NCBI RefSeq assembly: GCF_022026395.1
Contig: NZ_CP041767.1
Coordinates: forward strand, 808,001-872,000
Length of the DNA stretch: 64,000 nt
Direction of reading: 5' to 3'
From: Brevibacillus brevis
GTDB lineage: Bacteria > Bacillota > Bacilli > Brevibacillales > Brevibacillaceae
The translations under genes were made by a program, and so were the position numbers. Shown here piece by piece: positions 1 through 64,000 of this stretch. Under the pieces are notes generated by a model that saw only the letters and a list, made by a program, of their open reading frames with translations, had not been told where the DNA came from and made no database searches. How positions within the stretch are numbered: position 1 is the first letter of the stretch; each line of letters begins with the position of its first letter.

Positions 1-1450
1 TTCCATCGTCGTTCACGCGGTAATGGCCGTCATAGCCTTCAAAATCAACAACCGCGTTTGGATCCTTTTGATCTTTTTTGAAAGTAAACTGATCTCCCTG
101 GTCTTCCGCTGTGATGACTTCTTTCTTCTCGAGGCGATTGGTGTCCAATTTCGCGTTTAAAGCAGCCGCTTCCTCTGTATAAACAGATCCAAGCTTGAAG
201 GTGAGATTTTGGCTTTCGTCAATGGGATAGAAGTAATGGAAGTCTCTTGCTCCACTTTCGGTGGATTGGGTATGCTCCCATTTCACATCCCTGGTCACAT
301 TACTTCTTTTGTTGGCTTCATGAATAACCGCAGTCGAATCCCAAGCAGCGACCGCTTTGCCCTTGTCGTCCACAAGCTCATAGCTGTATGCGTTATTCTC
401 GTTAGCAGCAAGGGCTCGATCAATGACCATCTCCACTCCGCTTGGCGCAAACGTAATTTGTTTGACGTTCAGCTTGAGTCCTTGCGGGGTCGTGTAGGCT
501 TTGTTAATTTCATGGGTCTTCATTGCTGCTTTTGCTTTTTTCATATCGACTGGTACGGACAGCTTCCAGTTCCCCTTGATGCTGTCCAGTTGCTTGATGT
601 TAAACTCTACGATCAGCTCGTCAGGCACCTTGTTTAGATCATCAAAATAGCTTCGTAGCTCGCGATCCAAGATCATAACACCATTATCGACAAACATGGA
701 ATGATCCCATTGTTTATTGGGGTATTGAGCATTTTTTTCCTTAGAGGGTGTAAGGATGTTTCCTTGTTTGTCTTTGATGATGATAAGTGGCTCTTTGGTA
801 GATCTACTCACCATTTCCGACATAAAGCTGTCTAATGCCTTTCCGTTCTTGTCTTTTAAAGAAGCTGCTATGCTAATCCGCAGCGGGTCAGCCATCACTT
901 CATGCACGGCAAAAGTGAGGCCTTGATCGGTCGTGCTAACATCAACGGACTGCGCGAATCCATTCTTGGCTGCTTGAGCAATTCCTTTGTCCGCTAATTC
1001 TTGCAAAAAGCTATTGCTTACAGGTGCTACAGGATCAGCCTTGCCTATTGGGCTGTTCGTAAAAGCAGCATGGACATAACTGGCAAAGGTCGGGGAGACG
1101 AGCATTCCTCCCGTTACGATGATGGTTAATGCAGCGGCGGCAATTGTCATTCTTTTCATGATCGTGATACTCCTTTTTTTCCACGCAGGTGGTTGGTGTG
1201 AAGGGGTAGCAGGGTTCAATACTCTCACGGGATGAGGCGAGAGCATCTGAATAATTTTTTGATCCATATTTGCTGAGAGAGAATCTTCCCATATCGTTTC
1301 TTCTGTTTGGTGCAGCTCATCGATCCATTGCTCCAGCTGGTGTTGGCAGTGTGTGCAATGATCGAGATGACTTTCGATATTTTGTTTGTTCACTGGTGAT
1401 AAACGATCTTCCATGTAGGCGATCAGCTGTCTTTGCGTAAGGCAGTTCAA
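1..1450 (-). CDS. Anti-sigma factor with zinc-finger and DUF4179-type extracytoplasmic region (3' end cut by window edge)
   Basis: This frame is open from position 1450 to the left edge, giving at least 483 residues. The N-terminus carries a His-x3-Cys-x2-Cys zinc anti-sigma motif (SHLDHCTHC, about residues 27-35). One membrane segment follows at about 98-120, then a long extracytoplasmic part resembling DUF4179/DUF5643 proteins. The proposed TTG start overlaps the TGA of the upstream ECF sigma gene and is preceded by a G-rich ribosome site; an ATG at codon 13 is the alternative. By family logic it holds the sigma factor at the membrane until an envelope signal arrives. The stop codon is outside the window. 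Family assignment is by recognition only. Confidence 0.82.
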   Translation of the reverse strand, partial: MNCLTQRQLIAYMEDRLSPVNKQNIESHLDHCTHCQHQLEQWIDELHQTEETIWEDSLSANMDQKIIQMLSPHPVRVLNPATPSHQPPAWKKRSITIMKRMTIAAAALTIIVTGGMLVSPTFASYVHAAFTNSPIGKADPVAPVSNSFLQELADKGIAQAAKNGFAQSVDVSTTDQGLTFAVHEVMADPLRISIAASLKDKNGKALDSFMSEMVSRSTKEPLIIIKDKQGNILTPSKEKNAQYPNKQWDHSMFVDNGVMILDRELRSYFDDLNKVPDELIVEFNIKQLDSIKGNWKLSVPVDMKKAKAAMKTHEINKAYTTPQGLKLNVKQITFAPSGVEMVIDRALAANENNAYSYELVDDKGKAVAAWDSTAVIHEANKRSNVTRDVKWEHTQSTESGARDFHYFYPIDESQNLTFKLGSVYTEEAAALNAKLDTNRLEKKEVITAEDQGDQFTFKKDQKDPNAVVDFEGYDGHYRVNDDG

Positions 1451-2004
1451 AGCGGGGTACCCCCTTTTTTCTCCGGCTTGCTTAGCTGGTCTCGCAGCTT
1501 TTTCCTGGCATAGGAGAGGCGCATTCTGACAGTATCTACGGACAAAGATAGTTTGTTGCCGATCTCTCGGTAGCTTAGGTGCTGGAGATAATGTAAATCG
1601 AGAAGCGTCCTGTGGTTTTTGTCCAGTGTCATCATCTGCTGTCGCAAAGAATGACGCTGTTCTTTTTCCAGATAATCTTCCTCCGGGATCGGACATTCGT
1701 CTTTGACCTCGACATCTATCTCCGTTACGGAAGGCATCCGTTTTCGCTTCCGCAGCTCGTCAATCCCGCGATTAATTGCGATTCGATACAGCCAGGCAGA
1801 AAAGGAGTACTGGGGTTTATAGTCTGGCAGACTGTAGTACGCCTTGATAAAAACCTCCTGCACCATGTCTTCGGCATCATGAGAATGGTGGAGCGTACGC
1901 TGGAGAATCGAAGCGATTTTTCCCTTGTATTTATTGACGATCAGAGCATAAGCCTCTTTATTTCCTTGAAGAACCTCCGCAATGACCTCTCGATCGTCCT
2001 GCAT
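1447..2004 (-). CDS. ECF-type RNA polymerase sigma factor
   Basis: A 185-residue sigma-70 family protein of the extracytoplasmic-function class. Region 2 holds the pattern DAEDMVQEVFIKAYYSL and region 4 holds LDLHYLQHLSYREIGNKLS. The reading frame extends upstream to 2085, but the ATG at 2004 has a strong AAGGAGG six to seven bases away and begins with the usual MQDDREVIAEVLQGN, so that start is chosen. The gene overlaps the downstream anti-sigma gene, a typical translationally coupled pair. Its target promoters are not evident here apart from possible autoregulation (see the two palindromes upstream). Confidence 0.93.
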   Translation of the reverse strand: MQDDREVIAEVLQGNKEAYALIVNKYKGKIASILQRTLHHSHDAEDMVQEVFIKAYYSLPDYKPQYSFSAWLYRIAINRGIDELRKRKRMPSVTEIDVEVKDECPIPEEDYLEKEQRHSLRQQMMTLDKNHRTLLDLHYLQHLSYREIGNKLSLSVDTVRMRLSYARKKLRDQLSKPEKKGGTPL

Positions 2005-2052
2005 GTTTGTTACCTCCTTGCAAAAAGGTGCTGCGCAGCTTTCCTTTTTGTG

Positions 2053-2108
2053 AAAAACGTCTCGACGTTTTTCGATTGTGGTCAAACAAAACGGACAAAA
2101 CCGTTTTG
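2053..2108. promoter_or_regulatory. Two short palindromes upstream of the ECF sigma gene
   Basis: Two inverted repeats lie 49-104 bp upstream of the sigma start. One has arms 2053-2061 and 2064-2072 (AAAAACGTC/GACGTTTTT, loop TC). The other has arms 2087-2094 and 2101-2108 (CAAAACGG/CCGTTTTG). They could be operators, or hairpins in the 5' untranslated RNA. No regulator can be assigned from sequence alone. Confidence 0.45.
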
Positions 2109-2184
2109 CTGTTCACTACTATAGACGATGAGGAGAGGGGACCCCTCTCAAACTTTTTTCATGATTTTTTCAAAATGGCATAGG

Positions 2185-2224
2185 AAGAGGATGCCTCTCT
2201 TCGTTTGATAGAAGGGCATCCTCT
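2185..2224. repeat. Hairpin in the divergent intergenic region
   Basis: Perfect 11-bp arms AAGAGGATGCC (2185-2195) and GGCATCCTCTT (2214-2224) with an 18-nt loop, between the minus-strand sigma gene and the plus-strand phosphoesterase. There is no T-tract immediately after it in either direction, so it is not a standard intrinsic terminator. Confidence 0.5.
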
Positions 2225-2327
2225 TGATCTGTCACGTAAGCCGCGAAAACTTAAATGGAGCAGGAAATGTACATAATTTTGCAGTAATACTATAAGCATA
2301 GATGCTTCGAATTTCGTAAAGGAGTAT

Positions 2328-3083
2328 ATGACCTTGAGCCAAAACAACCATTCCATCGCGGTGATCTCCGACATACACAGCAACGCTTATGCATTGGAGG
2401 CCGTGCTGCACGACATTGATTCCCGCGGTATTCAAACCATCGTGAACCTGGGCGATACGTTGTTTGGACCGCTTGATCCGATCAAAACGGCAGAGCTCTT
2501 AATGGAGCGATCTTCTATTACCCACATCATGGGTAATTGTGACAGATATTTACTGGAAGAGCAAATGGAGTCCATCACGTTCGAATACGTGAAGCCACTG
2601 CTGACACAAGAAATGCTTAGTTGGATCGGGGCATTCGAAAAGCAGTGGACGTTGGATGATCTCTTGTTTTGCCACGGCACACCTTTTGCCGATGATGTGT
2701 ACTTATTGGAGAGTGTCGCTCCATATGGAATCGAAGACAAAAGCGCAAATTCCTTAATGATCGAGCTTACTGGCATTCAGCAACAGGTCATTTTTTGCGG
2801 ACACTCACATGTGCCCAAATCCGTATGGCTGCCAGATGGCAAGCTCGTGGTAAATCCGGGGAGCGTAGGGCTGCCAGCGTATTTTGAGGAAGCGCCGTAC
2901 CCGCATTCAATGGAATCGAAGACACCCCATGCCAAGTACGTCACGGTAAAAAAACAAGGCGGCTCGTGGTTGGTTGAGCATGTATTGGTTCCGTATGATT
3001 TCGAGCAGGCAGCCAGAAAAGCAGAGGAAAACGGACGCAGAGACTACGCCTATGCGATCCGAACGGGAAGAGCAGAGCTGTAG
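2328..3083 (+). CDS. Calcineurin-like metallophosphoesterase (YfcE/DUF2156-unrelated type)
   Basis: A 251-residue cytoplasmic hydrolase with the metal-binding signatures in order: SDIHSN (about 14-19), LGDTLFG (about 41-47), MGNCDR (about 69-74), CHG (about 113-115) and CGHSHVPKS with NPGSVGLP (about 157-185). These define the dinuclear-metal phosphoesterase fold, so phosphodiester or phosphomonoester hydrolysis is likely, but the substrate is unknown. The ATG has a GGAG five bases upstream. It appears monocistronic: divergent from the sigma operon and convergent with the exporter, sharing a hairpin terminator with it. Confidence 0.88.
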   Translation: MTLSQNNHSIAVISDIHSNAYALEAVLHDIDSRGIQTIVNLGDTLFGPLDPIKTAELLMERSSITHIMGNCDRYLLEEQMESITFEYVKPLLTQEMLSWIGAFEKQWTLDDLLFCHGTPFADDVYLLESVAPYGIEDKSANSLMIELTGIQQQVIFCGHSHVPKSVWLPDGKLVVNPGSVGLPAYFEEAPYPHSMESKTPHAKYVTVKKQGGSWLVEHVLVPYDFEQAARKAEENGRRDYAYAIRTGRAEL

Positions 3084-3133
3084 GGTGTCGACCGTCGAGC
3101 AGCCAGACATTCTTGCAGATTAACCCCATGAAA

Positions 3134-3165
3134 AAAAGGAAGAGGACAAGTGCCCTCTTCCTTTT
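3134..3165. terminator. Bidirectional intrinsic terminator
   Basis: A 12-bp stem (AAAAGGAAGAGG 3134-3145 with CCTCTTCCTTTT 3154-3165) with A/T flanks on both sides sits between the convergent phosphoesterase and exporter genes. It can terminate both transcripts. Confidence 0.8.
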
Positions 3166-3169
3166 CCTA

Positions 3170-4786
3170 TTAAGCCTTTCCTGCTTCGCCCTCCGGCTTC
3201 TGTCCCATCTTCCCACTACGCAGTGGAATTTCCTTCAGGAACAGCGCGATGATGACCGCGATTCCTGCTACAATCGCCCCAGTCAAAAACGTAGTCGTAA
3301 TTCCATAGCTCATCGCTTCCCGGATCATATCCAGCATGTGAGTAAACAGCGGCTGCAAATCCGGTGGCAGACTAGCCAGCGTGGCTTCAATTTTCGGCTG
3401 ATCCAACAAATTTTGCGGATTCGTAAAGAGCGACAGCTTCTCTGCCAGGGCAGGATCAGCTGCTGCGGGATTGTTCACCTGACCCATGGCTCCCGACAGT
3501 TGCGTCATTTTCGCAGACATGCTGGCACTCATGACGGTTCCCATGACAGCAATTCCAATGGTCCCACCGAGGTTACGGAAAAGCTGCGACGTTGCTGTGG
3601 CGACACCCAATTGCTGCGGTGCGACTGCATTTTGCACCGTCAAAGAGAAGACTGGCATCGCAATCCCGATCCCCAAACCGAGAATGATCATGTAGATCAC
3701 GAGCAAGTAAATCGGTGTGGTTGGCGACATGAAATACATCAGCACCATGCCCAAGGTCATGACGAGAAGTCCACCCAGCGCCATCTTTTTATATTTTCCC
3801 GTCTTGGTCATGATTTGTCCGGCGATTGCAGAGGTCGCGAGCATGGCAATCGACATCGGCATCGCCACATAACCAGCCATCGTCGGCGAGATGCCTTTGA
3901 CCCCTTGGACAAAGAATGGCACATAAATGATAGCGCCCATCATCCCCGCGTTGAGGAAGAATCCGACTAGATTGGAGACAGTAAAAATACTGTTTTTGAA
4001 CAAGCCCAGCGGAAGAACAGGAGTCTTTACTTTCCTCTCAATCATAATAAACACGATCAACGCAATGATTGTGGCGGCAAACAAACCAATAATTTGCCAC
4101 GAGCCCCAGGCGTGTTTGCCCGGTCCATTACCTGCCCATGAGAAGGCGAGCAGCATCGGTACGATGGTGAGCGTCAAGAACAGCGAGCCGAAGTAGTCGA
4201 CAGACTCTCCTTCTTGCTTCGGTACTCTTGGGAAATGAATCATGATCAACAGAAAGGCAATCACGCCAATCGGCAAGAAGATCCAGAACACCCAGTGCCA
4301 GTCGAGATGGTCGACGATATAGCCGCCCATCAGAGGACCAAGCACACTGGATACACCGAAGACGGCACTCATGATTCCGCCCCATTTGGCACGCTCGCGG
4401 GGTTCGTACAAATCACCCATGGCGGTAAAAGCAGTGGACATGATGATCCCTGCACCCGCCCCTTGAATGCCACGATACGTAATCAGTTGAAAAATATCGG
4501 TAGAAAACCCGGACAACAAGGCTCCGATACTAAACAACGCGATACCCGTCAAAATAAACGGTTTTCTTCCGTATATATCGGAGAGCTTCCCAACCAGCAC
4601 AGAAGCGACGGTTGAGGTCAGCAAATAAATCGTAATCGCCCACGAATAGTAATCCATGCCACCGAGCTTCGAGATAATACGCGGCATGGCAACACCAATA
4701 ATGGTCTGGTTGATCGCGGCAAAAAACATGGCTGTAATAATCGCGATCATAATCGTCACTTTCTTTTTCTCTGTCAGCTGTTGCAA
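3170..4786 (-). CDS. MFS drug exporter, DHA2 (EmrB/QacA) family, 14 TM
   Basis: A 538-residue, strongly hydrophobic protein with a long alternation of membrane segments, the size expected of 14-TM DHA2 proton-driven multidrug exporters. Motif A is visible as VGKLSDIYGRKP (about 61-72), and a motif-C-like GVSSVLGPLMGGYIVD lies near 148-163. The large hydrophilic loop at about 430-490 before the last membrane segments is typical. The start is TTG at 4786, behind GAGGAG. It overlaps the end of the marR gene by 13 bp, so the two are one operon and the exporter is very probably repressed by that MarR protein. The substrate is unknown. Confidence 0.9.
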   Translation of the reverse strand: MQQLTEKKKVTIMIAIITAMFFAAINQTIIGVAMPRIISKLGGMDYYSWAITIYLLTSTVASVLVGKLSDIYGRKPFILTGIALFSIGALLSGFSTDIFQLITYRGIQGAGAGIIMSTAFTAMGDLYEPRERAKWGGIMSAVFGVSSVLGPLMGGYIVDHLDWHWVFWIFLPIGVIAFLLIMIHFPRVPKQEGESVDYFGSLFLTLTIVPMLLAFSWAGNGPGKHAWGSWQIIGLFAATIIALIVFIMIERKVKTPVLPLGLFKNSIFTVSNLVGFFLNAGMMGAIIYVPFFVQGVKGISPTMAGYVAMPMSIAMLATSAIAGQIMTKTGKYKKMALGGLLVMTLGMVLMYFMSPTTPIYLLVIYMIILGLGIGIAMPVFSLTVQNAVAPQQLGVATATSQLFRNLGGTIGIAVMGTVMSASMSAKMTQLSGAMGQVNNPAAADPALAEKLSLFTNPQNLLDQPKIEATLASLPPDLQPLFTHMLDMIREAMSYGITTTFLTGAIVAGIAVIIALFLKEIPLRSGKMGQKPEGEAGKA

Positions 4787-5223
4787 TCTTGATTCTCCTC
4801 TCTTTGTTGATCTATATTCTTCAGAACCTGGTGATAGATGCGGACTAAGTGTTGTTTGTCTTCATCAGACACGCCTGCAAAAAACTGTTCAATGGTATTT
4901 CTCACGATGATTTTATATTTCCGCAGGATTTCTCTTCCTTCATCGGTTATGTCCAGTTGGACGACGCGGCGATCCGTACTGTCACGATTTCGGGTGGCAT
5001 AGCCGCAAGCAATCAATTTATCAGCGAGACTCGTAACGGCTCCGGGGGTAATATTCATTCGTTCTGCAATAGAAGATGCCTTCTGCGGGCCGCTCATATC
5101 TAGGATTCGCAAAAGCATCGCTTGTGATCCTGATACGAGTGGGTCCAAACGCTTGTGTGACTCAGCCGAAACCTTTCGCTGGAGTTGTATATAAAGTTCT
5201 TCAAAATTGACTTGGCTTTGCAT
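4774..5223 (-). CDS. MarR-family repressor of the adjacent exporter
   Basis: A 149-residue winged-helix protein with the family hallmark DSTDRRVVQLDITDEG in the wing and a preceding SIAERMNITPGAVTSLADKL recognition helix. The frame is open from 5244, but the ATG at 5223 has GGAGAGGG at proper spacing and is preferred. It is the first gene of the operon with the DHA2 exporter. A perfect 9-bp inverted repeat 42-67 bp upstream is the probable autoregulatory operator. The usual role is ligand-relieved repression; the ligand is unknown. Confidence 0.9.
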   Translation of the reverse strand: MQSQVNFEELYIQLQRKVSAESHKRLDPLVSGSQAMLLRILDMSGPQKASSIAERMNITPGAVTSLADKLIACGYATRNRDSTDRRVVQLDITDEGREILRKYKIIVRNTIEQFFAGVSDEDKQHLVRIYHQVLKNIDQQREENQDCNS

Positions 5224-5264
5224 CGTACCCTCTCCTGTTTTCATTGCTTAATTATATACGGTGT

Positions 5265-5290
5265 TAAATGTTTACCCCCTAAAACATTTA
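5265..5290. promoter_or_regulatory. Probable MarR operator
   Basis: Perfect inverted repeat TAAATGTTT (5265-5273) / AAACATTTA (5282-5290), 8-bp spacer, located 42 bp before the marR start. Size and placement match MarR dimer sites that overlap the operon promoter. Confidence 0.65.
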
Positions 5291-5497
5291 TGAGTATACA
5301 TCGATTCATGAAGGAGAGTCAAATTAACCTTTTACCAATTTGACCAATTCAAGTGGTCATTATGTGATCAATTTCGTCATAAATCGGGAAATAATACTAT
5401 TTTTCGACCGGATTTCATGGAATTTTCAGAGTTGCGATGCTACAATCAGTTTTGGCATTCTTTTCATCTTAGATAAATAGATAGGTGGGATCTTAAC

Positions 5498-7225
5498 GTG
5501 TTTGGAAAAAAATTAACCAGCGCCTTGCTCGCCACAGCGCTGATGAGCCCGATGTCGGCTTTTGCCGCCCAAGAGACAAAACAGCCAGCAGATGTCGTGT
5601 TAACGAACGGCGCGGTTTACACAGTGGACACTAAGAACAGCTGGGCGGAGGCCGTGGCTATTCGCGGTGATAAAATTGTCTTTGTCGGCGCAGATGAATA
5701 TGCGAAAGCACACATTGGCAAGGATACGAAAGTAATCGATCTGAAAGGCCAAATGGTATTGCCGGGCTTTATTGACAGTCATACGCATGCAAGCAAAACG
5801 ACGGGACTCATTTACTCCATTGATTTATTTAACGGAGGCTCTGTCGAGGAATACGTTGCGACCATCGAGAAATTCGTCAAAGAGCATCCAAATGAACCAG
5901 CATTGCAAGGACGCGGCTGGAGCAATCCGGTAGTGCCTGGTATTGGTCCGCGCAAGGAAGTTTTGGATAAAATCGTGCCAACGACTCCAATCGCGTTGAC
6001 CTCCGATGATGGACATTCTTTGTGGGTGAACTCGGCAGCATTGAAGCTGGCCGGAATCAAGAAGGACACACCAAACCCTGAGGGTGGCATTATCGAGCGC
6101 GATCCGAAAACAGGTGAACCATCTGGAACGTTGCGTGAAAGCGCAATGAATCTGGTGCTGTCAAAAATCGGCGGATACACCGTCCAGCAATACAAGTCCG
6201 GGATTGAAGCCTACCAGGAAAAAGCAATTGAACGCGGTGTAACGACAGTGCGCGACCCGGATATGCTACGCTATCCGAACGTATTGGAAGCGTACGAGGA
6301 GCTCGCGAAAGAGGACAAGCTGACCATCCGCTTCCGCAATGCGTTGACAGCGAATCCGGAAAAAGGACCTGAGCAGATCGCAGAATTCGTAAAAATCCGT
6401 GAGCGTAATCAAAATCAAAATCCGCTATTCCAGGTCAACGCCGTCAAAATCTTTTTGGATGGAGTCGTAGAAGGCGCCACAGCTTACTTGGAAAAGCCGT
6501 ATGTCCATAAGGAAACAAACGGAGAATTAATCTGGAAGCCAGAGGTTTACAATCAAACCGCTGCCGCAGTAGACAAGGCAGGCTTCCAATTGCACATCCA
6601 TTCTATCGGGGATGCTTCTACCCGCATTGCACTGGACGGTATGGAGCTCGCTGAAAAACAAAATGGCAAGCACGATGCTCGCCACTCGCTCGTTCACTTG
6701 CAACTGGTCAATGAGTCAGACATCGAGCGCTTCAAAAAGCTGGGTGCAGTCGGAATCGTGCAGCCATTCTGGTTTATGCAGGAAGAGGGCTACTACGATG
6801 AGATCGAAGTACCGTACTTGGGTCACGAACGCGCAGAAAAAGAATACCCGATGAAGAGCTTCCTGAAAAAAGGGGTGCATGTAGCTTCTTCGTCTGACTA
6901 CATCGTAACGCCGGAATTCAATCCACTGCATGGCATTCAACAAGGCATTACCCGGGTCGAGGAAGGTGTAACCGATCCGAGCAAAATTGCCAACCCAGAC
7001 GAGCGTGCGACGCTTGCAGAAATGATCGCCAGCTTCACGATTGATGGTGCTTACGCCAACCACGTGGATGACATCACAGGCTCGATCGAAGTCGGCAAGA
7101 AGGCAGATCTCATCGTGCTCGATAAAAATTTGTTTAAAATTCCAGCCACTCAAATCAAGGATGCGAAAGTCGTGCTGACCTTGGTTGAAGGGAAGGAAGT
7201 TTATCGTCAGAAGGAAGCAAAGTAA
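5498..7225 (+). CDS. Exported amidohydrolase, YtcJ-like (metal-dependent hydrolase family 3)
   Basis: A 575-residue protein with an N-terminal signal peptide (KKLTSALLATALMSPMSAFA, cleavage expected after about residue 23). It is then a TIM-barrel amidohydrolase: metal ligands IDSHTHAS (about 92-99), HIHSIGD (about 368-374), SLVHLQLV and the acidic SSSDYIVTP near 473-481, ending in the usual ADLIVLD. The start is GTG with AGGTGGG upstream. The family hydrolyses amide or related C-N bonds; the substrate is not predictable. Export is unusual for many relatives and suggests action in the wall space or medium. Monocistronic, with a strong terminator. Confidence 0.88.
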   Translation: MFGKKLTSALLATALMSPMSAFAAQETKQPADVVLTNGAVYTVDTKNSWAEAVAIRGDKIVFVGADEYAKAHIGKDTKVIDLKGQMVLPGFIDSHTHASKTTGLIYSIDLFNGGSVEEYVATIEKFVKEHPNEPALQGRGWSNPVVPGIGPRKEVLDKIVPTTPIALTSDDGHSLWVNSAALKLAGIKKDTPNPEGGIIERDPKTGEPSGTLRESAMNLVLSKIGGYTVQQYKSGIEAYQEKAIERGVTTVRDPDMLRYPNVLEAYEELAKEDKLTIRFRNALTANPEKGPEQIAEFVKIRERNQNQNPLFQVNAVKIFLDGVVEGATAYLEKPYVHKETNGELIWKPEVYNQTAAAVDKAGFQLHIHSIGDASTRIALDGMELAEKQNGKHDARHSLVHLQLVNESDIERFKKLGAVGIVQPFWFMQEEGYYDEIEVPYLGHERAEKEYPMKSFLKKGVHVASSSDYIVTPEFNPLHGIQQGITRVEEGVTDPSKIANPDERATLAEMIASFTIDGAYANHVDDITGSIEVGKKADLIVLDKNLFKIPATQIKDAKVVLTLVEGKEVYRQKEAK

Positions 7226-7256
7226 GAGAGGATAGGAATACCTCTCCTTAAACGCG

Positions 7257-7295
7257 AAACGAGCCTTAGAAGCGATTCTACAGGCTCGTTTTTTT
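7257..7295 (+). terminator. Intrinsic terminator after the amidohydrolase
   Basis: Stem AAACGAGCCT (7257-7266) with AGGCTCGTTT (7282-7291), followed by a run of T to 7295. Confidence 0.85.
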
Positions 7296-7420
7296 GCAGG
7301 GCCTCTCCAAGTTGAAGGCCATTTTTTGTGGACTGACAATCGGGGAGGGGAGGATTCACCCCTGCTTTTAGGGAATCATTCATACGATTCAGATTCAAGC
7401 AAATACTGGAGGTGTCCGAT

Positions 7421-8122
7421 TTGACCCAAACAGAAGGAATCAAAACGATCAAACTGGAGATGAACGCAGGAGGCAATCCATTCGTCGTCCACACCGCAGT
7501 GCTATGGGATGAGAATGAAGCCATTCTTGTGGATACAGGCATCTCCGGACAATTGCAACTGATTCAGAACGTACTGGAGCAAGAAGCGATTCCCTTTGAA
7601 AAGTTGACGAAAATCATCATTACCCATCAAGACCGGGATCATATCGGCAGCTTGCCAGAAATCGTAGCAGCAGCGGAAGGAAGCGTACAGGTGATTGCTC
7701 ACGAGGCAGCGATTCCGTATCTGGCTGGAGAAACACCCCTGATCAAAAGTGGGGTACTGGCTCCTCCGGTAGAAGTCGATTATGCCGTACAGGATGGCGA
7801 TGTTCTCCCATACTGTGGCGGTATACAGGTGATTTATACGCCCGGTCATTCCCCCGATCACATCTCTTTGTATCATATTCCGAGCAAGACGCTGATTTCT
7901 GGAGACGCCCTCACAGCACAAGATGGGGTACTGATGCCTTTCAATCCCGAATTCACACCAGATCAAGCGACAGCTCTGCAATCGATCCGCAAACTGCTCG
8001 AGTTCGATATAGAGACAGTGATTGCCTATCATGGTGGCGTTTGTACAGGGGGTATCAAACAACGGTTAGCAGAGATCGTAGCAAAGGAGGGCCTGAATTC
8101 AGATGAACATCCGCAGAGGTAA
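7421..8122 (+). CDS. Metallo-beta-lactamase-fold hydrolase
   Basis: About 233 residues. The metal motif reads THQDRDHIG (about 68-76), so the canonical HxHxDH has Asp in place of the second His. This variant is common in a subgroup of MBL hydrolases and still offers metal ligands. Later ligands are in TPGHSPDHISLY, SGDALTA and YHGG. The GTG at 7412 lies inside the GGAGG itself, so the TTG at 7421, eight bases after it, is the likely start. The end overlaps the next gene by 20 bp, so the two are co-translated. Cytoplasmic; the substrate (lactone, thioester or other) is unknown. Confidence 0.85.
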   Translation: MTQTEGIKTIKLEMNAGGNPFVVHTAVLWDENEAILVDTGISGQLQLIQNVLEQEAIPFEKLTKIIITHQDRDHIGSLPEIVAAAEGSVQVIAHEAAIPYLAGETPLIKSGVLAPPVEVDYAVQDGDVLPYCGGIQVIYTPGHSPDHISLYHIPSKTLISGDALTAQDGVLMPFNPEFTPDQATALQSIRKLLEFDIETVIAYHGGVCTGGIKQRLAEIVAKEGLNSDEHPQR

Positions 8123-8579
8123 AGGACAAGAAGCAAGCGAACTGAGCAAGCTAGCCTATCGCTCCAAAGCTTATTGGGGATACAGTGATGAATTCATGGA
8201 GGCCTGTCGCGAAGATCTGACGCTATCATCTGCCTATATCGAGACACAGGAAGTATATGTGTTAGAGGATGAGGGCAGCATCAAAGGCTTCATGAGTTTG
8301 GAAAAGGATGCAGAGCAGGAGCAGTGGCTATTAGGCTTTTTGTTCCTGGAACCGGAGGCAGTAGGAAAAGGTTATGGAAAGGCTCTGTGGCAGCATATGG
8401 TGGAGGTGGCACAAAAGCTGGATATCCCAGTCATCACCATCCACAGCGACCCGTACGCAGAACCGTTTTACTTGTCGAGAGGGGCAAAGCGAGTAGGAGA
8501 AATCGCGTCTACCGTGTTCCCAGGAAGAGTATTACCGCTGTTGGAAGTGGAGATCGGAAAGGTACAGAGTATGGAATAG
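8103..8579 (+). CDS. GNAT-family N-acetyltransferase
   Basis: A 158-residue acetyl-CoA-dependent acyltransferase. The acetyl-CoA loop is EAVGKGYGKALWQHMVEVA (about 85-103, V/A-x-K-G-Y-G-K form), followed by DPYAEPFYLSRGAKRVG, the usual fourth motif. The ATG is preceded by GGAGGG in the end of the upstream hydrolase gene, with which it forms a two-gene operon. The acceptor substrate is not predictable. Confidence 0.88.
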   Translation: MNIRRGKGQEASELSKLAYRSKAYWGYSDEFMEACREDLTLSSAYIETQEVYVLEDEGSIKGFMSLEKDAEQEQWLLGFLFLEPEAVGKGYGKALWQHMVEVAQKLDIPVITIHSDPYAEPFYLSRGAKRVGEIASTVFPGRVLPLLEVEIGKVQSME

Positions 8580-8607
8580 CTGCAGTCTATTCCAATCAGT
8601 TATCAAC

Positions 8608-8640
8608 GCTCAAGCATGCTTTACATGCTTGGGCTTTTTT
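8608..8640 (+). terminator. Intrinsic terminator after the MBL-GNAT operon
   Basis: Stem GCTCAAGCATG (8608-8618) with CATGCTTGGGC (8624-8634), one G-U pair, then six T. Confidence 0.85.
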
Positions 8641-8650
8641 GTTTCCTTCC

Positions 8651-9355
8651 CTATTTCACGATTTTATACCGGATCGCCTTGGCAACTGCTTGTGTACGAT
8701 CTTCTACGCCCATTTTTTGCAAGATCCGATGGATATGCGTCTTGACGGTTCCCCCTGAGATGAGTAAGTGCTGCGCAATTTGATCGTTGCGTTTGCCGTA
8801 GGATAGCTGCTCAAGTACGTCCCGCTCTCGATCAGTCAACTGATCAAGCATGACAAGGGGTGGAAGCGAGTCACAGTCAGCATCAGAGTCAGGTTCGTGA
8901 TTCTTTTGTTGAAACTGTAGAACCTCCGCTAGAGCCTTGGCAGCTGTAGCCGTGTAAAACAGTGCCTCTCCCTGATGGGCCCTGCGAATGAGGTCCAACA
9001 TATCCTGTGAATCGGAATCCTTTAGCATATAGCCGACAGCACCAGCACGAATACCGTCTACAATGTAATCGTACGTGTCAAATGTTGTGAGGATTAAAAC
9101 TTTTATCGAAGGATGGAGTCGAGTGATTTCTCGTGTTGCATCAATTCCTGACATATTCGGCATTTGTACATCCATTAAGACTACATCAGGAATGATTTCT
9201 CCTACGATCTTCACGGCTTCTTCCCCATTGGAAGCCTCCCCGCTTACTTCCATATCCTTTTGCATACTGATGACATATCCCAATCCTTGACGGATCATCG
9301 TTTGGTCATCGACCAGGACCACACGAATGGTCTCTTTTTTGTTTTGATTTTCCAC
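8651..9355 (-). CDS. NarL/LuxR-type response regulator
   Basis: A 234-residue two-domain regulator. The receiver domain (about 10-125) has the acidic pair VVLVDDQ, phospho-acceptor VVLMDVQMP (Asp near 60) and LKDSDSQ. The output domain is a LuxR-type helix-turn-helix, LTDRERDVLEQLSYGKRNDQIAQHL with GTVKTHIHRILQKMGVEDRTQA. The GTG start has AAGGAGGAA nine bases upstream. It lies 35 bp after the kinase gene in the same operon. The regulon is unknown; the adjacent efflux genes are possible targets. Confidence 0.92.
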   Translation of the reverse strand: MENQNKKETIRVVLVDDQTMIRQGLGYVISMQKDMEVSGEASNGEEAVKIVGEIIPDVVLMDVQMPNMSGIDATREITRLHPSIKVLILTTFDTYDYIVDGIRAGAVGYMLKDSDSQDMLDLIRRAHQGEALFYTATAAKALAEVLQFQQKNHEPDSDADCDSLPPLVMLDQLTDRERDVLEQLSYGKRNDQIAQHLLISGGTVKTHIHRILQKMGVEDRTQAVAKAIRYKIVK

Positions 9356-9390
9356 GCTGGCATTCCTCCTTATATACCGCTATTTGCTTT

Positions 9391-10554
9391 TCAAAGCGGA
9401 AAGCTGATGTCAATTTGAAAGCCGTGGGGCTCTCGAATGGAATAGGAAAGGTCCCCGTTTAGTTGCTTGGTTTGTTCTGCGATACCTGTTAAACCTGCGC
9501 CCAGCTTGATTTGATGATGATTCGTCATATTCCCATTGTCCCAAATAGCCAGGAATAGATAGTTTTGCTTTTTTTCAATCGTGATGAAAATTTCTGTTGC
9601 ATCAGAATGTCGTATGGAATTGGTAATCGCTTCTTGGAGAATCCGGTAAAGCGTAATGGTCATCTGCTGAGAGAGAGGAATGTCTGGATTGGGACTGATC
9701 AGCTGCATTTTGATGTCGGTATGCTGTTGGGCTCGTGATAAGAGTATGCGCAGCGGTGTGATTCCCAGAGAAGATTTGTCTGCAGCCAATGTATGTACAG
9801 ACGAGCGTATATCATCGAGGCTTTGCTTGGATACCGTAAGCATGTCTCGGACAGCCTCCTGTGCGTCACTCGGTCCTCCTTGCAGCATGTATTTTAAAGC
9901 ATTCAATTGAACGATTAACGATGTGAGACTGTGCCCCAAGGCGTCGTGAACATCGCGGGCGATTCTGGTCCTCTCTTCGAGGACAGCGGCACGAAGTGTA
10001 TTCACAGAGGCCTCTTGAAGTTCAGAATGAGCTTCCTGGAGTTCAACATGCGCCTCTTGCAATTGTTTCAGATGCTGTTGACTCGATTCCTTTGCTTGAT
10101 TTTGAAGAGATAATCCTCGTGCGCCGATATACCATCCGATATAGGCCACGACATAGCCGATTACTTCCTCAAAAATATTGCCTTTATAAAAGTACATGTA
10201 AGAAAAGGAGCATGTGCCAAAAAAAATCGCATAGTACAATCCGCGGCGTTCAAGAATGTGAAAACCAATAAAAGCTACCAATGGCAAGGATAGACCGATC
10301 TCTTCTCCTACATATAGAACTTTTATAAATGACACAGTACCAAGAACGATAATGGCGATGTCTTTTTGAAGTGGTTTCCAATTCTTTTTGGGTCTCAGAA
10401 ACATCAGCAAGAAGCAGAAGATGATGATCAGAGAGATGATAAATGGAATGGGGGGTTCATGGATGTAAGCTGTTGGAATGAGAAAAAATGAGATCAATAC
10501 AAAAAAACAAATGAGCAGGAAACGGGAGCGTAAAGATGCAGTTGAAGCGTTCAA
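9391..10554 (-). CDS. Sensor histidine kinase, HisKA_3 (NarL-partner) type
   Basis: A 387-residue membrane kinase. About five or six hydrophobic segments fill residues 10-145, with no sizeable extracytoplasmic loop, so it probably senses within the membrane. A helical linker with repeated ELQEAH units (about 170-185) leads to the phospho-His box EERTRIARDVHDALGHSLTS. The ATP domain shows LQEAITNSIRHS, IWDNG and GAGLTGIAEQ. The start is TTG with AAAGGAGGT. Cotranscribed with the downstream response regulator. Confidence 0.92.
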   Translation of the reverse strand: MNASTASLRSRFLLICFFVLISFFLIPTAYIHEPPIPFIISLIIIFCFLLMFLRPKKNWKPLQKDIAIIVLGTVSFIKVLYVGEEIGLSLPLVAFIGFHILERRGLYYAIFFGTCSFSYMYFYKGNIFEEVIGYVVAYIGWYIGARGLSLQNQAKESSQQHLKQLQEAHVELQEAHSELQEASVNTLRAAVLEERTRIARDVHDALGHSLTSLIVQLNALKYMLQGGPSDAQEAVRDMLTVSKQSLDDIRSSVHTLAADKSSLGITPLRILLSRAQQHTDIKMQLISPNPDIPLSQQMTITLYRILQEAITNSIRHSDATEIFITIEKKQNYLFLAIWDNGNMTNHHQIKLGAGLTGIAEQTKQLNGDLSYSIREPHGFQIDISFPL

Positions 10555-10612
10555 GAAGACAACCTCCTTTCTTGGAATACGTACCCATTATAGTTTCATT
10601 TTAGCATGCGCT

Positions 10613-10649
10613 GTCGTCTATCTCCGGGTGTACGGTCTTCTATCTCTGG
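10613..10649. promoter_or_regulatory. 22-bp-spaced direct repeat upstream of the kinase operon
   Basis: Two 15-bp direct repeats, GTCGTCTATCTCCGG (10613-10627) and GTCTTCTATCTCTGG (10635-10649), match at 13 of 15 positions and are spaced exactly 22 bp, two helical turns. They lie 59-95 bp before the kinase start and upstream of the divergent MarR-like gene. The geometry suits a dimeric response regulator. Confidence 0.5.
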
Positions 10650-10782
10650 ATAGATAAAATCAAATTCCACAATTTGACTGCCCGATAGACTTCGGGGACG
10701 AATCGTATAAGTACAATTTGATCTGTGGAGGGGAACACCCCAAACGATAGTCCGAAAAATAGACAATGGGTAGGAGGCTTTT

Positions 10783-11166
10783 ATGAACGAACTGTTTCAG
10801 TTAGCGAAGATTCTACGTGAAACGAGCACCGTATTTTCCACTCTTTCCATGCAAGCATTGGATTCAAGTGATATCACCTGGCAACAAGTTCTCATTCTGG
10901 AGCAAATCGCGATCAGCCCGAAAACAATGGGAGAAATCAGCAAGGCGATTGGTCTTTCCTATAGTACGACCTCAGGCTTAATCAGTCGGTTGGAACAGAT
11001 GAACTTGGTGCGCAGATTTCGTGATAAATCGGATCGGAGAATTGTGTGGGCAGCATTGACGGACCGTGTATCAGCGAATTGGACGTGTCAAGAAGGAAGT
11101 GCTTGCACACCTGCTTCGCTGCATTCCTTGCGCGAGCTTATTTTGGAGAAAGAAATACTGAGCTGA
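10783..11166 (+). pseudogene. MarR-family regulator, C-terminus apparently frameshifted
   Basis: The first about 90 residues read as a normal MarR winged helix (EISKAIGLSYSTTSGLISRLEQ; RFRDKSDRRIVWAALTD). After position 11069 the annotated frame becomes unlike MarR and ends at 127 residues. In the next frame the DNA encodes YQRIGRVKKEVLAHLLRCIP, a typical MarR C-terminal helix. The original frame then ends plausibly in ELILEKEILS. This suggests two compensating indels, or sequencing errors. It sits 38 bp before the RND exporter and would be its local repressor if functional. The fold call is firm; functionality is doubtful. Confidence 0.7.
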
Positions 11167-11204
11167 TACGCTGAGCTCCCTACAAAAGAAGAGGTGAGAA
11201 AATT

Positions 11205-14200
11205 TTGAATATATCCGAACTGTCCATTAAACGTCCGGTCACGATGATTATGATATCCATAGCCATCTTCATTTTTGGTTTGGTTACCTTTCCTCGCTTG
11301 GCTATTGAATTGATGCCATCGCTGACTTCACCGGTCGCCGTAGTTGTTACCTCTGTTGAGGGGGCGGCTCCAGCCGAGGTAGAAAAGCTCGTTACCAAAC
11401 CGATCGAAAATGCATTAGGCACGGTTCCGAATTTAGACAAGGTCACATCAACCTCTGTGAACGGCTCCTCCTCGGTCATCCTCCATTTCAAGTGGGGAAC
11501 CGACATGGATCAAGCGACACTGAATATGCGAGATAAAGTAGATTTGGTCCGAGGGAGCTTGCCTGAATCAGCTGGTTCACCAAGAGTTTTGAAATTTGAT
11601 CCGACAAGCCAACCGATCATTGATCTGGCTGTAACTGGCGATCAAGATGTCAACAAACTGAAAAAAATCGCGGATGATGTAATTAAGGCCCGCTTGGAAC
11701 GAATTAACGGTGTTGCTTCTGTCACTGTCACCGGTGGGCAAGAGCGAATTGTCGATATCATCGTGGACCCAGCCAAACTAGCCGCCTATGGATTGACATT
11801 GGATCAAATAAAGGCAGCACTTGAAAACAGCAATGTATCCGGATCAGCTGGTGCGATACGGGAAGGTGACGCAAAAACCAGTATTCGCGTGCAAGGAGAA
11901 TTCACCAATGTGGACACCATTGCACTCACGCCGATCTCTGTCGGTGGGAGCTTCATCCGACTGAGTGATATTGCCAACGTAACAGACACCATCAAAGAAG
12001 TGACCAATCTGAGCTACATTGATGGAAAGCCAAGCTTGGGAATTTCCGTGATGAAAGGCACAGGTGGCAATACGATCAAAATCGCAAAAGACGTAAAGGC
12101 TGAGCTGGAGAAGATTAATAGCACGCTTCCAGCAAATGTAGAAACAAGTATCGTTCTCGATACCTCTACCTATATCCAGAGTTCCGTTAACAACACGATA
12201 GTACATGCTCTTGCAGGTGGTGCCATTGGCGTACTCATGCTGTTCTTCTTCTTGGGCAGTCTGTCGTCTATGCTCATTGCGGTCATTGTCCTGCCTGTAT
12301 CGATCATATCAACCTTCCTCTTGATGTATATGACAGGTCAAACAATCAACTTGATTTCCTTGGCAGGTCTCACGCTCGGATTGGGATCATTAGTGGACTT
12401 CGCGGTTGTTATGCTGGAGAACATTTTCCGTCAGCGGGAACAAGGTAAGGGCATGATGGAAGCGGCATTGGTCGGTTCCAAAGAGGTAGGAACCGCGGTA
12501 ATGGCATCGGCATTGGCACAAATTTGCGTCTTCTTACCGATTGCGCTGACAGAGGGGATTGTTGCTGAGCTTTTCGCACCGTTAGCGTTGACGGTCGTTT
12601 TCTCACACATCGCAGCACTTGTTTTCACTTTCTTGCTGGTTCCGATGATGAGTGCTCGGATGTTAAAAACGGTACCGGAGCATACGAATCACGAAAACTA
12701 TCGCGGCTTCAATCCAATAATCTGGTTTAATATCGGATTCCATAAAGTGGAGAAGGGTTATCAAAGGTTGCTCAAATGGGCATTGGGTCATCGGAAAACG
12801 GTGATCGGATCTGCTTTTGCCATGTTGATTGGCTCATTGATGTTAGTTCCCTCTCTCGGAGCAGGTTTTTTCCCAGATATGGACCAAGGGTTAATCCAGG
12901 TAGAGATCAAGTTGCCAAAGGGTACTGTCTTGACGGAAACAGAAAAAGTAATGAAGCAAGTAGAAGAAGTGGTCAATCAAGTGCCAGAAAAGAAATTGGT
13001 CAAGTCCTCTGTCGGGGGTAGCGACGGTATTTCAGAGAGCGGTGCATCTACTTCTCATAACGCAACGATCGAACTTCACGTAGGAGAGATTTCTACGAGA
13101 CAGCGATCGACAGAGGAAATTGCTGTGGGCCTGCAAGAGCAAGTCAAGCATATTGCAGGTGCAGATATCAAGGTGAAATCCCTTTCCGGTGGTATGGGGG
13201 GCGGAGCAGCCATCTCGATTGAAATTCGCGGAGATGATCTGGACGTCTTAACGGAACTGAGTGAGATTGTGAAAGGAGAAATAGCCAAGGTACCGGGAAC
13301 GATCAACGTATCTACCAGTGTTCAGGAAATGAGTCAGGAGTTCGATGTGAAGGTCAATACAGAGAAGGCGAGCTTGTACGGAGTGACAACAAATGAAATC
13401 CTTTCTGCTGTGCGAACTTCTTTCCAAGGTCAAACGGTTACCCAGTATCGTACGGGCGAAGATGAAATTGATATCAATCTCAAACTGCCAGAACATTATA
13501 AGGAAGATATCAATTACTTGAAGAATCTGCGCATTTCCACGCCAACAGGCGCTCAAATCAGCCTCACTTCCGTGGCGACCATTAGCAAAGTCGATGTACC
13601 ACCATCGATTGAGCGCAAAAACATGACGCGCGAAGTGACAGTCACAAGCGATTTGATTGGGGATAACCTGCAAGCGGCCGCGACGGAAGTTACGAATATC
13701 ATCAATAAGTTGAATGTTCCAGACGGATATACCATCGAAATGGGCGGGCAGAGCGAGGATATGGGAAATTCTTTTGTGAATCTGGGTCTTGCGATTATCT
13801 TGTCTGTCGTGCTTGTGTACATGGTCATGGCTGCTCAGTTTGAATCGCTTTTCAGTCCATTTATTATCATGTTCTCGGTTCCTCCGAGCCTTACTGGGGT
13901 TATACTGGGGCTTTTGTTTACAGGCACGCCTATTACCGTATCTGTTTTGATCGGGTACATTTTGCTGATCGGTCTGGTTGTGAACAATGCGATTGTGCTA
14001 ATCGATTTGATCAATCAGTTGCGTGCAAAAGGTTGGGAGCTACATGAAGCGATTTTACATGCAGGACCTGCTCGTCTGCGCCCAATTTTGATGACAACTC
14101 TCACAACCATTATGGCCATTGCTCCTCTATCGGTTGCTGCTGGGTCTGGTTTGGAACTGCAAGCGCCAATGGCTACTACCGTCATGTATGGTTTGATTTT

Positions 14201-14336
14201 CTCCACCATGATCACACTCGTACTCGTACCTGTGGTTACCGTATGGTTTGATGAGATGGGACAAAAGAGACGCAACAAACGCAAGCAAAAGCAGGAAAAG
14301 AAAAGCCTTACCACTTTGGAATCGACAAATGCATGA
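11205..14336 (+). CDS. RND-family efflux pump, AcrB/SwrC-like
   Basis: A 1043-residue inner-membrane transporter with the internal duplication of RND pumps: one N-terminal membrane helix, a long outer loop, a six-helix block near 335-530, a second loop, and a second six-helix block near 855-1020. The first repeat opens with IKRPVTMIMISIAIFIFGL. The TM4 site reads LVDFAVVMLENI, with one Asp where AcrB has two, and TM10 reads VVNNAIVLID without the AcrB Lys. The TTG start has GAGGTGAG. It is followed by its adaptor gene, overlapping by codon frame extension only. B. subtilis SwrC is the nearest known Gram-positive type. The substrate is unknown. Confidence 0.92.
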   Translation: MNISELSIKRPVTMIMISIAIFIFGLVTFPRLAIELMPSLTSPVAVVVTSVEGAAPAEVEKLVTKPIENALGTVPNLDKVTSTSVNGSSSVILHFKWGTDMDQATLNMRDKVDLVRGSLPESAGSPRVLKFDPTSQPIIDLAVTGDQDVNKLKKIADDVIKARLERINGVASVTVTGGQERIVDIIVDPAKLAAYGLTLDQIKAALENSNVSGSAGAIREGDAKTSIRVQGEFTNVDTIALTPISVGGSFIRLSDIANVTDTIKEVTNLSYIDGKPSLGISVMKGTGGNTIKIAKDVKAELEKINSTLPANVETSIVLDTSTYIQSSVNNTIVHALAGGAIGVLMLFFFLGSLSSMLIAVIVLPVSIISTFLLMYMTGQTINLISLAGLTLGLGSLVDFAVVMLENIFRQREQGKGMMEAALVGSKEVGTAVMASALAQICVFLPIALTEGIVAELFAPLALTVVFSHIAALVFTFLLVPMMSARMLKTVPEHTNHENYRGFNPIIWFNIGFHKVEKGYQRLLKWALGHRKTVIGSAFAMLIGSLMLVPSLGAGFFPDMDQGLIQVEIKLPKGTVLTETEKVMKQVEEVVNQVPEKKLVKSSVGGSDGISESGASTSHNATIELHVGEISTRQRSTEEIAVGLQEQVKHIAGADIKVKSLSGGMGGGAAISIEIRGDDLDVLTELSEIVKGEIAKVPGTINVSTSVQEMSQEFDVKVNTEKASLYGVTTNEILSAVRTSFQGQTVTQYRTGEDEIDINLKLPEHYKEDINYLKNLRISTPTGAQISLTSVATISKVDVPPSIERKNMTREVTVTSDLIGDNLQAAATEVTNIINKLNVPDGYTIEMGGQSEDMGNSFVNLGLAIILSVVLVYMVMAAQFESLFSPFIIMFSVPPSLTGVILGLLFTGTPITVSVLIGYILLIGLVVNNAIVLIDLINQLRAKGWELHEAILHAGPARLRPILMTTLTTIMAIAPLSVAAGSGLELQAPMATTVMYGLIFSTMITLVLVPVVTVWFDEMGQKRRNKRKQKQEKKSLTTLESTNA

Positions 14337-14356
14337 GAAAAGAGGAGGAACCATTC

Positions 14357-15586
14357 ATGATCATAAATAAAAGAATCGCGATTGTGGCGCTACTTTCCCT
14401 TACCTTGATCACAGGCTGCGCAAGTCAGGAAGAGGCCGCGACGACTGCTGCCCCACCAGCAGAAACGGTTACCCCTGTACAGGTTGCAACGGTGGCACAA
14501 GGCATGGTCACTTCTGAGGCTGGACTCACTGCAAAATTGGCACCGAGTGAGGAAGTCCAAATGTCACCAAAAACCGGTGGGAAAATTGCGTCTCTGCCCG
14601 TAAAGCTGGGTCAGCCCGTAACAAAAGGACAATTATTGTTTACACTCGATACGAATGAGCTCTCTAACAGCGTAAGAGAACAAGAAGCAGCTCTCCGTGT
14701 GGCAAAAGCGAACTTAACTCAAGCAGGCAGTACTTCTAACCAAAGCTTGGTGGAAGCACAAAATGATTTGACGGAAGCAGAGCGAGCGCTTGCTGACGCC
14801 AAACTGAATCAACAACGTAATCAGAAGCTGCTCGCAGAGGGAGCGATTGCTACTGAGAAAATGGAAGAGGCTAATACAACGCTCACAAAAGCCCAAATTT
14901 CCTATGATAATGCAAAGCAGAAGCTGCAAAGCGCGAAACAAAAAACGGGTGTGCAAGTATCGGCGGCAAGTGTAACGGAGTCCGAGGTCAGACTGCAAAA
15001 CGCTCGTGAGCAATTGGCAAATGCAAAGGTTGTCTCCCCCATCGACGGATTCGTCGCAAGCGTGACTGGGGCAGTGGGACAGATGACAGGCCAGCAACCT
15101 ATTGTGACCGTCGTCAAAACGAATCCACTTGTGGTCAAAGCGAATTTGTCCGAAGCAGATGTGACGAAAGTAAAAGTAGGAGCAGTCGTCAAAGTAAACG
15201 TGCAGTCTACAGGCAAAACGATTGATGCAAATGTAACGGCGATTAGTCCTGTCATGGATTCGCAGCTCAAGGCCTATCCAGTAGAAATCACGATCCCGAA
15301 TGCTTCCAATGAATTGAAGTCCGATATGGTCGTGAATGTTACCTTCCCGCAAAGCTCAGAAGGAGCGAAGTCACTGGTCATTCCTCGCAAGGCCGTATTT
15401 GAGCGTGAAGGCAGACAATACGTGTTCAAGCTGGAAGGGGAAGCAGCCAAGCAAGTGGAAGTGTCGACGGGCAACTCGACAAGCGAGTTGATTGAAGTAG
15501 TATCCGGCCTAGCGAATGGAGATAAAGTCGTGGTAAAAGGTCAGACGCTGCTTGTGGATGGCGGAAAGGTGAGTATTCAGGAGTAG
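14357..15586 (+). CDS. RND adaptor lipoprotein (membrane fusion protein, HlyD/AcrA family)
   Basis: About 409 residues with a lipoprotein signal (lipobox LITGC near residue 20). A barrel-sandwich/lipoyl half-motif SPKTGGKIASLPVKLGQPV (about 66-84) is followed by an alpha-helical hairpin (about 95-220, coiled-coil-like) and the second half-motif VVSPIDGFVASV. Beta-barrel domains follow. Starting at ATG 14357 uses GAGGAGG at good spacing; the frame extends back to 14333 and overlaps the pump gene. It should couple the pump to export across the wall. The order pump-then-adaptor is reversed relative to many Gram-negative operons. Confidence 0.9.
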   Translation: MIINKRIAIVALLSLTLITGCASQEEAATTAAPPAETVTPVQVATVAQGMVTSEAGLTAKLAPSEEVQMSPKTGGKIASLPVKLGQPVTKGQLLFTLDTNELSNSVREQEAALRVAKANLTQAGSTSNQSLVEAQNDLTEAERALADAKLNQQRNQKLLAEGAIATEKMEEANTTLTKAQISYDNAKQKLQSAKQKTGVQVSAASVTESEVRLQNAREQLANAKVVSPIDGFVASVTGAVGQMTGQQPIVTVVKTNPLVVKANLSEADVTKVKVGAVVKVNVQSTGKTIDANVTAISPVMDSQLKAYPVEITIPNASNELKSDMVVNVTFPQSSEGAKSLVIPRKAVFEREGRQYVFKLEGEAAKQVEVSTGNSTSELIEVVSGLANGDKVVVKGQTLLVDGGKVSIQE

Positions 15587-15603
15587 TTAATAGGAAAGAA
15601 AAA

Positions 15604-15623
15604 GGGGCGGAGCAGATCCGCCT
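15604..15623 (+). repeat. Left copy of a 20-bp direct repeat flanking the IS (terminator stem)
   Basis: GGGGCGGAGCAGATCCGCCT is identical to 17176-17195 on the other side of the IS. It contains the hairpin GGCGGA/TCCGCC but here lacks the T-tract, because the IS end follows directly. Confidence 0.85.
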
Positions 15624-17175
15624 CAGGCTGTCGAGAAAGTCGACAGCCATTTTTGTTTCACTTAATTTTAAAGCGACACCGCGTTAATTTGTTATAATTC
15701 TTATAATTACATTTAACAGTAGGTGATAATTGTGCTTTCCTCCAATGATAAAAATCCGCAAATGCATTACGAATTTGTGTGCCTCGATGAATTGGTCCCA
15801 GAGGACCATTTATTAAGGGTCATCCAAAAACATATAGATTTCTCTTTCATCCGAGAAAAAGTACGTCAATATTATTGCGAGGATAACGGTAGACCTTCCA
15901 TTGATCCTATTGTTTTATTTAAAATGATTTTCATTGGATACCTTTACGGTATCCGCTCAGAGAGGCAGCTCGAAAAAGAAATCCAGACTAATATCGCCTA
16001 CCGTTGGTTTCTTGGCCTTTCTTTAACAGATCGAGTTCCAGATCACACAACAATCAGTTGGAATCGTCGAACCCGTTTTAAAAATACAAATGTTTTTCAG
16101 GAGATTTTTGATGAAATTGTGCGTTTGGCGATTCAGCATCGAATGGTCGCTGGACGTGTATTGATAAGTGATTCCACGCATCTTAAAGCAAATGCGAATA
16201 AACGAAAATTTAAGAAGCATGTCATCGAGAAAACGAGTCGTGCCTATCTCAAAGATTTAGAGGCAGCAATTAATGAAGACCGCGAAGTACATGGAAAAAA
16301 GGATTAAAGCCTAGAGAGGGTGTGAAGGAAGAAAAGGAAATCAAGGTGAGTACTACTGATCCAGAAAGTGGCTACATGGTTCGAGACAGCAAGCCCGAAG
16401 GCTTTTTCTATCTCGATCACCGGACCGTCGATCATAAGTACAATATTATTACCGATGTCCATGTCACTGCTGGCAATGTCCATGATTCCGTTCCTTACAT
16501 AGATAGGCTGAATCTCCAAATCGAGAAGTTTGGGTTTAAGGATACAATTGAAGCAATTGCATTAGATGCTGGTTACTTAACTACTCCAATCTGCAAGGCA
16601 CTTCACGATATAAATGTATTTGCTGTCATCGGTCATCGTGCCTTTACACCTGTTAAAGGCCTTTTTGCTAAATGGCGTTTTAAATATGCTCTGGAGTCCG
16701 ATGTGTACATATGCCCTCAAAAACATAAGCTTACTTATTCGACTACTGATCGAAACGGATACAGGATGTATAAGTCCAATAAAGAAATTTGTAAAACTTG
16801 TCCAAGGCTTACTGAGTGTACCCGATCTAAAAATCACCAAAAGGTGATAAGCAGGCACGTTTGGGAAGAGAGTAAGGAATGGGTTCGACAGAACCGTTTA
16901 AGTAAATCAGGGAAATATTTGTATAGATTAAGATACCAAACCATAGAGCGAAGCTTTGCAGATGCTAAAGAACTGCATGGGCTTCGCTATTGTAGGTTAC
17001 GCGGACGTGAAAATGTCCAAGAGCAGGTATTGATGACAGCAACAGTTCAAAACATTAAAAAGATAGCACTACACCTAGCGAAAGCAAGTTAGGTGCAGGC
17101 TATCCTCTTTTTCAGCACTTCGTGCTGGAACAATACCAAAAAGAAATCCCCAAAATGGGGGTTTCTCTTCAGTCT
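15624..17175 (+). mobile_element. IS1182-family-like insertion sequence (about 1.55 kb)
   Basis: The boundaries are set by the 20-bp direct repeats outside and imperfect terminal inverted repeats inside. The left end, from 15625, is AGGCTGTCGAGAAA. The right end read inward from 17175 is AGACTGAAGAGAAA; 11 of 14 match. A perfect hairpin (GGCTGTCGA/TCGACAGCC, 15626-15648) followed by ATTTTT sits at the left end and may block read-through into the transposase. One transposase gene, frame-broken, fills the element. The composition is more AT-rich than its neighbours. Family assignment rests on the transposase. Confidence 0.88.
15732..17092 (+). pseudogene. IS1182-type DDE transposase with a -1 frame break
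   Basis: Two open segments (to 16307 in one frame, then through to 17092 in the -1 frame) encode contiguous parts of one about 450-residue transposase. Catalytic acids are visible: ISDSTHLKANAN, ALDAGYLTTP and the RYQTIERSFADAKELHGLRYCR region that carries the Glu; a Cys-rich CPQKH...CKTCPRLTEC block lies between. The break is at A_AAA_AAG (16295-16301). Restoring one A, or slipping back one base, joins HGKKGLKPREGVKEEK in frame. GTG at 15732 with AGTAGGTGA is the probable start. It is either a dead transposase or one expressed by programmed slippage. Confidence 0.9.
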
Positions 17176-17201
17176 GGGGCGGAGCAGATCCGCCTTTTTT
17201 T
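17176..17201 (+). terminator. Right copy of the duplicated terminator, with its T-tract
   Basis: The 20-bp repeat (17176-17195) with stem GGCGGA/TCCGCC is followed by seven T. Together with the left copy it shows that the IS landed inside the terminator that originally closed the RND operon. Confidence 0.85.
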
Positions 17202-17308
17202 GTTATGAAATGGAAAGAAAATCTACTCTACCAAAAATGCCAAACAGAGTATAATTTTAGCTATGATTAATTTCGACATCAAAGAAATGAAGGGATAAGG
17301 AGTCATAC

Positions 17309-18742
17309 ATGATTATATCCGCCAAACTATCCAAAGGAATGGCACTGCTCATGACAGTCGTGCTCGTCTCTGGATGCTCGATGTTTGCGAGCAAAGAAGA
17401 ATCCACTGAGCGCCTGAAGATAGAGAAGAAACAGAAAATCACTCGATACACGGGTGAAAAAAGCAAGGCGCTACCTTATGTATACACGGGGCGCAAGGAA
17501 CTGGCTCTGACGTTTAACGGCATGGGCGACGATAAAATGATGAAAAGTCTTTTGGAGCAGCTAGATGCTCATAAAATAAAAGCTACCTTTTTTCTCCCTG
17601 GTATGCGTGTCGCCGAGGAGCCAAACATCGCCAAGGACATTTTGGCCCGCGGTCATGAAATCCAAAACAACACATTGAATCAATTGGATATGAGCAAGCT
17701 CAGCTACGAGCAAATATATCGAGAGATTCAGTTGAGTAATGAGGTAATCAAACGCGAGACGGGTATTTCACCTCGCTATGTGAGGACCAAATCTGGCGAT
17801 GTGACAGATGACGTTCGTTTGGCAGCCGCCCATCTCGGGATGGAAGCGGTCGTCAGCTACAATATCAACCCGAAGGACCGTGATTTGCAAAAAGACGCCA
17901 AAACTATTGGAGATTACATAACACGCTACATGTCCAGAGGCAGCATTATCTCACTCAATACAGACATCAATCCTGAGGTGATCCCAGCCATTCCGATGAT
18001 CGCCAAGGCAGCAGCGGATATCGGCTATCAGTTTGTCCCGCTCAGTGAGATGGTGAAAAACGGCGGTGAACGCAAGCCGCTGGAACAAATTCCAGGCTTT
18101 GACGCAGCAAAATTGAACCCGCAATTTGAAAATGCCGAGTACGAGATCATCTCTCAGGTCGACACAAATAAAAAACAGATCGCGCTAACCTTTGATGACT
18201 GGGGAAGCGACAAAACCGTAACGAAACTATTGGACATTTTGGCAGAGCATAATGTAAAAGCGACGTTCTTCTTGCGGGCAAAAGGGGTGGAGAACAATCC
18301 GAATTTGGCGAGAGCGATGGTAGAAAGTGGCCATGATGTGGCCAACCATTCGTATAGCCATCCAGTCATAACGACGCTGACACCAGAAGAATTGCAAAAG
18401 GACGTGGTCAAAGCACATCAAGTCATTACCGAAGCGATCCAACAGCAACCTGTCATGCTGTTCCGTCCGCCGACTGGCGTAGTAGACGATCACACAGCCA
18501 AAGTGATAGCAGCTACGGGATACAAGGTCATTGCGTTGTACGATGTCACCACATTGGATTGGGACAAGAAAAACAGCGCCCAAGATATTGTAAATGGCGT
18601 CATGAGCAGAACGAAAAATGGCAGTGTCATTTTGCTGCATATGCTCGATGACATCCACACGATTGAGGCACTCCCGGTTGTACTGGAAAGCTTGAAAAGC
18701 AAAGGCTACACCTTTGTAAAGATGGACGATATGCTTAAATAA
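17309..18742 (+). CDS. Lipoprotein with two NodB polysaccharide-deacetylase domains, the first degenerate
   Basis: A 477-residue protein with a lipobox (LVSGC near residue 23). There are two NodB-type domains in tandem. The C-terminal one (about 285-475) keeps the catalytic set LTFDDWGSD, the metal histidines in NHSYSH, FRPPTG, and a LLHMLDD end motif. The N-terminal one (about 60-255) has the same layout, but TFDDG has become TFNGMGDD and the His-x3-His site reads NNTLNQ, so metal binding should be lost. Predicted to deacetylate peptidoglycan or another surface glycan outside the membrane. Monocistronic. Confidence 0.88.
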   Translation: MIISAKLSKGMALLMTVVLVSGCSMFASKEESTERLKIEKKQKITRYTGEKSKALPYVYTGRKELALTFNGMGDDKMMKSLLEQLDAHKIKATFFLPGMRVAEEPNIAKDILARGHEIQNNTLNQLDMSKLSYEQIYREIQLSNEVIKRETGISPRYVRTKSGDVTDDVRLAAAHLGMEAVVSYNINPKDRDLQKDAKTIGDYITRYMSRGSIISLNTDINPEVIPAIPMIAKAAADIGYQFVPLSEMVKNGGERKPLEQIPGFDAAKLNPQFENAEYEIISQVDTNKKQIALTFDDWGSDKTVTKLLDILAEHNVKATFFLRAKGVENNPNLARAMVESGHDVANHSYSHPVITTLTPEELQKDVVKAHQVITEAIQQQPVMLFRPPTGVVDDHTAKVIAATGYKVIALYDVTTLDWDKKNSAQDIVNGVMSRTKNGSVILLHMLDDIHTIEALPVVLESLKSKGYTFVKMDDMLK

Positions 18743-18759
18743 AGCCGCTTTGGCAACTA

Positions 18760-18787
18760 ATCTCTTTCTCAGAAAGGGATTTTTTTT
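18760..18787 (+). terminator. Intrinsic terminator after the deacetylase
   Basis: Stem ATCTCTTTC (18760-18768) with GAAAGGGAT (18772-18780), then seven more T. Confidence 0.8.
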
Positions 18788-18847
18788 GCCTTTTTCGCAA
18801 AGCTGGGGGCGATTGACAGTAAAAATACTCTTTGTTATAGTTTTGTC

Positions 18848-18866
18848 GATAATGATAATCAATATC
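18848..18866. promoter_or_regulatory. Fur box
   Basis: GATAATGATAATCAATATC differs at one of 19 positions from the classical Fur consensus. It lies 44 bp before the next gene's start. Iron repression of the siderophore receptor is therefore expected. Confidence 0.85.
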
Positions 18867-18909
18867 GATAATATATCTATTTTACAAACGTACATAAGGG
18901 AGGCCCATC

Positions 18910-19917
18910 ATGCTTACGAACAAAACAGTCAAAGCTGTCCTTGCTGTCATTTTTGTGTTCTCGCTTTTTTTGACGGCATGCGGTGGAGCAAATACGGCAA
19001 CGCAAGCACCCGCCACGGATTCTGCTTCCAAGCCAGCTGACAAGTCAACAGAAGCCCCTACGGTAAACAAAATGCGCAGTATCGAAACACCAAAAGGGAC
19101 CATTCAAATTCCTGACAAGCCACAACGTATTGTGACGGACTACTACGCAGGCGAGCTGATTGCAGTAGGTGGAAATGTAATCGGTGCAGAGACGGAAGCT
19201 TTCAAAAGCCCGTTTACCGTGGAACAATTAAAAAATGCGCAGGACGTAGGTAGCCCGCGGATCAATGTGGAGAAAACGTTAGAGCTCGCTCCTGACCTTA
19301 TCGTCGTCATGTATGATGACAATTATGAAGCCTTGTCCAAAATCGCTCCAACCGTTTATCTCCCGTATGGTACGGCGACAAACATTTACGATACGGTCAA
19401 ATTGTTCGGAGAAGTGGTTGGCGATAAAGAAAAGGCAGACAAGTTCATTGCAGACTTTGACAAGAAGGCTGCCTGGGGTCGCGAAAAGCTGAAAGGCATC
19501 GTGGATGAGAACGCGACGGTTGGTCTCTACGAGCTGACGAACAAAGGAGATTTGTGGATTTTCGGCGATCACGCAGGTCGCGGTGGTCAAACCGTGTACA
19601 ATGCATTGAAGCTGAAAATGCCGCACGCAAACAAATCCAAAGAGCAAACCGTACAGCTGTCCATGGAAACCTTGCCAGAATACGCTGCGGATTACATGTT
19701 CGTTACTTTCTACAATCCGGAAAAAAATAGCGAAGCCTTGAAAACCTTACAGGAGTCCGCTGTCTGGAATGCCACCCCTGCGGCGAAAAAAAATCAGATT
19801 TTCTACAACGACTACGATACATTCTATCGCTATGACCCAATTGCGATCACAGCACATATCGATATGTTCGTAGATATGCTGATCAAAAGGCATGAAGAGA
19901 ACAAGAGCAAAAAATAG
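18910..19917 (+). CDS. Iron-siderophore-binding ABC lipoprotein (first of three)
   Basis: A 335-residue substrate-binding protein of the FecB/BtuF class. The signal peptide ends in the lipobox FLTAC (near residue 22). A low-complexity Ala/Thr/Pro/Lys linker follows, then the two-lobed periplasmic-binding fold (RIVTDYYAGELIAVG; ELAPDLIVVMYDD; IAPTVYLPYG). The ATG has AAGGGAGG upstream. It is transcribed alone, ending in a strong terminator, so its permease and ATPase must be encoded elsewhere. The exact ligand cannot be read from sequence; a hydroxamate or catecholate ferric siderophore is likely. Confidence 0.88.
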   Translation: MLTNKTVKAVLAVIFVFSLFLTACGGANTATQAPATDSASKPADKSTEAPTVNKMRSIETPKGTIQIPDKPQRIVTDYYAGELIAVGGNVIGAETEAFKSPFTVEQLKNAQDVGSPRINVEKTLELAPDLIVVMYDDNYEALSKIAPTVYLPYGTATNIYDTVKLFGEVVGDKEKADKFIADFDKKAAWGREKLKGIVDENATVGLYELTNKGDLWIFGDHAGRGGQTVYNALKLKMPHANKSKEQTVQLSMETLPEYAADYMFVTFYNPEKNSEALKTLQESAVWNATPAAKKNQIFYNDYDTFYRYDPIAITAHIDMFVDMLIKRHEENKSKK

Positions 19918-19926
19918 ATCACAAGA

Positions 19927-19957
19927 AAAGGTCATCCCTCGCCGGATGACTTTTTTT
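19927..19957 (+). terminator. Intrinsic terminator after the first siderophore receptor
   Basis: Stem AAAGGTCATCC with GGATGACTTT around a CTCGCC loop, then T to 19957. Confidence 0.85.
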
Positions 19958-19973
19958 CGTCTCACGTAATAAA

Positions 19974-20002
19974 CCTTACAAAATGTAAAGAAAACTGTAA
20001 GG
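19974..20002. promoter_or_regulatory. BceR-like operator upstream of the BceAB-type genes
   Basis: TTACA-AAA-TGTAA (19976-19988) is followed by another TGTAAGG half (19996-20002), so that outer CCTTACA/TGTAAGG arms nest the inner palindrome. TTAC/GTAA spaced palindromes are the form bound by BceR-type regulators in bacilli. It lies about 95 bp before the ATPase start. Confidence 0.55.
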
Positions 20003-20094
20003 AACATCAATAGCTCCTATTCTGGAATTTGGTTACAGTTGATAGCGACAGAAACAACGAGCGCTAGCCAATAGATAGAATGGAGGAACGTAGA

Positions 20095-20862
20095 ATGAGT
20101 ACTGCTGTACTAGAAGTGAAAGACGTTCAAAAAATATATGGGACAAAAGGTGAAAGCCAATCGCATGCCTTAAAAGGCGTATCGATGACCATAGCCAAAG
20201 GTGAATTCGTAGGAATCATGGGGCCATCCGGTTCGGGTAAAACAACTCTGCTCAACGTGATTTCTACACTGGATCGTCCAACAGAAGGCTTTATTGAAAT
20301 TGCGGGAACGAACATTACACAGATGAAGCGTAATCAGCTTGCAGATTTTCGCTCACAAAAGCTCGGTTTCATTTTTCAAGATTTCAACCTGCTAGAGAAT
20401 TTGTCCGTGTATGAGAACATTGCATTGCCACTGTCTCTGCAAGGAGTCCCTTCCAAAGAGATCAGCACCAAAGTAAGTAACGTAGCACAAACACTCGGGA
20501 TCGAAGAGATTTTGCAAAAATATCCGGTTCAAATTTCCGGGGGACAAAAACAACGTGCCGCAGCAGCACGCGCACTTGTGCATGATCCTGCGATTTTGCT
20601 GGCGGACGAACCGACGGGCGCTCTCGACTCGAAGAATGCAAAAAGCTTGCTGGAAACGATGACAGATTTGAACGAGAACCACCAGGTATCCATCATGATG
20701 GTTACGCATGACGCCTTTTCCGCGAGCTATTGCAAACGGATCTTGTTCATTCAGGACGGCAAATTGTACACCGAGATTCAACGTACGGGGGATCGTCAGC
20801 AATTTTTTAAACAAATTCTGGATGTACTGGCCGAGCTAGGTGCATCACATGATGTACGCTAG
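20095..20862 (+). CDS. bceA: ABC transporter ATPase, BceA-like (antimicrobial peptide resistance)
   Basis: About 255 residues. Walker A GPSGSGKTT (about 43-51), Q-loop FIFQDFNLLENL, signature ISGGQKQRAAAARAL and Walker B ILLADEPTGALD are all intact. The sequence resembles the peptide-detoxification group (BceA, YxdL, PsdA). The frame opens at 20080, but GGAGG lies at 20082-20086, so ATG 20095 is chosen. It pairs with the large permease 13 bp downstream. No BceRS-type two-component system is adjacent, although a BceR-like site precedes the operon. The peptide specificity is unknown. Confidence 0.9.
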   Translation: MSTAVLEVKDVQKIYGTKGESQSHALKGVSMTIAKGEFVGIMGPSGSGKTTLLNVISTLDRPTEGFIEIAGTNITQMKRNQLADFRSQKLGFIFQDFNLLENLSVYENIALPLSLQGVPSKEISTKVSNVAQTLGIEEILQKYPVQISGGQKQRAAAARALVHDPAILLADEPTGALDSKNAKSLLETMTDLNENHQVSIMMVTHDAFSASYCKRILFIQDGKLYTEIQRTGDRQQFFKQILDVLAELGASHDVR

Positions 20863-20875
20863 GAGGTAACGTTTC

Positions 20876-22753
20876 ATGCTTTTCAAGCTATCCTTGTCCA
20901 GTATGCGGAAGATGATGAAGGACTATCTGGTTCTGCTCGTGGGTCTGGTCATCTCCATTTCGATTTTTTACATGTTCCAGACGCTTGCCCTCAATTCTGA
21001 TTACACGAAGAACAACGCGATGATCTCTTCGATTCAGATCGTTTTCAATGTAGGGGCATTCCTGCTGGCGTTTATCACGATTTTTTATATCTTCTATGCC
21101 AACTCATTCCTACTCTCACTGCGGCGCAAAGAGCTTGGAATGTACATGGTCTTGGGGGCGAAGAAGGGGAAAATCAGCCAGATTTTGTTCCTGGAAACAT
21201 TGACGATGGGGATCATTTCCCTGGTGATCGGTAGTCTGGTTGGTGTTGCACTTGCAAGCGGCATCGGCGTCTTGCTCATGAACCTGCTGGAGATTTCTAC
21301 GGATGGGTACTATCCTTTTTATCTGCCAGCCGTTTGGATGACATGGGGATTCTTCCTCATCCTGTTTATCATCACATCCACGATCAATGCGACTCGTTTG
21401 GCTCGTGCTACTGAGCTCGCTCTCATCCGTGCCGAGCAACAAAATGACCAAATCAAATCAAAAGGAATCGGAGCCGTTTTGGTAGCCATCCTTGGCGTGA
21501 TCCTGTTGGCTCTGGGCTATACATGCTTGCACTTGATTATGTACCTGCAAGCTCTCGGCTTTATCGTAGGCGCTATTTCATGCACAGTCGGGACGTACTT
21601 GATATTCATCTCGCTGTTGCCAGTGCTTGTACAGGCTTTGAAGAAAAATAAAAAGCTGAATGATAGCAAGTTGAACGCATTCACTTTTGCTCAGCTGCGT
21701 TTTCGGGTGAACAACCTGACCAAAATCCTTGGTACAGTAGCCATGCTGATCGGGCTTGGTGTCGGTGCGATGGCAGGGGGCTTGGCCTTCCAGCAAAACG
21801 TCAATTTGTTTACCTCGGTATTCCATGTGTATGACATGAATCTGCATGATCCGGTAGAAGCGGATTATGAAGCACTGAAAAAAATGAACGTCCTAACGCA
21901 AAATACGTATCGATACAAAGTCGACGACAAGGCGTATTACTACTTGAAGGAAGACTTGCTGGCAAATCCGCTACTGATTTCCACGAACAGCATTCAAAAT
22001 TACTCTGCTGACAACAAGCCAAAACTTGTGACAGATCCGCTTCCAAAAGAGACGTATATCGTTAGTTCGTCAAAAGATGACAAAGGTAAGTACGATGCTG
22101 TTCCTGAGGATTGGGACAAAGCGATATTCACCAATTTTATCAACTACCAGATGATTGAGGGCAAATCTGTTTTGGTTGTGGATCAGGCGACGTATGAGAA
22201 AACCGCTGGAAGTGAACATAAGGTTCTCCTTGCCCAGGTTGACGACTATTTGAAATACACGCACGAATTAAAAGAAATGGATGAACGTCAAAAGCAGTTG
22301 ATTGGGTCTATCGCAAATGTGGAAGCGAAAGACGTATACACTTCTTCCAAATACAGCACGTATGCGGGGATGTATATTTTCACAAGCGGAACGATGTTCA
22401 TGGGCTTCTTCCTCGGAATTGCTTTCCTGGCGATGATGGCGAGCTGCCTGATGTTCAAAATCTTGTCCGGTGCTTCCCGTGACAAAGATCGTTACAGTAT
22501 GCTGAGAAAAATCGGCGTACGTCGATCGTTGCTCGTAGGTTCGATCTATAAAGAGCTGTTCATGGTATTCATTTTCCCGGCGATCATCGGTCTGATGCAC
22601 GTATTGATCGGTATGGAGATGTTCTCGTTCATCCTTTTGGACCCGTATCTGAACATTTGGATTCCGACGCTGATTTTCGTTGTGATCTATGCGATTTACT
22701 ATTACATCACGGTTCAGCTTTATCGTGGAATTGTGTTGCCGAAAGAAGCGTAA
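20876..22753 (+). CDS. bceB: ABC permease, BceB-like, with large extracellular domain
   Basis: A 625-residue FtsX-fold permease with about ten membrane helices. Helices are visible at about 15-40, 55-80, 105-130, 150-175, 195-220, 225-250 and 280-305. A large extracytoplasmic domain follows (about 310-500), then three C-terminal helices at about 505-530, 555-580 and 590-615. This large loop between TM7 and TM8 is the hallmark of Bce-type peptide-sensing permeases. AGGAGGT lies upstream of the ATG. Works with the preceding ATPase, probably against cell-wall peptide antibiotics. Confidence 0.9.
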   Translation: MLFKLSLSSMRKMMKDYLVLLVGLVISISIFYMFQTLALNSDYTKNNAMISSIQIVFNVGAFLLAFITIFYIFYANSFLLSLRRKELGMYMVLGAKKGKISQILFLETLTMGIISLVIGSLVGVALASGIGVLLMNLLEISTDGYYPFYLPAVWMTWGFFLILFIITSTINATRLARATELALIRAEQQNDQIKSKGIGAVLVAILGVILLALGYTCLHLIMYLQALGFIVGAISCTVGTYLIFISLLPVLVQALKKNKKLNDSKLNAFTFAQLRFRVNNLTKILGTVAMLIGLGVGAMAGGLAFQQNVNLFTSVFHVYDMNLHDPVEADYEALKKMNVLTQNTYRYKVDDKAYYYLKEDLLANPLLISTNSIQNYSADNKPKLVTDPLPKETYIVSSSKDDKGKYDAVPEDWDKAIFTNFINYQMIEGKSVLVVDQATYEKTAGSEHKVLLAQVDDYLKYTHELKEMDERQKQLIGSIANVEAKDVYTSSKYSTYAGMYIFTSGTMFMGFFLGIAFLAMMASCLMFKILSGASRDKDRYSMLRKIGVRRSLLVGSIYKELFMVFIFPAIIGLMHVLIGMEMFSFILLDPYLNIWIPTLIFVVIYAIYYYITVQLYRGIVLPKEA

Positions 22754-22759
22754 AGAATC

Positions 22760-22788
22760 AATCCTCCTCATTTGAGGGGGATTTTTTT
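22760..22788 (+). terminator. Intrinsic terminator after bceAB
   Basis: Stem AATCCTCCTC with GAGGGGGATT, one mismatch or wobble, then T to 22788. Confidence 0.8.
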
Positions 22789-22799
22789 GTCTTTTATAA

Positions 22800-23025
22800 C
22801 GGAGCTGTTGTGGGGAAGAAGCGTCTTTCCAGTCTACGCTTCGGCCTACGCCCCGCTGTGGGTTGGACTGTCCGCTCCGGGCTGAATGGCGGGAGCCGCT
22901 TCAAAAGTAGCAGTTTCGATGAGGTATTCGCAGAGTTGAAGCTAAAAGCACTCCCTCCATTCAGCCCTCCGCTTTGTCGGGCTCCAGAGGCGCTTGGACT
23001 GGAAATACGCTTCTTCTACGGAGCT
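22800..23025 (+). repeat. Long-hairpin intergenic element, copy A
   Basis: A 226-bp interrupted palindrome starting about 12 bp after the bceAB terminator. Paired blocks: GAAGAAGCGT 22815-22824 with 23007-23016; TTTCCAGTC 22826-22834 with 22997-23005; GGGCTGAATGG 22879-22889 with 22957-22967. It shares 22 identical bases with copy B at its 5' side (22826-22847) and 20 at its 3' side (22979-22998). An open frame over it (22657-23094) has no protein character and no ribosome site. Confidence 0.85.
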
Positions 23026-23110
23026 ATTGTTAAAAACGGAGAGCCGCTTCAAGAAGCGTTCTTCAAATCAAAACAGTTGGAAAGACAAAAATAATGAACA
23101 CATCCCGCTG

Positions 23111-23139
23111 TTGACAAAGATAATGATAATCATTATCAT
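23111..23139 (+). promoter_or_regulatory. Promoter with embedded perfect Fur box
   Basis: TTGACA at 23111-23116, a 17-bp spacer and TATCAT at 23134-23139 form a good sigma-A promoter. The 19-bp Fur consensus GATAATGATAATCATTATC lies at 23119-23137 with no mismatch, covering spacer and -10, so iron-loaded Fur would block the polymerase directly. Confidence 0.9.
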
Positions 23140-23227
23140 AATCAGTGGTTGATTGGAAATCATGTCCATTATGCAACATCCTTTATCATTTGATGTAACA
23201 CCTAGAAAAGTAAGGGGGAAATTATTC

Positions 23228-24247
23228 ATGCGTCTTATGAAATTACCAGTGATGCTTGTATTTTTGTCTGCGATGCTGCTACTCGCTGCTTGCGGCAATG
23301 CAGGGTCATCTGCACAATCTGGTTCCAACCAAGCTGCTACAGCTCAGCCTGACGCGGCGAAGCCGGCTGAAGAGCAAGTGCGCACAGTGAAGCACATGAT
23401 GGGAGAGTCGACTATCAAAGGCACTCCAAAGCGTATCGTTGCATTGGAATGGAGCTCAGCAGAGCATCTGTTGGCTCTTGGTATTCAGCCTGTAGGGATT
23501 GCAGATATTCCCAATATGAAAAAATGGGTCAAACTCCCGGTGGAGATTGCTCCAGAAGTAGTGGATGTAGGGAGTCGTACTTCCCCAAACCTGGAATCGA
23601 TCATGATGTTGAAGCCAGATTTGATTATCGGTGTTAAAAGAAATGTGGAAGCCAATTACGACGAAATAAGTAAAATTGCTCCAACGATTGCTTTTGATAC
23701 GAATCCTGCTGAAGGTCAGGGATCACAGTATGATCGAATGATCGAGATTTTCAAGCAAATTGCGGATATTACGGGTAAAAATGCTGAAGCCGAAGCCGCT
23801 TTGAAAGACCTCGACAAGACTTATGCGGAAGCAAAAGAAAAGCTGACCAAAGCAGGTGCAGATAAAGTTCCTTTCGTCCTTGCGATGGGGTACAGCAGTC
23901 AAAATGCGGTAGAATTCCGTTTGTCTACGGACAACTCTACAGCAGCAAGCATCTTGATTCATATCGGTCTGACTAATAAGTATAAGCCCAAGAAATTTGA
24001 GCAAACAGGAATGACATTGGCAGATGTGGAGGCACTTCCAGCGTTGCAGGATGCGAATTTCCTCCATATCATTCAAAATGATGACAACGTGATTGAGAAT
24101 CAATTGAAGAACAACCCGGTTTGGAACGGCCTTACTTTTGTGAAAGAAAATCGCGTCTATGCTCTGGGCGGAGATCTGTGGCCGTATGGTGGTACCATGT
24201 CTGCAAAGATTCTCGCGAATAAAGCTGTTGATCTGTTGGCAAAATAA
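23228..24247 (+). CDS. Iron-siderophore-binding ABC lipoprotein (second)
   Basis: About 339 residues from ATG 23228, behind a GGGGG ribosome site; the frame extends to a TTG at 23153 that would spoil the signal peptide. Lipobox LLAAC near residue 20, Ala/Gln-rich linker, then the FecB-type fold (RIVALEWSSAEHLLALGIQPVG; MLKPDLIIGVKRN; KIAPTIAFDT). Closest in form to FhuD/YfiY-type receptors. Its TAA shares a base with the ATG of the permease gene (TAATG), so the two are translationally coupled and form one uptake unit under the perfect Fur box. Confidence 0.9.
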   Translation: MRLMKLPVMLVFLSAMLLLAACGNAGSSAQSGSNQAATAQPDAAKPAEEQVRTVKHMMGESTIKGTPKRIVALEWSSAEHLLALGIQPVGIADIPNMKKWVKLPVEIAPEVVDVGSRTSPNLESIMMLKPDLIIGVKRNVEANYDEISKIAPTIAFDTNPAEGQGSQYDRMIEIFKQIADITGKNAEAEAALKDLDKTYAEAKEKLTKAGADKVPFVLAMGYSSQNAVEFRLSTDNSTAASILIHIGLTNKYKPKKFEQTGMTLADVEALPALQDANFLHIIQNDDNVIENQLKNNPVWNGLTFVKENRVYALGGDLWPYGGTMSAKILANKAVDLLAK

Positions 24248-26325
24248 TGAGTTTAGCCAAAAGTAAAATGTTTACACGATCTGACATCACTCCAGCCACT
24301 TCACAAAGAGAGGGCTGGAGATTGTTCTTGATGGTAGGGAGTGGACTGGTCGCTCTGTTGGTGCTTACATTTGTCAGTTTGACACAGGGAATGGCAGACA
24401 TTTCTCTGCGTTCTGTTGTTCAGGCCATTGTTGCTCCACAAGACATTTCCGATCACCATATGATTCAAGGTGTGAGACTTCCGAGAACGGTCATGGGGCT
24501 TTTGTCTGGTGCAGCCTTGGCGATTGCCGGAGCTTTAATGCAGACAGTGACACGAAACCCGCTCGCTTCTGAAACGACACTGGGCGTAAATGCAGGTGCT
24601 TATTTCTTCGTGGTGTTCGGGATGGTTTTCTGGCCATCATTCTTGCATGACCATCCGCTTCCATTTGCGATGGCGGGCGGAATACTTGCAGCTGTTACCG
24701 TATATTTCATGTCTGGCGGGCAAAAAGGTACGCCTGTGCGTGTGGCTTTGTCCGGGATGATTGTCACCTTGGTGTACTCCTCCTTGACGAGTGCCATCAT
24801 CTTATTTAACGAAGAAACGACAAATGGCATTTTCCTCTGGGGCTCAGGCTCCTTGAAGCAAAATGACTGGTCGGGTGTAGAATTCAGTTGGCCTTGGATT
24901 GTAGCGGGGATTTTGGTCAGCTTTTTCATGGCCAGGCAGCTTGATGTACTTAGCCTTAATGAAGAAACGGCGAAATCCTTGGGGCAAAAGGTAGCAAAAA
25001 CACGGCTTTTCACCATGTTTATTGCGATCCTGGTTACGTGCGTCAGTGTCAGTGTGGTCGGGCCAATCGGTTTTATCGGACTCGTCGCTCCGCATCTGGT
25101 GCGATTGTCAGGCATCACCCGGCATAGATGGCTGCTGCCGCTATGTGCCATCTGGGGGGCAGCGCTGCTTGTGGCTTCCGATACGATTGCACGTATGTTT
25201 ATCAATCATTATGGTGAACTTCCGGCAGGAGCCATCACGGCTGCTATCGGTGGCCCATGGTTGATCTGGCTGGCTTTGCGTGTTTCGCGCAGCATGAGTG
25301 CTGGTACTGGAGGCTCGATGAGTGTCGGTGGAGCACAACGCAAAGTTTCGTATCCGTTGATTGTGTGCATTCTTGCTGTGTTGCTCGTGGTCGTTTGGAT
25401 GATCAGCTTGTCTAGCGGAAACATGTACCTGCCGTGGACAGAGATCATCGCCATTTTCATGGGACAAGGAAACGAGATGTACAGTCAATTGGTGTTTGAG
25501 CTTCGGATGCCGCGACTGTTGACAGCGATGCTGGCAGGTGTGGCACTCGCGATCAGCGGAAGTCTCATGCAGAGTGCAGTACGTAATCCACTAGCTGATC
25601 CGCAGATTGTCGGTGTCACGAGCGGTGCGGGTGTAGGGGCGATTATCGTGCTCCTCGTGTTTCCTCAACTCTCGGCTTGGATGCCGCTAGGGGCCGTGGC
25701 AGGCGGGATCATCTCTGCTGCGATTGTGTACGCGGTCTCTTGGAGAAGGGGACTCAATCCAATCATCTTGACGCTTGTAGGTATTGCGGTTTCTGCCGCA
25801 GGTGCCGCCTTGATCAATATCTTGATCGTACATTCCATGATCCTGGCAGCGCCCGCACTCACTTGGTTGGCAGGAAGTACATATGGGCGGGGATGGATGG
25901 AAGTAGGCCGTCTTTTGCCTGCGATCCTCGTTTTAGCACCGATCGCATGGTGGCTGGGACGTCGGGTGGACCTTTTGTCATTTAACGACGAGAGCTCGAC
26001 TGGATTGGGGTTAAAGGTGCGGATGACGAGGTTGTCTGTGGCAGTTATTGCAGTATTGCTCGCTTCAGCGGCAGTTGCCAGTGTCGGAGCCGTAGGATTT
26101 ATCGGTCTTCTCGCTCCGCATGCTGCCCGTATGCTGGTTGGACCGCATCATCGCCGTGCAGTTGTCGTCTCAGCCATGCTTGGAGCTGTATTGCTGGCTG
26201 CTTCTGATTTGTTGGGAAGAACCGTCATGATCCCGAAAGATATTCCGGCGGGAGTAGTGGTGGCGTTGCTAGGTGCGCCCTATCTGTTCTTGCTGATGTT
26301 TCGTTCAAATCGTTCCTCACAATAG
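24247..26325 (+). CDS. Fused double FecCD permease (FhuB-like) for ferric siderophore
   Basis: A 692-residue membrane protein made of two complete FecCD permease halves (about 30-350 and 370-690), each with about ten helices. Each half has its own GxLxG coupling region: VRLPRTVMGLLSGAALAIAGALMQ and ELRMPRLLTAMLAGVALAISGSLMQ. Each also has an NPLA motif (TRNPLAS, VRNPLAD) and a PHxxR segment (APHLVRL, APHAARM). Most bacilli encode the halves as separate genes; the fusion is the FhuB arrangement. No ATPase gene follows, so a shared ATPase encoded elsewhere is needed. An intrinsic terminator ends the operon. Confidence 0.92.
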   Translation: MSLAKSKMFTRSDITPATSQREGWRLFLMVGSGLVALLVLTFVSLTQGMADISLRSVVQAIVAPQDISDHHMIQGVRLPRTVMGLLSGAALAIAGALMQTVTRNPLASETTLGVNAGAYFFVVFGMVFWPSFLHDHPLPFAMAGGILAAVTVYFMSGGQKGTPVRVALSGMIVTLVYSSLTSAIILFNEETTNGIFLWGSGSLKQNDWSGVEFSWPWIVAGILVSFFMARQLDVLSLNEETAKSLGQKVAKTRLFTMFIAILVTCVSVSVVGPIGFIGLVAPHLVRLSGITRHRWLLPLCAIWGAALLVASDTIARMFINHYGELPAGAITAAIGGPWLIWLALRVSRSMSAGTGGSMSVGGAQRKVSYPLIVCILAVLLVVVWMISLSSGNMYLPWTEIIAIFMGQGNEMYSQLVFELRMPRLLTAMLAGVALAISGSLMQSAVRNPLADPQIVGVTSGAGVGAIIVLLVFPQLSAWMPLGAVAGGIISAAIVYAVSWRRGLNPIILTLVGIAVSAAGAALINILIVHSMILAAPALTWLAGSTYGRGWMEVGRLLPAILVLAPIAWWLGRRVDLLSFNDESSTGLGLKVRMTRLSVAVIAVLLASAAVASVGAVGFIGLLAPHAARMLVGPHHRRAVVVSAMLGAVLLAASDLLGRTVMIPKDIPAGVVVALLGAPYLFLLMFRSNRSSQ

Positions 26326-26373
26326 ACGTAGGCAAGGCAAGTACTTGCCAAATACAGAGATCTCCAACATGAT

Positions 26374-26419
26374 AAAAGTAGAACAGGCTGATTCTTGCAA
26401 TCAGCTTGTCTACTTTTTC
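26374..26419 (+). terminator. Intrinsic terminator after the siderophore permease
   Basis: Long stem AAAAGTAGAACAGGCTGATT with AATCAGCTTGTCTACTTTTT, one mismatch, CTTGC loop, and a T-rich tail. Confidence 0.88.
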
Positions 26420-26454
26420 TTGCTATTTTCCGGTGATAGAAGGATGTGAGTCTG

Positions 26455-28035
26455 TTGACGATTAATCAAGATTATCCTGGCTTTTTGATGACCGCCTTTC
26501 GCAAACAGCGATTGAAAAATTTTCACCTGCGTCAGATTGAGGTAAACACCCATGTGCTTTGCTATGTGGCAGCAGGAAGTGCGGAGATGACGGTTGATGG
26601 TCAAAAGCAGGTGCTCGACGCCGGAAAGCTCTTGTTGTTTAGCCCGACGACAAAGATAGAAGAATTGCGGTGCCAATCAGGACCGTTGCACATATACAGG
26701 CTGCATTACGCGGAAACGAGACACGATCAGCACGAGAGCGCTCCCGAGAGGAAAGAAGTCGAGGTTTTGGCTGTCTCTACTCCCGCTTCATTTCTGACGG
26801 TATTGGAGGAACTCTCGCAATTGACACGGAAGCGGGACTACTCTTCTTTTTTGCGGAGCCAAGCGCTGCTATACGAGCTGCTTGGTATTGTTCATGATGA
26901 ACAGAAAAAGAATGAGGAAAAAGGCATTGGAGCGATTGAGGAGACCATCGCTTACATGCAAAAACACTACCGTGAGTCATTGGAATTGGGAAGCTTGCCA
27001 AAACTGGCGGGGTTGACCCCCAGCTCTTATTGCCGTGCTTTCAAACGTGCGACGGGAATGACACCTGGGGAGTATTTGACTGGGCTGCGGATGGAGCATG
27101 CCAAGGAGCTGCTTGCCCATTCGGGAGGAAGTGTGAAGGATGTAGCTCGTAACGTGGGTTATGCCGATGAGCTGTATTTTAGTAGACTCTTCAAAAAACG
27201 CGAAGGATTGTCGCCGCAAATTTATATGAAGCAAGGTGACCAGCGGGTAGTCGTGGTCAGCAAGCTGTTCTTGCAGGATCATTTTCTCGCGATGGGAATT
27301 CAGCCGATTGCAGCCCCCTCCTTCCCGAACTACTTTGAAACGAGGACGGGCTTTCCTTCTTATTTGCAGCAAAAGCTGCGCGGGACAAAAGCACTGAATG
27401 CAGAGCGGTTGATTGATCCGAAAGAGATTTTGACTTTGTCGCCTGATGTGATTGTCAAAATGAATTTTTTTCACAATCGGGAGGCAGGAGACTGGGAGAA
27501 AATAAAAGGAACGGTCTTCTTTGACGGCTATCCGAACTGGATTGACTACCAAAAGAGATTGGCGACGCTTTTCAAGAAAGAGAGTCTGGCAGAGAAAATC
27601 ATCAAGCACATCGACATAGTGGAAAAACAAGCAAGGGATGCACTGTTACCGGTTACACGCACGGGTGAATGGACGATGATTCGCGTCCTTGCAGATGAGG
27701 TGCGCCTGTATGGTGTAGAGGGGCACGCCCTCGCTGACTTGTTTTATCACAAGCTTGGGTTTGCACCTGATCAGAATGTGAATCACGCAGCCTATAAACC
27801 AAATGCGCTCAACGATCTGATCGAATTGAACCCGGAGAGAATCATCGTGTTCTGGAGTGAACGGGAGCATGTGGCAGCGCTGTGGAACAACCCGCAGTGG
27901 AGAGAGATGCGTGCGGTGCGGGAAAACAAAGTGTACCATCCCGCCAATCACGAATGGGACCCATGGGGACCGTTTGGCAGAGAGCATACGATTCAAAGGA
28001 GCACAGCGTATTTTCTCCAGGTCGCACAGAGATAA
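26455..28035 (+). CDS. btr: AraC-family regulator fused to a siderophore-binding domain (Btr-like)
   Basis: About 526 residues in three parts. An N-terminal cupin-like sensor (about 1-110) comes first. An AraC helix-turn-helix pair follows (about 160-265: LAGLTPSSYCRAFKRATGMTP; VKDVARNVGYADELYFSRLFK). Last is a C-terminal FecB-type binding domain (about 270-525). This is the architecture of B. subtilis Btr, which binds ferric bacillibactin and activates uptake genes. TTG 26455 sits six bases past an AAGGATGTG ribosome site; GTG 26446 (529 residues) overlaps it. It probably activates the flanking receptor genes when the siderophore is present, over Fur repression. Confidence 0.88.
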   Translation: MTINQDYPGFLMTAFRKQRLKNFHLRQIEVNTHVLCYVAAGSAEMTVDGQKQVLDAGKLLLFSPTTKIEELRCQSGPLHIYRLHYAETRHDQHESAPERKEVEVLAVSTPASFLTVLEELSQLTRKRDYSSFLRSQALLYELLGIVHDEQKKNEEKGIGAIEETIAYMQKHYRESLELGSLPKLAGLTPSSYCRAFKRATGMTPGEYLTGLRMEHAKELLAHSGGSVKDVARNVGYADELYFSRLFKKREGLSPQIYMKQGDQRVVVVSKLFLQDHFLAMGIQPIAAPSFPNYFETRTGFPSYLQQKLRGTKALNAERLIDPKEILTLSPDVIVKMNFFHNREAGDWEKIKGTVFFDGYPNWIDYQKRLATLFKKESLAEKIIKHIDIVEKQARDALLPVTRTGEWTMIRVLADEVRLYGVEGHALADLFYHKLGFAPDQNVNHAAYKPNALNDLIELNPERIIVFWSEREHVAALWNNPQWREMRAVRENKVYHPANHEWDPWGPFGREHTIQRSTAYFLQVAQR

Positions 28036-28101
28036 TCTGGTCCATGGCAATTGGACAATCACGTCCATAGAAAAGGAAGAGGAGTCTCTATATACTATCA
28101 A

Positions 28102-28116
28102 TTGATAATTGTTATC
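28102..28116. promoter_or_regulatory. Fur box (7-1-7 type)
   Basis: TGATAATTGTTATCA is a near-perfect 7-1-7 inverted repeat, the minimal Fur unit in bacilli, 37 bp before the third receptor gene. Confidence 0.8.
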
Positions 28117-28152
28117 ACTAAGTTGATAAGCAGAAGTGGGGGCATTCTCGAT

Positions 28153-29178
28153 ATGAAAAGTCAGACCAGTTTACGTACCATGCGCCACCTCATGACCAGC
28201 TTCTTCGCGCTGTGCTTGCTGGTTGTCCTTGCCGGTTGCGGAGGCAATGCCAATCAAGCTCAACAGACGCCAACTGCATCGGGCACGACGACTGAGGCTA
28301 CTCCGGCACCAGCACCAACCGATTCCATTGAAGTACGTGAAGTGAAACACGCAATGGGTACCACTCCGATTAAGGGAACACCAGAACGCGTAGTTATTTT
28401 AACGAATGAAGGTACGGAAGCTTTGCTAGCACTTGGCGTTAAGCCAATCGCTGCTGTACAGTCCTGGGATGAAGATCCTTGGTATCCTCACATCAAAGAT
28501 CAGATGACAGGCGTAGAAGTGTTGGGCTTCGAAGACCAGCCAAATCTCGAAGCGATTGTAAGCCTGAGCCCTGATTTGATCATCGGAAACAAAGTACGTC
28601 ATGAAAAGATTTACGATCAACTGTCCAAAATCGCTCCAACCGTATTCTCCGAAGAGCTGTCCGGTAGATGGAAAAGCAACTTCACACTCTATGCTGAAGC
28701 ACTGAACAAAAAGGCGGAAGGCGAGCAAGTCCTGAAAGAATTCGACGACCGCGTAGCTGCTGTGAAAGCAAAGCTGGGTCCTAAAGCTTCTACCAAAGTA
28801 TCCGTAGCGAAATTCTCCAAAAAAGGTGTACAAATTTATCAAAAAGATACATTTAGCGGTGTGCTGCTCGATCAGCTGGGACTCGCACGTCCAGCTTCCC
28901 AGGACGTTAATAACTTTGCAGAAATGATCAGTGAAGAAGGCATGTTCGCTATGGACGGGGACATCCTGTTCTACTGGGTAACGGAGCCAACAAAAGAATC
29001 TCAAGACATTGCGAACAACGCAAAAAAATGGATGGAAAGCCCAGTCTTCAAATCTCTGAATGTGGCGAAGACCAATCAAGTTTTCCAGGTAGACGAAACG
29101 GTGTGGAACAAAGCAGGCGGCATCAAGGCAGCGAATTTGCTGCTTGAAGATATCGTGAAGCGGCTCGATGTGAAGTAA
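28153..29178 (+). CDS. Iron-siderophore-binding ABC lipoprotein (third)
   Basis: About 341 residues from ATG 28153, behind GGGGG; the open frame to 28051 runs over the Fur box and is discounted. Lipobox VLAGC near residue 28, low-complexity Thr/Ala/Pro linker, FecB-type fold (RVVILTNEGTEALLALGVKP; SLSPDLIIGNKVRHE; KIAPTVFSEE). It follows the Btr-like gene by about 120 bp with its own Fur-controlled promoter and has its own terminator. It is a plausible target of the Btr-like activator. Confidence 0.9.
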   Translation: MKSQTSLRTMRHLMTSFFALCLLVVLAGCGGNANQAQQTPTASGTTTEATPAPAPTDSIEVREVKHAMGTTPIKGTPERVVILTNEGTEALLALGVKPIAAVQSWDEDPWYPHIKDQMTGVEVLGFEDQPNLEAIVSLSPDLIIGNKVRHEKIYDQLSKIAPTVFSEELSGRWKSNFTLYAEALNKKAEGEQVLKEFDDRVAAVKAKLGPKASTKVSVAKFSKKGVQIYQKDTFSGVLLDQLGLARPASQDVNNFAEMISEEGMFAMDGDILFYWVTEPTKESQDIANNAKKWMESPVFKSLNVAKTNQVFQVDETVWNKAGGIKAANLLLEDIVKRLDVK

Positions 29179-29202
29179 GAACAATACGGCGTCAAAGCGA
29201 GA

Positions 29203-29234
29203 GACCTCATCCGAAGTATGGATGGGGTCTTTTC
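29203..29234 (+). terminator. Intrinsic terminator after the third receptor
   Basis: Stem GACCTCATCC with GGATGGGGTC around GAAGTAT, then TTTT. Confidence 0.8.
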
Positions 29235-29297
29235 TTGGCATAATATGGGATGACTGCTTAGTTTATGTACCTTAAATTTTCAAGTCGCTTGTTCAAC

Positions 29298-29313
29298 CAT
29301 GACATTTGTCATG
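29298..29313. promoter_or_regulatory. Palindrome upstream of the desaturase gene, probable DesR site
   Basis: CATGAC (29298-29303) - ATTT - GTCATG (29308-29313), 119 bp before the des start. In B. subtilis, phosphorylated DesR binds a site upstream of des; a palindrome in this position beside desKR makes DesR the natural candidate. The match to the B. subtilis site was not computed. Confidence 0.55.
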
Positions 29314-29431
29314 TCTCCGACTTGACGTTTATGACTACAGCGGCCAGACGCTATTTTCTACAATATAGATAGAATATAGTGTCCGGCGCACTCCACGTCT
29401 CTATGCGCTTCGGTCGAGGAGGAAACAATTG

Positions 29432-30490
29432 ATGCATCAAGCCAATATTGCCGAGTTGAAAAAGAATGTTGCCCCCTTTGAAAAATCAGACATGAAAAAG
29501 AGTATCCGACAGCTAATCAATACGCTAGTTCCGCTGATTCTTCTCTGGTACGGAGCTTATCTCAGCTTATCTGTGTCCTATTGGCTGACGCTGCCTATCG
29601 TCATTGTCGCAGGTGGCTTCGTCATCCGTACCTTCATCATTTGCCATGATTGCTGCCACCAATCCTTTTTCAAAAATCGTCGGGCAAATGACATCGTGGG
29701 GACGATTACTGGTGTGCTTACCCTCATTCCGTATGAACAGTGGAAAAATAGTCACAATATTCACCATGCAACGAGCAGCAACCTCGACAAACGAGGTGTA
29801 GGCGATCTGTGGATGCTGACTGTTAATGAATATCTCGAAGCTCCTACCTGGCGTAAAATGGCTTATCGGCTGTATCGTAATCCAATCGTTATGTTTGGTT
29901 TGGGTCCTATTTTTGTCTTTTTGCTCCAATATCGTTTTAATGTAAAGCGAGCTCGCCGCAAAGAGCGGTTGAATACGTATTTGACGAATGTATTGCTGGT
30001 CGGTCTTTATGGGCTCTTAATCTGGGCGGTTGGCTGGCAAGCATTCCTGCTGATTCAAGGTCCGATCTTTTTTGTCTCGGGATTGTTTGGGATTTGGCTG
30101 TTTTATGTGCAGCATACGTATGAGGATTCGTACTTTGAGAACGAAGAAGAGTGGAGCTACGTGAAAGCAGCAGTAGAAGGAAGCTCTTACTACAAGTTGC
30201 CGAAGGTTTTGCAATGGATCACAGGCAATATTGGCTTTCACCACGTCCATCACTTAAGCCCACGTGTACCGAATTACAACCTGGAAAAAGCACATAACGA
30301 GACACCGCCGCTTCAGAAGGCGACAACGATTACACTGGCGGCAAGCGTGCAGTGCCTGCGTTTTCATTTGTGGGATGAGAGCAACAAGCGCTTTGTGAGC
30401 TTCAAAGGCATCAAGCGATTGGCTGCTGCTCGATCTGAAGTGATCATGGATGCACTCCAAGGCTCCAAACCGAGTTTGGAAGGAAAATAA
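29432..30490 (+). CDS. des: Membrane acyl-lipid fatty acid desaturase
   Basis: About 352 residues with two pairs of membrane helices and the three histidine clusters of membrane desaturases: HDCCHQ (about 73-78), HNIHH (about 109-113) and HHVHH (about 273-277). These hold the di-iron centre that inserts a double bond into existing membrane phospholipid acyl chains. ATG 29432 is nine bases past GGAGG; TTG 29429 is the neighbouring alternative. It is followed by desK and desR, the same gene order as in B. subtilis, so cold induction through DesKR is the strong expectation. Confidence 0.93.
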   Translation: MHQANIAELKKNVAPFEKSDMKKSIRQLINTLVPLILLWYGAYLSLSVSYWLTLPIVIVAGGFVIRTFIICHDCCHQSFFKNRRANDIVGTITGVLTLIPYEQWKNSHNIHHATSSNLDKRGVGDLWMLTVNEYLEAPTWRKMAYRLYRNPIVMFGLGPIFVFLLQYRFNVKRARRKERLNTYLTNVLLVGLYGLLIWAVGWQAFLLIQGPIFFVSGLFGIWLFYVQHTYEDSYFENEEEWSYVKAAVEGSSYYKLPKVLQWITGNIGFHHVHHLSPRVPNYNLEKAHNETPPLQKATTITLAASVQCLRFHLWDESNKRFVSFKGIKRLAAARSEVIMDALQGSKPSLEGK

Positions 30491-30553
30491 GCCTGCCATA
30501 AACCCTTGATTTCCGATACACTTGAGAGAGTGCCGAAGAAAAGGTGGGCAAGC

Positions 30554-31696
30554 ATGCAAAAGCAGAAGTGGTATCACATTCTTCAAAAAAATACGGGCTT
30601 GAGCCCTTATGTGTGGGTTGTCTTCTACATCCTGCCATTCTATTTCATCTTCCGGTCATCATCGACGTACGAAGCGGTGATCGGAATCATCATGATCATT
30701 CTGTTTTTTATTTGCTATGTATTCTCCTTTCTGTCAAAGGGCTGGCTGATTTACTTTTGGACGGGTGTGCAGATCATCATATCCATCGCGATGACCTTGA
30801 TGTTCGGCTATGTGTATTTCTCGCTCTTTCTGGCGTTTTTTATCGGGAATATCGAGAACAAGATCGGCTTTGTTACGCTGTACACGGTTCATTTGATTAG
30901 CACCGCCATATCGGTCAACATCGGCTTTTTCACCAAAAACGCGCAATTGATTAGCCAGCTTCCGTTTGTTTTGGTTAGCATGGTTGCTGTCATTCTCTTG
31001 CCCGTGACTACGTACAACTGGAATAAGCGAGAGAAGCTGCAAGGAGAGCTGGAGCATGCGAACAAGCGGATTTCAGAGCTGGTCAAGCTCGAGGAACGCC
31101 AACGCATTGCCCGCGACCTGCACGATACGTTGGGGCAGAAGCTCTCCCTAATTGGGTTAAAAAGCGATTTGGCGAACAAGCTGATCAACAAAAATCCTGC
31201 TCTGGCGAGAACAGAGCTGGAGGAGATCAGGCAAACAGCGCGAATCGCTTTGAAGGAAGTACGGGAAATGGTCACGCAAATGCGTGGGACGCGGCTAGAG
31301 GATGAGATGTTTCGGATCAAGCAAATTTTCAAGGCAGCGGATATTGAATTCGTGTTGGAAGGTAACACGAATCTGACCAACACTTCGCTGATGACAGAAA
31401 ACGTGTTGTGCATGTGCCTGAAAGAAGCGGTCAACAATATTGTGAAGCATAGCAACGCCACTGCCTGTTCCATTGTCATTGAACCCGCTCGTACCGATCT
31501 CGTCGTAAGCGTAACGGATAATGGCATCGGAATGGCGGAGGAATTGGTTTACCGAGGCAACGGTTTGCGTGGAATGAAGGAACGGCTGGAATTTGTCAAC
31601 GGAAGCATGGAAATCCAGTCCTCCGTGTCTGGAACACAGCTAGTGATTCGGGTACCCAACATCTTCAAACAACCGGAACAGGAGGCGGGAAGATGA
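30554..31696 (+). CDS. desK: Membrane-thickness/temperature sensor kinase DesK
   Basis: About 380 residues from ATG 30554 (AGGTGGG upstream). Five or so hydrophobic helices occupy about 20-160, followed by a helical linker. The phospho-His box is EERQRIARDLHDTLGQKLS, with LIGLKSDLANKLI continuing as in B. subtilis DesK. ATP-binding motifs include LKEAVNNIVKHSNA, VTDNGIG and GNGLRGMKERLE. In the known system the kinase/phosphatase balance responds to lipid order and controls DesR. The stop overlaps the desR start by four bases. Confidence 0.93.
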   Translation: MQKQKWYHILQKNTGLSPYVWVVFYILPFYFIFRSSSTYEAVIGIIMIILFFICYVFSFLSKGWLIYFWTGVQIIISIAMTLMFGYVYFSLFLAFFIGNIENKIGFVTLYTVHLISTAISVNIGFFTKNAQLISQLPFVLVSMVAVILLPVTTYNWNKREKLQGELEHANKRISELVKLEERQRIARDLHDTLGQKLSLIGLKSDLANKLINKNPALARTELEEIRQTARIALKEVREMVTQMRGTRLEDEMFRIKQIFKAADIEFVLEGNTNLTNTSLMTENVLCMCLKEAVNNIVKHSNATACSIVIEPARTDLVVSVTDNGIGMAEELVYRGNGLRGMKERLEFVNGSMEIQSSVSGTQLVIRVPNIFKQPEQEAGR

Positions 31697-32292
31697 TTCG
31701 CATTGTCATTGCAGAGGACCAGCGGATGCTCTTGGGAGCCCTTGCTTCCCTGCTCGATTTGGAAGAGGATATGAAGGTCGTCGGAAAAGCAAGTAATGGT
31801 GAAGATGCGGTCAAGCTCGTGCATCAGCATCAGCCCGACATTTGCATTATGGATATCGAAATGCCAGTCAAAAGCGGATTGGACGCTGCCGAGGAATTGA
31901 AAGGTAGCGGGTGCAAGGTGATGATTCTTACAACCTTTGCTCGCCCAGGTTATTTCGAACGAGCACTAAAGGCAGGCGCAAACGGCTACTTGCTCAAGGA
32001 CAGTCCGAGCGAAGAGCTGGCCAGCTCGATTCGCAGCATTATGGCTGGGCGGCGGATCTATGCGCCTGAGCTGATCGATGAGGCGTATGGGCAGGAGAAT
32101 CCGCTGACGGAGCGGGAAAAGGAAGTCCTGCTTTTGGTTGCTGACGGGAAGAACACCAAGGAGATTGCCAGTCAGCTGTACATTACGACAGGGACTGTGC
32201 GGAATTACATCTCCGTCATTCTCGACAAGCTCGGTGTGAGCAATCGGATCGAGGCGATTATGCATTCAAAGGAAAAAGGCTGGTTTAAGTAG
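31693..32292 (+). CDS. desR: Response regulator DesR
   Basis: A 199-residue NarL-type regulator. Receiver: IVIAEDQRM, CIMDIEMPV with the phospho-Asp near 54, LLKDSPSEE. Output: LTEREKEVLLLVADGKNTKEI and GTVRNYISVILDKLGVSNR. It begins within the end of desK (ATGA overlap), so the proteins are made together. Predicted to activate des from the palindrome upstream when the membrane rigidifies. Confidence 0.93.
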   Translation: MIRIVIAEDQRMLLGALASLLDLEEDMKVVGKASNGEDAVKLVHQHQPDICIMDIEMPVKSGLDAAEELKGSGCKVMILTTFARPGYFERALKAGANGYLLKDSPSEELASSIRSIMAGRRIYAPELIDEAYGQENPLTEREKEVLLLVADGKNTKEIASQLYITTGTVRNYISVILDKLGVSNRIEAIMHSKEKGWFK

Positions 32293-32310
32293 CAGACCAG
32301 TTGAAGGAGG

Positions 32311-32344
32311 CCCTTTCTGTTTTGGCAGGAAGGGTTTCTTTTTT
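32311..32344 (+). terminator. Intrinsic terminator after des-desKR
   Basis: Stem CCCTTTCTG with CAGGAAGGG, one mismatch, then a T-rich tail to 32344. Confidence 0.8.
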
Positions 32345-32423
32345 ATGGGGTTATGATTGATGATCTGGTATATTTAATATGATTTCATCCACTATCGTAT
32401 AGGCATGCTACTAGCATATTTTT

Positions 32424-32440
32424 TATAGATTCCATCTATA
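32424..32440. promoter_or_regulatory. Palindrome before the XRE-cupin gene
   Basis: TATAGAT-TCC-ATCTATA, perfect 7-bp arms, 18 bp before the start codon. A possible autoregulatory operator. Confidence 0.5.
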
Positions 32441-32457
32441 GTAAAGGGAGGCTTAAA

Positions 32458-33027
32458 ATGAATCCAGAAACCGATGACCCTAAACAAGTTGTTCTTCAGG
32501 TTGGAGGGGTATTAAAAAAAATCCGTAAAGAGAAGCATTTGAGCCTGGAAGATTTATCAGAATTATCCGGTGTGAGCAAGCTGACACTTGGAAATATTGA
32601 GCGTGGAGAAACCAACCCAACAATCGGGGTGCTGTGGAAAATTTCGAAATGCTTATCTATTCCACTCTTGGCGTTATTCTCAACCGAAAACAGTGTGAAT
32701 CTGTCCAGAGCCGGGAAGGGACTCAGAATTGCCGGGGATAATAAAGAGTGGGTCATTGAGCCAATCTTTCAAAACGTAAGCAATGAAATTGAAACGTGTA
32801 GAGCTTATTTACAACCGAATAGCTCATACCATCCAGAGAAGCATCACCACAATACAACGGAAATTGTGACAGTAATGTCAGGAACCCTTTCCATCCATGT
32901 AAATAATGAGTCGTACACCTTGAACCAATATGATTCGATTAGTTTTAGTGCAGATGGCACACATTCCTATATAAACCAGTCTGACGAGCTTGTTGTGCTC
33001 CATATTATATTGAAATACGGGGTCTAA
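32458..33027 (+). CDS. XRE-family regulator with C-terminal cupin sensor domain
   Basis: A 189-residue regulator. The helix-turn-helix occupies about 14-70 (LKKIRKEKHLSLEDLSELSGVSKLTLGNIERGETNPTIG, split by the turn). A cupin barrel follows (about 108-185), with the metal-type histidines YHPEKHHHNTTE and the second motif GTHSYIN. This class senses small ligands and controls neighbouring transport or detoxification genes. The gene is noticeably AT-rich and forms a pair with the MFS transporter, both possibly acquired. An upstream palindrome suggests autoregulation. Confidence 0.9.
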   Translation: MNPETDDPKQVVLQVGGVLKKIRKEKHLSLEDLSELSGVSKLTLGNIERGETNPTIGVLWKISKCLSIPLLALFSTENSVNLSRAGKGLRIAGDNKEWVIEPIFQNVSNEIETCRAYLQPNSSYHPEKHHHNTTEIVTVMSGTLSIHVNNESYTLNQYDSISFSADGTHSYINQSDELVVLHIILKYGV

Positions 33028-33107
33028 AAATCGATCCCCTGTATGTTCATAGACTACCACGACTATGACCCTTTATCGACCGAATGGTTGCTAGAGGGTT
33101 TTTATTG

Positions 33108-33148
33108 TATTATAATATACGATATTGGTTGAAAAGTATATTATAATA
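33108..33148. promoter_or_regulatory. Perfect 13-bp inverted repeat before the MFS gene
   Basis: TATTATAATATAC (33108-33120) and GTATATTATAATA (33136-33148), 15-bp spacer, 62 bp before the transporter start. It contains TATAAT cores and could be an operator over the promoter, the adjacent XRE-cupin protein being the obvious candidate ligand-binder. Confidence 0.6.
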
Positions 33149-33209
33149 TATTTTTCTTTGGTTTCGAATGAACTCCTGTATTCAATCTAATAGACAAAGA
33201 GGGAAAATA

Positions 33210-34430
33210 ATGAGCACGCAAAAGATTAAATCAACTTCAAATGTTACTAGATCAGCAGTTTGGGTGGTTATTGTAGGGATCATATTTATTGCAGCTAATT
33301 TACGGGCCCCTTTAACCTCGGTGGGGCCTCTAGTTGGTCTTATTCGGGACGATGTTCATATTTCGAATACGCTGGCAGGTATGATTACCACGTTGCCCCT
33401 ATTAGCTTTTGCACTTTTTTCTCCCATTGTTCCTAAATTAGGACGAAGGTTTGGCGTAGAAGTAATGATTCTAATTTCCATCCTCCTTCTTACTTTTGGG
33501 ATTATTTTGCGTTCTCTCCCAGGAATCGCTACCTTATATATCGGTACTGCTGTTCTTGGGTTGGCAATTTCCGTTTCTAATGTGTTGTTGCCTAGCCTTA
33601 TAAAGCGGGAGTTTCCTGGACAAATTGGTTTAATGACTGGTGTATATTCCATTTCTATGAATATATTAGGGGCAATCGCATCTGGCATTAGTGTTCCCAT
33701 TGCAGTTGGATTAGGAGTTGGATGGCAAGGGGCACTGGGAATATGGGGCATTCTTAGTGTGGTATCCGTATTATTTTGGTTACCTCAAATGAAACGCCGC
33801 ACTAGGGAAACAGCCACCGTTCAAAATCAATCGGCGGATAGTGGTGTGAATTTATGGCGTTCCGCACTAGCGTGGCAAGTAACCTTGTTTATGGGACTTC
33901 AATCTACGTTTTTCTATGTACTGATTACATGGCTACCTGAAATCTTAAAACAGCAAGGAACAAGTTCAGATCAATCTGGTTGGTTCCTATCCATTATGCA
34001 GTTAGCCTTGCTTCCCTTTACTTTTATCGTTCCGATTATCGCGGGGCGTATGTCCAGTCAACGTTCATTAGTTACGGTTACGGCAATTTTACTTTTCATG
34101 GGAACGCTTGGATTACTTTATGGAAGCGCGAATTTCATTGTTTGGTGGATCATCATGCTCGGAATTGGCGGAGGTTTTGCATTTAGTTTATCGATGATGT
34201 TTTTTGGTTTACGTACAGAGAATGCTCAACAGGCTGCAGAGCTATCCGGTATGGCTCAATCAGTTGGTTACCTACTTGCCGCAATAGGCCCGACCCTTTT
34301 CGGATATCTGCATGATGTAACGGATAGCTGGACGGTTCCCCTGCTACTTTTGGTCGGTGCGTCAATCTTGCTCTTTATATTTGGGCTAGGCGCAGCCAGA
34401 AATCGCTCTATTGGTTCAAAAGCGACATAA
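33210..34430 (+). CDS. MFS transporter, CynX/NimT-like
   Basis: About 406 residues, 12 predicted helices. The opening FIAANLRAPLTSVGPLVGLI is characteristic of the CynX/NimT group (cyanate or nitroimidazole transporter relatives). ATG 33210 with AGAGGGAAAA is chosen over the open extension to 33168. AT-rich like the preceding regulator and unlike the neighbouring desKR genes. Substrate unknown; export of a toxic small molecule sensed by the cupin regulator is one possibility. Confidence 0.88.
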   Translation: MSTQKIKSTSNVTRSAVWVVIVGIIFIAANLRAPLTSVGPLVGLIRDDVHISNTLAGMITTLPLLAFALFSPIVPKLGRRFGVEVMILISILLLTFGIILRSLPGIATLYIGTAVLGLAISVSNVLLPSLIKREFPGQIGLMTGVYSISMNILGAIASGISVPIAVGLGVGWQGALGIWGILSVVSVLFWLPQMKRRTRETATVQNQSADSGVNLWRSALAWQVTLFMGLQSTFFYVLITWLPEILKQQGTSSDQSGWFLSIMQLALLPFTFIVPIIAGRMSSQRSLVTVTAILLFMGTLGLLYGSANFIVWWIIMLGIGGGFAFSLSMMFFGLRTENAQQAAELSGMAQSVGYLLAAIGPTLFGYLHDVTDSWTVPLLLLVGASILLFIFGLGAARNRSIGSKAT

Positions 34431-34485
34431 GCAAACCATTTCACAGGTATGGTGGCTTATTGCGTTGTGAAAGGCGTAAGATCTT

Positions 34486-35010
34486 TTACTTTTCCAACGT
34501 ATAAAAACAGTCATTCACCATCTTGCCAGCGATTTCAGTGCTTTCGGGCACGATTTTATCCAGCTTCATTCCAGCCTTCTCCAAAACACGGCGTGAAGCG
34601 GCATGCTCTTCGGAACAAACAGCCGTAAATTTTTTGAAGCCAAATGTATCTACTGCAAAATCAAATACGCGTCTGATTGATTCCGTTGCATAGCCTTTGC
34701 CTTTGAATCCGTCCAGTATGATGAAGCCGACTTCCGCAGTGAGGGTTTCTCGGTTACGGGTGCAGATACTAATCAAGCCAACGTCGCTACCGGAGTCGGT
34801 TTCACGTATGATCCAGGTCAGCCAGTGGTTCGATTCGAGACTCCACGGAGCGAGTTCTTTCTCAAAGTTACGGCGGATATCTTCGTCACTCATGGTTGCT
34901 CCGATATGCTCCATCAGTGTCGGGTTGGAATAGATGGAGCGGATCAGCTCCCAATCGGGTAATGCCACTTTAGTGAGAGTCAGGCGTGCACTGAGAATTT
35001 GATTATTCAT
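34486..35010 (-). CDS. GNAT-family N-acetyltransferase (RimJ/RimL-like)
   Basis: About 174 residues. It opens SARLTLTKVALPDWELIRSI and continues with EVGFIILDGFKGKGYATESIRRVFDFA (acetyl-CoA loop GFKGKGYATE) and EEHAASRRVLEKAGMKLD, the signatures of the RimJ/RimL group that acetylate protein N-termini or small amines. ATG 35010 is eight bases from AAGGAG; the long upstream extension to 35205 is discounted. Monocistronic. The acceptor is unknown. Confidence 0.88.
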   Translation of the reverse strand: MNNQILSARLTLTKVALPDWELIRSIYSNPTLMEHIGATMSDEDIRRNFEKELAPWSLESNHWLTWIIRETDSGSDVGLISICTRNRETLTAEVGFIILDGFKGKGYATESIRRVFDFAVDTFGFKKFTAVCSEEHAASRRVLEKAGMKLDKIVPESTEIAGKMVNDCFYTLEK

Positions 35011-35107
35011 GGGGATTCTCCTTTGGGAATGGTAAGGAATATTTATAATCGTATACGCTGCTGCATGAGAAGGAAAGGGGGGATTACCAAGAGGCGGGCT
35101 GTTCATC

Positions 35108-35136
35108 AAAAAAAGCCGTCGACTTTTTCGACAGTC
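35108..35136 (-). terminator. Intrinsic terminator of the matrixin-type gene
   Basis: On the minus strand, GACTGTCGA and TCGACGGC pair around AAAAG (plus 35115-35136) and are followed by seven T. The central bases are nearly the same as the hairpin at the left IS end (15626-15648). Confidence 0.75.
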
Positions 35137-35176
35137 AAAAGAGTGCCTTGCATAGTCTATTTTGTGGGCAATAGCG

Positions 35177-35947
35177 TTATCGACTATAGATGTTTCGAAG
35201 CTCATTGATGTCGTTTTGGGTAGGAGTAGTGATTCTCGTTAACCAAGAGTTATTCATGATGGAGTGATCCGACCTATGATTTAGTCGTAGTACATGACCA
35301 ATCTCATGAGTAGCCAAGGCTTCTAAATAAGCGGCGTTTCTGTTGCTTACTCTGTTCCATTGAATGACTGTGCCACCGGTAACTCTGGAGCCATTCGATT
35401 GCCACCAGCCAAATCCATCATACCCCCTTGCATAGCCTTCACCTAATGTAATGGGGGCGTTTTGTGTTGGTGTTAAGGAAACAATGCCTGTGTTGTTCCA
35501 GTTTTGTATGGCATTTTCATAGGCCTGTCTAAGAGCAGGGATATTCGTCGTAATGGTTACCTGATACGAAACCAAGACCTTGTTTTGATCGGTGGCAGGT
35601 GGGTTTCCGTTAATAAAAGCAGAAGCAACATAGTATTTCATGCCGTTTTTCTCGTAGAAGAACCATCTATTATCAGGGGAGCCTGTCCAATAGTCGGTTA
35701 GCGAGGTACCTCGGGTCCAACCAGAAAATTGTACTCGGGTATTTGGTTGAAGACTGTCGATGATAGCAGCAGAAGTAGTCGGTCCGGTACGGATATTGAC
35801 AGGGATCGGTGCGGATACACCGCTAAAATCCACACGATATTCGGATTGATCCTGTGCGTTTGTCGGCGTAACAAAATATCCATTTACAAGAGTGACAAGA
35901 GTAATGGTGAGCAATAAAAGTTTACCCAATATTCGTTCTAACATCAT
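35177..35947 (-). CDS. Secreted matrixin-type zinc metalloprotease with SH3-like domain
   Basis: About 256 residues. Signal peptide (LLLLTITLVTLVNGYFVTPTNA, cleavage near 30). A bacterial SH3-type domain follows (about 45-110: VNIRTGPTTSAAIIDSLQPNTRV; a wall-binding or inhibitory module). A metzincin-like catalytic part closes the protein, with HEIGHVLRLNHRSD (HExxHxxxxxH plus Asp) and the Met-turn-like HSIMNNSW. The start at 35947 uses AAAGGAG; the long extension to 36100 has no ribosome site. Predicted extracellular Zn-peptidase; substrate unknown. Confidence 0.88.
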   Translation of the reverse strand: MMLERILGKLLLLTITLVTLVNGYFVTPTNAQDQSEYRVDFSGVSAPIPVNIRTGPTTSAAIIDSLQPNTRVQFSGWTRGTSLTDYWTGSPDNRWFFYEKNGMKYYVASAFINGNPPATDQNKVLVSYQVTITTNIPALRQAYENAIQNWNNTGIVSLTPTQNAPITLGEGYARGYDGFGWWQSNGSRVTGGTVIQWNRVSNRNAAYLEALATHEIGHVLRLNHRSDHSIMNNSWLTRITTPTQNDINELRNIYSR

Positions 35948-36166
35948 GAGGCTCCTTTCCAAATAAGAGTTTTCATTGTTCCCAGTACAGTTCTCTGTGG
36001 ACCTCCTTCTCATTTTTTTGATTACAAAAACAATTCCATTCCTACTAGTCCATCTCTTTTTAGTAATTTGAAATTGTTTTCCCAATGGTAAAATAAGCAT
36101 CCAGTATTTTCAAGGCAGTTACGAAAAAATTAACAATTTATACCATATTTAAACTAACAAGAAAAG

Positions 36167-36204
36167 TAAAAAAGCTGATGTCGATTGAGTTTCGACGTCA
36201 GCTT
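36167..36204 (-). terminator. Intrinsic terminator of the tandem-repeat gene
   Basis: Minus-strand stem AAGCTGACGTCG with CGACATCAGCTT (plus 36172-36204), followed by TTTT. The rest of the 36.0-36.27 kb gap shows nothing beyond the AT-rich upstream region of the protease gene. Confidence 0.8.
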
Positions 36205-36270
36205 GTGGACAGGATGCATGCCATGAGTCTAGCTATTGGGGAAGCGGTTTATCCTATTATTCTGATTAGT

Positions 36271-36834
36271 CTATAGGCGCTTGATCAGGTTCATTGTTCC
36301 CGATGACCTGACAACAATCCATCCGTCAGGAATAGGCGAGCCTAGCATCACCCATACCTCCTGACCAGAGGATGCGTTGTTCAGATTTTTAAGCAGGTTC
36401 ATGGTTCCAGTACTTCTGATTACAACCCATCCGTCAGGCATAGGGGAGCCGAGCATTACCCAAACTTCCTGATTAGAAGAGGCGCTGTTCAGGTTTTTAA
36501 GCAGGTTCATGGTTCCGGTACTTCTAATCACGACCCATCCAGTTGGCATAGGGGAACCGAGCATTACCCAAACTTCGTAACCAGTCGGAGCGTTGTTCAT
36601 ATCTTTAATCAGGTTCATATTGCCGGAAGATCTGATGACGACCCATCCGGTTGGAATAGGCGAGCCGAGCATTACCCAGACTTCTTGACCAAATGCGGCA
36701 TTTTTGATTATTGTTTTTGAGGAGGCTGGTGCCTTCTCCTGTGAAGGTAGAGCGGCCCCGTGGGCTGTTACAGCTAAGCTTGGTACGGCGACAACTGAGC
36801 TTAATGTCAGGATGATCAAGGCTTTTTTAAACAT
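36271..36834 (-). CDS. Secreted protein of four 36-residue tandem repeats
   Basis: About 187 residues: a signal peptide (KKALIILTLSSVVAVPSLAVTAHG) and then four near-identical units beginning EVWVMLGSPxPxGWVV, about 36 residues (108 bp) each, the last without its linker. Each unit holds two Trp, a Gly-Ser-Pro turn and a VVIRSxGxMNL(I/L)K strand, suggesting small beta modules. I do not recognise the family. ATG 36834 is preferred because the first ATG (36840) is too near the AAAGG. No partner gene is evident; it is flanked by the secreted protease on one side. Confidence 0.8.
   Translation of the reverse strand: MFKKALIILTLSSVVAVPSLAVTAHGAALPSQEKAPASSKTIIKNAAFGQEVWVMLGSPIPTGWVVIRSSGNMNLIKDMNNAPTGYEVWVMLGSPMPTGWVVIRSTGTMNLLKNLNSASSNQEVWVMLGSPMPDGWVVIRSTGTMNLLKNLNNASSGQEVWVMLGSPIPDGWIVVRSSGTMNLIKRL
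36285..36700 (-). repeat. 108-bp tandem DNA repeats
   Basis: The DNA under the four protein repeats has a 108-bp period; for example equivalent GAG triplets fall at 36338 and 36446. The high identity between units makes copy-number change by recombination likely. Confidence 0.8.
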
Positions 36835-37025
36835 GAACATCAACCTTTCATGACAGAGGTAATGTAGCTCTGAAACGCTCATCGAGTGGATGCCAGAAGT
36901 TGCGGTACTCCATCAAAAATAGTAGATGGATATCATTGCTTCCCTCCAACAAAAGCTATATATACCATTTTATAGGATATATTTTCTTTTTACTTTAGGA
37001 GATATTGTCGAATGGTAGACAAATT

Positions 37026-37050
37026 AAAAAGCACCCAAAAAAGGTGCTTT
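37026..37050 (-). terminator. Intrinsic terminator of the coat/adhB cluster
   Basis: Minus strand: AAAGCACC and GGTGCTTT around TTTTTTG, then TTT. It closes the five-gene spore cluster. Confidence 0.82.
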
Positions 37051-37054
37051 CACT

Positions 37055-37348
37055 TCACGAAAGATTTAACGCGGTCTGGATATTTTGCTGATCCAACTGA
37101 ATCTGCTCGGTAATATTCCATGGATGATACCAGCCACGCTCAATCATGTACAGGCTGATCTTTTCATGCAAATCGATTGCTTCTTCCAATTGCTTGGTTA
37201 GTATTTCCTTAATTTCTGGGGTGCCTGTTTCCGTCAGTGCCATCGCATAGTTCCGCACACCGCTCTTTGTGGAGATGAGAAAGTCCATGGCGATTACTTG
37301 ATCCGTGAGGCCACCCATACCAGCTAAGCTTTGAAGAATGCCAGTCAT
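37055..37348 (-). CDS. Spore coat CotF-type protein (YraD-like)
   Basis: A 97-residue, mainly helical protein containing the coat-F core DFLISTKSGVRNYAMALTETGTPEIKEILTKQLEEAIDLHEKI and ending ERGWYHPWNITEQIQLD. CotF-like domains occur in spore-coat-associated proteins with ferritin-like helices. Last gene of a five-gene minus-strand cluster; GGGGG ribosome site. The order small-coat, CotF, alcohol dehydrogenase, small-coat, CotF matches B. subtilis yraGF-adhB-yraED, where these are sporulation genes. Its role in the coat is inferred. Confidence 0.85.
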   Translation of the reverse strand: MTGILQSLAGMGGLTDQVIAMDFLISTKSGVRNYAMALTETGTPEIKEILTKQLEEAIDLHEKISLYMIERGWYHPWNITEQIQLDQQNIQTALNLS

Positions 37349-37359
37349 TTGTTGTCCCC

Positions 37360-37554
37360 CTATGAATTTGCTTTTGTCAGTAGAGAGCTCAGTTCCTGGA
37401 GCTGTCTGGTGGATACGAGAACATCGTCAGCCAACAGCTGTCCCAACGTCTCATCGGAAACCAGGCCTTGCATTGTCTTGGACTTGGTCATGCAAATGGT
37501 TTTAAAAGTAGCAATTTCGTGTAGTTCAAGCTGTTCATGCAATCCGTAACTCAT
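37360..37554 (-). CDS. Small spore-coat-like protein (YraE-like)
   Basis: 64 residues: it opens GLHEQLELHEIATFKTICMTKSKTMQGLVSDETL, the short N-terminal part of coat-F-like proteins split as a separate gene. It is a paralogue of the 81-residue protein at 39119 (shared [18 protein letters not shown]-type core). AAGGAGGG precedes the ATG. Lies 11 bp before the CotF-type gene and 27 bp after adhB in the transcript. Confidence 0.82.
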   Translation of the reverse strand: MSYGLHEQLELHEIATFKTICMTKSKTMQGLVSDETLGQLLADDVLVSTRQLQELSSLLTKANS

Positions 37555-37581
37555 CGCAGCAGCACCCTCCTTCTCATTTCA

Positions 37582-38718
37582 TCAAGGCTTCAAAACGACT
37601 TTTATGCAATTGTCTGTTTTGGTATCAAATACTTCGTAGCCACGCTTTGCTTCACTCAAGGGAATGACGTGCGTAATGATGTCGCCTGGATCGACTTTTC
37701 CGGTGGTAATGAGCTCGTACATATAAGGCATGTAGTGGATCACAGGAGCTTGTCCGGAACGTATGTTGACATTGCGTTGCATGATGTCTCCAAGAGGGAA
37801 GGCATTATAGCGCCCGCCGTAAACACCGGTAATTTGGATTGTGCCGCCTTTGCGAACTGCTTGGGAAGCGATGACGATTGCCCCCATGGCGCCTCCTTGC
37901 AGCTTCAAACCACTTGCCAGAAACTCCAGATCGGACATTTTTCCATCCATACCAACAGCATCGATGACAACATCAGCGCCACCCTTCGTGATTTCTTTCA
38001 GGTAGTTACCGATATTTTCCTTTTGCTCAAAGTTAACGATTTCTACGTTGTTTGTACGCTTCGCATGTTGCAGGCGGTAATCGATATAATCAACCGCGAT
38101 CACTCGTTTTGCACCTTTCAGCCAACAAAACTTTTGGGCGAGGAGGCCTACGGGGCCGCAGCCCAGAACAATCACGGTATCTCCGTTCTTGACACCAGCG
38201 TTATCTACGCTCCAATAGGCAGTGGGCATAGCATCGGCAATCAAGCATAGCTTTTCATCTTCTACTTCACAGTTTTCGGGGAGCTTGAAATGGGTAAAAT
38301 TCGCAAAGGGCACCCGCAAATACTCCGCCTGCCCCCCAGGATAACCGCCAGTTGTGCCGGAATATCCGAAAAAACCACCCATATCGCCATTCTCATTTGA
38401 ATTGTCACATTGGCTTTCTAAATCGTTTTTACAATAAAAGCATTCGCCGCAAGCAATCGTAAATGGAATGATGACGCGGTCGCCCTTTTTCAGCTTGGTT
38501 ACACCGGGGCCTACCTCTTCAACAATACCCATTGGTTCGTGACCGATAATATAATCCTCTTGCAAATTGGGGATCATGCCATGAATTAAATGGAGATCGG
38601 ACCCGCAAATGGCGGTGCTTGTCAATTTCACGATCATATCATCGGGCTTTTCAAGCTTCGGATCGGGCACCTCTTTTACCACTACGTTTTTAATGCCTTG
38701 GTAGGTAACGGCTTTCAT
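37582..38718 (-). CDS. adhB: Zinc-dependent alcohol/formaldehyde dehydrogenase (AdhB-like)
   Basis: A 378-residue medium-chain dehydrogenase. Catalytic zinc ligands are AICGSDLHLIHG (Cys38) and GHEPMGIVEEVGPGV (His-Glu near 60-61). Structural-zinc cysteines are spaced in IACGECFYCKNDLESQCDN. The NAD fold is VIVLGCGPVGLLAQ. It resembles the glutathione-independent formaldehyde/threonine dehydrogenase group. It sits centrally in the spore-coat cluster, between two small/CotF gene pairs. A role in detoxifying or crosslinking chemistry during spore formation is only inferred. Confidence 0.92.
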   Translation of the reverse strand: MKAVTYQGIKNVVVKEVPDPKLEKPDDMIVKLTSTAICGSDLHLIHGMIPNLQEDYIIGHEPMGIVEEVGPGVTKLKKGDRVIIPFTIACGECFYCKNDLESQCDNSNENGDMGGFFGYSGTTGGYPGGQAEYLRVPFANFTHFKLPENCEVEDEKLCLIADAMPTAYWSVDNAGVKNGDTVIVLGCGPVGLLAQKFCWLKGAKRVIAVDYIDYRLQHAKRTNNVEIVNFEQKENIGNYLKEITKGGADVVIDAVGMDGKMSDLEFLASGLKLQGGAMGAIVIASQAVRKGGTIQITGVYGGRYNAFPLGDIMQRNVNIRSGQAPVIHYMPYMYELITTGKVDPGDIITHVIPLSEAKRGYEVFDTKTDNCIKVVLKP

Positions 38719-38733
38719 CGATAAGTTCCTCCA

Positions 38734-39105
38734 TCATTGGTGTTCATCTGGTGTCCGATCGAACATGCCTTTTCGCGAAGTATCTTCTGGGAAGAGATTC
38801 ATTTGCCCGATTTGAATCGTTTCCAAGGCTGAGAGGTGGTCTAGTTGATATTGTTCATGAAGCTCGTAGGGATGGAACCATTTTTTACTGAGCATCAGTT
38901 CCGCGATTTCTTGATGAAGAGCAATTCCTTGGTGGAGCTGTTTCCGCAATATGGCTCTCGCTTCCGGAGTAACGGTTTCAGTTAGAGCGATGGCTGTGTT
39001 TCGGACGCCTTCTTTGGCTCGCATGAGGAAGTCCATAGCAAAAGTCATATCTGCCTTTTCCGGCATGTTTAATGCATTTATGGGATCTTGATAATCGTTG
39101 TTCAT
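38734..39105 (-). CDS. Spore coat CotF-type protein (YraF-like)
   Basis: 123 residues with the CotF core [51 protein letters not shown] and the [16 protein letters not shown] tail. Paralogue of the protein at 37055 with a longer C-terminus. AAGGTGAAAA precedes the start. Cotranscribed with the 81-residue protein upstream (13-bp gap) and adhB downstream. Confidence 0.85.
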
Positions 39106-39118
39106 CAGATTTTCACCT

Positions 39119-39364
39119 TCAGTTTATGATGGGGGTCGGACGAGTTTGCGGGATCGGTGCCTGAAAGGGTGCGTTCTTGTAAATAGCCTGAAGCTCCGCG
39201 ATTGCTTGCAAGGATTGCTCTACATCTTTTTGCATCAATGCTCGTAAATCCTGATCGAATACGATGCCTTGCATCAGCTTGGATTTGGCGAGGCAGAGTG
39301 TTTTAAAGTTAAGTACTTCATGAATATCCAGTGATTCATGGGCAGCCAGCGTCTGTTTATTCAT
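39119..39364 (-). CDS. Small spore-coat-like protein (YraG-like)
   Basis: 81 residues, first gene of the cluster. It opens [31 protein letters not shown], matching the 64-residue paralogue at 37360, and ends in a Pro-rich tail. AAAGGAGGAT lies just before the ATG. A sporulation-sigma promoter is expected in the 206-bp gap shared with the divergent ROK kinase gene, but I could not identify one with confidence. Confidence 0.83.
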
Positions 39365-39570
39365 GTACCATCCTCCTTTTGGGCGTTTTAACAGTTTTAT
39401 TCTGTCCTATGTACTTCCTGGTATTCGAAAGAAGTTTCCGGGCGAGGTGGATTTTTTTGAATAGTCTGGACGTTGGGAGGTGTGTGTGCTACAAATAAAG
39501 CTAAGTTACATTTATAAAACCATTGGAGAAATTAATATCATGCGTTACGGTAAACAAAGGAGAGACGAGC

Positions 39571-40536
39571 ATGGCAAAAGAGGAATATGCGATTGGGCTG
39601 GATCTGGGTGGGACAAAAATATTGGCTGGCCTGGTGGACCGTACTGGTCGATTGATTGCACGAAAGCAACTGCCTACGTACGCGGAAGAGGGAGAAAAGG
39701 CAGTAATTGAAAGGGTGTTGTCCGCCACGCACGATGTCCTGTCAACAAGCGGCATCAATTCCGAAGAAGTATGCGGGGTTGGAATCGCTTCCGCTGGTGT
39801 GATTAACAGCGATAGTGGCGAGGTCATTTTTGCGAGCAATCTGGGCTGGCGAAATGTTCCGATTGGCACGTTGATTGGGCAAAGATTCGGATTGCCTGCT
39901 CGACTGTTCAATGATGCGAATGCTGCGGCGGTTGCGGAGTGGCTATGGGGTGCAGGTGTCGGTACACGAAATATGATTTACGTCACAGTCAGCACAGGGG
40001 TTGGGGCTGGAATCGTTAGCGACGGACGTTTGGTTTCAGGTAGAGATGGAAGTGCGGGTGAGTTCGGCCATATCTCAATCGATTGGAACGGACCGCCATG
40101 CCGCTGTGGTAATCGTGGATGCCTGGAAAACTACGCTTCTGGTACTGCTATCGAAAACGCCGCCCGTCAAAAATTGGCATCTACGAAGGAGCCCGGTACC
40201 AATCGAATCCTTGTTGAAAAGGGAGAGCTGTCGGCAAAAGAGATCAGTGAAGCTGCGCTGGCAGGAGATCCATTTTTCGCGCAAATCGTAAAGCAAGCCG
40301 GGTTTTATTTAGGCATAGGAGCAGCCAATCTAATCTATATGTTTAATCCGGAGGTCATTGTCTTTGGAGGCGGGGTTATGAACGCATCTGGATTAATGCT
40401 TCCAGAAATCGAAAAGAGTATGAGAGATAGATCCATCTCTGGATTGGCGAATGAAGTGCGGGTGGTCACAAGCCAAATCGGGGTGGAGGCCGGGGTGATG
40501 GGAGCGGCAGGGGGAGTTTTTGAATCCAATTTTTAA
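39571..40536 (+). CDS. ROK-family sugar kinase (glucokinase-like)
   Basis: About 321 residues. ATP motif GLDLGGTKILAGLVD (about 8-22), sugar/ATP DANAAAVAEW, TVSTGVGAGIV, and the ROK zinc motif CRCGNRGCLENY (about 173-184) are all present, so an active ATP-dependent hexose or amino-sugar kinase is expected. ATG 39571 is six bases from AAAGGAGAG. It begins a run of carbohydrate-type genes extending to 51.3 kb and could phosphorylate the sugar released from the imported substrate. Confidence 0.88.
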   Translation: MAKEEYAIGLDLGGTKILAGLVDRTGRLIARKQLPTYAEEGEKAVIERVLSATHDVLSTSGINSEEVCGVGIASAGVINSDSGEVIFASNLGWRNVPIGTLIGQRFGLPARLFNDANAAAVAEWLWGAGVGTRNMIYVTVSTGVGAGIVSDGRLVSGRDGSAGEFGHISIDWNGPPCRCGNRGCLENYASGTAIENAARQKLASTKEPGTNRILVEKGELSAKEISEAALAGDPFFAQIVKQAGFYLGIGAANLIYMFNPEVIVFGGGVMNASGLMLPEIEKSMRDRSISGLANEVRVVTSQIGVEAGVMGAAGGVFESNF

Positions 40537-40640
40537 TTGAAATCCATATTGCAAAAATTAAAACAATTTTGTATCATTTTATTAATTACTCCACTGAAAA
40601 AATTAATTAATAAATGAGAACCAAGGAGGAAGACAGCATC

Positions 40641-41705
40641 ATGGCAAAAGTGAGAGTTGCGGTGATTGGTGCAGGATCTATTTCAGACATGCACTTGCAA
40701 TCGTACCAGCAAAACGAGCGTACAGAAATTCGTGCCGTCGTCGACTTCAACGAGGAGCGCGCTCGGGAAAAAGCTCAGAAGTACGGGGCCGAGACCTATT
40801 ACAGCAAGCTTGAGGATGTTTTTGCAGATGAGCAGGTAGACGCAGTGAGTATTTGTACGTGGAACAACACGCACGCTGATATTGCCATTGCTGCCCTTAG
40901 GGCGGGTAAAGACGTGCTTTTGGAAAAGCCATTAAGTACAACAGTTGAAAGCGCTCTCCTGATAGAAAAGGCCGTAAAAGAAAGTGGCAAGCTGCTCCAG
41001 GTGGGCTTTGTGAGAAGGTACGATACGAATGCGCAATTGCTCAAGCAGTTCATCGATGCGGGCGAGCTGGGCGAGATTTATTACGCGAAGGCATCCTGTC
41101 TGCGTCGCTTGGGAAATCCGGGAGGCTGGTTCGCTGACAAGGACAGATCTGGTGGAGGTCCGCTGATCGATCTCGGGGTACATGTCATTGATCTGTGCTG
41201 GTATTTGATGGGCTGCCCAAAAGTAACGACCGTCAGTGGCAATACATACAACAAGCTGGGCAATCGCGCCAACGTCAAAAATCTTTCCTTTTACAAAGCC
41301 GCTGACTACGACCCTTCCCAAAACACTGTCGAGGATATGGCCAATGCACTCATTCGCTTTGAAAACGGAGCGTCTCTTTTCGTGGATGTGAGCTATACAC
41401 TGCATGCAAAAAAAGACGAGCTGGCCGTCAAGCTGTACGGAGACAAGGGAGGCGCAGAGGTAGAGCCAGAGTTGTCCATCATTGCAGAAAAGCATGACAC
41501 GATCCTGAATGTCAGCCCGCAGATGGATAAACTATCGTTTGATTTCAAGCGAGGCTTCCAAAATGAGATTGATCACTTTATCGCATGTATATTGGGTGAA
41601 AAGGAAACGCTTAGCCCAGTGCAGGACGGTGTGGAGATGATGAAGATTCTGTGCGGTATTTACGAATCAGCTGCGACCGGAAGAGAAATCGTATTTACCC
41701 GATAA
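40641..41705 (+). CDS. Gfo/Idh/MocA-family oxidoreductase (first of three)
   Basis: About 354 residues. The Rossmann motif is VAVIGAGSISDMHLQSY (about 5-21), and the family signature LLEKPLS (Lys near 96) is intact. The C-terminal domain carries GGPLIDLGVHVIDLCWYLMG, with the usual Asp/His. NAD(P)-dependent oxidation or reduction of a sugar or cyclitol is expected. AAGGAGG precedes ATG 40641. The 104-bp gap before it is very AT-rich (repeated TTAATTA) and probably holds the promoter of the transport operon. Confidence 0.88.
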   Translation: MAKVRVAVIGAGSISDMHLQSYQQNERTEIRAVVDFNEERAREKAQKYGAETYYSKLEDVFADEQVDAVSICTWNNTHADIAIAALRAGKDVLLEKPLSTTVESALLIEKAVKESGKLLQVGFVRRYDTNAQLLKQFIDAGELGEIYYAKASCLRRLGNPGGWFADKDRSGGGPLIDLGVHVIDLCWYLMGCPKVTTVSGNTYNKLGNRANVKNLSFYKAADYDPSQNTVEDMANALIRFENGASLFVDVSYTLHAKKDELAVKLYGDKGGAEVEPELSIIAEKHDTILNVSPQMDKLSFDFKRGFQNEIDHFIACILGEKETLSPVQDGVEMMKILCGIYESAATGREIVFTR

Positions 41706-41778
41706 CCGGCAGGCTAGACCTATCCATGGACATCCAGATAACACCCATAGCGTACATGAAGACAAGGGGGAAAAGAAA

Positions 41779-43365
41779 ATGAAAAAAGCATCGTTTTTGC
41801 GAACCGCATCCGTCTTACTTTTTTCAGTGGCTTTACTTTTCGGATGTTCCAGTGGCGGTGGCAATGGTAGTGGAACTCCTGCAGCTTCCAATGGGGGGAC
41901 AACGACGGGAGCGCCGCAAAAGGATCAGATGGTCATCGCCGTAAACGAAAACTTCATCACGATGGACCCGCAAAATACAGGGGATGCACTGTCATCAGGT
42001 GTCCAAAGCGCGATGTTCGAAGGGCTTTTGATTTACGACAAGGATTTGAAGCTCATGCCGGGTTTGTCGACTGAATATTCGGTGAATGAAGATGCAACAG
42101 AGTACACCTTCAAGCTCCGGCAAAATGTAAAGTTCCATGACGGCACACCTTTCAATGCCGAAGCAGTCAAAATCAACTTCGACCGGATGAGTAACAAAGA
42201 CAACAATCTGAGAGCTTATCGGAACTACAAATACATCAAGTCCACAGAGATTGTCGACGAGCACACAGTAAAAGTGACGCTGAACCAGCCGTTTTCCGCG
42301 ATGATCAACAAGTTCACGACCGGAATCATCAGCCCGGCGGCTCTGGAGAAGTACGGCAAAGACATTACCAAAAATCCAGTCGGTACAGGTCCATATAAAT
42401 TCGTGGAATGGGTACAGGGTGACCATCTGACGGTAGAGCTTAATCCGGATCACTGGAACAAGGGAGCTGCCAAGGTCGGTAAAATCGTCTACAAACCCGT
42501 TCCTGAAAACGGTTCCCGCGTAGCCATGCTGAAGACGGGTGAAGCCGATGTCATCTATCCGTTGCCAGAGCAGCAAGTAGAGACACTGAACGGTGAAGAG
42601 GGAGTAAAGGTAGAGCGCACACCTTCCACTATCACCCGGTATGTTTCGATCAATATGCTGAAAAAGCCGTTTGATGATCCACGCGTTCGCCAAGCTATCA
42701 ACCATGCAGTCGATAAAAACGCGTTCATAAAAGTCGTGAAATCCGGGTATGGCGCACAACTGGAATCCGTGATGTCCCCGACGATTGCCCACTATGCGAA
42801 GCAAGGCGCGTATGAATACAACATCGAAAAAGCGAAGCAGCTTTTGAAAGAAGCAGGCTACGAGAACGGCTTCACTACCGATATCTGGGGCAATACGAAC
42901 TCGGATACGATGAAGGGCATGCAATTCATTCAGCAGCAGTTGCAAAAGGTCGGCATCACCGTTGAAGTGAAATCGATGGAAGAAGCCACGCTATCCGATG
43001 AAATCTACGGCATCAAGTCGCCAGAAGAAGCGAAGATGAACATGTGGTACGTAAGCTGGTCCTCTGCTGATCCAGACAATGCGATGCGTTCGTTGTTTAG
43101 CAGCGAGAACTTCCCGCCTGCGGGAGCGAACACGGCTTTCTACAAAAATGACCTTGTCGACCAAAGCATCAAGGAAGCGACACAATCGTCAGACCAAGAC
43201 AAGCAAAAACAATTGTATGGCGTCGTGCAAGAAAATGTGTTTAAAGATGCACCATGGATTTTCCTCGCAGTCGATGAAATCTTGTACGGAAAACGCGCGA
43301 ACGTGAACGGTGTTTATATCACACCAAGTGGCGGCATCTATGTAAGGGAAGCGGCGTTCCAATAA
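41779..43365 (+). CDS. ABC importer substrate-binding lipoprotein, Dpp/Opp (family 5)
   Basis: A 528-residue protein with a lipobox (LLFGC near residue 23), Gly/Ser/Thr-rich linker and the family-5 fold: YTFKLRQNVKFHDGTPFNAE, NPVGTGPYKFVEW, DPRVRQAINHAVD. Most relatives bind peptides, but members in sugar operons bind oligosaccharides. The neighbours (ROK kinase and repressor, Gfo/Idh/MocA proteins, sugar isomerase) point to a glycoside or sugar-peptide ligand here. First gene of a complete five-gene importer. Confidence 0.88.
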   Translation: MKKASFLRTASVLLFSVALLFGCSSGGGNGSGTPAASNGGTTTGAPQKDQMVIAVNENFITMDPQNTGDALSSGVQSAMFEGLLIYDKDLKLMPGLSTEYSVNEDATEYTFKLRQNVKFHDGTPFNAEAVKINFDRMSNKDNNLRAYRNYKYIKSTEIVDEHTVKVTLNQPFSAMINKFTTGIISPAALEKYGKDITKNPVGTGPYKFVEWVQGDHLTVELNPDHWNKGAAKVGKIVYKPVPENGSRVAMLKTGEADVIYPLPEQQVETLNGEEGVKVERTPSTITRYVSINMLKKPFDDPRVRQAINHAVDKNAFIKVVKSGYGAQLESVMSPTIAHYAKQGAYEYNIEKAKQLLKEAGYENGFTTDIWGNTNSDTMKGMQFIQQQLQKVGITVEVKSMEEATLSDEIYGIKSPEEAKMNMWYVSWSSADPDNAMRSLFSSENFPPAGANTAFYKNDLVDQSIKEATQSSDQDKQKQLYGVVQENVFKDAPWIFLAVDEILYGKRANVNGVYITPSGGIYVREAAFQ

Positions 43366-43432
43366 TACTTGAAGCAGCGTTCGGGCATTGTCTGCCGCTG
43401 GGCGCTGCTTTTCTTCTAGGAGGAACCGTACC

Positions 43433-44356
43433 ATGTTCCGTTATATCGTGAAGAGACTCATCGAGATCATCCCGATTATTTTTGTTGTGTCGTTGCTCAT
43501 TTTCTTCTTTATCCATCTGGTTCCGGGTGACCCTGTTCGCTTGGCGGCGGGAAAAGAAGCGACCTTGGAAGAGATCGAGCGGGTGCGTCAGGAGCTGGGC
43601 TTGGATAAGCCATTGCTTACCCAGTACGTCAATTACATGCAAAACCTGCTGACAGGAAATTTGGGACACTCATTGAAGACGGGGCTTCCTATTAGTGATA
43701 TGTTTGAAAACCGTTTTTCCGTAACGATGACGTTGACACTTATGAGCCTGGGTTGGGCCTTGGTGCTCGGATTGCTGATTGGGACGATCTCTGCTGTTTT
43801 CCGCAATAAATGGCCGGATTACGTAGGAATGCTGACGGCGATATCCGGTATTTCCTTGCCTGGATTTTGGCTGGGGCTCATTCTCATACAGGTTTTTTCT
43901 GTCACGTTGGGCTGGTTTCCCACAGGTGGGGTCGAGAGCTGGAAGAGCTACGTGCTTCCTTCGTTAACCTTGGGAGCTGGAATCATGTCGATGCTGGCTC
44001 GTTTTACACGTTCCTCCCTGCTCGAAACATTAAAGGAAGATTTTATTCGAACAGGTCGGGCAAAAGGGTTGAAGGAATCTGTAGTCGTTCGCAAGCACGC
44101 CCTGAAAAACTCGATGATTCCGGTCGTGACCATCGCCGGATTGCAATTCGGCTTTCTCTTGGGCGGATCGGTTGTCGTGGAGACGGTGTTTAGCATTCCA
44201 GGTATGGGGCGTCTGTTGATTGATTCCATTGCTTTTCGCGATTATCCGGTCGTACAGGCAGTCATCTTGTTGTTTTCACTGGAGTTCATTCTCGTGAATC
44301 TGCTGGTAGATATTTTGTATAAGGCACTGAATCCGAAAATCCGTTATGACAGCTAA
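43433..44356 (+). CDS. ABC permease, DppB/OppB type
   Basis: About 307 residues, six helices. It opens RYIVKRLIEIIPIIFVVSLLIFFFIHLVPGDPVR and has the coupling loop EDFIRTGRAKGLKESVVVRKHALKNS (EAA-like motif near 200-225). AGGAGGAA precedes the ATG. Forms the membrane channel with the next gene. Confidence 0.92.
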   Translation: MFRYIVKRLIEIIPIIFVVSLLIFFFIHLVPGDPVRLAAGKEATLEEIERVRQELGLDKPLLTQYVNYMQNLLTGNLGHSLKTGLPISDMFENRFSVTMTLTLMSLGWALVLGLLIGTISAVFRNKWPDYVGMLTAISGISLPGFWLGLILIQVFSVTLGWFPTGGVESWKSYVLPSLTLGAGIMSMLARFTRSSLLETLKEDFIRTGRAKGLKESVVVRKHALKNSMIPVVTIAGLQFGFLLGGSVVVETVFSIPGMGRLLIDSIAFRDYPVVQAVILLFSLEFILVNLLVDILYKALNPKIRYDS

Positions 44357-44375
44357 TGGCAAGGAGGTGACGTAA

Positions 44376-45266
44376 ATGGAGGTAGTAAAAGAAATCGGGC
44401 ATAACGTAGCGGTTTCCAACAAAAAGAAATCAAGAGCCCGCGAGTTTTGGAAGAAGTGGAAGAAGCAAAAGACAGCTTTCTGGGCGGGGTTTTTTATCTT
44501 GTTTTTGTTTGTCATCGCGTTGTTTGGCCCGTGGATCGCGCCTTATGATCCGTACGAGCCGAACTATGATGTGACGTTGCAGACTCCTTCCATGCAGCAT
44601 TGGGCAGGGACAGATGAATACGGTCGAGATATTTTGAGCCGTATCATCGTAGGAACGGGAATCTCTCTTGGCGTCAGCTTTTCTTCTGTGCTGGTCGGTG
44701 CAGTGGTTGGAACGGTATTCGGTTTGATTAGCGGATATTACGGCGGGTGGATGGATCGCCTCATCATGCGGTGGAGTGACGTCATGTTCGCCTTTCCTGA
44801 TTTGCTGCTGGCAATCGCCATCGTTGCAATTCTCGGTCCGGGATTAACGAATGTCGTCGTAGCGGTAGCGGTGTTCAGTATTCCATCGTTTGCGCGTTTG
44901 ATCCGGGGCAATACATTGGCTGCCAAGGAAGCGGTGTTTGTAGAAGCGGCGCGGTCCATGGGGGCAAAAAGCAGCCGAATTATGTTTCGTCACATCTTTC
45001 CAGAGACCGTCTCCAGTATGATCGTCTTTTTTTCCATGCGAATCGGTACCTCGATCTTGGCAGCATCCAGTCTCAGCTTTCTCGGTCTGGGAGCCGCGCC
45101 CGAGAGTCCCGACTGGGGGGCGATGCTCAGTATGGGTCGTGACTATCTCGCCACTTCTCCTCATGTGGTCATCATTCCAGGGATTGCGATCTTTTTGACC
45201 GTGCTGGCGTTTAACCTGGTTGGGGACGGCCTGCGCGATATTTTGGACCCGAAAACGAAGAACTAA
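44376..45266 (+). CDS. ABC permease, DppC/OppC type
   Basis: A 296-residue protein. The N-terminal cytoplasmic tail is followed by FFILFLFVIALFGPWIAPYDPYEPN and GTDEYGRDILSRIIVGTGISL, diagnostic for DppC/OppC. The EAA loop is EAVFVEAARSMGAKSSRIMFRHIFP. AAGGAGGTG precedes the start. Partner of the preceding permease. Confidence 0.92.
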   Translation: MEVVKEIGHNVAVSNKKKSRAREFWKKWKKQKTAFWAGFFILFLFVIALFGPWIAPYDPYEPNYDVTLQTPSMQHWAGTDEYGRDILSRIIVGTGISLGVSFSSVLVGAVVGTVFGLISGYYGGWMDRLIMRWSDVMFAFPDLLLAIAIVAILGPGLTNVVVAVAVFSIPSFARLIRGNTLAAKEAVFVEAARSMGAKSSRIMFRHIFPETVSSMIVFFSMRIGTSILAASSLSFLGLGAAPESPDWGAMLSMGRDYLATSPHVVIIPGIAIFLTVLAFNLVGDGLRDILDPKTKN

Positions 45267-45284
45267 ACGAGGGAGATGGGGCAG

Positions 45285-46277
45285 ATGAGTGAGAACATCA
45301 TGGAAGTAAAGCATCTGCAGACGCAATTTACGAGAGACAACCAGAAGACAGTCGTCCTCGACCATGTCAGCTTTCATATAAAAAAAGGCGAGGTGCTTGG
45401 ACTGGTTGGCGAATCGGGCTGCGGCAAGAGCGTGACTTCCTTGTCGATCATGCGCCTGTTCAAGGACACTACTGGTGAGATTACCAATGGCGAGATTGTT
45501 TACAACGGTACGAATTTGCTCTCGATTTCGGAGAGTGATATGCGCCGTATTCGCGGAAAAGAAATCTCGATGATTTTTCAGGAGCCGATGACCTCGCTCA
45601 ACCCGGTGATGAAAATCGGAGAGCAATTAATGGAAGCCATTCGTTTGCATCTCGGCTATTCCGACCAAAAGGCGCGAGAACAAGCAGTGAGCATGCTGAC
45701 AAAGGTGGGGATTCCGCGCCCGAGCGAAATCATGGGTGAGTATCCGCATCAGCTCTCAGGCGGTATGCGGCAGCGCATTATGATTGCGATGGCGATGTCC
45801 TGCAATCCTAACCTGTTGATTGCCGATGAGCCAACGACGGCACTCGATGTCACGATTCAAGCACAAATCCTCGACGTAATGAAGCAGCTTCAGGCTGACG
45901 AGCATATGTCGATGCTATTGATCACGCATGATCTGGGCGTCGTGGCAGAGATGTGCAACCGTGTCGTGGTCATGTACGCAGGGCGTGTCGTGGAGGAAGC
46001 ATCTGTTTACGACTTGTTCGACGAACCCAAGCATCCGTATACAAAAGGCTTGATCGGCTCCGTCCCCAAAATCGGGCAAAAGCGCGTGCGGCTGGATTCG
46101 GTTCCGGGCAACGTACCGACACCAAACAATATGCCGAAGGGCTGCAAATTCGCTCCGCGCTGCAGGGATGTCATGTCTGTCTGTTGGGAAAAGGAGCCCG
46201 CCATAACGACGGTGGGAGAGGAACGTTCTTGCCGCTGCTGGCTCTATCAAGAGGAAGGTAGGGATGTTCATGTCTAA
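45285..46277 (+). CDS. ABC ATPase, DppD/OppD type
   Basis: About 330 residues. Walker [12 protein letters not shown]-loop [13 protein letters not shown], signature [15 protein letters not shown], Walker [13 protein letters not shown], and the C-terminal oligopeptide-ATPase domain with its cysteine cluster ([19 protein letters not shown]), which may carry an iron-sulphur centre. The ATG at 45276 touches the GGGAG, so ATG 45285 is chosen. Overlaps the next ATPase gene by 14 bp. Confidence 0.92.
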
Positions 46278-47232
46278 CTCACTGGTCGTGGTAGACGGTA
46301 TTAAAAAAACGTTCCCGATTGATAGCGGTCTGTTCAGCAGCAAAAAAAGCGTAAAGGCAGTGAATCACGTTTCGTTCGAGATCAGGGAAGGCGAGACGTT
46401 CAGTTTGGTCGGAGAGAGTGGCTGCGGCAAGTCGACGACAGGGCGCTTGGTTACACGGCTTTTGTTGCCAGATGAGGGCAAGATTTGGATCAATGGCGAG
46501 GAAATCTCCAAGATGAACGAAACAAAGCTGCGGGAAGTGCGCAAGCAGGTACAGATGGTTTTTCAGGACCCGTACGCCTCACTGAATCCGCGGATGAAAA
46601 TTCGCGATGTGGTAGCAGAGCCTCTTCTCATTCATACGAAGCTGTCTGCCCAAGAGCGTGATCGGATTGTCGCAGAAATGCTCGAGGTCGTCGGGCTCTC
46701 CAGCTATCATGCGGAGAAATTCGCCCATGAATTCAGCGGAGGGCAACGGCAGCGCATCGGAATCGCTCGCGCCTTGATTTTGAAGCCGAAGCTAATCGTC
46801 GCGGATGAGCCAGTCTCTGCTCTCGATGTGTCGATTCAATCGCAAATCTTGAATTTGCTAAAAGATTTGCAGGAAGAATTTCATTTGACCTATTTGTTTA
46901 TTTCCCACGATTTGAGCGTGGTGGAGCATATTAGCGACAAGATCGGCGTGATGTATTTGGGGAGTCTCGTAGAATCCGGCCCGAAGGAAACAATTTTTGC
47001 CAATCCCCGGCATCCGTATACAAAAGCGCTGCTCTCTTCGGTTCCGATTCCTGATCCACGGGCGAAGCGGGAGAGGATCATTTTGCAGGGAGATGTGCCG
47101 AGCCCGGTGAATCCGCCGTCAGGTTGTCTGTTTCATACACGATGTCCGTTCGTGATGGATATATGCAAGACGACACCTCCAGCATTGAGGGAAGCGGCAG
47201 ACGGAGATCATTTTGTCGCTTGCCATTTGTGA
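46264..47232 (+). CDS. ABC ATPase, DppF/OppF type
   Basis: A 322-residue protein. Walker [13 protein letters not shown]-loop MVFQDPYASLNPRMK, signature FSGGQRQRIGIARAL, Walker B LIVADEPVSALD, and the C-terminal CLFHTRCPFVMDICKTTPP cysteine block. The start may be ATG 46264 or 46270. Together with the DppD-type protein it powers the importer. Confidence 0.92.
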   Translation: MFMSNSLVVVDGIKKTFPIDSGLFSSKKSVKAVNHVSFEIREGETFSLVGESGCGKSTTGRLVTRLLLPDEGKIWINGEEISKMNETKLREVRKQVQMVFQDPYASLNPRMKIRDVVAEPLLIHTKLSAQERDRIVAEMLEVVGLSSYHAEKFAHEFSGGQRQRIGIARALILKPKLIVADEPVSALDVSIQSQILNLLKDLQEEFHLTYLFISHDLSVVEHISDKIGVMYLGSLVESGPKETIFANPRHPYTKALLSSVPIPDPRAKRERIILQGDVPSPVNPPSGCLFHTRCPFVMDICKTTPPALREAADGDHFVACHL

Positions 47233-47254
47233 CTTGAATAAAAGGGATGGTTAC

Positions 47255-48457
47255 ATGCGTAGGACGGGTGATTTAAAGCTGATCCAGGAACTGAATCGCT
47301 CCATCATATTCGATACGATCCGTCATTACGGGCCCATTTCCCGGAGTGAAATAGCGAAGCGGAACAAACTGAGTCCTACTACCGTGACCTCAGCTGTCAG
47401 TGAGTTGATTCGTGACGCGTTCGTATCCGAGGTGGGAACAGGGGAGTCAAATGGCGGACGCAAACCGATATTGATCCAGTTTTCTCCTGATAGCCGTTTT
47501 CTGATAGGCATCTCGATCTCTGGCTCGAAGATTACGATTGCCGAAATGAATCTGGAAGCCGCGGTCAAACGAAAGGAAGTTCACTCGATCAAGCCGTACC
47601 AAGGGGAGAGTATCCTTGCTTTTTTGCTGGAGGTTATTGAGCAATTTTTGCGTGGAGCCGCGAGTCTGGAGACATGTATGGGAATCTCGATCGTCACTCA
47701 AGGTATCGTGGACTCGGTTCATGGAGTGATTCGCTACAATACGAAGCTCCGCTTGCAGAATTCTCCTGTTAAAGAAATGATCGAGCGGAGGTTCCAGTTG
47801 AAAACATGGCTGGATAACGACACGAATGCGTACTTGCTAGCCGAGAAGACCATCGGGGATTTCAGTCATTATCAAAACATGCTGTACGTCACAATTGGGG
47901 ATGGATTGGGAGCCAGTATTTTGATGAACGGTGCCATCTACAGGGGCTTTAAAGGCGGGGCCGGTGAGTTCGGTCACACCACGATTGATCGGGCAGGTGT
48001 GCGGTGCGACTGCGGAAATGTTGGCTGTCTGGAAAATTACGTGAGCTGGCCAACCATTTACTCCAAGCTCGTCTCCTCGCTTGCGAAAGGAAAAGCGAGC
48101 CGCATCTCTGATTTGGTGGAGCAGGATGTTGGCCGGATTACTCCTGCGGTGTTTCGTCAGGCGTTGGCAGAGCAGGACCCGCTTGCCATCAGCATTTTGG
48201 AGGAAACCGCTTCTTATTTGGCTTCGGGGTTGGTTAATCTGATTCATTTGTTCAATCCGGAGGTCATTATTCTAGGCGGTGAGATTGCCTTCGAAAATGA
48301 GCTGTTGATCGCCAAAGTAAAAGACTACGTGGGGGAATATGCGCATGGAATCCTGACGGAGGAACTGGAGATTCGGCCGAATTCGTTGGGTGAAAATGTA
48401 GAGGTCGCAGGAGCTGCCGCTGTTTTATTGCAGGATACCTTTCAGTTTTCGCTATAA
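47255..48457 (+). CDS. ROK-family transcriptional repressor (NagC/XylR-like)
   Basis: About 400 residues. N-terminal winged helix (about 15-75: HYGPISRSEIAKRNKLSPTTVTSAVSEL), then a ROK sugar-binding domain with GAGEFGHTTID and the zinc motif CDCGNVGCLENY. ATG 47255 is supported by AAAGGGATGG; the extension to 47213 runs into the upstream gene. In NagC/XylR relatives the sugar or sugar phosphate releases DNA. It sits between the importer and the oxidoreductase block and probably controls both. Confidence 0.88.
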   Translation: MRRTGDLKLIQELNRSIIFDTIRHYGPISRSEIAKRNKLSPTTVTSAVSELIRDAFVSEVGTGESNGGRKPILIQFSPDSRFLIGISISGSKITIAEMNLEAAVKRKEVHSIKPYQGESILAFLLEVIEQFLRGAASLETCMGISIVTQGIVDSVHGVIRYNTKLRLQNSPVKEMIERRFQLKTWLDNDTNAYLLAEKTIGDFSHYQNMLYVTIGDGLGASILMNGAIYRGFKGGAGEFGHTTIDRAGVRCDCGNVGCLENYVSWPTIYSKLVSSLAKGKASRISDLVEQDVGRITPAVFRQALAEQDPLAISILEETASYLASGLVNLIHLFNPEVIILGGEIAFENELLIAKVKDYVGEYAHGILTEELEIRPNSLGENVEVAGAAAVLLQDTFQFSL

Positions 48458-48473
48458 GAGAGGGAGCGGGATC

Positions 48474-49379
48474 ATGGTAAAAGTTGTAGTCGCAGGGGAA
48501 GCGGGAACAAGCGTCAAAGAATCGCAGGCTTGGCTTCGGATCAAAGAGGCAGAGATTGTAGGTGTGGCCGACAGCTTGTCTTCTTTGCGCGAAATCTTGC
48601 AGGGAACAAAAGTGGATATCGTGGATATTGGCTGGGTTGCGGACAGCGCTGACCCATGGGTGACGCTTGCGGCCCAGGCGGGAAAGCATATTTTATGCGC
48701 AGACGGTACTGCTCTAGGACGTGATGGAATCAGTTTGTGCGATCAGTATGATATCGTGCTGCAATTCGCCAATACACTGCGTTTTGCTCCGGAATACGAG
48801 CAAGCACAGGAGCAAATAAAGAATGGGGCAGTAGGCAAAGCAGGCGTCATTCGCTTGCGAAGAGGTGCTCCTCCATCATCCCGGAATGCCGACAAATGCA
48901 TTTTTCAAGCGCTTGGAATAGGTGAATTCGACTGGCTGCGCTGGACGTTCGGCGAGGTTGAGCGAGTGATGGCGCGAGAGGTCAAGCACATAAATGAGTC
49001 AGGACAGATCGTCCATTATGCGTTAGTCATGCTTCGAATGGCAGGCGGGGCAATTGCGCATGTAGAGCTATCTTGGGCCGAGGAGACAGAACATGGTTCC
49101 TTTGAGCTTACCGGTGATCAAGGTATGATTGCCCATGATAGCCGGGAAAGCACCCCCATTCGCTGGAGTCGGGGAGAGCAGTTTCTTTCGACAACATTCC
49201 TACGGATGGATCTGATGCAGCGACAGCGGGAGCATTTCGTTCGCTGTGTACAGAAACAGGAAGTACCACGTCTGCATTCTCGAGATCTGCTCGCGGCTCT
49301 CGATATCGCTTCGGCGGCGAGAGAATCGGTCAGGACGGGACAACCTGTGAGTCTCATGCTTGGAGGTGGCGAAGGATGA
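48474..49379 (+). CDS. Degenerate Gfo/Idh/MocA-like protein without the catalytic Lys motif
   Basis: A 301-residue protein aligning by pattern with the oxidoreductase that follows it, but with key sites changed. The nucleotide loop reads VVAGEAGTSVK rather than GxGxxG. The segment where relatives have CEKPIA reads CADGTALG, so the catalytic EKP lysine is gone. The substrate domain (GGAIAHVELSWAEETEHGSFELTGDQGMI) is recognisable. It overlaps the next, intact family member by four bases. It may be a non-catalytic partner subunit or binder; inference only. Confidence 0.75.
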   Translation: MVKVVVAGEAGTSVKESQAWLRIKEAEIVGVADSLSSLREILQGTKVDIVDIGWVADSADPWVTLAAQAGKHILCADGTALGRDGISLCDQYDIVLQFANTLRFAPEYEQAQEQIKNGAVGKAGVIRLRRGAPPSSRNADKCIFQALGIGEFDWLRWTFGEVERVMAREVKHINESGQIVHYALVMLRMAGGAIAHVELSWAEETEHGSFELTGDQGMIAHDSRESTPIRWSRGEQFLSTTFLRMDLMQRQREHFVRCVQKQEVPRLHSRDLLAALDIASAARESVRTGQPVSLMLGGGEG

Positions 49380-50371
49380 AAGTAGGAATTATCAGCTTCG
49401 CCCATATGCATGCCCATAGCTACGCTACTTATTTGCAGAAGCACCCGGATGCGCAGCTGATAGCAGTCTGGGATGATGATTCTCGCCGTGGAGAGGAAGT
49501 GGCCACTGCCTACCAGCTTAATTTTTATCAAGATCTGCATGCCTTTTTGCAATCCGGTATCGACGCGGTCATTGTTTGCTCGGAAAATGCCAAGCACAAG
49601 GAGCACGTGATTGCGGCAGCGCGAGCGAAAAAGCACATTCTCTGCGAAAAACCAATTGCCACTGAGATTGCGGATGCACGCGAAATGATTCAGGTTTGCA
49701 AAGAGGAAGGTGTCATGCTTCAGGTTGCCTATCCTGTCCGATTTGCACCCGTGATGGAAAGTGTCAAGCAGATCGTTCAGTCGGGTGCTCTTGGAGACAT
49801 TCTCGCCATCGATGGCACGAACCACGGACAAATGCCAGGTGGCTGGTTCATTGAAAAGGAGCTGTCTGGCGGTGGGGCAGCGACGGATCACATCGTCCAT
49901 CTGATGGACCTCGTCCGATGGATGCTCCAGGACGAAGTAAAAAGCGTCTACGCTGAGCTGGACACACGTTTTTACGAGTTGGAGGTAGAGGATTGTGGAC
50001 TGGTTTTTGTGGAAATGGAGTCTGGCGTAATTGTTGGAATCGATCCGAGCTGGTCGAGGCCGAAGACGTTCCCGACGTGGGGAGATGTGATGATGCGGAT
50101 TGTCGGCACCAAAGGCACGTTGGAAATCGATGTCTTCAAGCAACACGCGCTCTATTACAATGACCGCGATTCGAAGCTGCAAAATCTGCCTTGGGCTGTG
50201 GATATGGATGAACGGCTTATATCTGATTTTGTGCAAAATGTCATGGAAAGCCGACCTCCGTCTATTACAGGAGAGGATGGACTGCGGACGCTAGAAGTGG
50301 TGAAGGCAGCCTATGAATCTCATCGTCTCAAGCAAGCCGTGACTATCAACAAGGTGCATTTCTCATCATGA
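49376..50371 (+). CDS. Gfo/Idh/MocA-family oxidoreductase (intact partner)
   Basis: A 331-residue protein. It opens KVGIISFAHMHAHSYATYL, a His-rich variant of the usual Gly loop seen in part of the family. The catalytic motif LCEKPIATEIADA is intact (Lys near 93), and GGGAATDHIVHLMDLVRWML supplies the Asp/His pair. NAD-dependent sugar or cyclitol dehydrogenase of unknown substrate. The start overlaps the degenerate homologue (ATGA), implying a stoichiometric pair. Confidence 0.87.
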   Translation: MKVGIISFAHMHAHSYATYLQKHPDAQLIAVWDDDSRRGEEVATAYQLNFYQDLHAFLQSGIDAVIVCSENAKHKEHVIAAARAKKHILCEKPIATEIADAREMIQVCKEEGVMLQVAYPVRFAPVMESVKQIVQSGALGDILAIDGTNHGQMPGGWFIEKELSGGGAATDHIVHLMDLVRWMLQDEVKSVYAELDTRFYELEVEDCGLVFVEMESGVIVGIDPSWSRPKTFPTWGDVMMRIVGTKGTLEIDVFKQHALYYNDRDSKLQNLPWAVDMDERLISDFVQNVMESRPPSITGEDGLRTLEVVKAAYESHRLKQAVTINKVHFSS

Positions 50372-50417
50372 TGAGCTGTAGCCTTTCTATACAAATAAAT
50401 CAAACGAGGTGGAACGG

Positions 50418-51290
50418 ATGAAAATTGGATTGAGCACTTACAGTCTACTGACAGCAATCCGAGCTGGGGAAATGGATGTACTGGATGTCGTGCAATGGAT
50501 CGCGGATAACGGCGGTGAACACATGGAAATTGTGCCGTACGGTTTTACACTAGTTGATAACTACGAATTGGCAGACGCTGTTCGGGATAAGGCAAAAGCG
50601 GTAGGGATTGAGCTGTCCAACTACTCGATGCCGACCAACTTTATTCAACCAGACGAAGAAGCCTTCGAAGCAGAAGTCGCACGTGTAAAAACACATGTCG
50701 ATCTGCTGCACCGCATGGGTATCAAGCATATGCGCCACGACGTGTCTGCTTTTACTGTTCCCGTAGAGGAGACGACGATCGAATACTTTGAAAAGCATTT
50801 GGCTGAGATGGTTGAGGGCAGCTGTCGAATCGCTGATTATGCCGCGCAATTCGGAATAACGACGACAATCGAGAATCACGGCTGGCTGGTGCAGGCAAGT
50901 GATCGTGTGCAGCGTGTCTTGCATGAGGTCAATCGCCCGAATTTCAAAACAACGCTCGATATCGGAAACTTCATGTGCGTGGACGAAGCTTCGGTGGTTG
51001 GTGTGCAAAAAAATCTGCCTTATGCTTCGCTCGTCCATTTTAAAGATTTCTACTTCCGTCCGTCCTACCATGACCCAGGCGCTGGCAAATGGTTCAAGAC
51101 CGTGAATGGCAACTTCCTGCGTGGAGCGATAGTCGGACAAGGCGACATCAACATACGCGAAGTCGTCAAGCTGGTCAAGCAGTCCGGCTATGATGGCTAT
51201 ATCACGGTTGAGTTCGAAGGCATGGAGGAGTGTCGAGAAGGTTCCAAGATCGGGATGGACAACCTGCGACGTTTTTGGGACGAGGCGTAA
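50418..51290 (+). CDS. Sugar phosphate isomerase/epimerase (IolE/AP-endonuclease-2 fold)
   Basis: About 290 residues, TIM barrel. Metal ligands appear as TTIENHGW, TTLDIGNFM, LVHFKDFYF and TVEFEGMEE. It belongs to the family of inosose dehydratases, ketose epimerases and related enzymes. The GTG at 50409 is inside the AGGTGG, so ATG 50418 is used. Last gene of the carbohydrate operon and followed by a terminator; it probably acts on the product of the oxidoreductases. Confidence 0.88.
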   Translation: MKIGLSTYSLLTAIRAGEMDVLDVVQWIADNGGEHMEIVPYGFTLVDNYELADAVRDKAKAVGIELSNYSMPTNFIQPDEEAFEAEVARVKTHVDLLHRMGIKHMRHDVSAFTVPVEETTIEYFEKHLAEMVEGSCRIADYAAQFGITTTIENHGWLVQASDRVQRVLHEVNRPNFKTTLDIGNFMCVDEASVVGVQKNLPYASLVHFKDFYFRPSYHDPGAGKWFKTVNGNFLRGAIVGQGDINIREVVKLVKQSGYDGYITVEFEGMEECREGSKIGMDNLRRFWDEA

Positions 51291-51301
51291 AACGGTAGTG
51301 G

Positions 51302-51339
51302 AAAAACGGCATTTGGGGAGCCCCGAACTGCCGTTTTTT
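51302..51339 (+). terminator. Intrinsic terminator of the carbohydrate operon
   Basis: Stem AAAAACGGCA (51302-51311) with TGCCGTTTTT (51329-51338), then T. An inner GGGGAGCCCC may extend it. Confidence 0.85.
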
Positions 51340-51349
51340 CTTTGGGCCA

Positions 51350-51387
51350 AAAAAATAAAACACCTCTCCCTTATGAGGAGAGGTGTT
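51350..51387 (-). terminator. Intrinsic terminator of the DUF805 gene
   Basis: Minus-strand stem AACACCTCTCC with GGAGAGGTGTT (plus 51359-51387), followed by a T-rich tail. Confidence 0.82.
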
Positions 51388-51394
51388 GAAGACA

Positions 51395-51748
51395 TTAGAA
51401 GGATTGCGAAGTTTTAGGATTCGCACCGTATTGGTTGTCTCCTTGGCTGTCTTGGCACAAGAATACGATCAAAATAATAGCACCGATAAAAGGAATTAAT
51501 CCAAGAAGGACCCACCAACCACTTCTTCCTGTATCGTGCAATCGGCGAACAGTTACGCCCAAACTAGGCAGTAATACTGCTAGTGAATAAATCATGCCCA
51601 AAACAGATGCTGTACCAATTAATGAGTCTACGAGAGCAATTACCAGAGATACGATGATGTTGAACAAAGTGAACATCCAATATTCTTGACGTCTAGCTCT
51701 TCCTGTAAAAGCGACGTATTTTTTCAATACGCTTGTATACCAATGCAT
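51395..51748 (-). CDS. DUF805 small membrane protein
   Basis: About 117 residues with the family pattern: YVAFTGRARRQEYWMFTLFN (about 10-29), helices near 25-50, 52-70 and 80-100, the basic loop VTVRRLHDTGRSGWW, and a C-terminal SQGDNQYGANP. GGGGG ribosome site eight bases from ATG 51748. Function of the family is not established. Monocistronic. Confidence 0.9.
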   Translation of the reverse strand: MHWYTSVLKKYVAFTGRARRQEYWMFTLFNIIVSLVIALVDSLIGTASVLGMIYSLAVLLPSLGVTVRRLHDTGRSGWWVLLGLIPFIGAIILIVFLCQDSQGDNQYGANPKTSQSF

Positions 51749-51953
51749 GATAATTTCCCCCTTTCTTCTAAATTTTGACACACTTCGATATTTTATCACT
51801 AAACCAAGGGGATTAGAACCATATTCTGTTAAGTTTCCCTGATGCTATTGAATCAATTTTTGATAGGACAAAAGTAGCGGGTATTTATGAACGAGATGGA
51901 GGAAAAAGTAAGACCAAACGAGTTTTGGATGCTACTACAGGGGGAAATGACGC

Positions 51954-52763
51954 TTGGAACAAAAAACAGAACAAAACGTTACGCTGCATGGCTTCAACAA
52001 TTTGACCAAGTCACTCAGCTTCAACATGTACGACATCTGCTACACCAAAACAAAAGCGGAACGGGAAGCGTATATCGAATACATAGATGAACAATACAAT
52101 GCAGAGAGATTGACGAATATCCTAAAAAACGTGTCGGATATTATCGGCGCACATGTACTGAATGTCGCCCAACAAGATTATGTACCTCAAGGCGCGAGCG
52201 TCACTTTTCTTGTATCCGAGGGGCCGGTCGTAGAAGTCCCTAATGAATCTTATGAGGAATCTCCCGGGCCTTTACCTGAGAATGTAGTGCTACAGTTGGA
52301 CAAGAGCCATATTACGGTTCATACGTACCCAGAGTACCATCCAACAGAGGGCATCAGTACATTCCGGGCTGATATCGACGTGTCGACTTGTGGCGAAATT
52401 TCTCCGCTCAAAGCACTCAATTATTTAATTCGTTCGTTTGATACAGACCTGATGACAATTGATTACAAGGTGCGGGGTTTTACCCGGGATATACATGGAT
52501 ACAAGCTGTTTATCGATCACGACATCAGTTCCATCCAAAATTATATTCCCGAGGAAATTAAGGACTTGTTCCACATGATTGATGTGAATGTGTACCAGGA
52601 TAATATTTTCCATACCAAATGCAAACGCAGGGAATTTGATCTGAACAATTATTTGTTTGGATACACGAAGGATAGGCTGACACCGGAGGAGCAGGAGGAT
52701 ATTGCGAAGCAATTGCAAATAGAGATGGACGAGATTTACTATGGGAAAAATTTTGTGAATTAA
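51954..52763 (+). CDS. speD: S-adenosylmethionine decarboxylase proenzyme
   Basis: A 269-residue protein of the longer, E. coli-type SpeD class; the start [20 protein letters not shown] is diagnostic. Self-cleavage is expected before the Ser of [13 protein letters not shown] (near residue 117), which becomes the pyruvoyl cofactor. The enzyme makes decarboxylated AdoMet for spermidine synthesis. The start is TTG, after AGGGGGA. No spermidine synthase gene is adjacent. Ends in a terminator followed at once by repeat copy B. Confidence 0.93.
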
Positions 52764-52768
52764 GGAGG

Positions 52769-52797
52769 AAGCCTTCTCAGATTGAGGAGGCTTTTTT
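52769..52797 (+). terminator. Intrinsic terminator after speD
   Basis: Stem AAGCCTTCTC (52769-52778) with GAGGAGGCTT (52784-52793), one mismatch, then T to 52797. Confidence 0.83.
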
Positions 52798-52799
52798 CG

Positions 52800-52945
52800 T
52801 AGCTGTAGTGGGGGGAAGAACATTTCCAGTCTACGCTTCGGCCTCCGCCCCGCAAGGGATTCACTGTCCGCTCCGAAATTCCCCGCCATTCATTCCTACG
52901 CTAAGTAGGGCTCCAGAGGCGCTTGGAAAAGATCATCTCCCTCAA
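52800..52945 (+). repeat. Long-hairpin intergenic element, copy B (shortened)
   Basis: It starts three bases after the speD terminator T-tract with the conserved AGCTGTAGTGGGG end. It shares TTTCCAGTC plus following bases (52823-52844), ACTGTCCGCTCCG (52863-52875) and GGGCTCCAGAGGCGCTTGGA (52908-52927) with copy A. The inner arms are shorter and the right end is poorly preserved, so this looks like a decayed or deleted copy. Confidence 0.8.
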
Positions 52946-53050
52946 AAGACCCCCAGACATAACTGCCAAAAAGGTTTAATTCCCCGAAATAATCTTCAGC
53001 TGTTCGAAAGTCATGTGGCATTGCTTCTCCCGACCTCAACGGTTGGAGGT

Positions 53051-54754
53051 TTATGTTCTTTTATCTTGTCGAAGAGTTGGATTAAGATAGTAGGCCCGAA
53101 TCTCTTCCAGCGTTTTTCTAGCAGGTTGCACGAATTCGCGATCCCAATCTTCCGGAGGGGAATCCAGCGAAATCCCCTTTTCCTGTAAGGTTCGAAACAG
53201 CTCCTTATCCGCTTGTGTAGGGATCCACCACGTGTAGACGGGATTCGTTTTGCCATTGAGCAACGATTCGAACATAAATTTCACATAGCTAGCTGTAGAG
53301 AGTTCGCCGTAATTGACGTCGAATTCAGGCTCGGGAGCCGGATAGTCCTCTGGATAGCGGAACGGGCCAAAGTGAATGGAAATACCGAGAAAGCCGACGG
53401 GTGGAATGTTGTTTCCGTACCCGGGAAGGGAGAACGGCAGATCAGCTGCGAAGTGCAGACGAATCATGACAGAGTTGATGAATTGCCGTTCGAAGAAACT
53501 TTCTTTTTGCCAAATGCCGAGCTCTCGTGAAAGAGTATCCCAGTGAATAATGGACGTATTGTGCGCGAGCCAGAAGGCGGACGACATCTGTTCAAACGTT
53601 TTGTAAAACTCCTCGTCGTGATCATGGAACGGATCGAGAATGTCAAACAGGCTGAAGCACCCGTGTTTTCTTCTCCATTTTTGCGCGATGATCAGAAAAT
53701 CAATCAATCGTTGGATCCGCAGCTCCGGGCTGCTCTCATTATTGGCAAACAGATACGTCGCTTCTATCAAATCAGCAGTGAAGTTGCCGTTAACAAAATC
53801 CCAGTAATTGATTTCGCCAGCTTCTACACGTTCTTCGTTAATCCGCTTCGTATCCGTTTCCCATCGCGCAAAGGTGGCGACATCAATGCCGAAATAAAGC
53901 TCAGGCAGGAGGTCGCTAAAAATATGGAAACGATAAGGGCTGGACTGCTGGAACCAAGTTTTGATGAAGTCCAGGCGAGAAGAGGGAGATATGACTGCGG
54001 CCCGCTCCACATAGTTCGCTTTGGCAACCGTTGACTCGAATTCCTCAACGGATGAGGCGATTGCCACGAAAGGGGCCGCTGAGGTCAAGAAGTCCACGCC
54101 GTCTTCATCGTTGTCGTATTGCACAATGATGTGCTGGAAGGTTGCCTCAGCCAAGGGAGATAAAACGAGCTGATTCCAACGGTGCGGGGTTGTATCGTCT
54201 ATGGCGCCGATGACGACGACAGGTTTGTCCGGTTCCCCGCGAAAAGAAATAGAAGCCCCGTTTTGGACGACGATCTTGTTTTGGCAGCGTACGTTGATGG
54301 ATGTACCTGCTTCAAAGCTGATGGAGGTCCCAGCAGCTATGATGGCATCCTCTGGTCCGATCATGTACGGACCATTTTCTGCGGAAAATTCCTCCGATTG
54401 ATGGATGATTCCCGATAGGCGTTTGTACTTATCCACATGCAGTTGGTAGGTGTGCTGCGGGTCCGGATCAGGTCCAATCGTCAGCTGCACGTAGTAAAGG
54501 CCATCTTCCTCCGGAAAAAACGGAAGGATGATGGGGGCGTTCGGACTATATTCAGCTTCTGCAAGTTTTGTTCGATGGATGTCATAGATTCTGATGGTAG
54601 TCAAAGGATGCGTCAGGTTACTCATATGGATTTCAATAGCGTCTGTAGAAGCAAGAAAGAGCTTGTACATCTCCACCTTAGCTTCAAGGTTAGGAGAAGC
54701 TTTTCGGATGCGTTTGTCCGTTTCCAAAATCGATGTATACGAGCTGACGGTCAT
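53051..54754 (-). CDS. Unrecognised 567-residue protein with beta-helix-like N-terminal half
   Basis: No signal peptide is visible. Residues about 25-110 look like a small beta-sandwich (pre-peptidase-like: YYVQLTIGPDPDPQHTYQLHV). About 135-225 match the repeating pattern of right-handed beta-helix segments: AAGTSISFEAGTSINV, NGASISFRGEPDKPVVVIG, a W-Q-V-L step, then ATFQHIIVQYDNDEDGV. The C-terminal 320 residues are alpha-rich with many Trp/Phe/Tyr and no motif I know. ATG 54754 has GGAG upstream. Monocistronic, convergent with speD across repeat B. Function unknown. Confidence 0.75.
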   Translation of the reverse strand: MTVSSYTSILETDKRIRKASPNLEAKVEMYKLFLASTDAIEIHMSNLTHPLTTIRIYDIHRTKLAEAEYSPNAPIILPFFPEEDGLYYVQLTIGPDPDPQHTYQLHVDKYKRLSGIIHQSEEFSAENGPYMIGPEDAIIAAGTSISFEAGTSINVRCQNKIVVQNGASISFRGEPDKPVVVIGAIDDTTPHRWNQLVLSPLAEATFQHIIVQYDNDEDGVDFLTSAAPFVAIASSVEEFESTVAKANYVERAAVISPSSRLDFIKTWFQQSSPYRFHIFSDLLPELYFGIDVATFARWETDTKRINEERVEAGEINYWDFVNGNFTADLIEATYLFANNESSPELRIQRLIDFLIIAQKWRRKHGCFSLFDILDPFHDHDEEFYKTFEQMSSAFWLAHNTSIIHWDTLSRELGIWQKESFFERQFINSVMIRLHFAADLPFSLPGYGNNIPPVGFLGISIHFGPFRYPEDYPAPEPEFDVNYGELSTASYVKFMFESLLNGKTNPVYTWWIPTQADKELFRTLQEKGISLDSPPEDWDREFVQPARKTLEEIRAYYLNPTLRQDKRT

Positions 54755-54872
54755 GTAAAACAGGCTCCTATCAAAATGGTGTAGGTATAATGGAATAGTC
54801 CACTAGTAATTGACGCCTGAATATGGAAAAAGTTTTGAGTTTTGCAGGGGCTTTTGGTCTAGGAAATAAGAA

Positions 54873-54913
54873 AAAGGATAGGGGTCAGATGAGTTCTGAC
54901 GATCCTATCCTTT
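54873..54913 (-). terminator. Intrinsic terminator of the ankyrin gene
   Basis: Two stacked stems: AAAGGATAGG/CCTATCCTTT outside and GTCAGA/TCTGAC inside; T follow on the minus strand. Confidence 0.83.
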
Positions 54914-54935
54914 GTTTCTTCCATTATAGATGTTC

Positions 54936-55712
54936 TTATTTTCCACCAGCCTGCGTGAGCATTTCGATCATTTCTTTGTAGCCATGCTTCTTCGCATGTC
55001 CCAGAGGCGTCACACCATCGTGATCAGCGAGATTGACATTGGCATTGTGCTCGATCAGCAGCTTAACGATTTCCTGATGCTTCTTGCCACCATCGCCCAA
55101 AATCACTGCTTCCAAGAGAGCGGTCCAGCCCAATCTGTTGACATGATCAATGTTGACATCGGAGGTGGTGAGCAGTTCCTTGACGATCTCGACATGTCCA
55201 CGATCAGCCGCAGGAATCAAGGCCGTTCCGCCAAAACGGTTCGTAATGGTAGTGTCGGCACCTGCTGCTATCGAGGCTTTTACGAATGCGAGCTGGCCTG
55301 CTGCGCTAGCGAAGAGCAAGGGATTGTCTAAGTTGTTGTCTCGGATGTTGACGTTGGCTCCGCGTTCAACCAACAAGTTGAAAACGTCTAGTTGACCGGA
55401 GTGGACCGCGATCATTGCAGAGGTCCGGCCCCTACTATCGGTGGCGTCAATATCCGCGCCTTCTGCAAGCAGCCTCTCAATCGCTGCTTTGTCTCCTTGA
55501 CTGGTTGCTGTCAATAAGGCTTGATTCAGCTTATCCATTTCAACTTTCACCGCCCGGGTTGCTTGCTGCTCGCCACTCGTCAGGATGGTATTCCAATTCA
55601 TTTCACACCCTGACAGAATAATGACGGCGGTCAAAAGACCTGCATACAGCACAGCGAGCCCACACCTTTCTTTTGATTTGGATACCTGCATCACACAAAA
55701 GAGGTAGTTCAT
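54936..55712 (-). CDS. Ankyrin-repeat lipoprotein
   Basis: 258 residues from the first ATG; ATG 55691 (251 residues) is equally possible and neither has a good ribosome site. A lipoprotein signal (VIILSGC near 36) precedes about six ankyrin repeats (for example TDSRGRTSAMIAVHSGQLDVFNLLVERGANV and NRLGWTALLEAVILG). It should be anchored outside the membrane and bind a protein partner. Surface ankyrin lipoproteins of this sort often accompany stress or catalase genes, but none is next to it. It follows the SLH-protein gene by 28 bp and may share its transcript. Confidence 0.85.
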   Translation of the reverse strand: MNYLFCVMQVSKSKERCGLAVLYAGLLTAVIILSGCEMNWNTILTSGEQQATRAVKVEMDKLNQALLTATSQGDKAAIERLLAEGADIDATDSRGRTSAMIAVHSGQLDVFNLLVERGANVNIRDNNLDNPLLFASAAGQLAFVKASIAAGADTTITNRFGGTALIPAADRGHVEIVKELLTTSDVNIDHVNRLGWTALLEAVILGDGGKKHQEIVKLLIEHNANVNLADHDGVTPLGHAKKHGYKEMIEMLTQAGGK

Positions 55713-55740
55713 AAAGTCAGTTTTTGAACACTTACAAAGA

Positions 55741-57210
55741 CTACTCGACTGTCAGCTCGGCAGAAGATTTGCCAGCCCAATCGCCGACAGGTGTTACCGT
55801 GTATGTGGTACCTGCTTTCAGTTTACCATCTTGCTGGATGTCAAACACGCCTGTTGTACCTTTGCGGCTGGAATATTTGTACGTCGCCAGCAGTTTTTCT
55901 CCGTCTGCACTAGTGAGTTCTACGCTGCGTCCGGAGAACAGCTCGTCACCCGGGTCCTCTGTGAGGGAAACGGTGATAGAAGTTTCATTAACTGCTTTGG
56001 CTTCACTAATTTCGAGCGGAGCGATTTCTTTTGCGACGAAGGTTGGATTTGCGATATTCGCCCAGTCGGACGTAATGGTGTACGTAACGCCTGGAGTCAG
56101 GACTTGGCCTTCTGGGAGACGGAATTTAATTTCTTGCTTGCCGTCTGTTGATTGTGTGAAAGGCACGTACTTCGCTACGATTGGTTGTCCCCCTTCCGGT
56201 GTAATGATCACTTGTCTTGCTTGCATGGAAGAAATGATTTGATACGTTTTACCGTCTGCACTGTTGTTTTGATCCAGCACCAATGCATTTGCACCGCGCC
56301 CTCCACTGTAGGCAGAGATGACATATCCGTAATCAATGACACCATTTGCTCGCAGGGACTCGACTTCAAACGTGTCGTTTGTTACTTGTCGCACTTCTGT
56401 CATGTCGATCTTGGTTGCGTTACCTGCGAATGTGCCCGCCTTTTTCCCTTTGTATGTCAGGGTGTAGGTGGTTCCTGGCTTTTGAACCGAGGTCGGCACG
56501 ATGTAGGTATTGGTAGAACCTGTTTTCAGACGTGGCATATTGGTCAGTGTCAGCCCATCGCTAAAGACAAAGTCTTCTTTTGCTTTGGCAAATGCTTCGT
56601 TTTCTGCTGTCAACGTAGCGTCGAAAGTCACAATCAATGTAATTTCGTTCAAGGATTGTACGCTCGTGATGGTTGCTTTATCAGAAGGGATTGCCTGGCG
56701 AGCCACATTCAACAGATAAGCGGCTTCACCGCGCGTAACGTTGCTGTCTGCGGAGAAGAAGCGTTCCGCCCAGTAGTTAACCGACTTCACATCACGTTTG
56801 AGCGCTTTTGCGACGATTTGCACGAATTCAGCATCTGTTACGGTTCCGCGTGGATCAAATTGGCCATCTTTTGCTTGCATGATATCGAGGGATACCAGAT
56901 CAACCGCGTATTTATAGAACCAGTCATTTGCTTTCACATCCGTAAACGTTACGGATTTATCTGTTTTGCCGCCTTGCAAGCCAAAGGTGTGTGCGACCAT
57001 TTTTGCCAGCTCGGCACGCGTAACTTGATTGTGAATGTTACTGCCTTGCATGACTTTCAGCTTGGAGAGTTCAGTAACGGCTTGTTGAATTTCTTGTGCA
57101 TTCAGGGGAGTGGAAGCCGCTTGTACGTTTAATGCAGCGTAAGGAAGGGATGCTGTGCCCATAACAGTTGCGAGCATCATGATCGCGATTTTATTGGAAA
57201 ACTTTTTCAT
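55741..57210 (-). CDS. S-layer-homology surface protein
   Basis: A 489-residue exported protein: signal peptide to about residue 31 (VQAA). Three SLH-type segments (about 35-170) have hallmarks TRAELAKMVAHTFGL, FTDVKANDWFYKYAVDLVSLDIM, RGTVTDAEFVQIVAKAL and VTRGEAAYLLNVAR; they bind pyruvylated wall polymer. Four Ig-like/CopC-like beta repeats follow, marked by TYTLTYKG, TYTITSDWAN and TYTVTPVGDW. AAAGGAGG precedes the ATG. Upstream (57251-57269) is a small palindrome GACTACCT/AGGATAGTC. A surface adhesin or envelope structural protein. Confidence 0.88.
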   Translation of the reverse strand: MKKFSNKIAIMMLATVMGTASLPYAALNVQAASTPLNAQEIQQAVTELSKLKVMQGSNIHNQVTRAELAKMVAHTFGLQGGKTDKSVTFTDVKANDWFYKYAVDLVSLDIMQAKDGQFDPRGTVTDAEFVQIVAKALKRDVKSVNYWAERFFSADSNVTRGEAAYLLNVARQAIPSDKATITSVQSLNEITLIVTFDATLTAENEAFAKAKEDFVFSDGLTLTNMPRLKTGSTNTYIVPTSVQKPGTTYTLTYKGKKAGTFAGNATKIDMTEVRQVTNDTFEVESLRANGVIDYGYVISAYSGGRGANALVLDQNNSADGKTYQIISSMQARQVIITPEGGQPIVAKYVPFTQSTDGKQEIKFRLPEGQVLTPGVTYTITSDWANIANPTFVAKEIAPLEISEAKAVNETSITVSLTEDPGDELFSGRSVELTSADGEKLLATYKYSSRKGTTGVFDIQQDGKLKAGTTYTVTPVGDWAGKSSAELTVE

Positions 57211-57440
57211 TAGTTGGTCCTCCTTTAGATTGGTTGAATGGGTGTTGCTTGACTACCTGTAGGATAGTCGAGAGACCTAAACTGCCAAGAAACAAGAGAT
57301 TAATAGAATCTAAAAAGGTTCTTAAAAAAAGATAAACTGACCTTTATCGAAAAAAATCCTCCAGCTTTGACGTAGAGCGGAAAATCCGTCCTCGTTTTCA
57401 CTGAAGGTTTTTGTGATGATTATGGTATACACGTTTACGC

Positions 57441-58136
57441 TTAGACAGTAAATCGGTAACCGGCACCCCAGACAGTCTCTATGTACTGCGGATTGGATGG
57501 ATCGACTTCGATTTTTTCCCGCAGCTTGCGAATATGCACCGTAACGGTCGCGATATCTCCGCTGGAATCCATGCCCCAGATTCGTTCGAACAGTTCATTT
57601 TTGTTAAAAACCCGATTCGGGTGAGTCGCTAGAAATTCAAGCAGATTGAATTCTCTTGTCGTGAATATAACTTCCTGATTGCGTACATAGACTCTCCGCG
57701 ATACTTTGTCGATGACGAGACCGCGAATGTGAATTTCTGCGTTCGTTGGTTGGATTTGTCGGGCTGTCAAACGCTCGTATCTTGTCAGATGGGCTTTGGC
57801 TCTGGCTACTAATTCGCTGGGACTAAACGGCTTTGTAATATAGTCATCGGCACCGAGATTAAAGGCGCGGATTTTATCGATCTCTTCTTTTTTGGCGGAG
57901 ACGATCAGGATCGGCACTTCCTTGACTTGTCTGATCTGGCTGCACAATTCGAAGCCGTCCATGCCCGGAAGCTGCAAATCAACGATGATCAAACTGTAGT
58001 CGCCATTGATGGCAAGCGGCAAGCCTTCGCTGCCGGAGTGGCATAAATCGACCTGAAAGCCGTTCAGTTCAAAATAATCCCGCTCCAGTTGAGCGATGGT
58101 CGTCTCATCTTCAATGATGAGGATGCGTGAAGACAT
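57441..58136 (-). CDS. OmpR/PhoB-family response regulator
   Basis: About 231 residues. Receiver: ILIIEDETTIAQ, IIVDLQLPGMDGF (phospho-Asp near 52), LGADDYITKPFSP. Output winged helix: TTREFNLLEFLATHPNRVFNKNELFERIWG and VTVHIRKLREKIE. ATG 58136 is nine bases after AGGAGGTG; the GTG at 58148 overlaps that site. Same operon as the kinase that precedes it. The 230-bp gap downstream ahead of the SLH gene shows no clear terminator. Confidence 0.92.
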   Translation of the reverse strand: MSSRILIIEDETTIAQLERDYFELNGFQVDLCHSGSEGLPLAINGDYSLIIVDLQLPGMDGFELCSQIRQVKEVPILIVSAKKEEIDKIRAFNLGADDYITKPFSPSELVARAKAHLTRYERLTARQIQPTNAEIHIRGLVIDKVSRRVYVRNQEVIFTTREFNLLEFLATHPNRVFNKNELFERIWGMDSSGDIATVTVHIRKLREKIEVDPSNPQYIETVWGAGYRFTV

Positions 58137-58151
58137 GGGAATGTGCACCTC

Positions 58152-59615
58152 CTATTGTTTGTGGGTACGTTTTAACGTAAAGAACAGGCTGGTACCTACA
58201 CCTTGCTTGCTCTCCACCCAGATTCTGCCGCCGTGACCCTCGACTATCTGGCGCGCGATGGACAGTCCGAGACCACTACCGCCCGTGGAAGAATTACGGG
58301 ATTGCTCCACTCGATAAAATCGTTCGAACAGGTGAGGAATGGCTTCCTGCGGAATACCGGTGCCGTTGTCTTTTATTTCAATGGTGGCCCAATCAGCGTC
58401 TGCTTGAACCGAGACGCAGATGATTTTTTCAGGTTTATCCATGTATTTTTGTGAGTTGCCAATGATGTTTAAGACTGTGCGCTTGATTTTTTCCAGATCG
58501 GCGATGACCAGGGTGCCTTCTGCTGCTCGTTGATTCCACTGAATCGTGATGCCCTTCTTTTCCAGATCGTAGTGCAGCTCGTCGATGCAGTCATCCAAAA
58601 ACCGCACGATATCTACATGTTCAAATGTAAAGGGCACTTGCTTCAGATCGAGCTTGGAGTAGAGAAACAGCTCATCGACGAGCAAGTCGAGGTCTACTGC
58701 CTTGGAGTAAATGATATTGACGTACTTGTCCATTTTCTCCGGGGTATCAGCTACGCCATCACGGATTCCCTCGATGTAGCCTTTGATATTGGTAATCGGT
58801 GTCCGTAAATCATGCGAGATGTTGGAAATCAACTCTTTGCGGCTTTCTTCGTCCGCAAGGCGCAGTCGCACCGATTCCTGCAATCGTTTGCGCATGTTTT
58901 CGAAAGCTTCGTTCAGTTGTCCAATCTCGTCTTTCGTGTACAGATGGAGCTCAAAGTCCAGATTGCCTTCCTTGATGTTCTCAGCCGAATTGCGCAGTAA
59001 ATCGAGCGGTTTTACGACGCTACGAGTAATCCAGCGGTACAACAGGACGTTTGCGATGACAATGACGCCGAGGAGGAGGAACACGAGCATCGGCAGCAGT
59101 TTGCGGATAACCTCACCAAATGGACTGCGTTCGCGGATCACAAAGACACTGCCTTTTGCGCCATCTGAAAACTTGAAGTCAAACTTGGCATACGCATAAA
59201 ATCTTTCGCCGATGTTGAACGTGTTGCGAATCTGGTTGTTGTTCAAGTCATAGGGCGGCAAGCTGTTTTCCAGCTCGGGCTGATTGATGGTTGGAGAGGT
59301 AAAGACTTGATTGCTCTCTCTGCGGACATATAGGCCGGCCCGTACCGTTTTGAGCTTGAAATCGTAATCGGCAAGCAGCTCCTGATTTTGCAACTGATCC
59401 GGCTCAATCTTGGCGAGATATTTCAATTCAAGGAAAATATTCTCTTCTTGTTCTGTCAGCGGATTTAGCTGATAATGCACTTTATAAAAATCGCGAAAGC
59501 TGTTGAAATCGCCTGTCGCCGCAATCGTAAACAGGCTGGCGGCTACAAAAAACGTCAGCAAGCTGATGACTAGCATCCCTGTGTAAGAGAGCAGCAGCTT
59601 GATACGGATGGACAT
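58152..59615 (-). CDS. Sensor histidine kinase with periplasmic-type sensor loop and HAMP domain
   Basis: About 487 residues. TM1 is near 8-32, an extracytoplasmic sensor at about 33-165, TM2 near 170-190, and HAMP at about 192-250. The phospho-His box is ELISNISHDLRTPITNIKGYIEGI, and the ATP domain has NIIGNSQKYM, IKDNGTGIP, LFERFYRVEQSR and GGSGLGLSIARQIVEGHGG. ATG 59615 with AGGTGAG is chosen over the extension to 59633. An envelope-stress or surface-structure stimulus is plausible given the neighbouring SLH gene. Confidence 0.92.
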   Translation of the reverse strand: MSIRIKLLLSYTGMLVISLLTFFVAASLFTIAATGDFNSFRDFYKVHYQLNPLTEQEENIFLELKYLAKIEPDQLQNQELLADYDFKLKTVRAGLYVRRESNQVFTSPTINQPELENSLPPYDLNNNQIRNTFNIGERFYAYAKFDFKFSDGAKGSVFVIRERSPFGEVIRKLLPMLVFLLLGVIVIANVLLYRWITRSVVKPLDLLRNSAENIKEGNLDFELHLYTKDEIGQLNEAFENMRKRLQESVRLRLADEESRKELISNISHDLRTPITNIKGYIEGIRDGVADTPEKMDKYVNIIYSKAVDLDLLVDELFLYSKLDLKQVPFTFEHVDIVRFLDDCIDELHYDLEKKGITIQWNQRAAEGTLVIADLEKIKRTVLNIIGNSQKYMDKPEKIICVSVQADADWATIEIKDNGTGIPQEAIPHLFERFYRVEQSRNSSTGGSGLGLSIARQIVEGHGGRIWVESKQGVGTSLFFTLKRTHKQ

Positions 59616-59784
59616 GGACTCACCTGCTTTCAATAGGGTGAAAATTTATACGCAAGATGACAAGTCCATTATATACAAGACGTCCAGTTGGTAAAGCAGA
59701 TTTACTTGGAACTCTGTCAAAATCAGTTATACTAGCAAGTAAGAAAACGAGAGCTTTGTATGAATGGGAAGGACGGGGATATTC

Positions 59785-60582
59785 GTGAAAGTAGCCATTG
59801 CACAACTGACAGCGACGATGGATAAGACGCAAAATTTGCAAAAAGCAGCCGATTACATTGCCAAAGCAAAGGCAGCAGGGGCAGATTTTGTAATCTTGCC
59901 TGAAATGTACAGCGCACCTGCCACGCCAAAGTCGGGAGTAACCCCAGCGGAGGTAGCGGAAAAGCTGGATGGTCCATTTGTGTCCGGCTTGGCAGAGCTC
60001 GCTTCCGAGCACGGAGTTTATGTGGTTTGTGGTGTGTTCGAATCCATCGAGGGTGATGAAAATCGTGCCTACAATACGACTGTTTTTCTAGGACGTGATG
60101 GACAGCTGCTGCATGCGTACCGCAAGACACATTTATACGATGCCTTTTCCTACACAGAATCGGACTTCATCGCGCCTGGGGATAATCCGTATCAAGTGGT
60201 GGAAACGGAATTCGGCAAAATCGGGCTGATGGTATGCTACGAGGTGCGCTTCCCGGAAATCGCGAGACAGTTTGCGCTCCAGGGTGCCGATATTTTGTTT
60301 GTGCCAGCAGGCTGGGTAGCGGGAGCGATGAAAGAGGATCACTGGGAGACGCTGGTTCGTGCGCGTGCCATTGAAAACACAATGTTCGTATGTGCGGCTG
60401 ACCAGGTCGGAAATATTTTTGCCGGACGCAGCATGTTCGTCGATCCGATGGGTGTCGTGATAGCGAGTGCAGGGGAAGAAGAAACGTTATTGATCGCAGA
60501 ACTGGATGTAAGTCGGATTGAGCGAGTACGGGGCAAATTGCCAAGCGTAGCCAACCGCCGAGCGGAACTGTATACCAATTAA
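59785..60582 (+). CDS. Carbon-nitrogen hydrolase (nitrilase superfamily, omega-amidase-like)
   Basis: About 265 residues with the Glu-Lys-Cys triad in context: VILPEMYSAP (Glu near 42), AYRKTHLYDAF (Lys near 115) and GLMVCYEVRFPE (Cys near 152). The pattern is that of omega-amidase/Nit2-like amidases that act on small alpha-keto amides. The most plausible start is GTG 59785, giving the usual VKVAIAQL beginning; the ATG at 59764 has no ribosome site. Divergent from the kinase operon; monocistronic. Confidence 0.9.
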   Translation: MKVAIAQLTATMDKTQNLQKAADYIAKAKAAGADFVILPEMYSAPATPKSGVTPAEVAEKLDGPFVSGLAELASEHGVYVVCGVFESIEGDENRAYNTTVFLGRDGQLLHAYRKTHLYDAFSYTESDFIAPGDNPYQVVETEFGKIGLMVCYEVRFPEIARQFALQGADILFVPAGWVAGAMKEDHWETLVRARAIENTMFVCAADQVGNIFAGRSMFVDPMGVVIASAGEEETLLIAELDVSRIERVRGKLPSVANRRAELYTN

Positions 60583-60690
60583 ATGCCTATGCACACTTTC
60601 TCTTTTGTTCAATATGATGGTAACAGATAATCAGTCATTATTTTGGCCCTTATGTAAGCGTCACCATCATGAGAGAGGGAGTGTGTACGA

Positions 60691-60939
60691 ATGTTCTGGT
60701 TCGTATGGGCTGTCGTCGGTGTGGTCGTTTGGTGGGCAATGAGCTTGATCTGTACAGGAAAAGCGGCAGGATCAGGCTGGTGGGCTTCGCTCATTGCTGC
60801 TCTTTTGGGTAGCTGGCTGGGCGATTTGGTACTGGGTGATTGGCTGTGGATGTGGGCAGGCTTCAACGTCATTGCCGGAGCCATTGGTGCGGTCGTCATC
60901 ACTTGGTTGTGGTGTTTGGTGGTGAAGCAATTAAAATAA
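60691..60939 (+). CDS. Small YeaQ/YmgE (GlsB)-like membrane protein
   Basis: 82 residues with three hydrophobic helices rich in Gly and Trp: FVWAVVGVVVWWAMSLICTG; SLIAALLGSWLGDLVLG; AGFNVIAGAIGAVVITWLW. This is the pattern of the so-called transglycosylase-associated/GlsB stress family, whose role is not settled. GAGAGGGAG precedes the ATG. Followed by a terminator and repeat C. Confidence 0.82.
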   Translation: MFWFVWAVVGVVVWWAMSLICTGKAAGSGWWASLIAALLGSWLGDLVLGDWLWMWAGFNVIAGAIGAVVITWLWCLVVKQLK

Positions 60940-60964
60940 GCGAAACAATTTCGTATTACTAACG

Positions 60965-61002
60965 AACCAGGGATCGTCCAAATGGGCGGTTCCTGGTTTT
61001 TT
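60965..61002 (+). terminator. Intrinsic terminator after the small membrane protein gene
   Basis: Stem AACCAGGGA (60965-60973) with TCCTGGTT (60991-60998), then T. Confidence 0.8.
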
Positions 61003-61004
61003 AT

Positions 61005-61228
61005 GCGGAGCTGTAGTGGAGAGAAGAATATTTCCAGTCTAGGCTCCAGGCTCCGTCCTGCTGAGGGTTAAGACTGCCCGCTCCGAATGGATTCGCGGGG
61101 AAACGCAAAAAGTGGTAGCCGCTTCGTAGCGCGAGCAAGTTGCGTTTCTTTTGCCCGCGAATCCCTTCTCCGCTCGGTAGGACTCCACAAGTCACTACGT
61201 CTGGAAATATTCTTCTCTGGCGTAACGA
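61005..61228 (+). repeat. Long-hairpin intergenic element, copy C
   Basis: It begins two bases after the preceding T-tract with GGAGCTGTAGTGG. Paired blocks, all perfect: 17 bp 61021-61037 with 61201-61217 (GAGAAGAATATTTCCAG and complement); 10 bp 61090-61099 with 61154-61163; 9 bp 61100-61108 with 61140-61148. Contains the family block GACTGCCCGCTCCGAATGG. Confidence 0.85.
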
Positions 61229-61278
61229 GAGTGTATTCTTCCATCTTTTAAAGCATTAAAAACTCGTTTAGAAAGGAT

Positions 61279-61506
61279 AGCTCGCAGAGGAAACAGGGGA
61301 AATAAGCGAAGATCTTAGGGACGCCGACCGAGACGCAATGCAAAAAGCGAAACACGCTCTTAAACGTCCACCTCTGAAATAACTTCGAGAAAGAGACCAC
61401 TTTGGACGCGGTTTCGCTTTTTGCATGGAGTCGTGCAGTCAATCCCGCAGGGGGTGGCCCTAGAATCAGAGCGTTTTCTTCTGTTTCCTCCCCACCACTG
61501 CAGCCG
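61279..61506 (-). repeat. Long-hairpin intergenic element, copy D (opposite orientation)
   Basis: Paired blocks: 10 bp GAGGAAACAG 61287-61296 with 61481-61490; 16 bp ATGCAAAAAGCGAAAC 61338-61353 with 61411-61426. Its right end, read on the minus strand, is GCTGCAGTGGTGGGGAGGAA, the same as the left end of copies A-C. It sits head-to-head with copy C, 50 bp away, and its right edge is 140 bp before tcyP. The 87-codon open frame inside it is spurious. Confidence 0.85.
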
Positions 61507-61559
61507 GACATTATGTACCTCTGTAAGACAGTTTGGAATAATATAAAAACAATTCTTAC

Positions 61560-61589
61560 TTGACCAGTAGGGATTGTTGGTAATATAAC
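61560..61589 (+). promoter_or_regulatory. Likely promoter of the cystine symporter gene
   Basis: TTGACC (61560-61565), 18-bp spacer, TATAAC (61584-61589), 57 bp before the start codon. Confidence 0.5.
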
Positions 61590-61646
61590 TATATCTATAC
61601 CGAATACAATAATGAGAGGTACATAAAACGAAAGGGAGGGGAATAT

Positions 61647-63032
61647 ATGTCGACGTTATTGATCATCGTAAACATTGTTTTATTGCTCTTATTCATTGCT
61701 GGATTGTATGCCATGCAAAAGAAGCATATTTCTTTTTCCAAGCGGGTATTTGTCGGTCTCGGACTCGGGATTTTATTTGGACTCATTTTGCAATACGTAT
61801 ACGGAGCCAAATCGGATGTACTCAAATCCACTATCGAATGGTACAACATTGTAGGTAAAGGCTATGTGAAACTGCTTCAAATGATCGTAATGCCACTAGT
61901 ATTCATCTCTATTTTATCGGCTTTTACCAAAATGAAACTAACCAATAACATTGGGAAAATCAGTACGCTGATTATCGGACTTTTGGTAGGGACGACTGCT
62001 GTCGCGGCAGCGATCGGGATTTCGACTACCTTGGCATTTAATCTCGACGGGGCACAATTCCAGCAAGGGGATGCGGAATCTGCTCGGATCGAACAGGTGG
62101 AGCAGCGCTTGGGTGATATCGAGAACTTGAGCATGCCGGCGAAAATCCTGGAACTGCTTCCAGCCAATCCTTTCCTCGACCTGACTGGAGACCGGGCGAC
62201 TTCTACAATTGCTGTTGTGATTTTCTCCGCGATTATCGGTGTAGCATATTTAGGGGTAAAGCGCAAAAATCCGGAGCAAGCTGAATTGTTTGCGAAAATC
62301 GTCGATGCATTCCATACGATCACTATGCGTATCGTGACATTGATCTTGCGCCTGACGCCATATGGTGTACTGGCAATCATGATCAGAGTCGCAGCTACCA
62401 GCGATTACAATGCCATCTGGCAGCTGGGCAAGTTCGTTGTCGCATCGTATGTGGCGCTGATCATCATGTTTATCGTTCATTTGCTGCTGTTGACGTTTGC
62501 AGGATTGAATCCAATCACCTACGTGAAAAAAGCATTCCCTGTCCTGACGTTCGCCTTCACTTCGCGTACGAGCGCGGGCGCGTTGCCACTGAATGTAAAA
62601 ACGCAGCAAAGCATGGGGGTTCCTGAGGGAATTGCCAACTTCGCAGGCTCCTTTGGACTCTCCATCGGACAAAACGGCTGCGCCGGTACGTATCCAGCCA
62701 TGTTGGCTGTCATGGTAGCACCTGTCGCAGGAATTGATCCGTTGACACCATCGTTCATCCTGACACTGATCGCAGTTGTGGCGCTCAGCTCCTTCGGGGT
62801 TGCAGGCGTAGGTGGCGGGGCGACCTTTGCAGCACTGCTCGTCTTGTCCACGATGAATTTGCCAATTGCCATTGTCGGTCTGCTCATCTCCGTTGAGCCG
62901 TTGATTGACATGGGCCGCACAGCACTAAACGTAAGCGGCAGCATGACGTCCGGTCTCTTGACGAGCAGAGTGACAAAAGAGCTGGATACCAATGCTTACC
63001 ACGGAACCGACCAAAAAACGCTGACTGTGTAA
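61647..63032 (+). CDS. tcyP: L-cystine symporter, TcyP-like (dicarboxylate/amino acid:cation symporter family)
   Basis: A 461-residue membrane protein of the DAACS fold: helices from the N-terminus, GYVKLLQMIVMPLVFISILSAF (about 72-93), FTSRTSAGALPLN (serine-rich hairpin-like region near 307-319), GLSIGQNGCAGTYPAML and the last conserved ISVEPLIDMGRTALNVSG. The Gln/Asn/Gly/Cys stretch and overall size fit TcyP rather than glutamate (GltP) relatives. AAAGGGAGGGG precedes the ATG. In B. subtilis tcyP is repressed by CymR; I could not verify a CymR box here. Confidence 0.85.
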   Translation: MSTLLIIVNIVLLLLFIAGLYAMQKKHISFSKRVFVGLGLGILFGLILQYVYGAKSDVLKSTIEWYNIVGKGYVKLLQMIVMPLVFISILSAFTKMKLTNNIGKISTLIIGLLVGTTAVAAAIGISTTLAFNLDGAQFQQGDAESARIEQVEQRLGDIENLSMPAKILELLPANPFLDLTGDRATSTIAVVIFSAIIGVAYLGVKRKNPEQAELFAKIVDAFHTITMRIVTLILRLTPYGVLAIMIRVAATSDYNAIWQLGKFVVASYVALIIMFIVHLLLLTFAGLNPITYVKKAFPVLTFAFTSRTSAGALPLNVKTQQSMGVPEGIANFAGSFGLSIGQNGCAGTYPAMLAVMVAPVAGIDPLTPSFILTLIAVVALSSFGVAGVGGGATFAALLVLSTMNLPIAIVGLLISVEPLIDMGRTALNVSGSMTSGLLTSRVTKELDTNAYHGTDQKTLTV

Positions 63033-63039
63033 TTGTAAT

Positions 63040-63088
63040 AAAACAGGCTGTACCGTCTCTTGCGACAGGTACAGCCTGTTTTGTTTTG
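63040..63088 (+). terminator. Intrinsic terminator after tcyP
   Basis: Perfect 15-bp stem AAAACAGGCTGTACC (63040-63054) with GGTACAGCCTGTTTT (63068-63082), then GTTTTG. The A-rich left flank could also serve the minus strand. Confidence 0.88.
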
Positions 63089-63126
63089 ATTTATGTGGTT
63101 TCAAGAAACTAACTCGTGTATACAAA

Positions 63127-63359
63127 GGCTACGGAGAGGAAGAGAAAAACGGAGCGACTGGAGGCCTTGGCGGGCCTACCCAGTCGGAACGGAAAAAAGT
63201 GGTACACGCTTTTCGACCAACCTCTTCGCTGAGAAGCTTCCGCCCATCGGGTGGCTTTTGGTCGACGTACCGCTTTTTGGAGTGGAGACGGACATCTCCG
63301 CTTCCTTGTTGGCGTGCCACGAACGGAGGAAGCCCGTTTTTCTCTTCCCCACCACTATG
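63127..63359 (-). repeat. Long-hairpin intergenic element, copy E (opposite orientation)
   Basis: Paired blocks: 15 bp GGAAGAGAAAAACGG 63138-63152 with 63334-63348; 7 bp CGACCAA 63214-63220 with 63258-63264; and an imperfect AAAAAGTGGTAC/GTACCGCTTTTT pair between them. Minus-strand reading starts CATAGTGGTGGGGAAGAG, the family's conserved end, about 30 bp after the stop of the OppA-like gene. Open frames across it are artefacts. Confidence 0.83.
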
Positions 63360-63388
63360 TTCGCACAAACCAAAGATGTTTTCATTCC

Positions 63389-64000
63389 CTACGGATTAAC
63401 CGAGGTGTACTTAAAGTAAGCGCCGCCCAGCGGGAAGATGATGAAATCCTTCACCTTGTCGTTTTTCACATAAGGGCTTCCACGGAAGTTGATTGGAGCC
63501 AGCGGCATTTCTTCCATAAGAATCGTCTCAGCTTCGAGCAGAATTTTTTTGCGCGCGTCCAGATCAGGCTCGTTGTAACTCTTATCGATCAGCTCTTTAA
63601 ACTTGGCATTTTCCCAATCCGGGTGGTTGTTTCCGCCCGTTTTATCACGGAACATCTCCAGGAAGTTGATCGGGTCATTGAAGTCTGCGCCCCATTGGAA
63701 GCGGATCATGTCAAAGTTCGCTTGCGATCTCATGTCCCGGTACACCTTCAGCTCCGCCGTGTACAGCTTCACGTTGACACCGAGTGCCTTTTTCCACTGA
63801 TCTTGCAGGGCTTCTGCCAGTTTTTTGTTGGTATCATTTGTGTCAAAGGTGTAGGTAACAGTCGGGAAGGTCGAGAGTCCGAGCTCCTTCATACCTTCTT
63901 CCAGTAATGCTTTTGCTTTCGCCTGATCTTCTTTAAAGTAGCCGTCTGGCTTTAATCCCATGGAAGTCGGTACCCAACCATAGGCGGCTGGAACACCCGT
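63389..64000 (-). CDS. Oligopeptide-binding ABC lipoprotein, C-terminal part (5' end outside window)
   Basis: The frame is open from the right edge (reading TGVPAAYGWVPTSMGLKPDGYF) to the stop at 63389, at least 203 residues. The content is the C-terminal lobe of a family-5 (OppA/DppA) binding protein: EDQAKAKALLEEGMKEL, MIRFQWGADFNDPINFLEMF, EAETILMEEMPLAPINFRGSPYVKND. Internal ATG 63961 is not the start. Distinct in sequence from the family-5 protein at 41.8 kb. Likely peptide uptake; its permease genes would be outside. Confidence 0.88.
   Translation of the reverse strand, partial: TGVPAAYGWVPTSMGLKPDGYFKEDQAKAKALLEEGMKELGLSTFPTVTYTFDTNDTNKKLAEALQDQWKKALGVNVKLYTAELKVYRDMRSQANFDMIRFQWGADFNDPINFLEMFRDKTGGNNHPDWENAKFKELIDKSYNEPDLDARKKILLEAETILMEEMPLAPINFRGSPYVKNDKVKDFIIFPLGGAYFKYTSVNP

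Follow-up and report, generated by a model that had tools for sequence, protein, structure and literature searches.

Large facing hairpins in Brevibacillus and related genera, a multi-copy family whose long stems change sequence and keep Watson–Crick pairing

Interspersed palindromic repeats and the Brevibacillus unit

The BIME/REP, REPIN and ERIC elements are multi-copy, intergenic, palindromic repeats that are assembled as mosaics of modules and often lie at gene ends. The unit described here is also multi-copy, intergenic, palindromic, a mosaic of modules and situated at gene ends, but it differs from all of these in its ∼225-nt hairpins within ∼495-bp units, in the free Watson–Crick renewal of its long stems and in a strong leading-strand bias, and from BIME/REP in that its genome is without a Y1 transposase. 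Prokaryotic MITEs resemble it in being non-coding, in their inverted-repeat ends, in presence or absence between species and in having copies inside other elements; in contrast to MITEs, the loci read showed no autonomous parent that shares its ends, and each half of the unit is a large hairpin that covaries in its own right. Integron attC sites and the hairpin ends of IS200/IS605 combine a free stem, a conserved structure with few unpaired bases, a folded single-stranded DNA substrate and a replication-strand bias. The likeness of the unit to these sites is an analogy by description (variable stem, conserved unpaired bases, strand bias), and it differs in that no integrase or Y1 gene is linked to the units. 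The BOX, RUP and SPRITE repeats of Streptococcus pneumoniae follow gene orientation, with 60.8–63.3 per cent on the leading strand, and share with the unit an interspersed, highly base-paired character, enrichment at gene ends and slow recent movement (PMC3049150, in the part available); the present units differ in lying on the leading strand in 47/49 copies, behind terminators, and in covarying across genera.

Brevibacillus-specific and broader literature searches, mostly outside subscription papers, returned no description of the hairpin family, and Brevibacillus is not named in the available part of the main texts of PMC11109978, PMC8632094 and PMC2267715. What is known is the interspersed palindromic repeat; new are the size of the units, their arrangement in facing pairs, the strictness of the strand, the free Watson–Crick renewal and the spread over genera.

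The window (the whole 64-kb stretch of DNA analyzed, positions 808001–872000 of a one-contig 6.16-Mb genome, G000) contains the following features.

60964..61002, plus strand: intrinsic terminator of the upstream gene, seen in the sequence as a stem and T run, directly 5' of the unit
61006..61228, plus strand: hairpin C, the left half (H1) of the C–D unit (covariance model 111.5 bits in L078; arms; fold)
61229..61277, plus strand: spacer of ∼50 nt between hairpins C and D, seen in the sequence
61278..61505, minus strand: hairpin D, the right half (H2), of C-like architecture (L078 1773–2000 minus, 47.9 bits; arms; fold)
61287–61296 with 61481–61490 (outer) and 61338–61353 with 61411–61426 (inner), minus strand: arms of hairpin D
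61010..61019, plus strand: left end of the unit, GCTGTAGTGG, an inverted repeat of the right end (from sequence)
61495..61504, plus strand: right end of the unit, CCACTGCAGC, with one mismatch relative to the left end (from sequence)
22803..23026, plus strand: copy A, a solitary family-1 hairpin (G000 830803–831026, 215.8 bits)
52801..52951, plus strand: copy B, a family-1 hairpin with an interior deletion (G000 860801–860951, 75.1 bits; sequence)
63131..63362, minus strand: copy E, a family-2 hairpin whose GTGG end lies on the minus strand; it follows the terminator of gene 61647–63032

Hairpins C and D make up one ∼495-bp unit in which two ∼225-nt hairpins face each other, and the terminal inverted repeats by which a MITE is recognized are present at its ends (GCTGTAGTGG and CCACTGCAGC). 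In 29 distinct C–D units (33 were collected and four identical duplicates dropped) the consensus fold comprises both hairpins together with a GCTG/CAGC stem that closes the unit. An earlier note on this DNA had placed a comparison of four copies (A, C, D and E) at 61005–61506; that interval contains just C and D, the two halves of a single unit, and the four copies belong to different subfamilies, with the GTGG end of D and E on the minus strand, such that they are not states of one stem. The note's observation that every stem is matched exactly by its own far arm was borne out for all four. In copy A the arm GAAGAAGCGT at 22815 is the exact partner of 23007, and in C GAGAAGAATATTTCCAG at 61021 has its exact partner at 61201, within a full arm of 18 bp (61020–61037 with 61201–61218); the arms are likewise exact in D (GAGGAAACAG, 61287 with 61481) and in E (GGAAGAGAAAAACGG, 63138 with 63334). 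The claim of a different stem in every copy is correct for A, C, D and E, where the differences lie between subfamilies, and incorrect in general: a near-invariant C-type outer stem across the 29 C–D units rules out a private stem for every copy.

Perfect inverted repeats of at least 15 bp with a spacing of 140–260 nt occur twice in the window and in none of 20 Markov resamples, and the same search at 10 bp gives nine in the window versus 3–12 in the resamples. Since the 10-bp count falls within the resample range, the arms of A and D by themselves are not above chance; the arms of E (15 bases) and C (18 bases) exceed it. Folding z-scores of whole hairpins, computed for C, D and E, are −4.98, −5.77 and −4.71, respectively, with equally good shuffles in 0/200.

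Copies along the chromosome and across genera

Positions were counted for G000 copies of at least 97 bits, with weaker matches excluded. Reading along the leading strand was seen in 47/49 of them (dnaA at base 25) and in 21/21 E-type matches, and 38/49 have the same orientation as the upstream ORF. The strand bias of the copies exceeds that of the ORFs, 38/55 of which lie on the plus strand (a gene bias taken from the window only), and the leading-strand excess has a p of 6e-6 for an assumed gene bias of 70 per cent, 0.0015 for 80 per cent and 0.12 for 90 per cent. Within 110 nt upstream, 43/49 copies have a hairpin and T run that resemble a terminator, compared with 221/980 resamples and 188/980 random stretches (19–23 per cent) and 16/49 on the opposite strand. 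The 23 family-1 copies of G000 are confined to 0.52–1.66 and 4.71–5.75 Mb. The terminus half of that chromosome (1.75–4.6 Mb) is without a complete family-1 hairpin and does contain C–D and E-type copies.

The covariance model rests on 19 family-1 copies and gave 98 matches in G000 at E ≤1, many of which are both strands of one element. At the loci fetched, hairpins of the C and D types are oppositely oriented with ∼50 nt between them, and ∼90 nt 3' of the family-1 hairpins stands an E-type hairpin, a D-type hairpin, a third short type or nothing; dozens of such large hairpin repeats are present per Brevibacillus genome and in some relatives. The third type is a compact ∼80-nt hairpin (GCACTGTCACATGT ... 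ACATGTGGCAGGGCTTC; L054, L055, L059, L063, L065 and L128, all G000), and some family-1 hairpins carry an alternative loop (AACGCG..CGTTTTTGTATGTAAT; L070, L072 and L073, G000), as if swapped like a cassette. In one genome, G022, facing hairpins stand ∼140–680 nt apart (L360, L370, L384, L388), instead of 50–90. Eight fetched tandem arrays contain three to five units each with linkers of ∼25–35 nt, and G000 has two arrays of two units apiece. Units are identical inside several arrays, and at a given locus they differ from species to species. A 38-letter piece of the window recurs exactly in records of Brevibacillus formosus, fortis and porteri.

A blastn search finds the unit in 26/26 genomes of the genus and 0/13 genomes of other genera, and the covariance model (E ≤1e-5) matches 33/39 genomes and 6/7 genera; the pair-rich model also rewards any long hairpin, and the sequences were therefore inspected directly. 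Four genomes from three other genera (G026, G034, G036, G038) have the unpaired core in common with the Brevibacillus units, and G026 has facing hairpin pairs as well, ∼30 nt apart. The core (CCYGCAAGG..ACTGTCCGCT and GCAAAA..GGTTGCG) is recognizable in four genera while the stems share little sequence, the combination of variable stem and conserved unpaired bases that characterizes attC sites.

Judged by their flanks, family-1 copies keep their positions in several species: 126 complete copies (23 own and 103 of the 113 rows from relatives) fall into 32 ortholog groups of at least two and three singletons. The C–D unit occupies its locus in nine genomes (the first hairpin is collapsed in G006, and the unit is split across contigs in G012), and at three loci without it (L240, L241, L242) the flanking genes are 117–218 nt apart versus ∼640. 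Copy E is not present at the orthologous loci L236 and L237. A check for target-site duplications found filled and empty sites with strongly diverged flanks. The hairpin is collapsed in L239, L127 and L128, which agrees with what is expected of a DNA hairpin.

Covariation and the kind of pairing in the long stems

The central observation of the earlier note, that pairing is kept while sequence changes, stands far beyond controls, and the covariation it had proposed to look for is strong by counts of double changes against shuffled alignments. Among 19 copies from one genome 16 pairs have both sides altered (mean of the shuffles 6.8, 0/500), and among 113 rows from relatives 54 (25.3 shuffled). 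In 56 rows from ten genomes and four genera the score is 0.619, compared with 0.192 for shuffled and at most 0.112 for slid arms, and double-changed cells number 918 versus 286.8 after shuffling; the 113-row and 56-row alignments are model-fitted and hence lean to the model, a bias that the slid and shuffled controls guard against. In P2 both-side changes occur at 14/14 pairs of the cross-genus set. RNAalifold on 126 copies missed P2, and the counts use the earlier pair set and so rest on that structure. Covariation is found inside subfamilies and between orthologous copies, and is strongest across genera.

Such covariation is commonly read as proof of a structured RNA, and here a large covarying set has long stems without the wobble that RNA tolerates. 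The explanation that we prefer, at an even chance, is a once-mobile family of DNA hairpins, present in many copies, whose long stems stay Watson–Crick as folded single-stranded DNA. The typical unit, of two ∼225-nt facing hairpins with a short spacer and inverted-repeat ends (singles also occur), would fold as single-stranded DNA, exposed most probably on the template of the lagging strand at the replication fork, and a putative protein would recognize hairpin and core, with insertion beside terminator hairpins as the result. Arm-to-arm copying in replication may help to keep the arms alike.

Of the alternatives, the one that survives best is a structured RNA, which we regard as possible rather than probable: transcribed by read-through or from a promoter of their own, the units would be large noncoding RNAs or mRNA tails, and the covariation would reflect selection on RNA folding. 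Strong covariation across genera and folding z-scores of about −5 are consistent with this, as are the unpaired core conserved across genera with its GNRA-like GCAA loops and the match in orientation with the upstream ORF. But the units sit behind terminators, and Rfam has no match, with 0 hits for the whole window at the gathering cut-off and chance-level matches only for 60900–63500 and five loci at E ≤1. ARAGORN gave no result.

The kinds of mismatch in the stems also bear on this choice. An RNA stem tolerates G-U, whereas for DNA pairing G-T gains nothing over A-C, and on this premise the count of G-U versus A-C is a simple discriminator of DNA-level from RNA-level constraint. P1–P3, which were singled out after the cross-genus covariation table was seen, comprise 35/70 pairs and are nearly pure Watson–Crick, with G-U in 16/1919 cells (0.8 per cent) and A-C in 33 (one row, the reverse-strand match of L055, is omitted from the G-U counts). 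RNase P RNA from 26 genomes of the genus, aligned with MAFFT and RNAalifold whereas the element alignment is model-fitted, has G-U in 297/2963 (10 per cent) and A-C in 3, and at its variable pairs G-U reaches 20 per cent, versus 0.8 per cent in the freely varying P1–P3. The other 35 pairs of the element are poorly paired (non-pairs 23.1 per cent), and their 16.3 per cent of G-U, in the central helices, is again as a structured RNA would have it; over all 70 pairs G-U is 8.4 per cent, near RNase P.

Counted as distinct minority states, in family-1 P1 and P2 and C–D H1 and H2 with one G-U-prone pair omitted in P1 and one in H1, the elements have 34 G-U and 35 A-C, against 24 and 3 for RNase P (Fisher p 0.0004). 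As a matched RNA control, the terminators that share their loci with the elements show 33 G-U, 16 A-C and three double changes; in that comparison P1 has 11, 11 and 1, and P2 6, 20 and 24. A-C thus at least equals G-U in P1 and P2, which argues against RNA. G-U is favored in family-1 P0 and P3 and in H2 of the C–D unit (11 G-U, 3 A-C), and helix 4, with 97 G-U cells and zero A-C, looks RNA-like or merely conserved. That the A-C excess is G-U of one transcript read from the opposite strand was rejected because the same strand gives an A-C excess in H1 and a G-U excess in H2. The long stems avoid G-U steps, and selection there, if any, is therefore most likely on DNA pairing; given the G-U in the central helices, the post hoc choice of stems and the leaning of P0, P3 and D toward G-U, we hold the DNA reading no higher than at an even chance.

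A narrower form of the DNA reading is offered tentatively, and we consider it rather improbable as it stands. It describes widespread mobile sites of two facing DNA hairpins, at which a putative recombinase reads the fold and not the stem sequence, and moves the folded strand of the lagging-strand template next to terminator hairpins. Selection on such sites would act on pairing and a short unpaired core only, and the stems would drift as Watson–Crick DNA. If the single-stranded DNA reading is true, Brevibacillus and its relatives have a new structure-recognizing recombination system.

Likeness of the arms and movement of the units

The earlier note had named structure selection or arm-to-arm copying as the cause of matching arms, of which neither is proved; the double changes in P2 speak for copying, and close tandem neighbors speak against copying as a fast process. 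In the 32 ortholog groups P2 has 28 double Watson–Crick changes, among them A-T to T-A and A-T to C-G, which no G-U step can bridge, and 46 one-sided changes (21 A-C, 6 G-U, 19 other). These counts, together with the 6/16 double-change copies that have two or more doubles, favor an explanation by mutation alone, in which replication template switching (quasi-palindrome correction) copies arm onto arm in a hairpin without function. Template switching between arms is possible, and as a source of compensatory change it has been described for RNA genes (PMC8794818, in the part available). As the whole explanation it is doubtful. The comparison of paired and unpaired sites that the note had called for gave, in ortholog groups, 0.115–0.17 differences per site for unpaired positions, 0.07 for P2 (about half the unpaired rate) and 0.007–0.03 for P1 (far lower), which implies a constraint besides any arm copying; conservation of the unpaired core extends across genera; and near-identical tandem neighbors show one-sided changes only. 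Tandem neighbors with at most ten differences number 5/23, none with a double change, and eight of the other 18 have one. If template switching is true, it is recorded directly in orthologous copies whose changes are dated.

Ectopic gene conversion, in which whole hairpins are replaced and paired states travel jointly and so appear compensatory, is unlikely to be the full account. Copies with double changes are 16/111 (groups of at least three), and in 4/16 the whole loop is replaced, with differences at 11–20 loop sites; the double states of the D-type are linked sets of two subtypes, and arrays are homogenized within species. But 12/16 of the double-change copies have at most eight loop differences, and exchange leaves the origin of the paired states and the full renewal of stems across genera unexplained. 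The similarity of the arms fits compensation that is slow, or copying that is rare, together with exchange between copies.

The weakest of the alternatives, a REP/REPIN-type element mobilized by a Y1 (HUH) REP transposase, draws on the GTAG-like ends and two inverted hairpins that REPINs have and is highly improbable, given 0 matches to Y1_Tnp (PF01797) in G000 and hairpins ∼six times the length of a REP.

An autonomous element with the ends of the unit was not found among the loci read around matches, where the only candidates were copies of IS1182 that contain one hairpin in their interior. G016, G017 and G038 have one hairpin upstream of the gene for an IS1182-type transposase; the transposase, a partial protein, scores 238 bits with NF033551, below the cut-off of 270, and above the cut-off with Pfam DUF772 and DDE_Tnp_1. 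The hairpin is present at 11/13 related IS1182 loci, and L393 and L394 have a single terminator in its place. The IS copies have their own ends (GAGAGCCCTGCA...), unlike those of the unit. Because of these differing ends and the two relatives without a hairpin, IS1182 was rejected as the parent element, and the hairpin seems to be a passenger that entered the IS behind an internal terminator and then moved along with it. In G017, IS1182-family copies also lie in the loops of intrinsic terminators (L392, L400, L403), with direct repeats of ∼6–8 nt at their ends.

Two further repeats were seen in passing. In the window, 36281–36699 holds three overlapping direct-repeat copies at 108-nt spacing within the minus-strand ORF 36271–36882, which probably encodes a repeat protein. 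At L245 (G020), a shorter repeat of ∼130 nt stands behind terminators on both flanks of a gene; its two copies share a conserved inner part, and their outer stems are wholly different from each other and each self-paired; this may be a second family with the same behavior.
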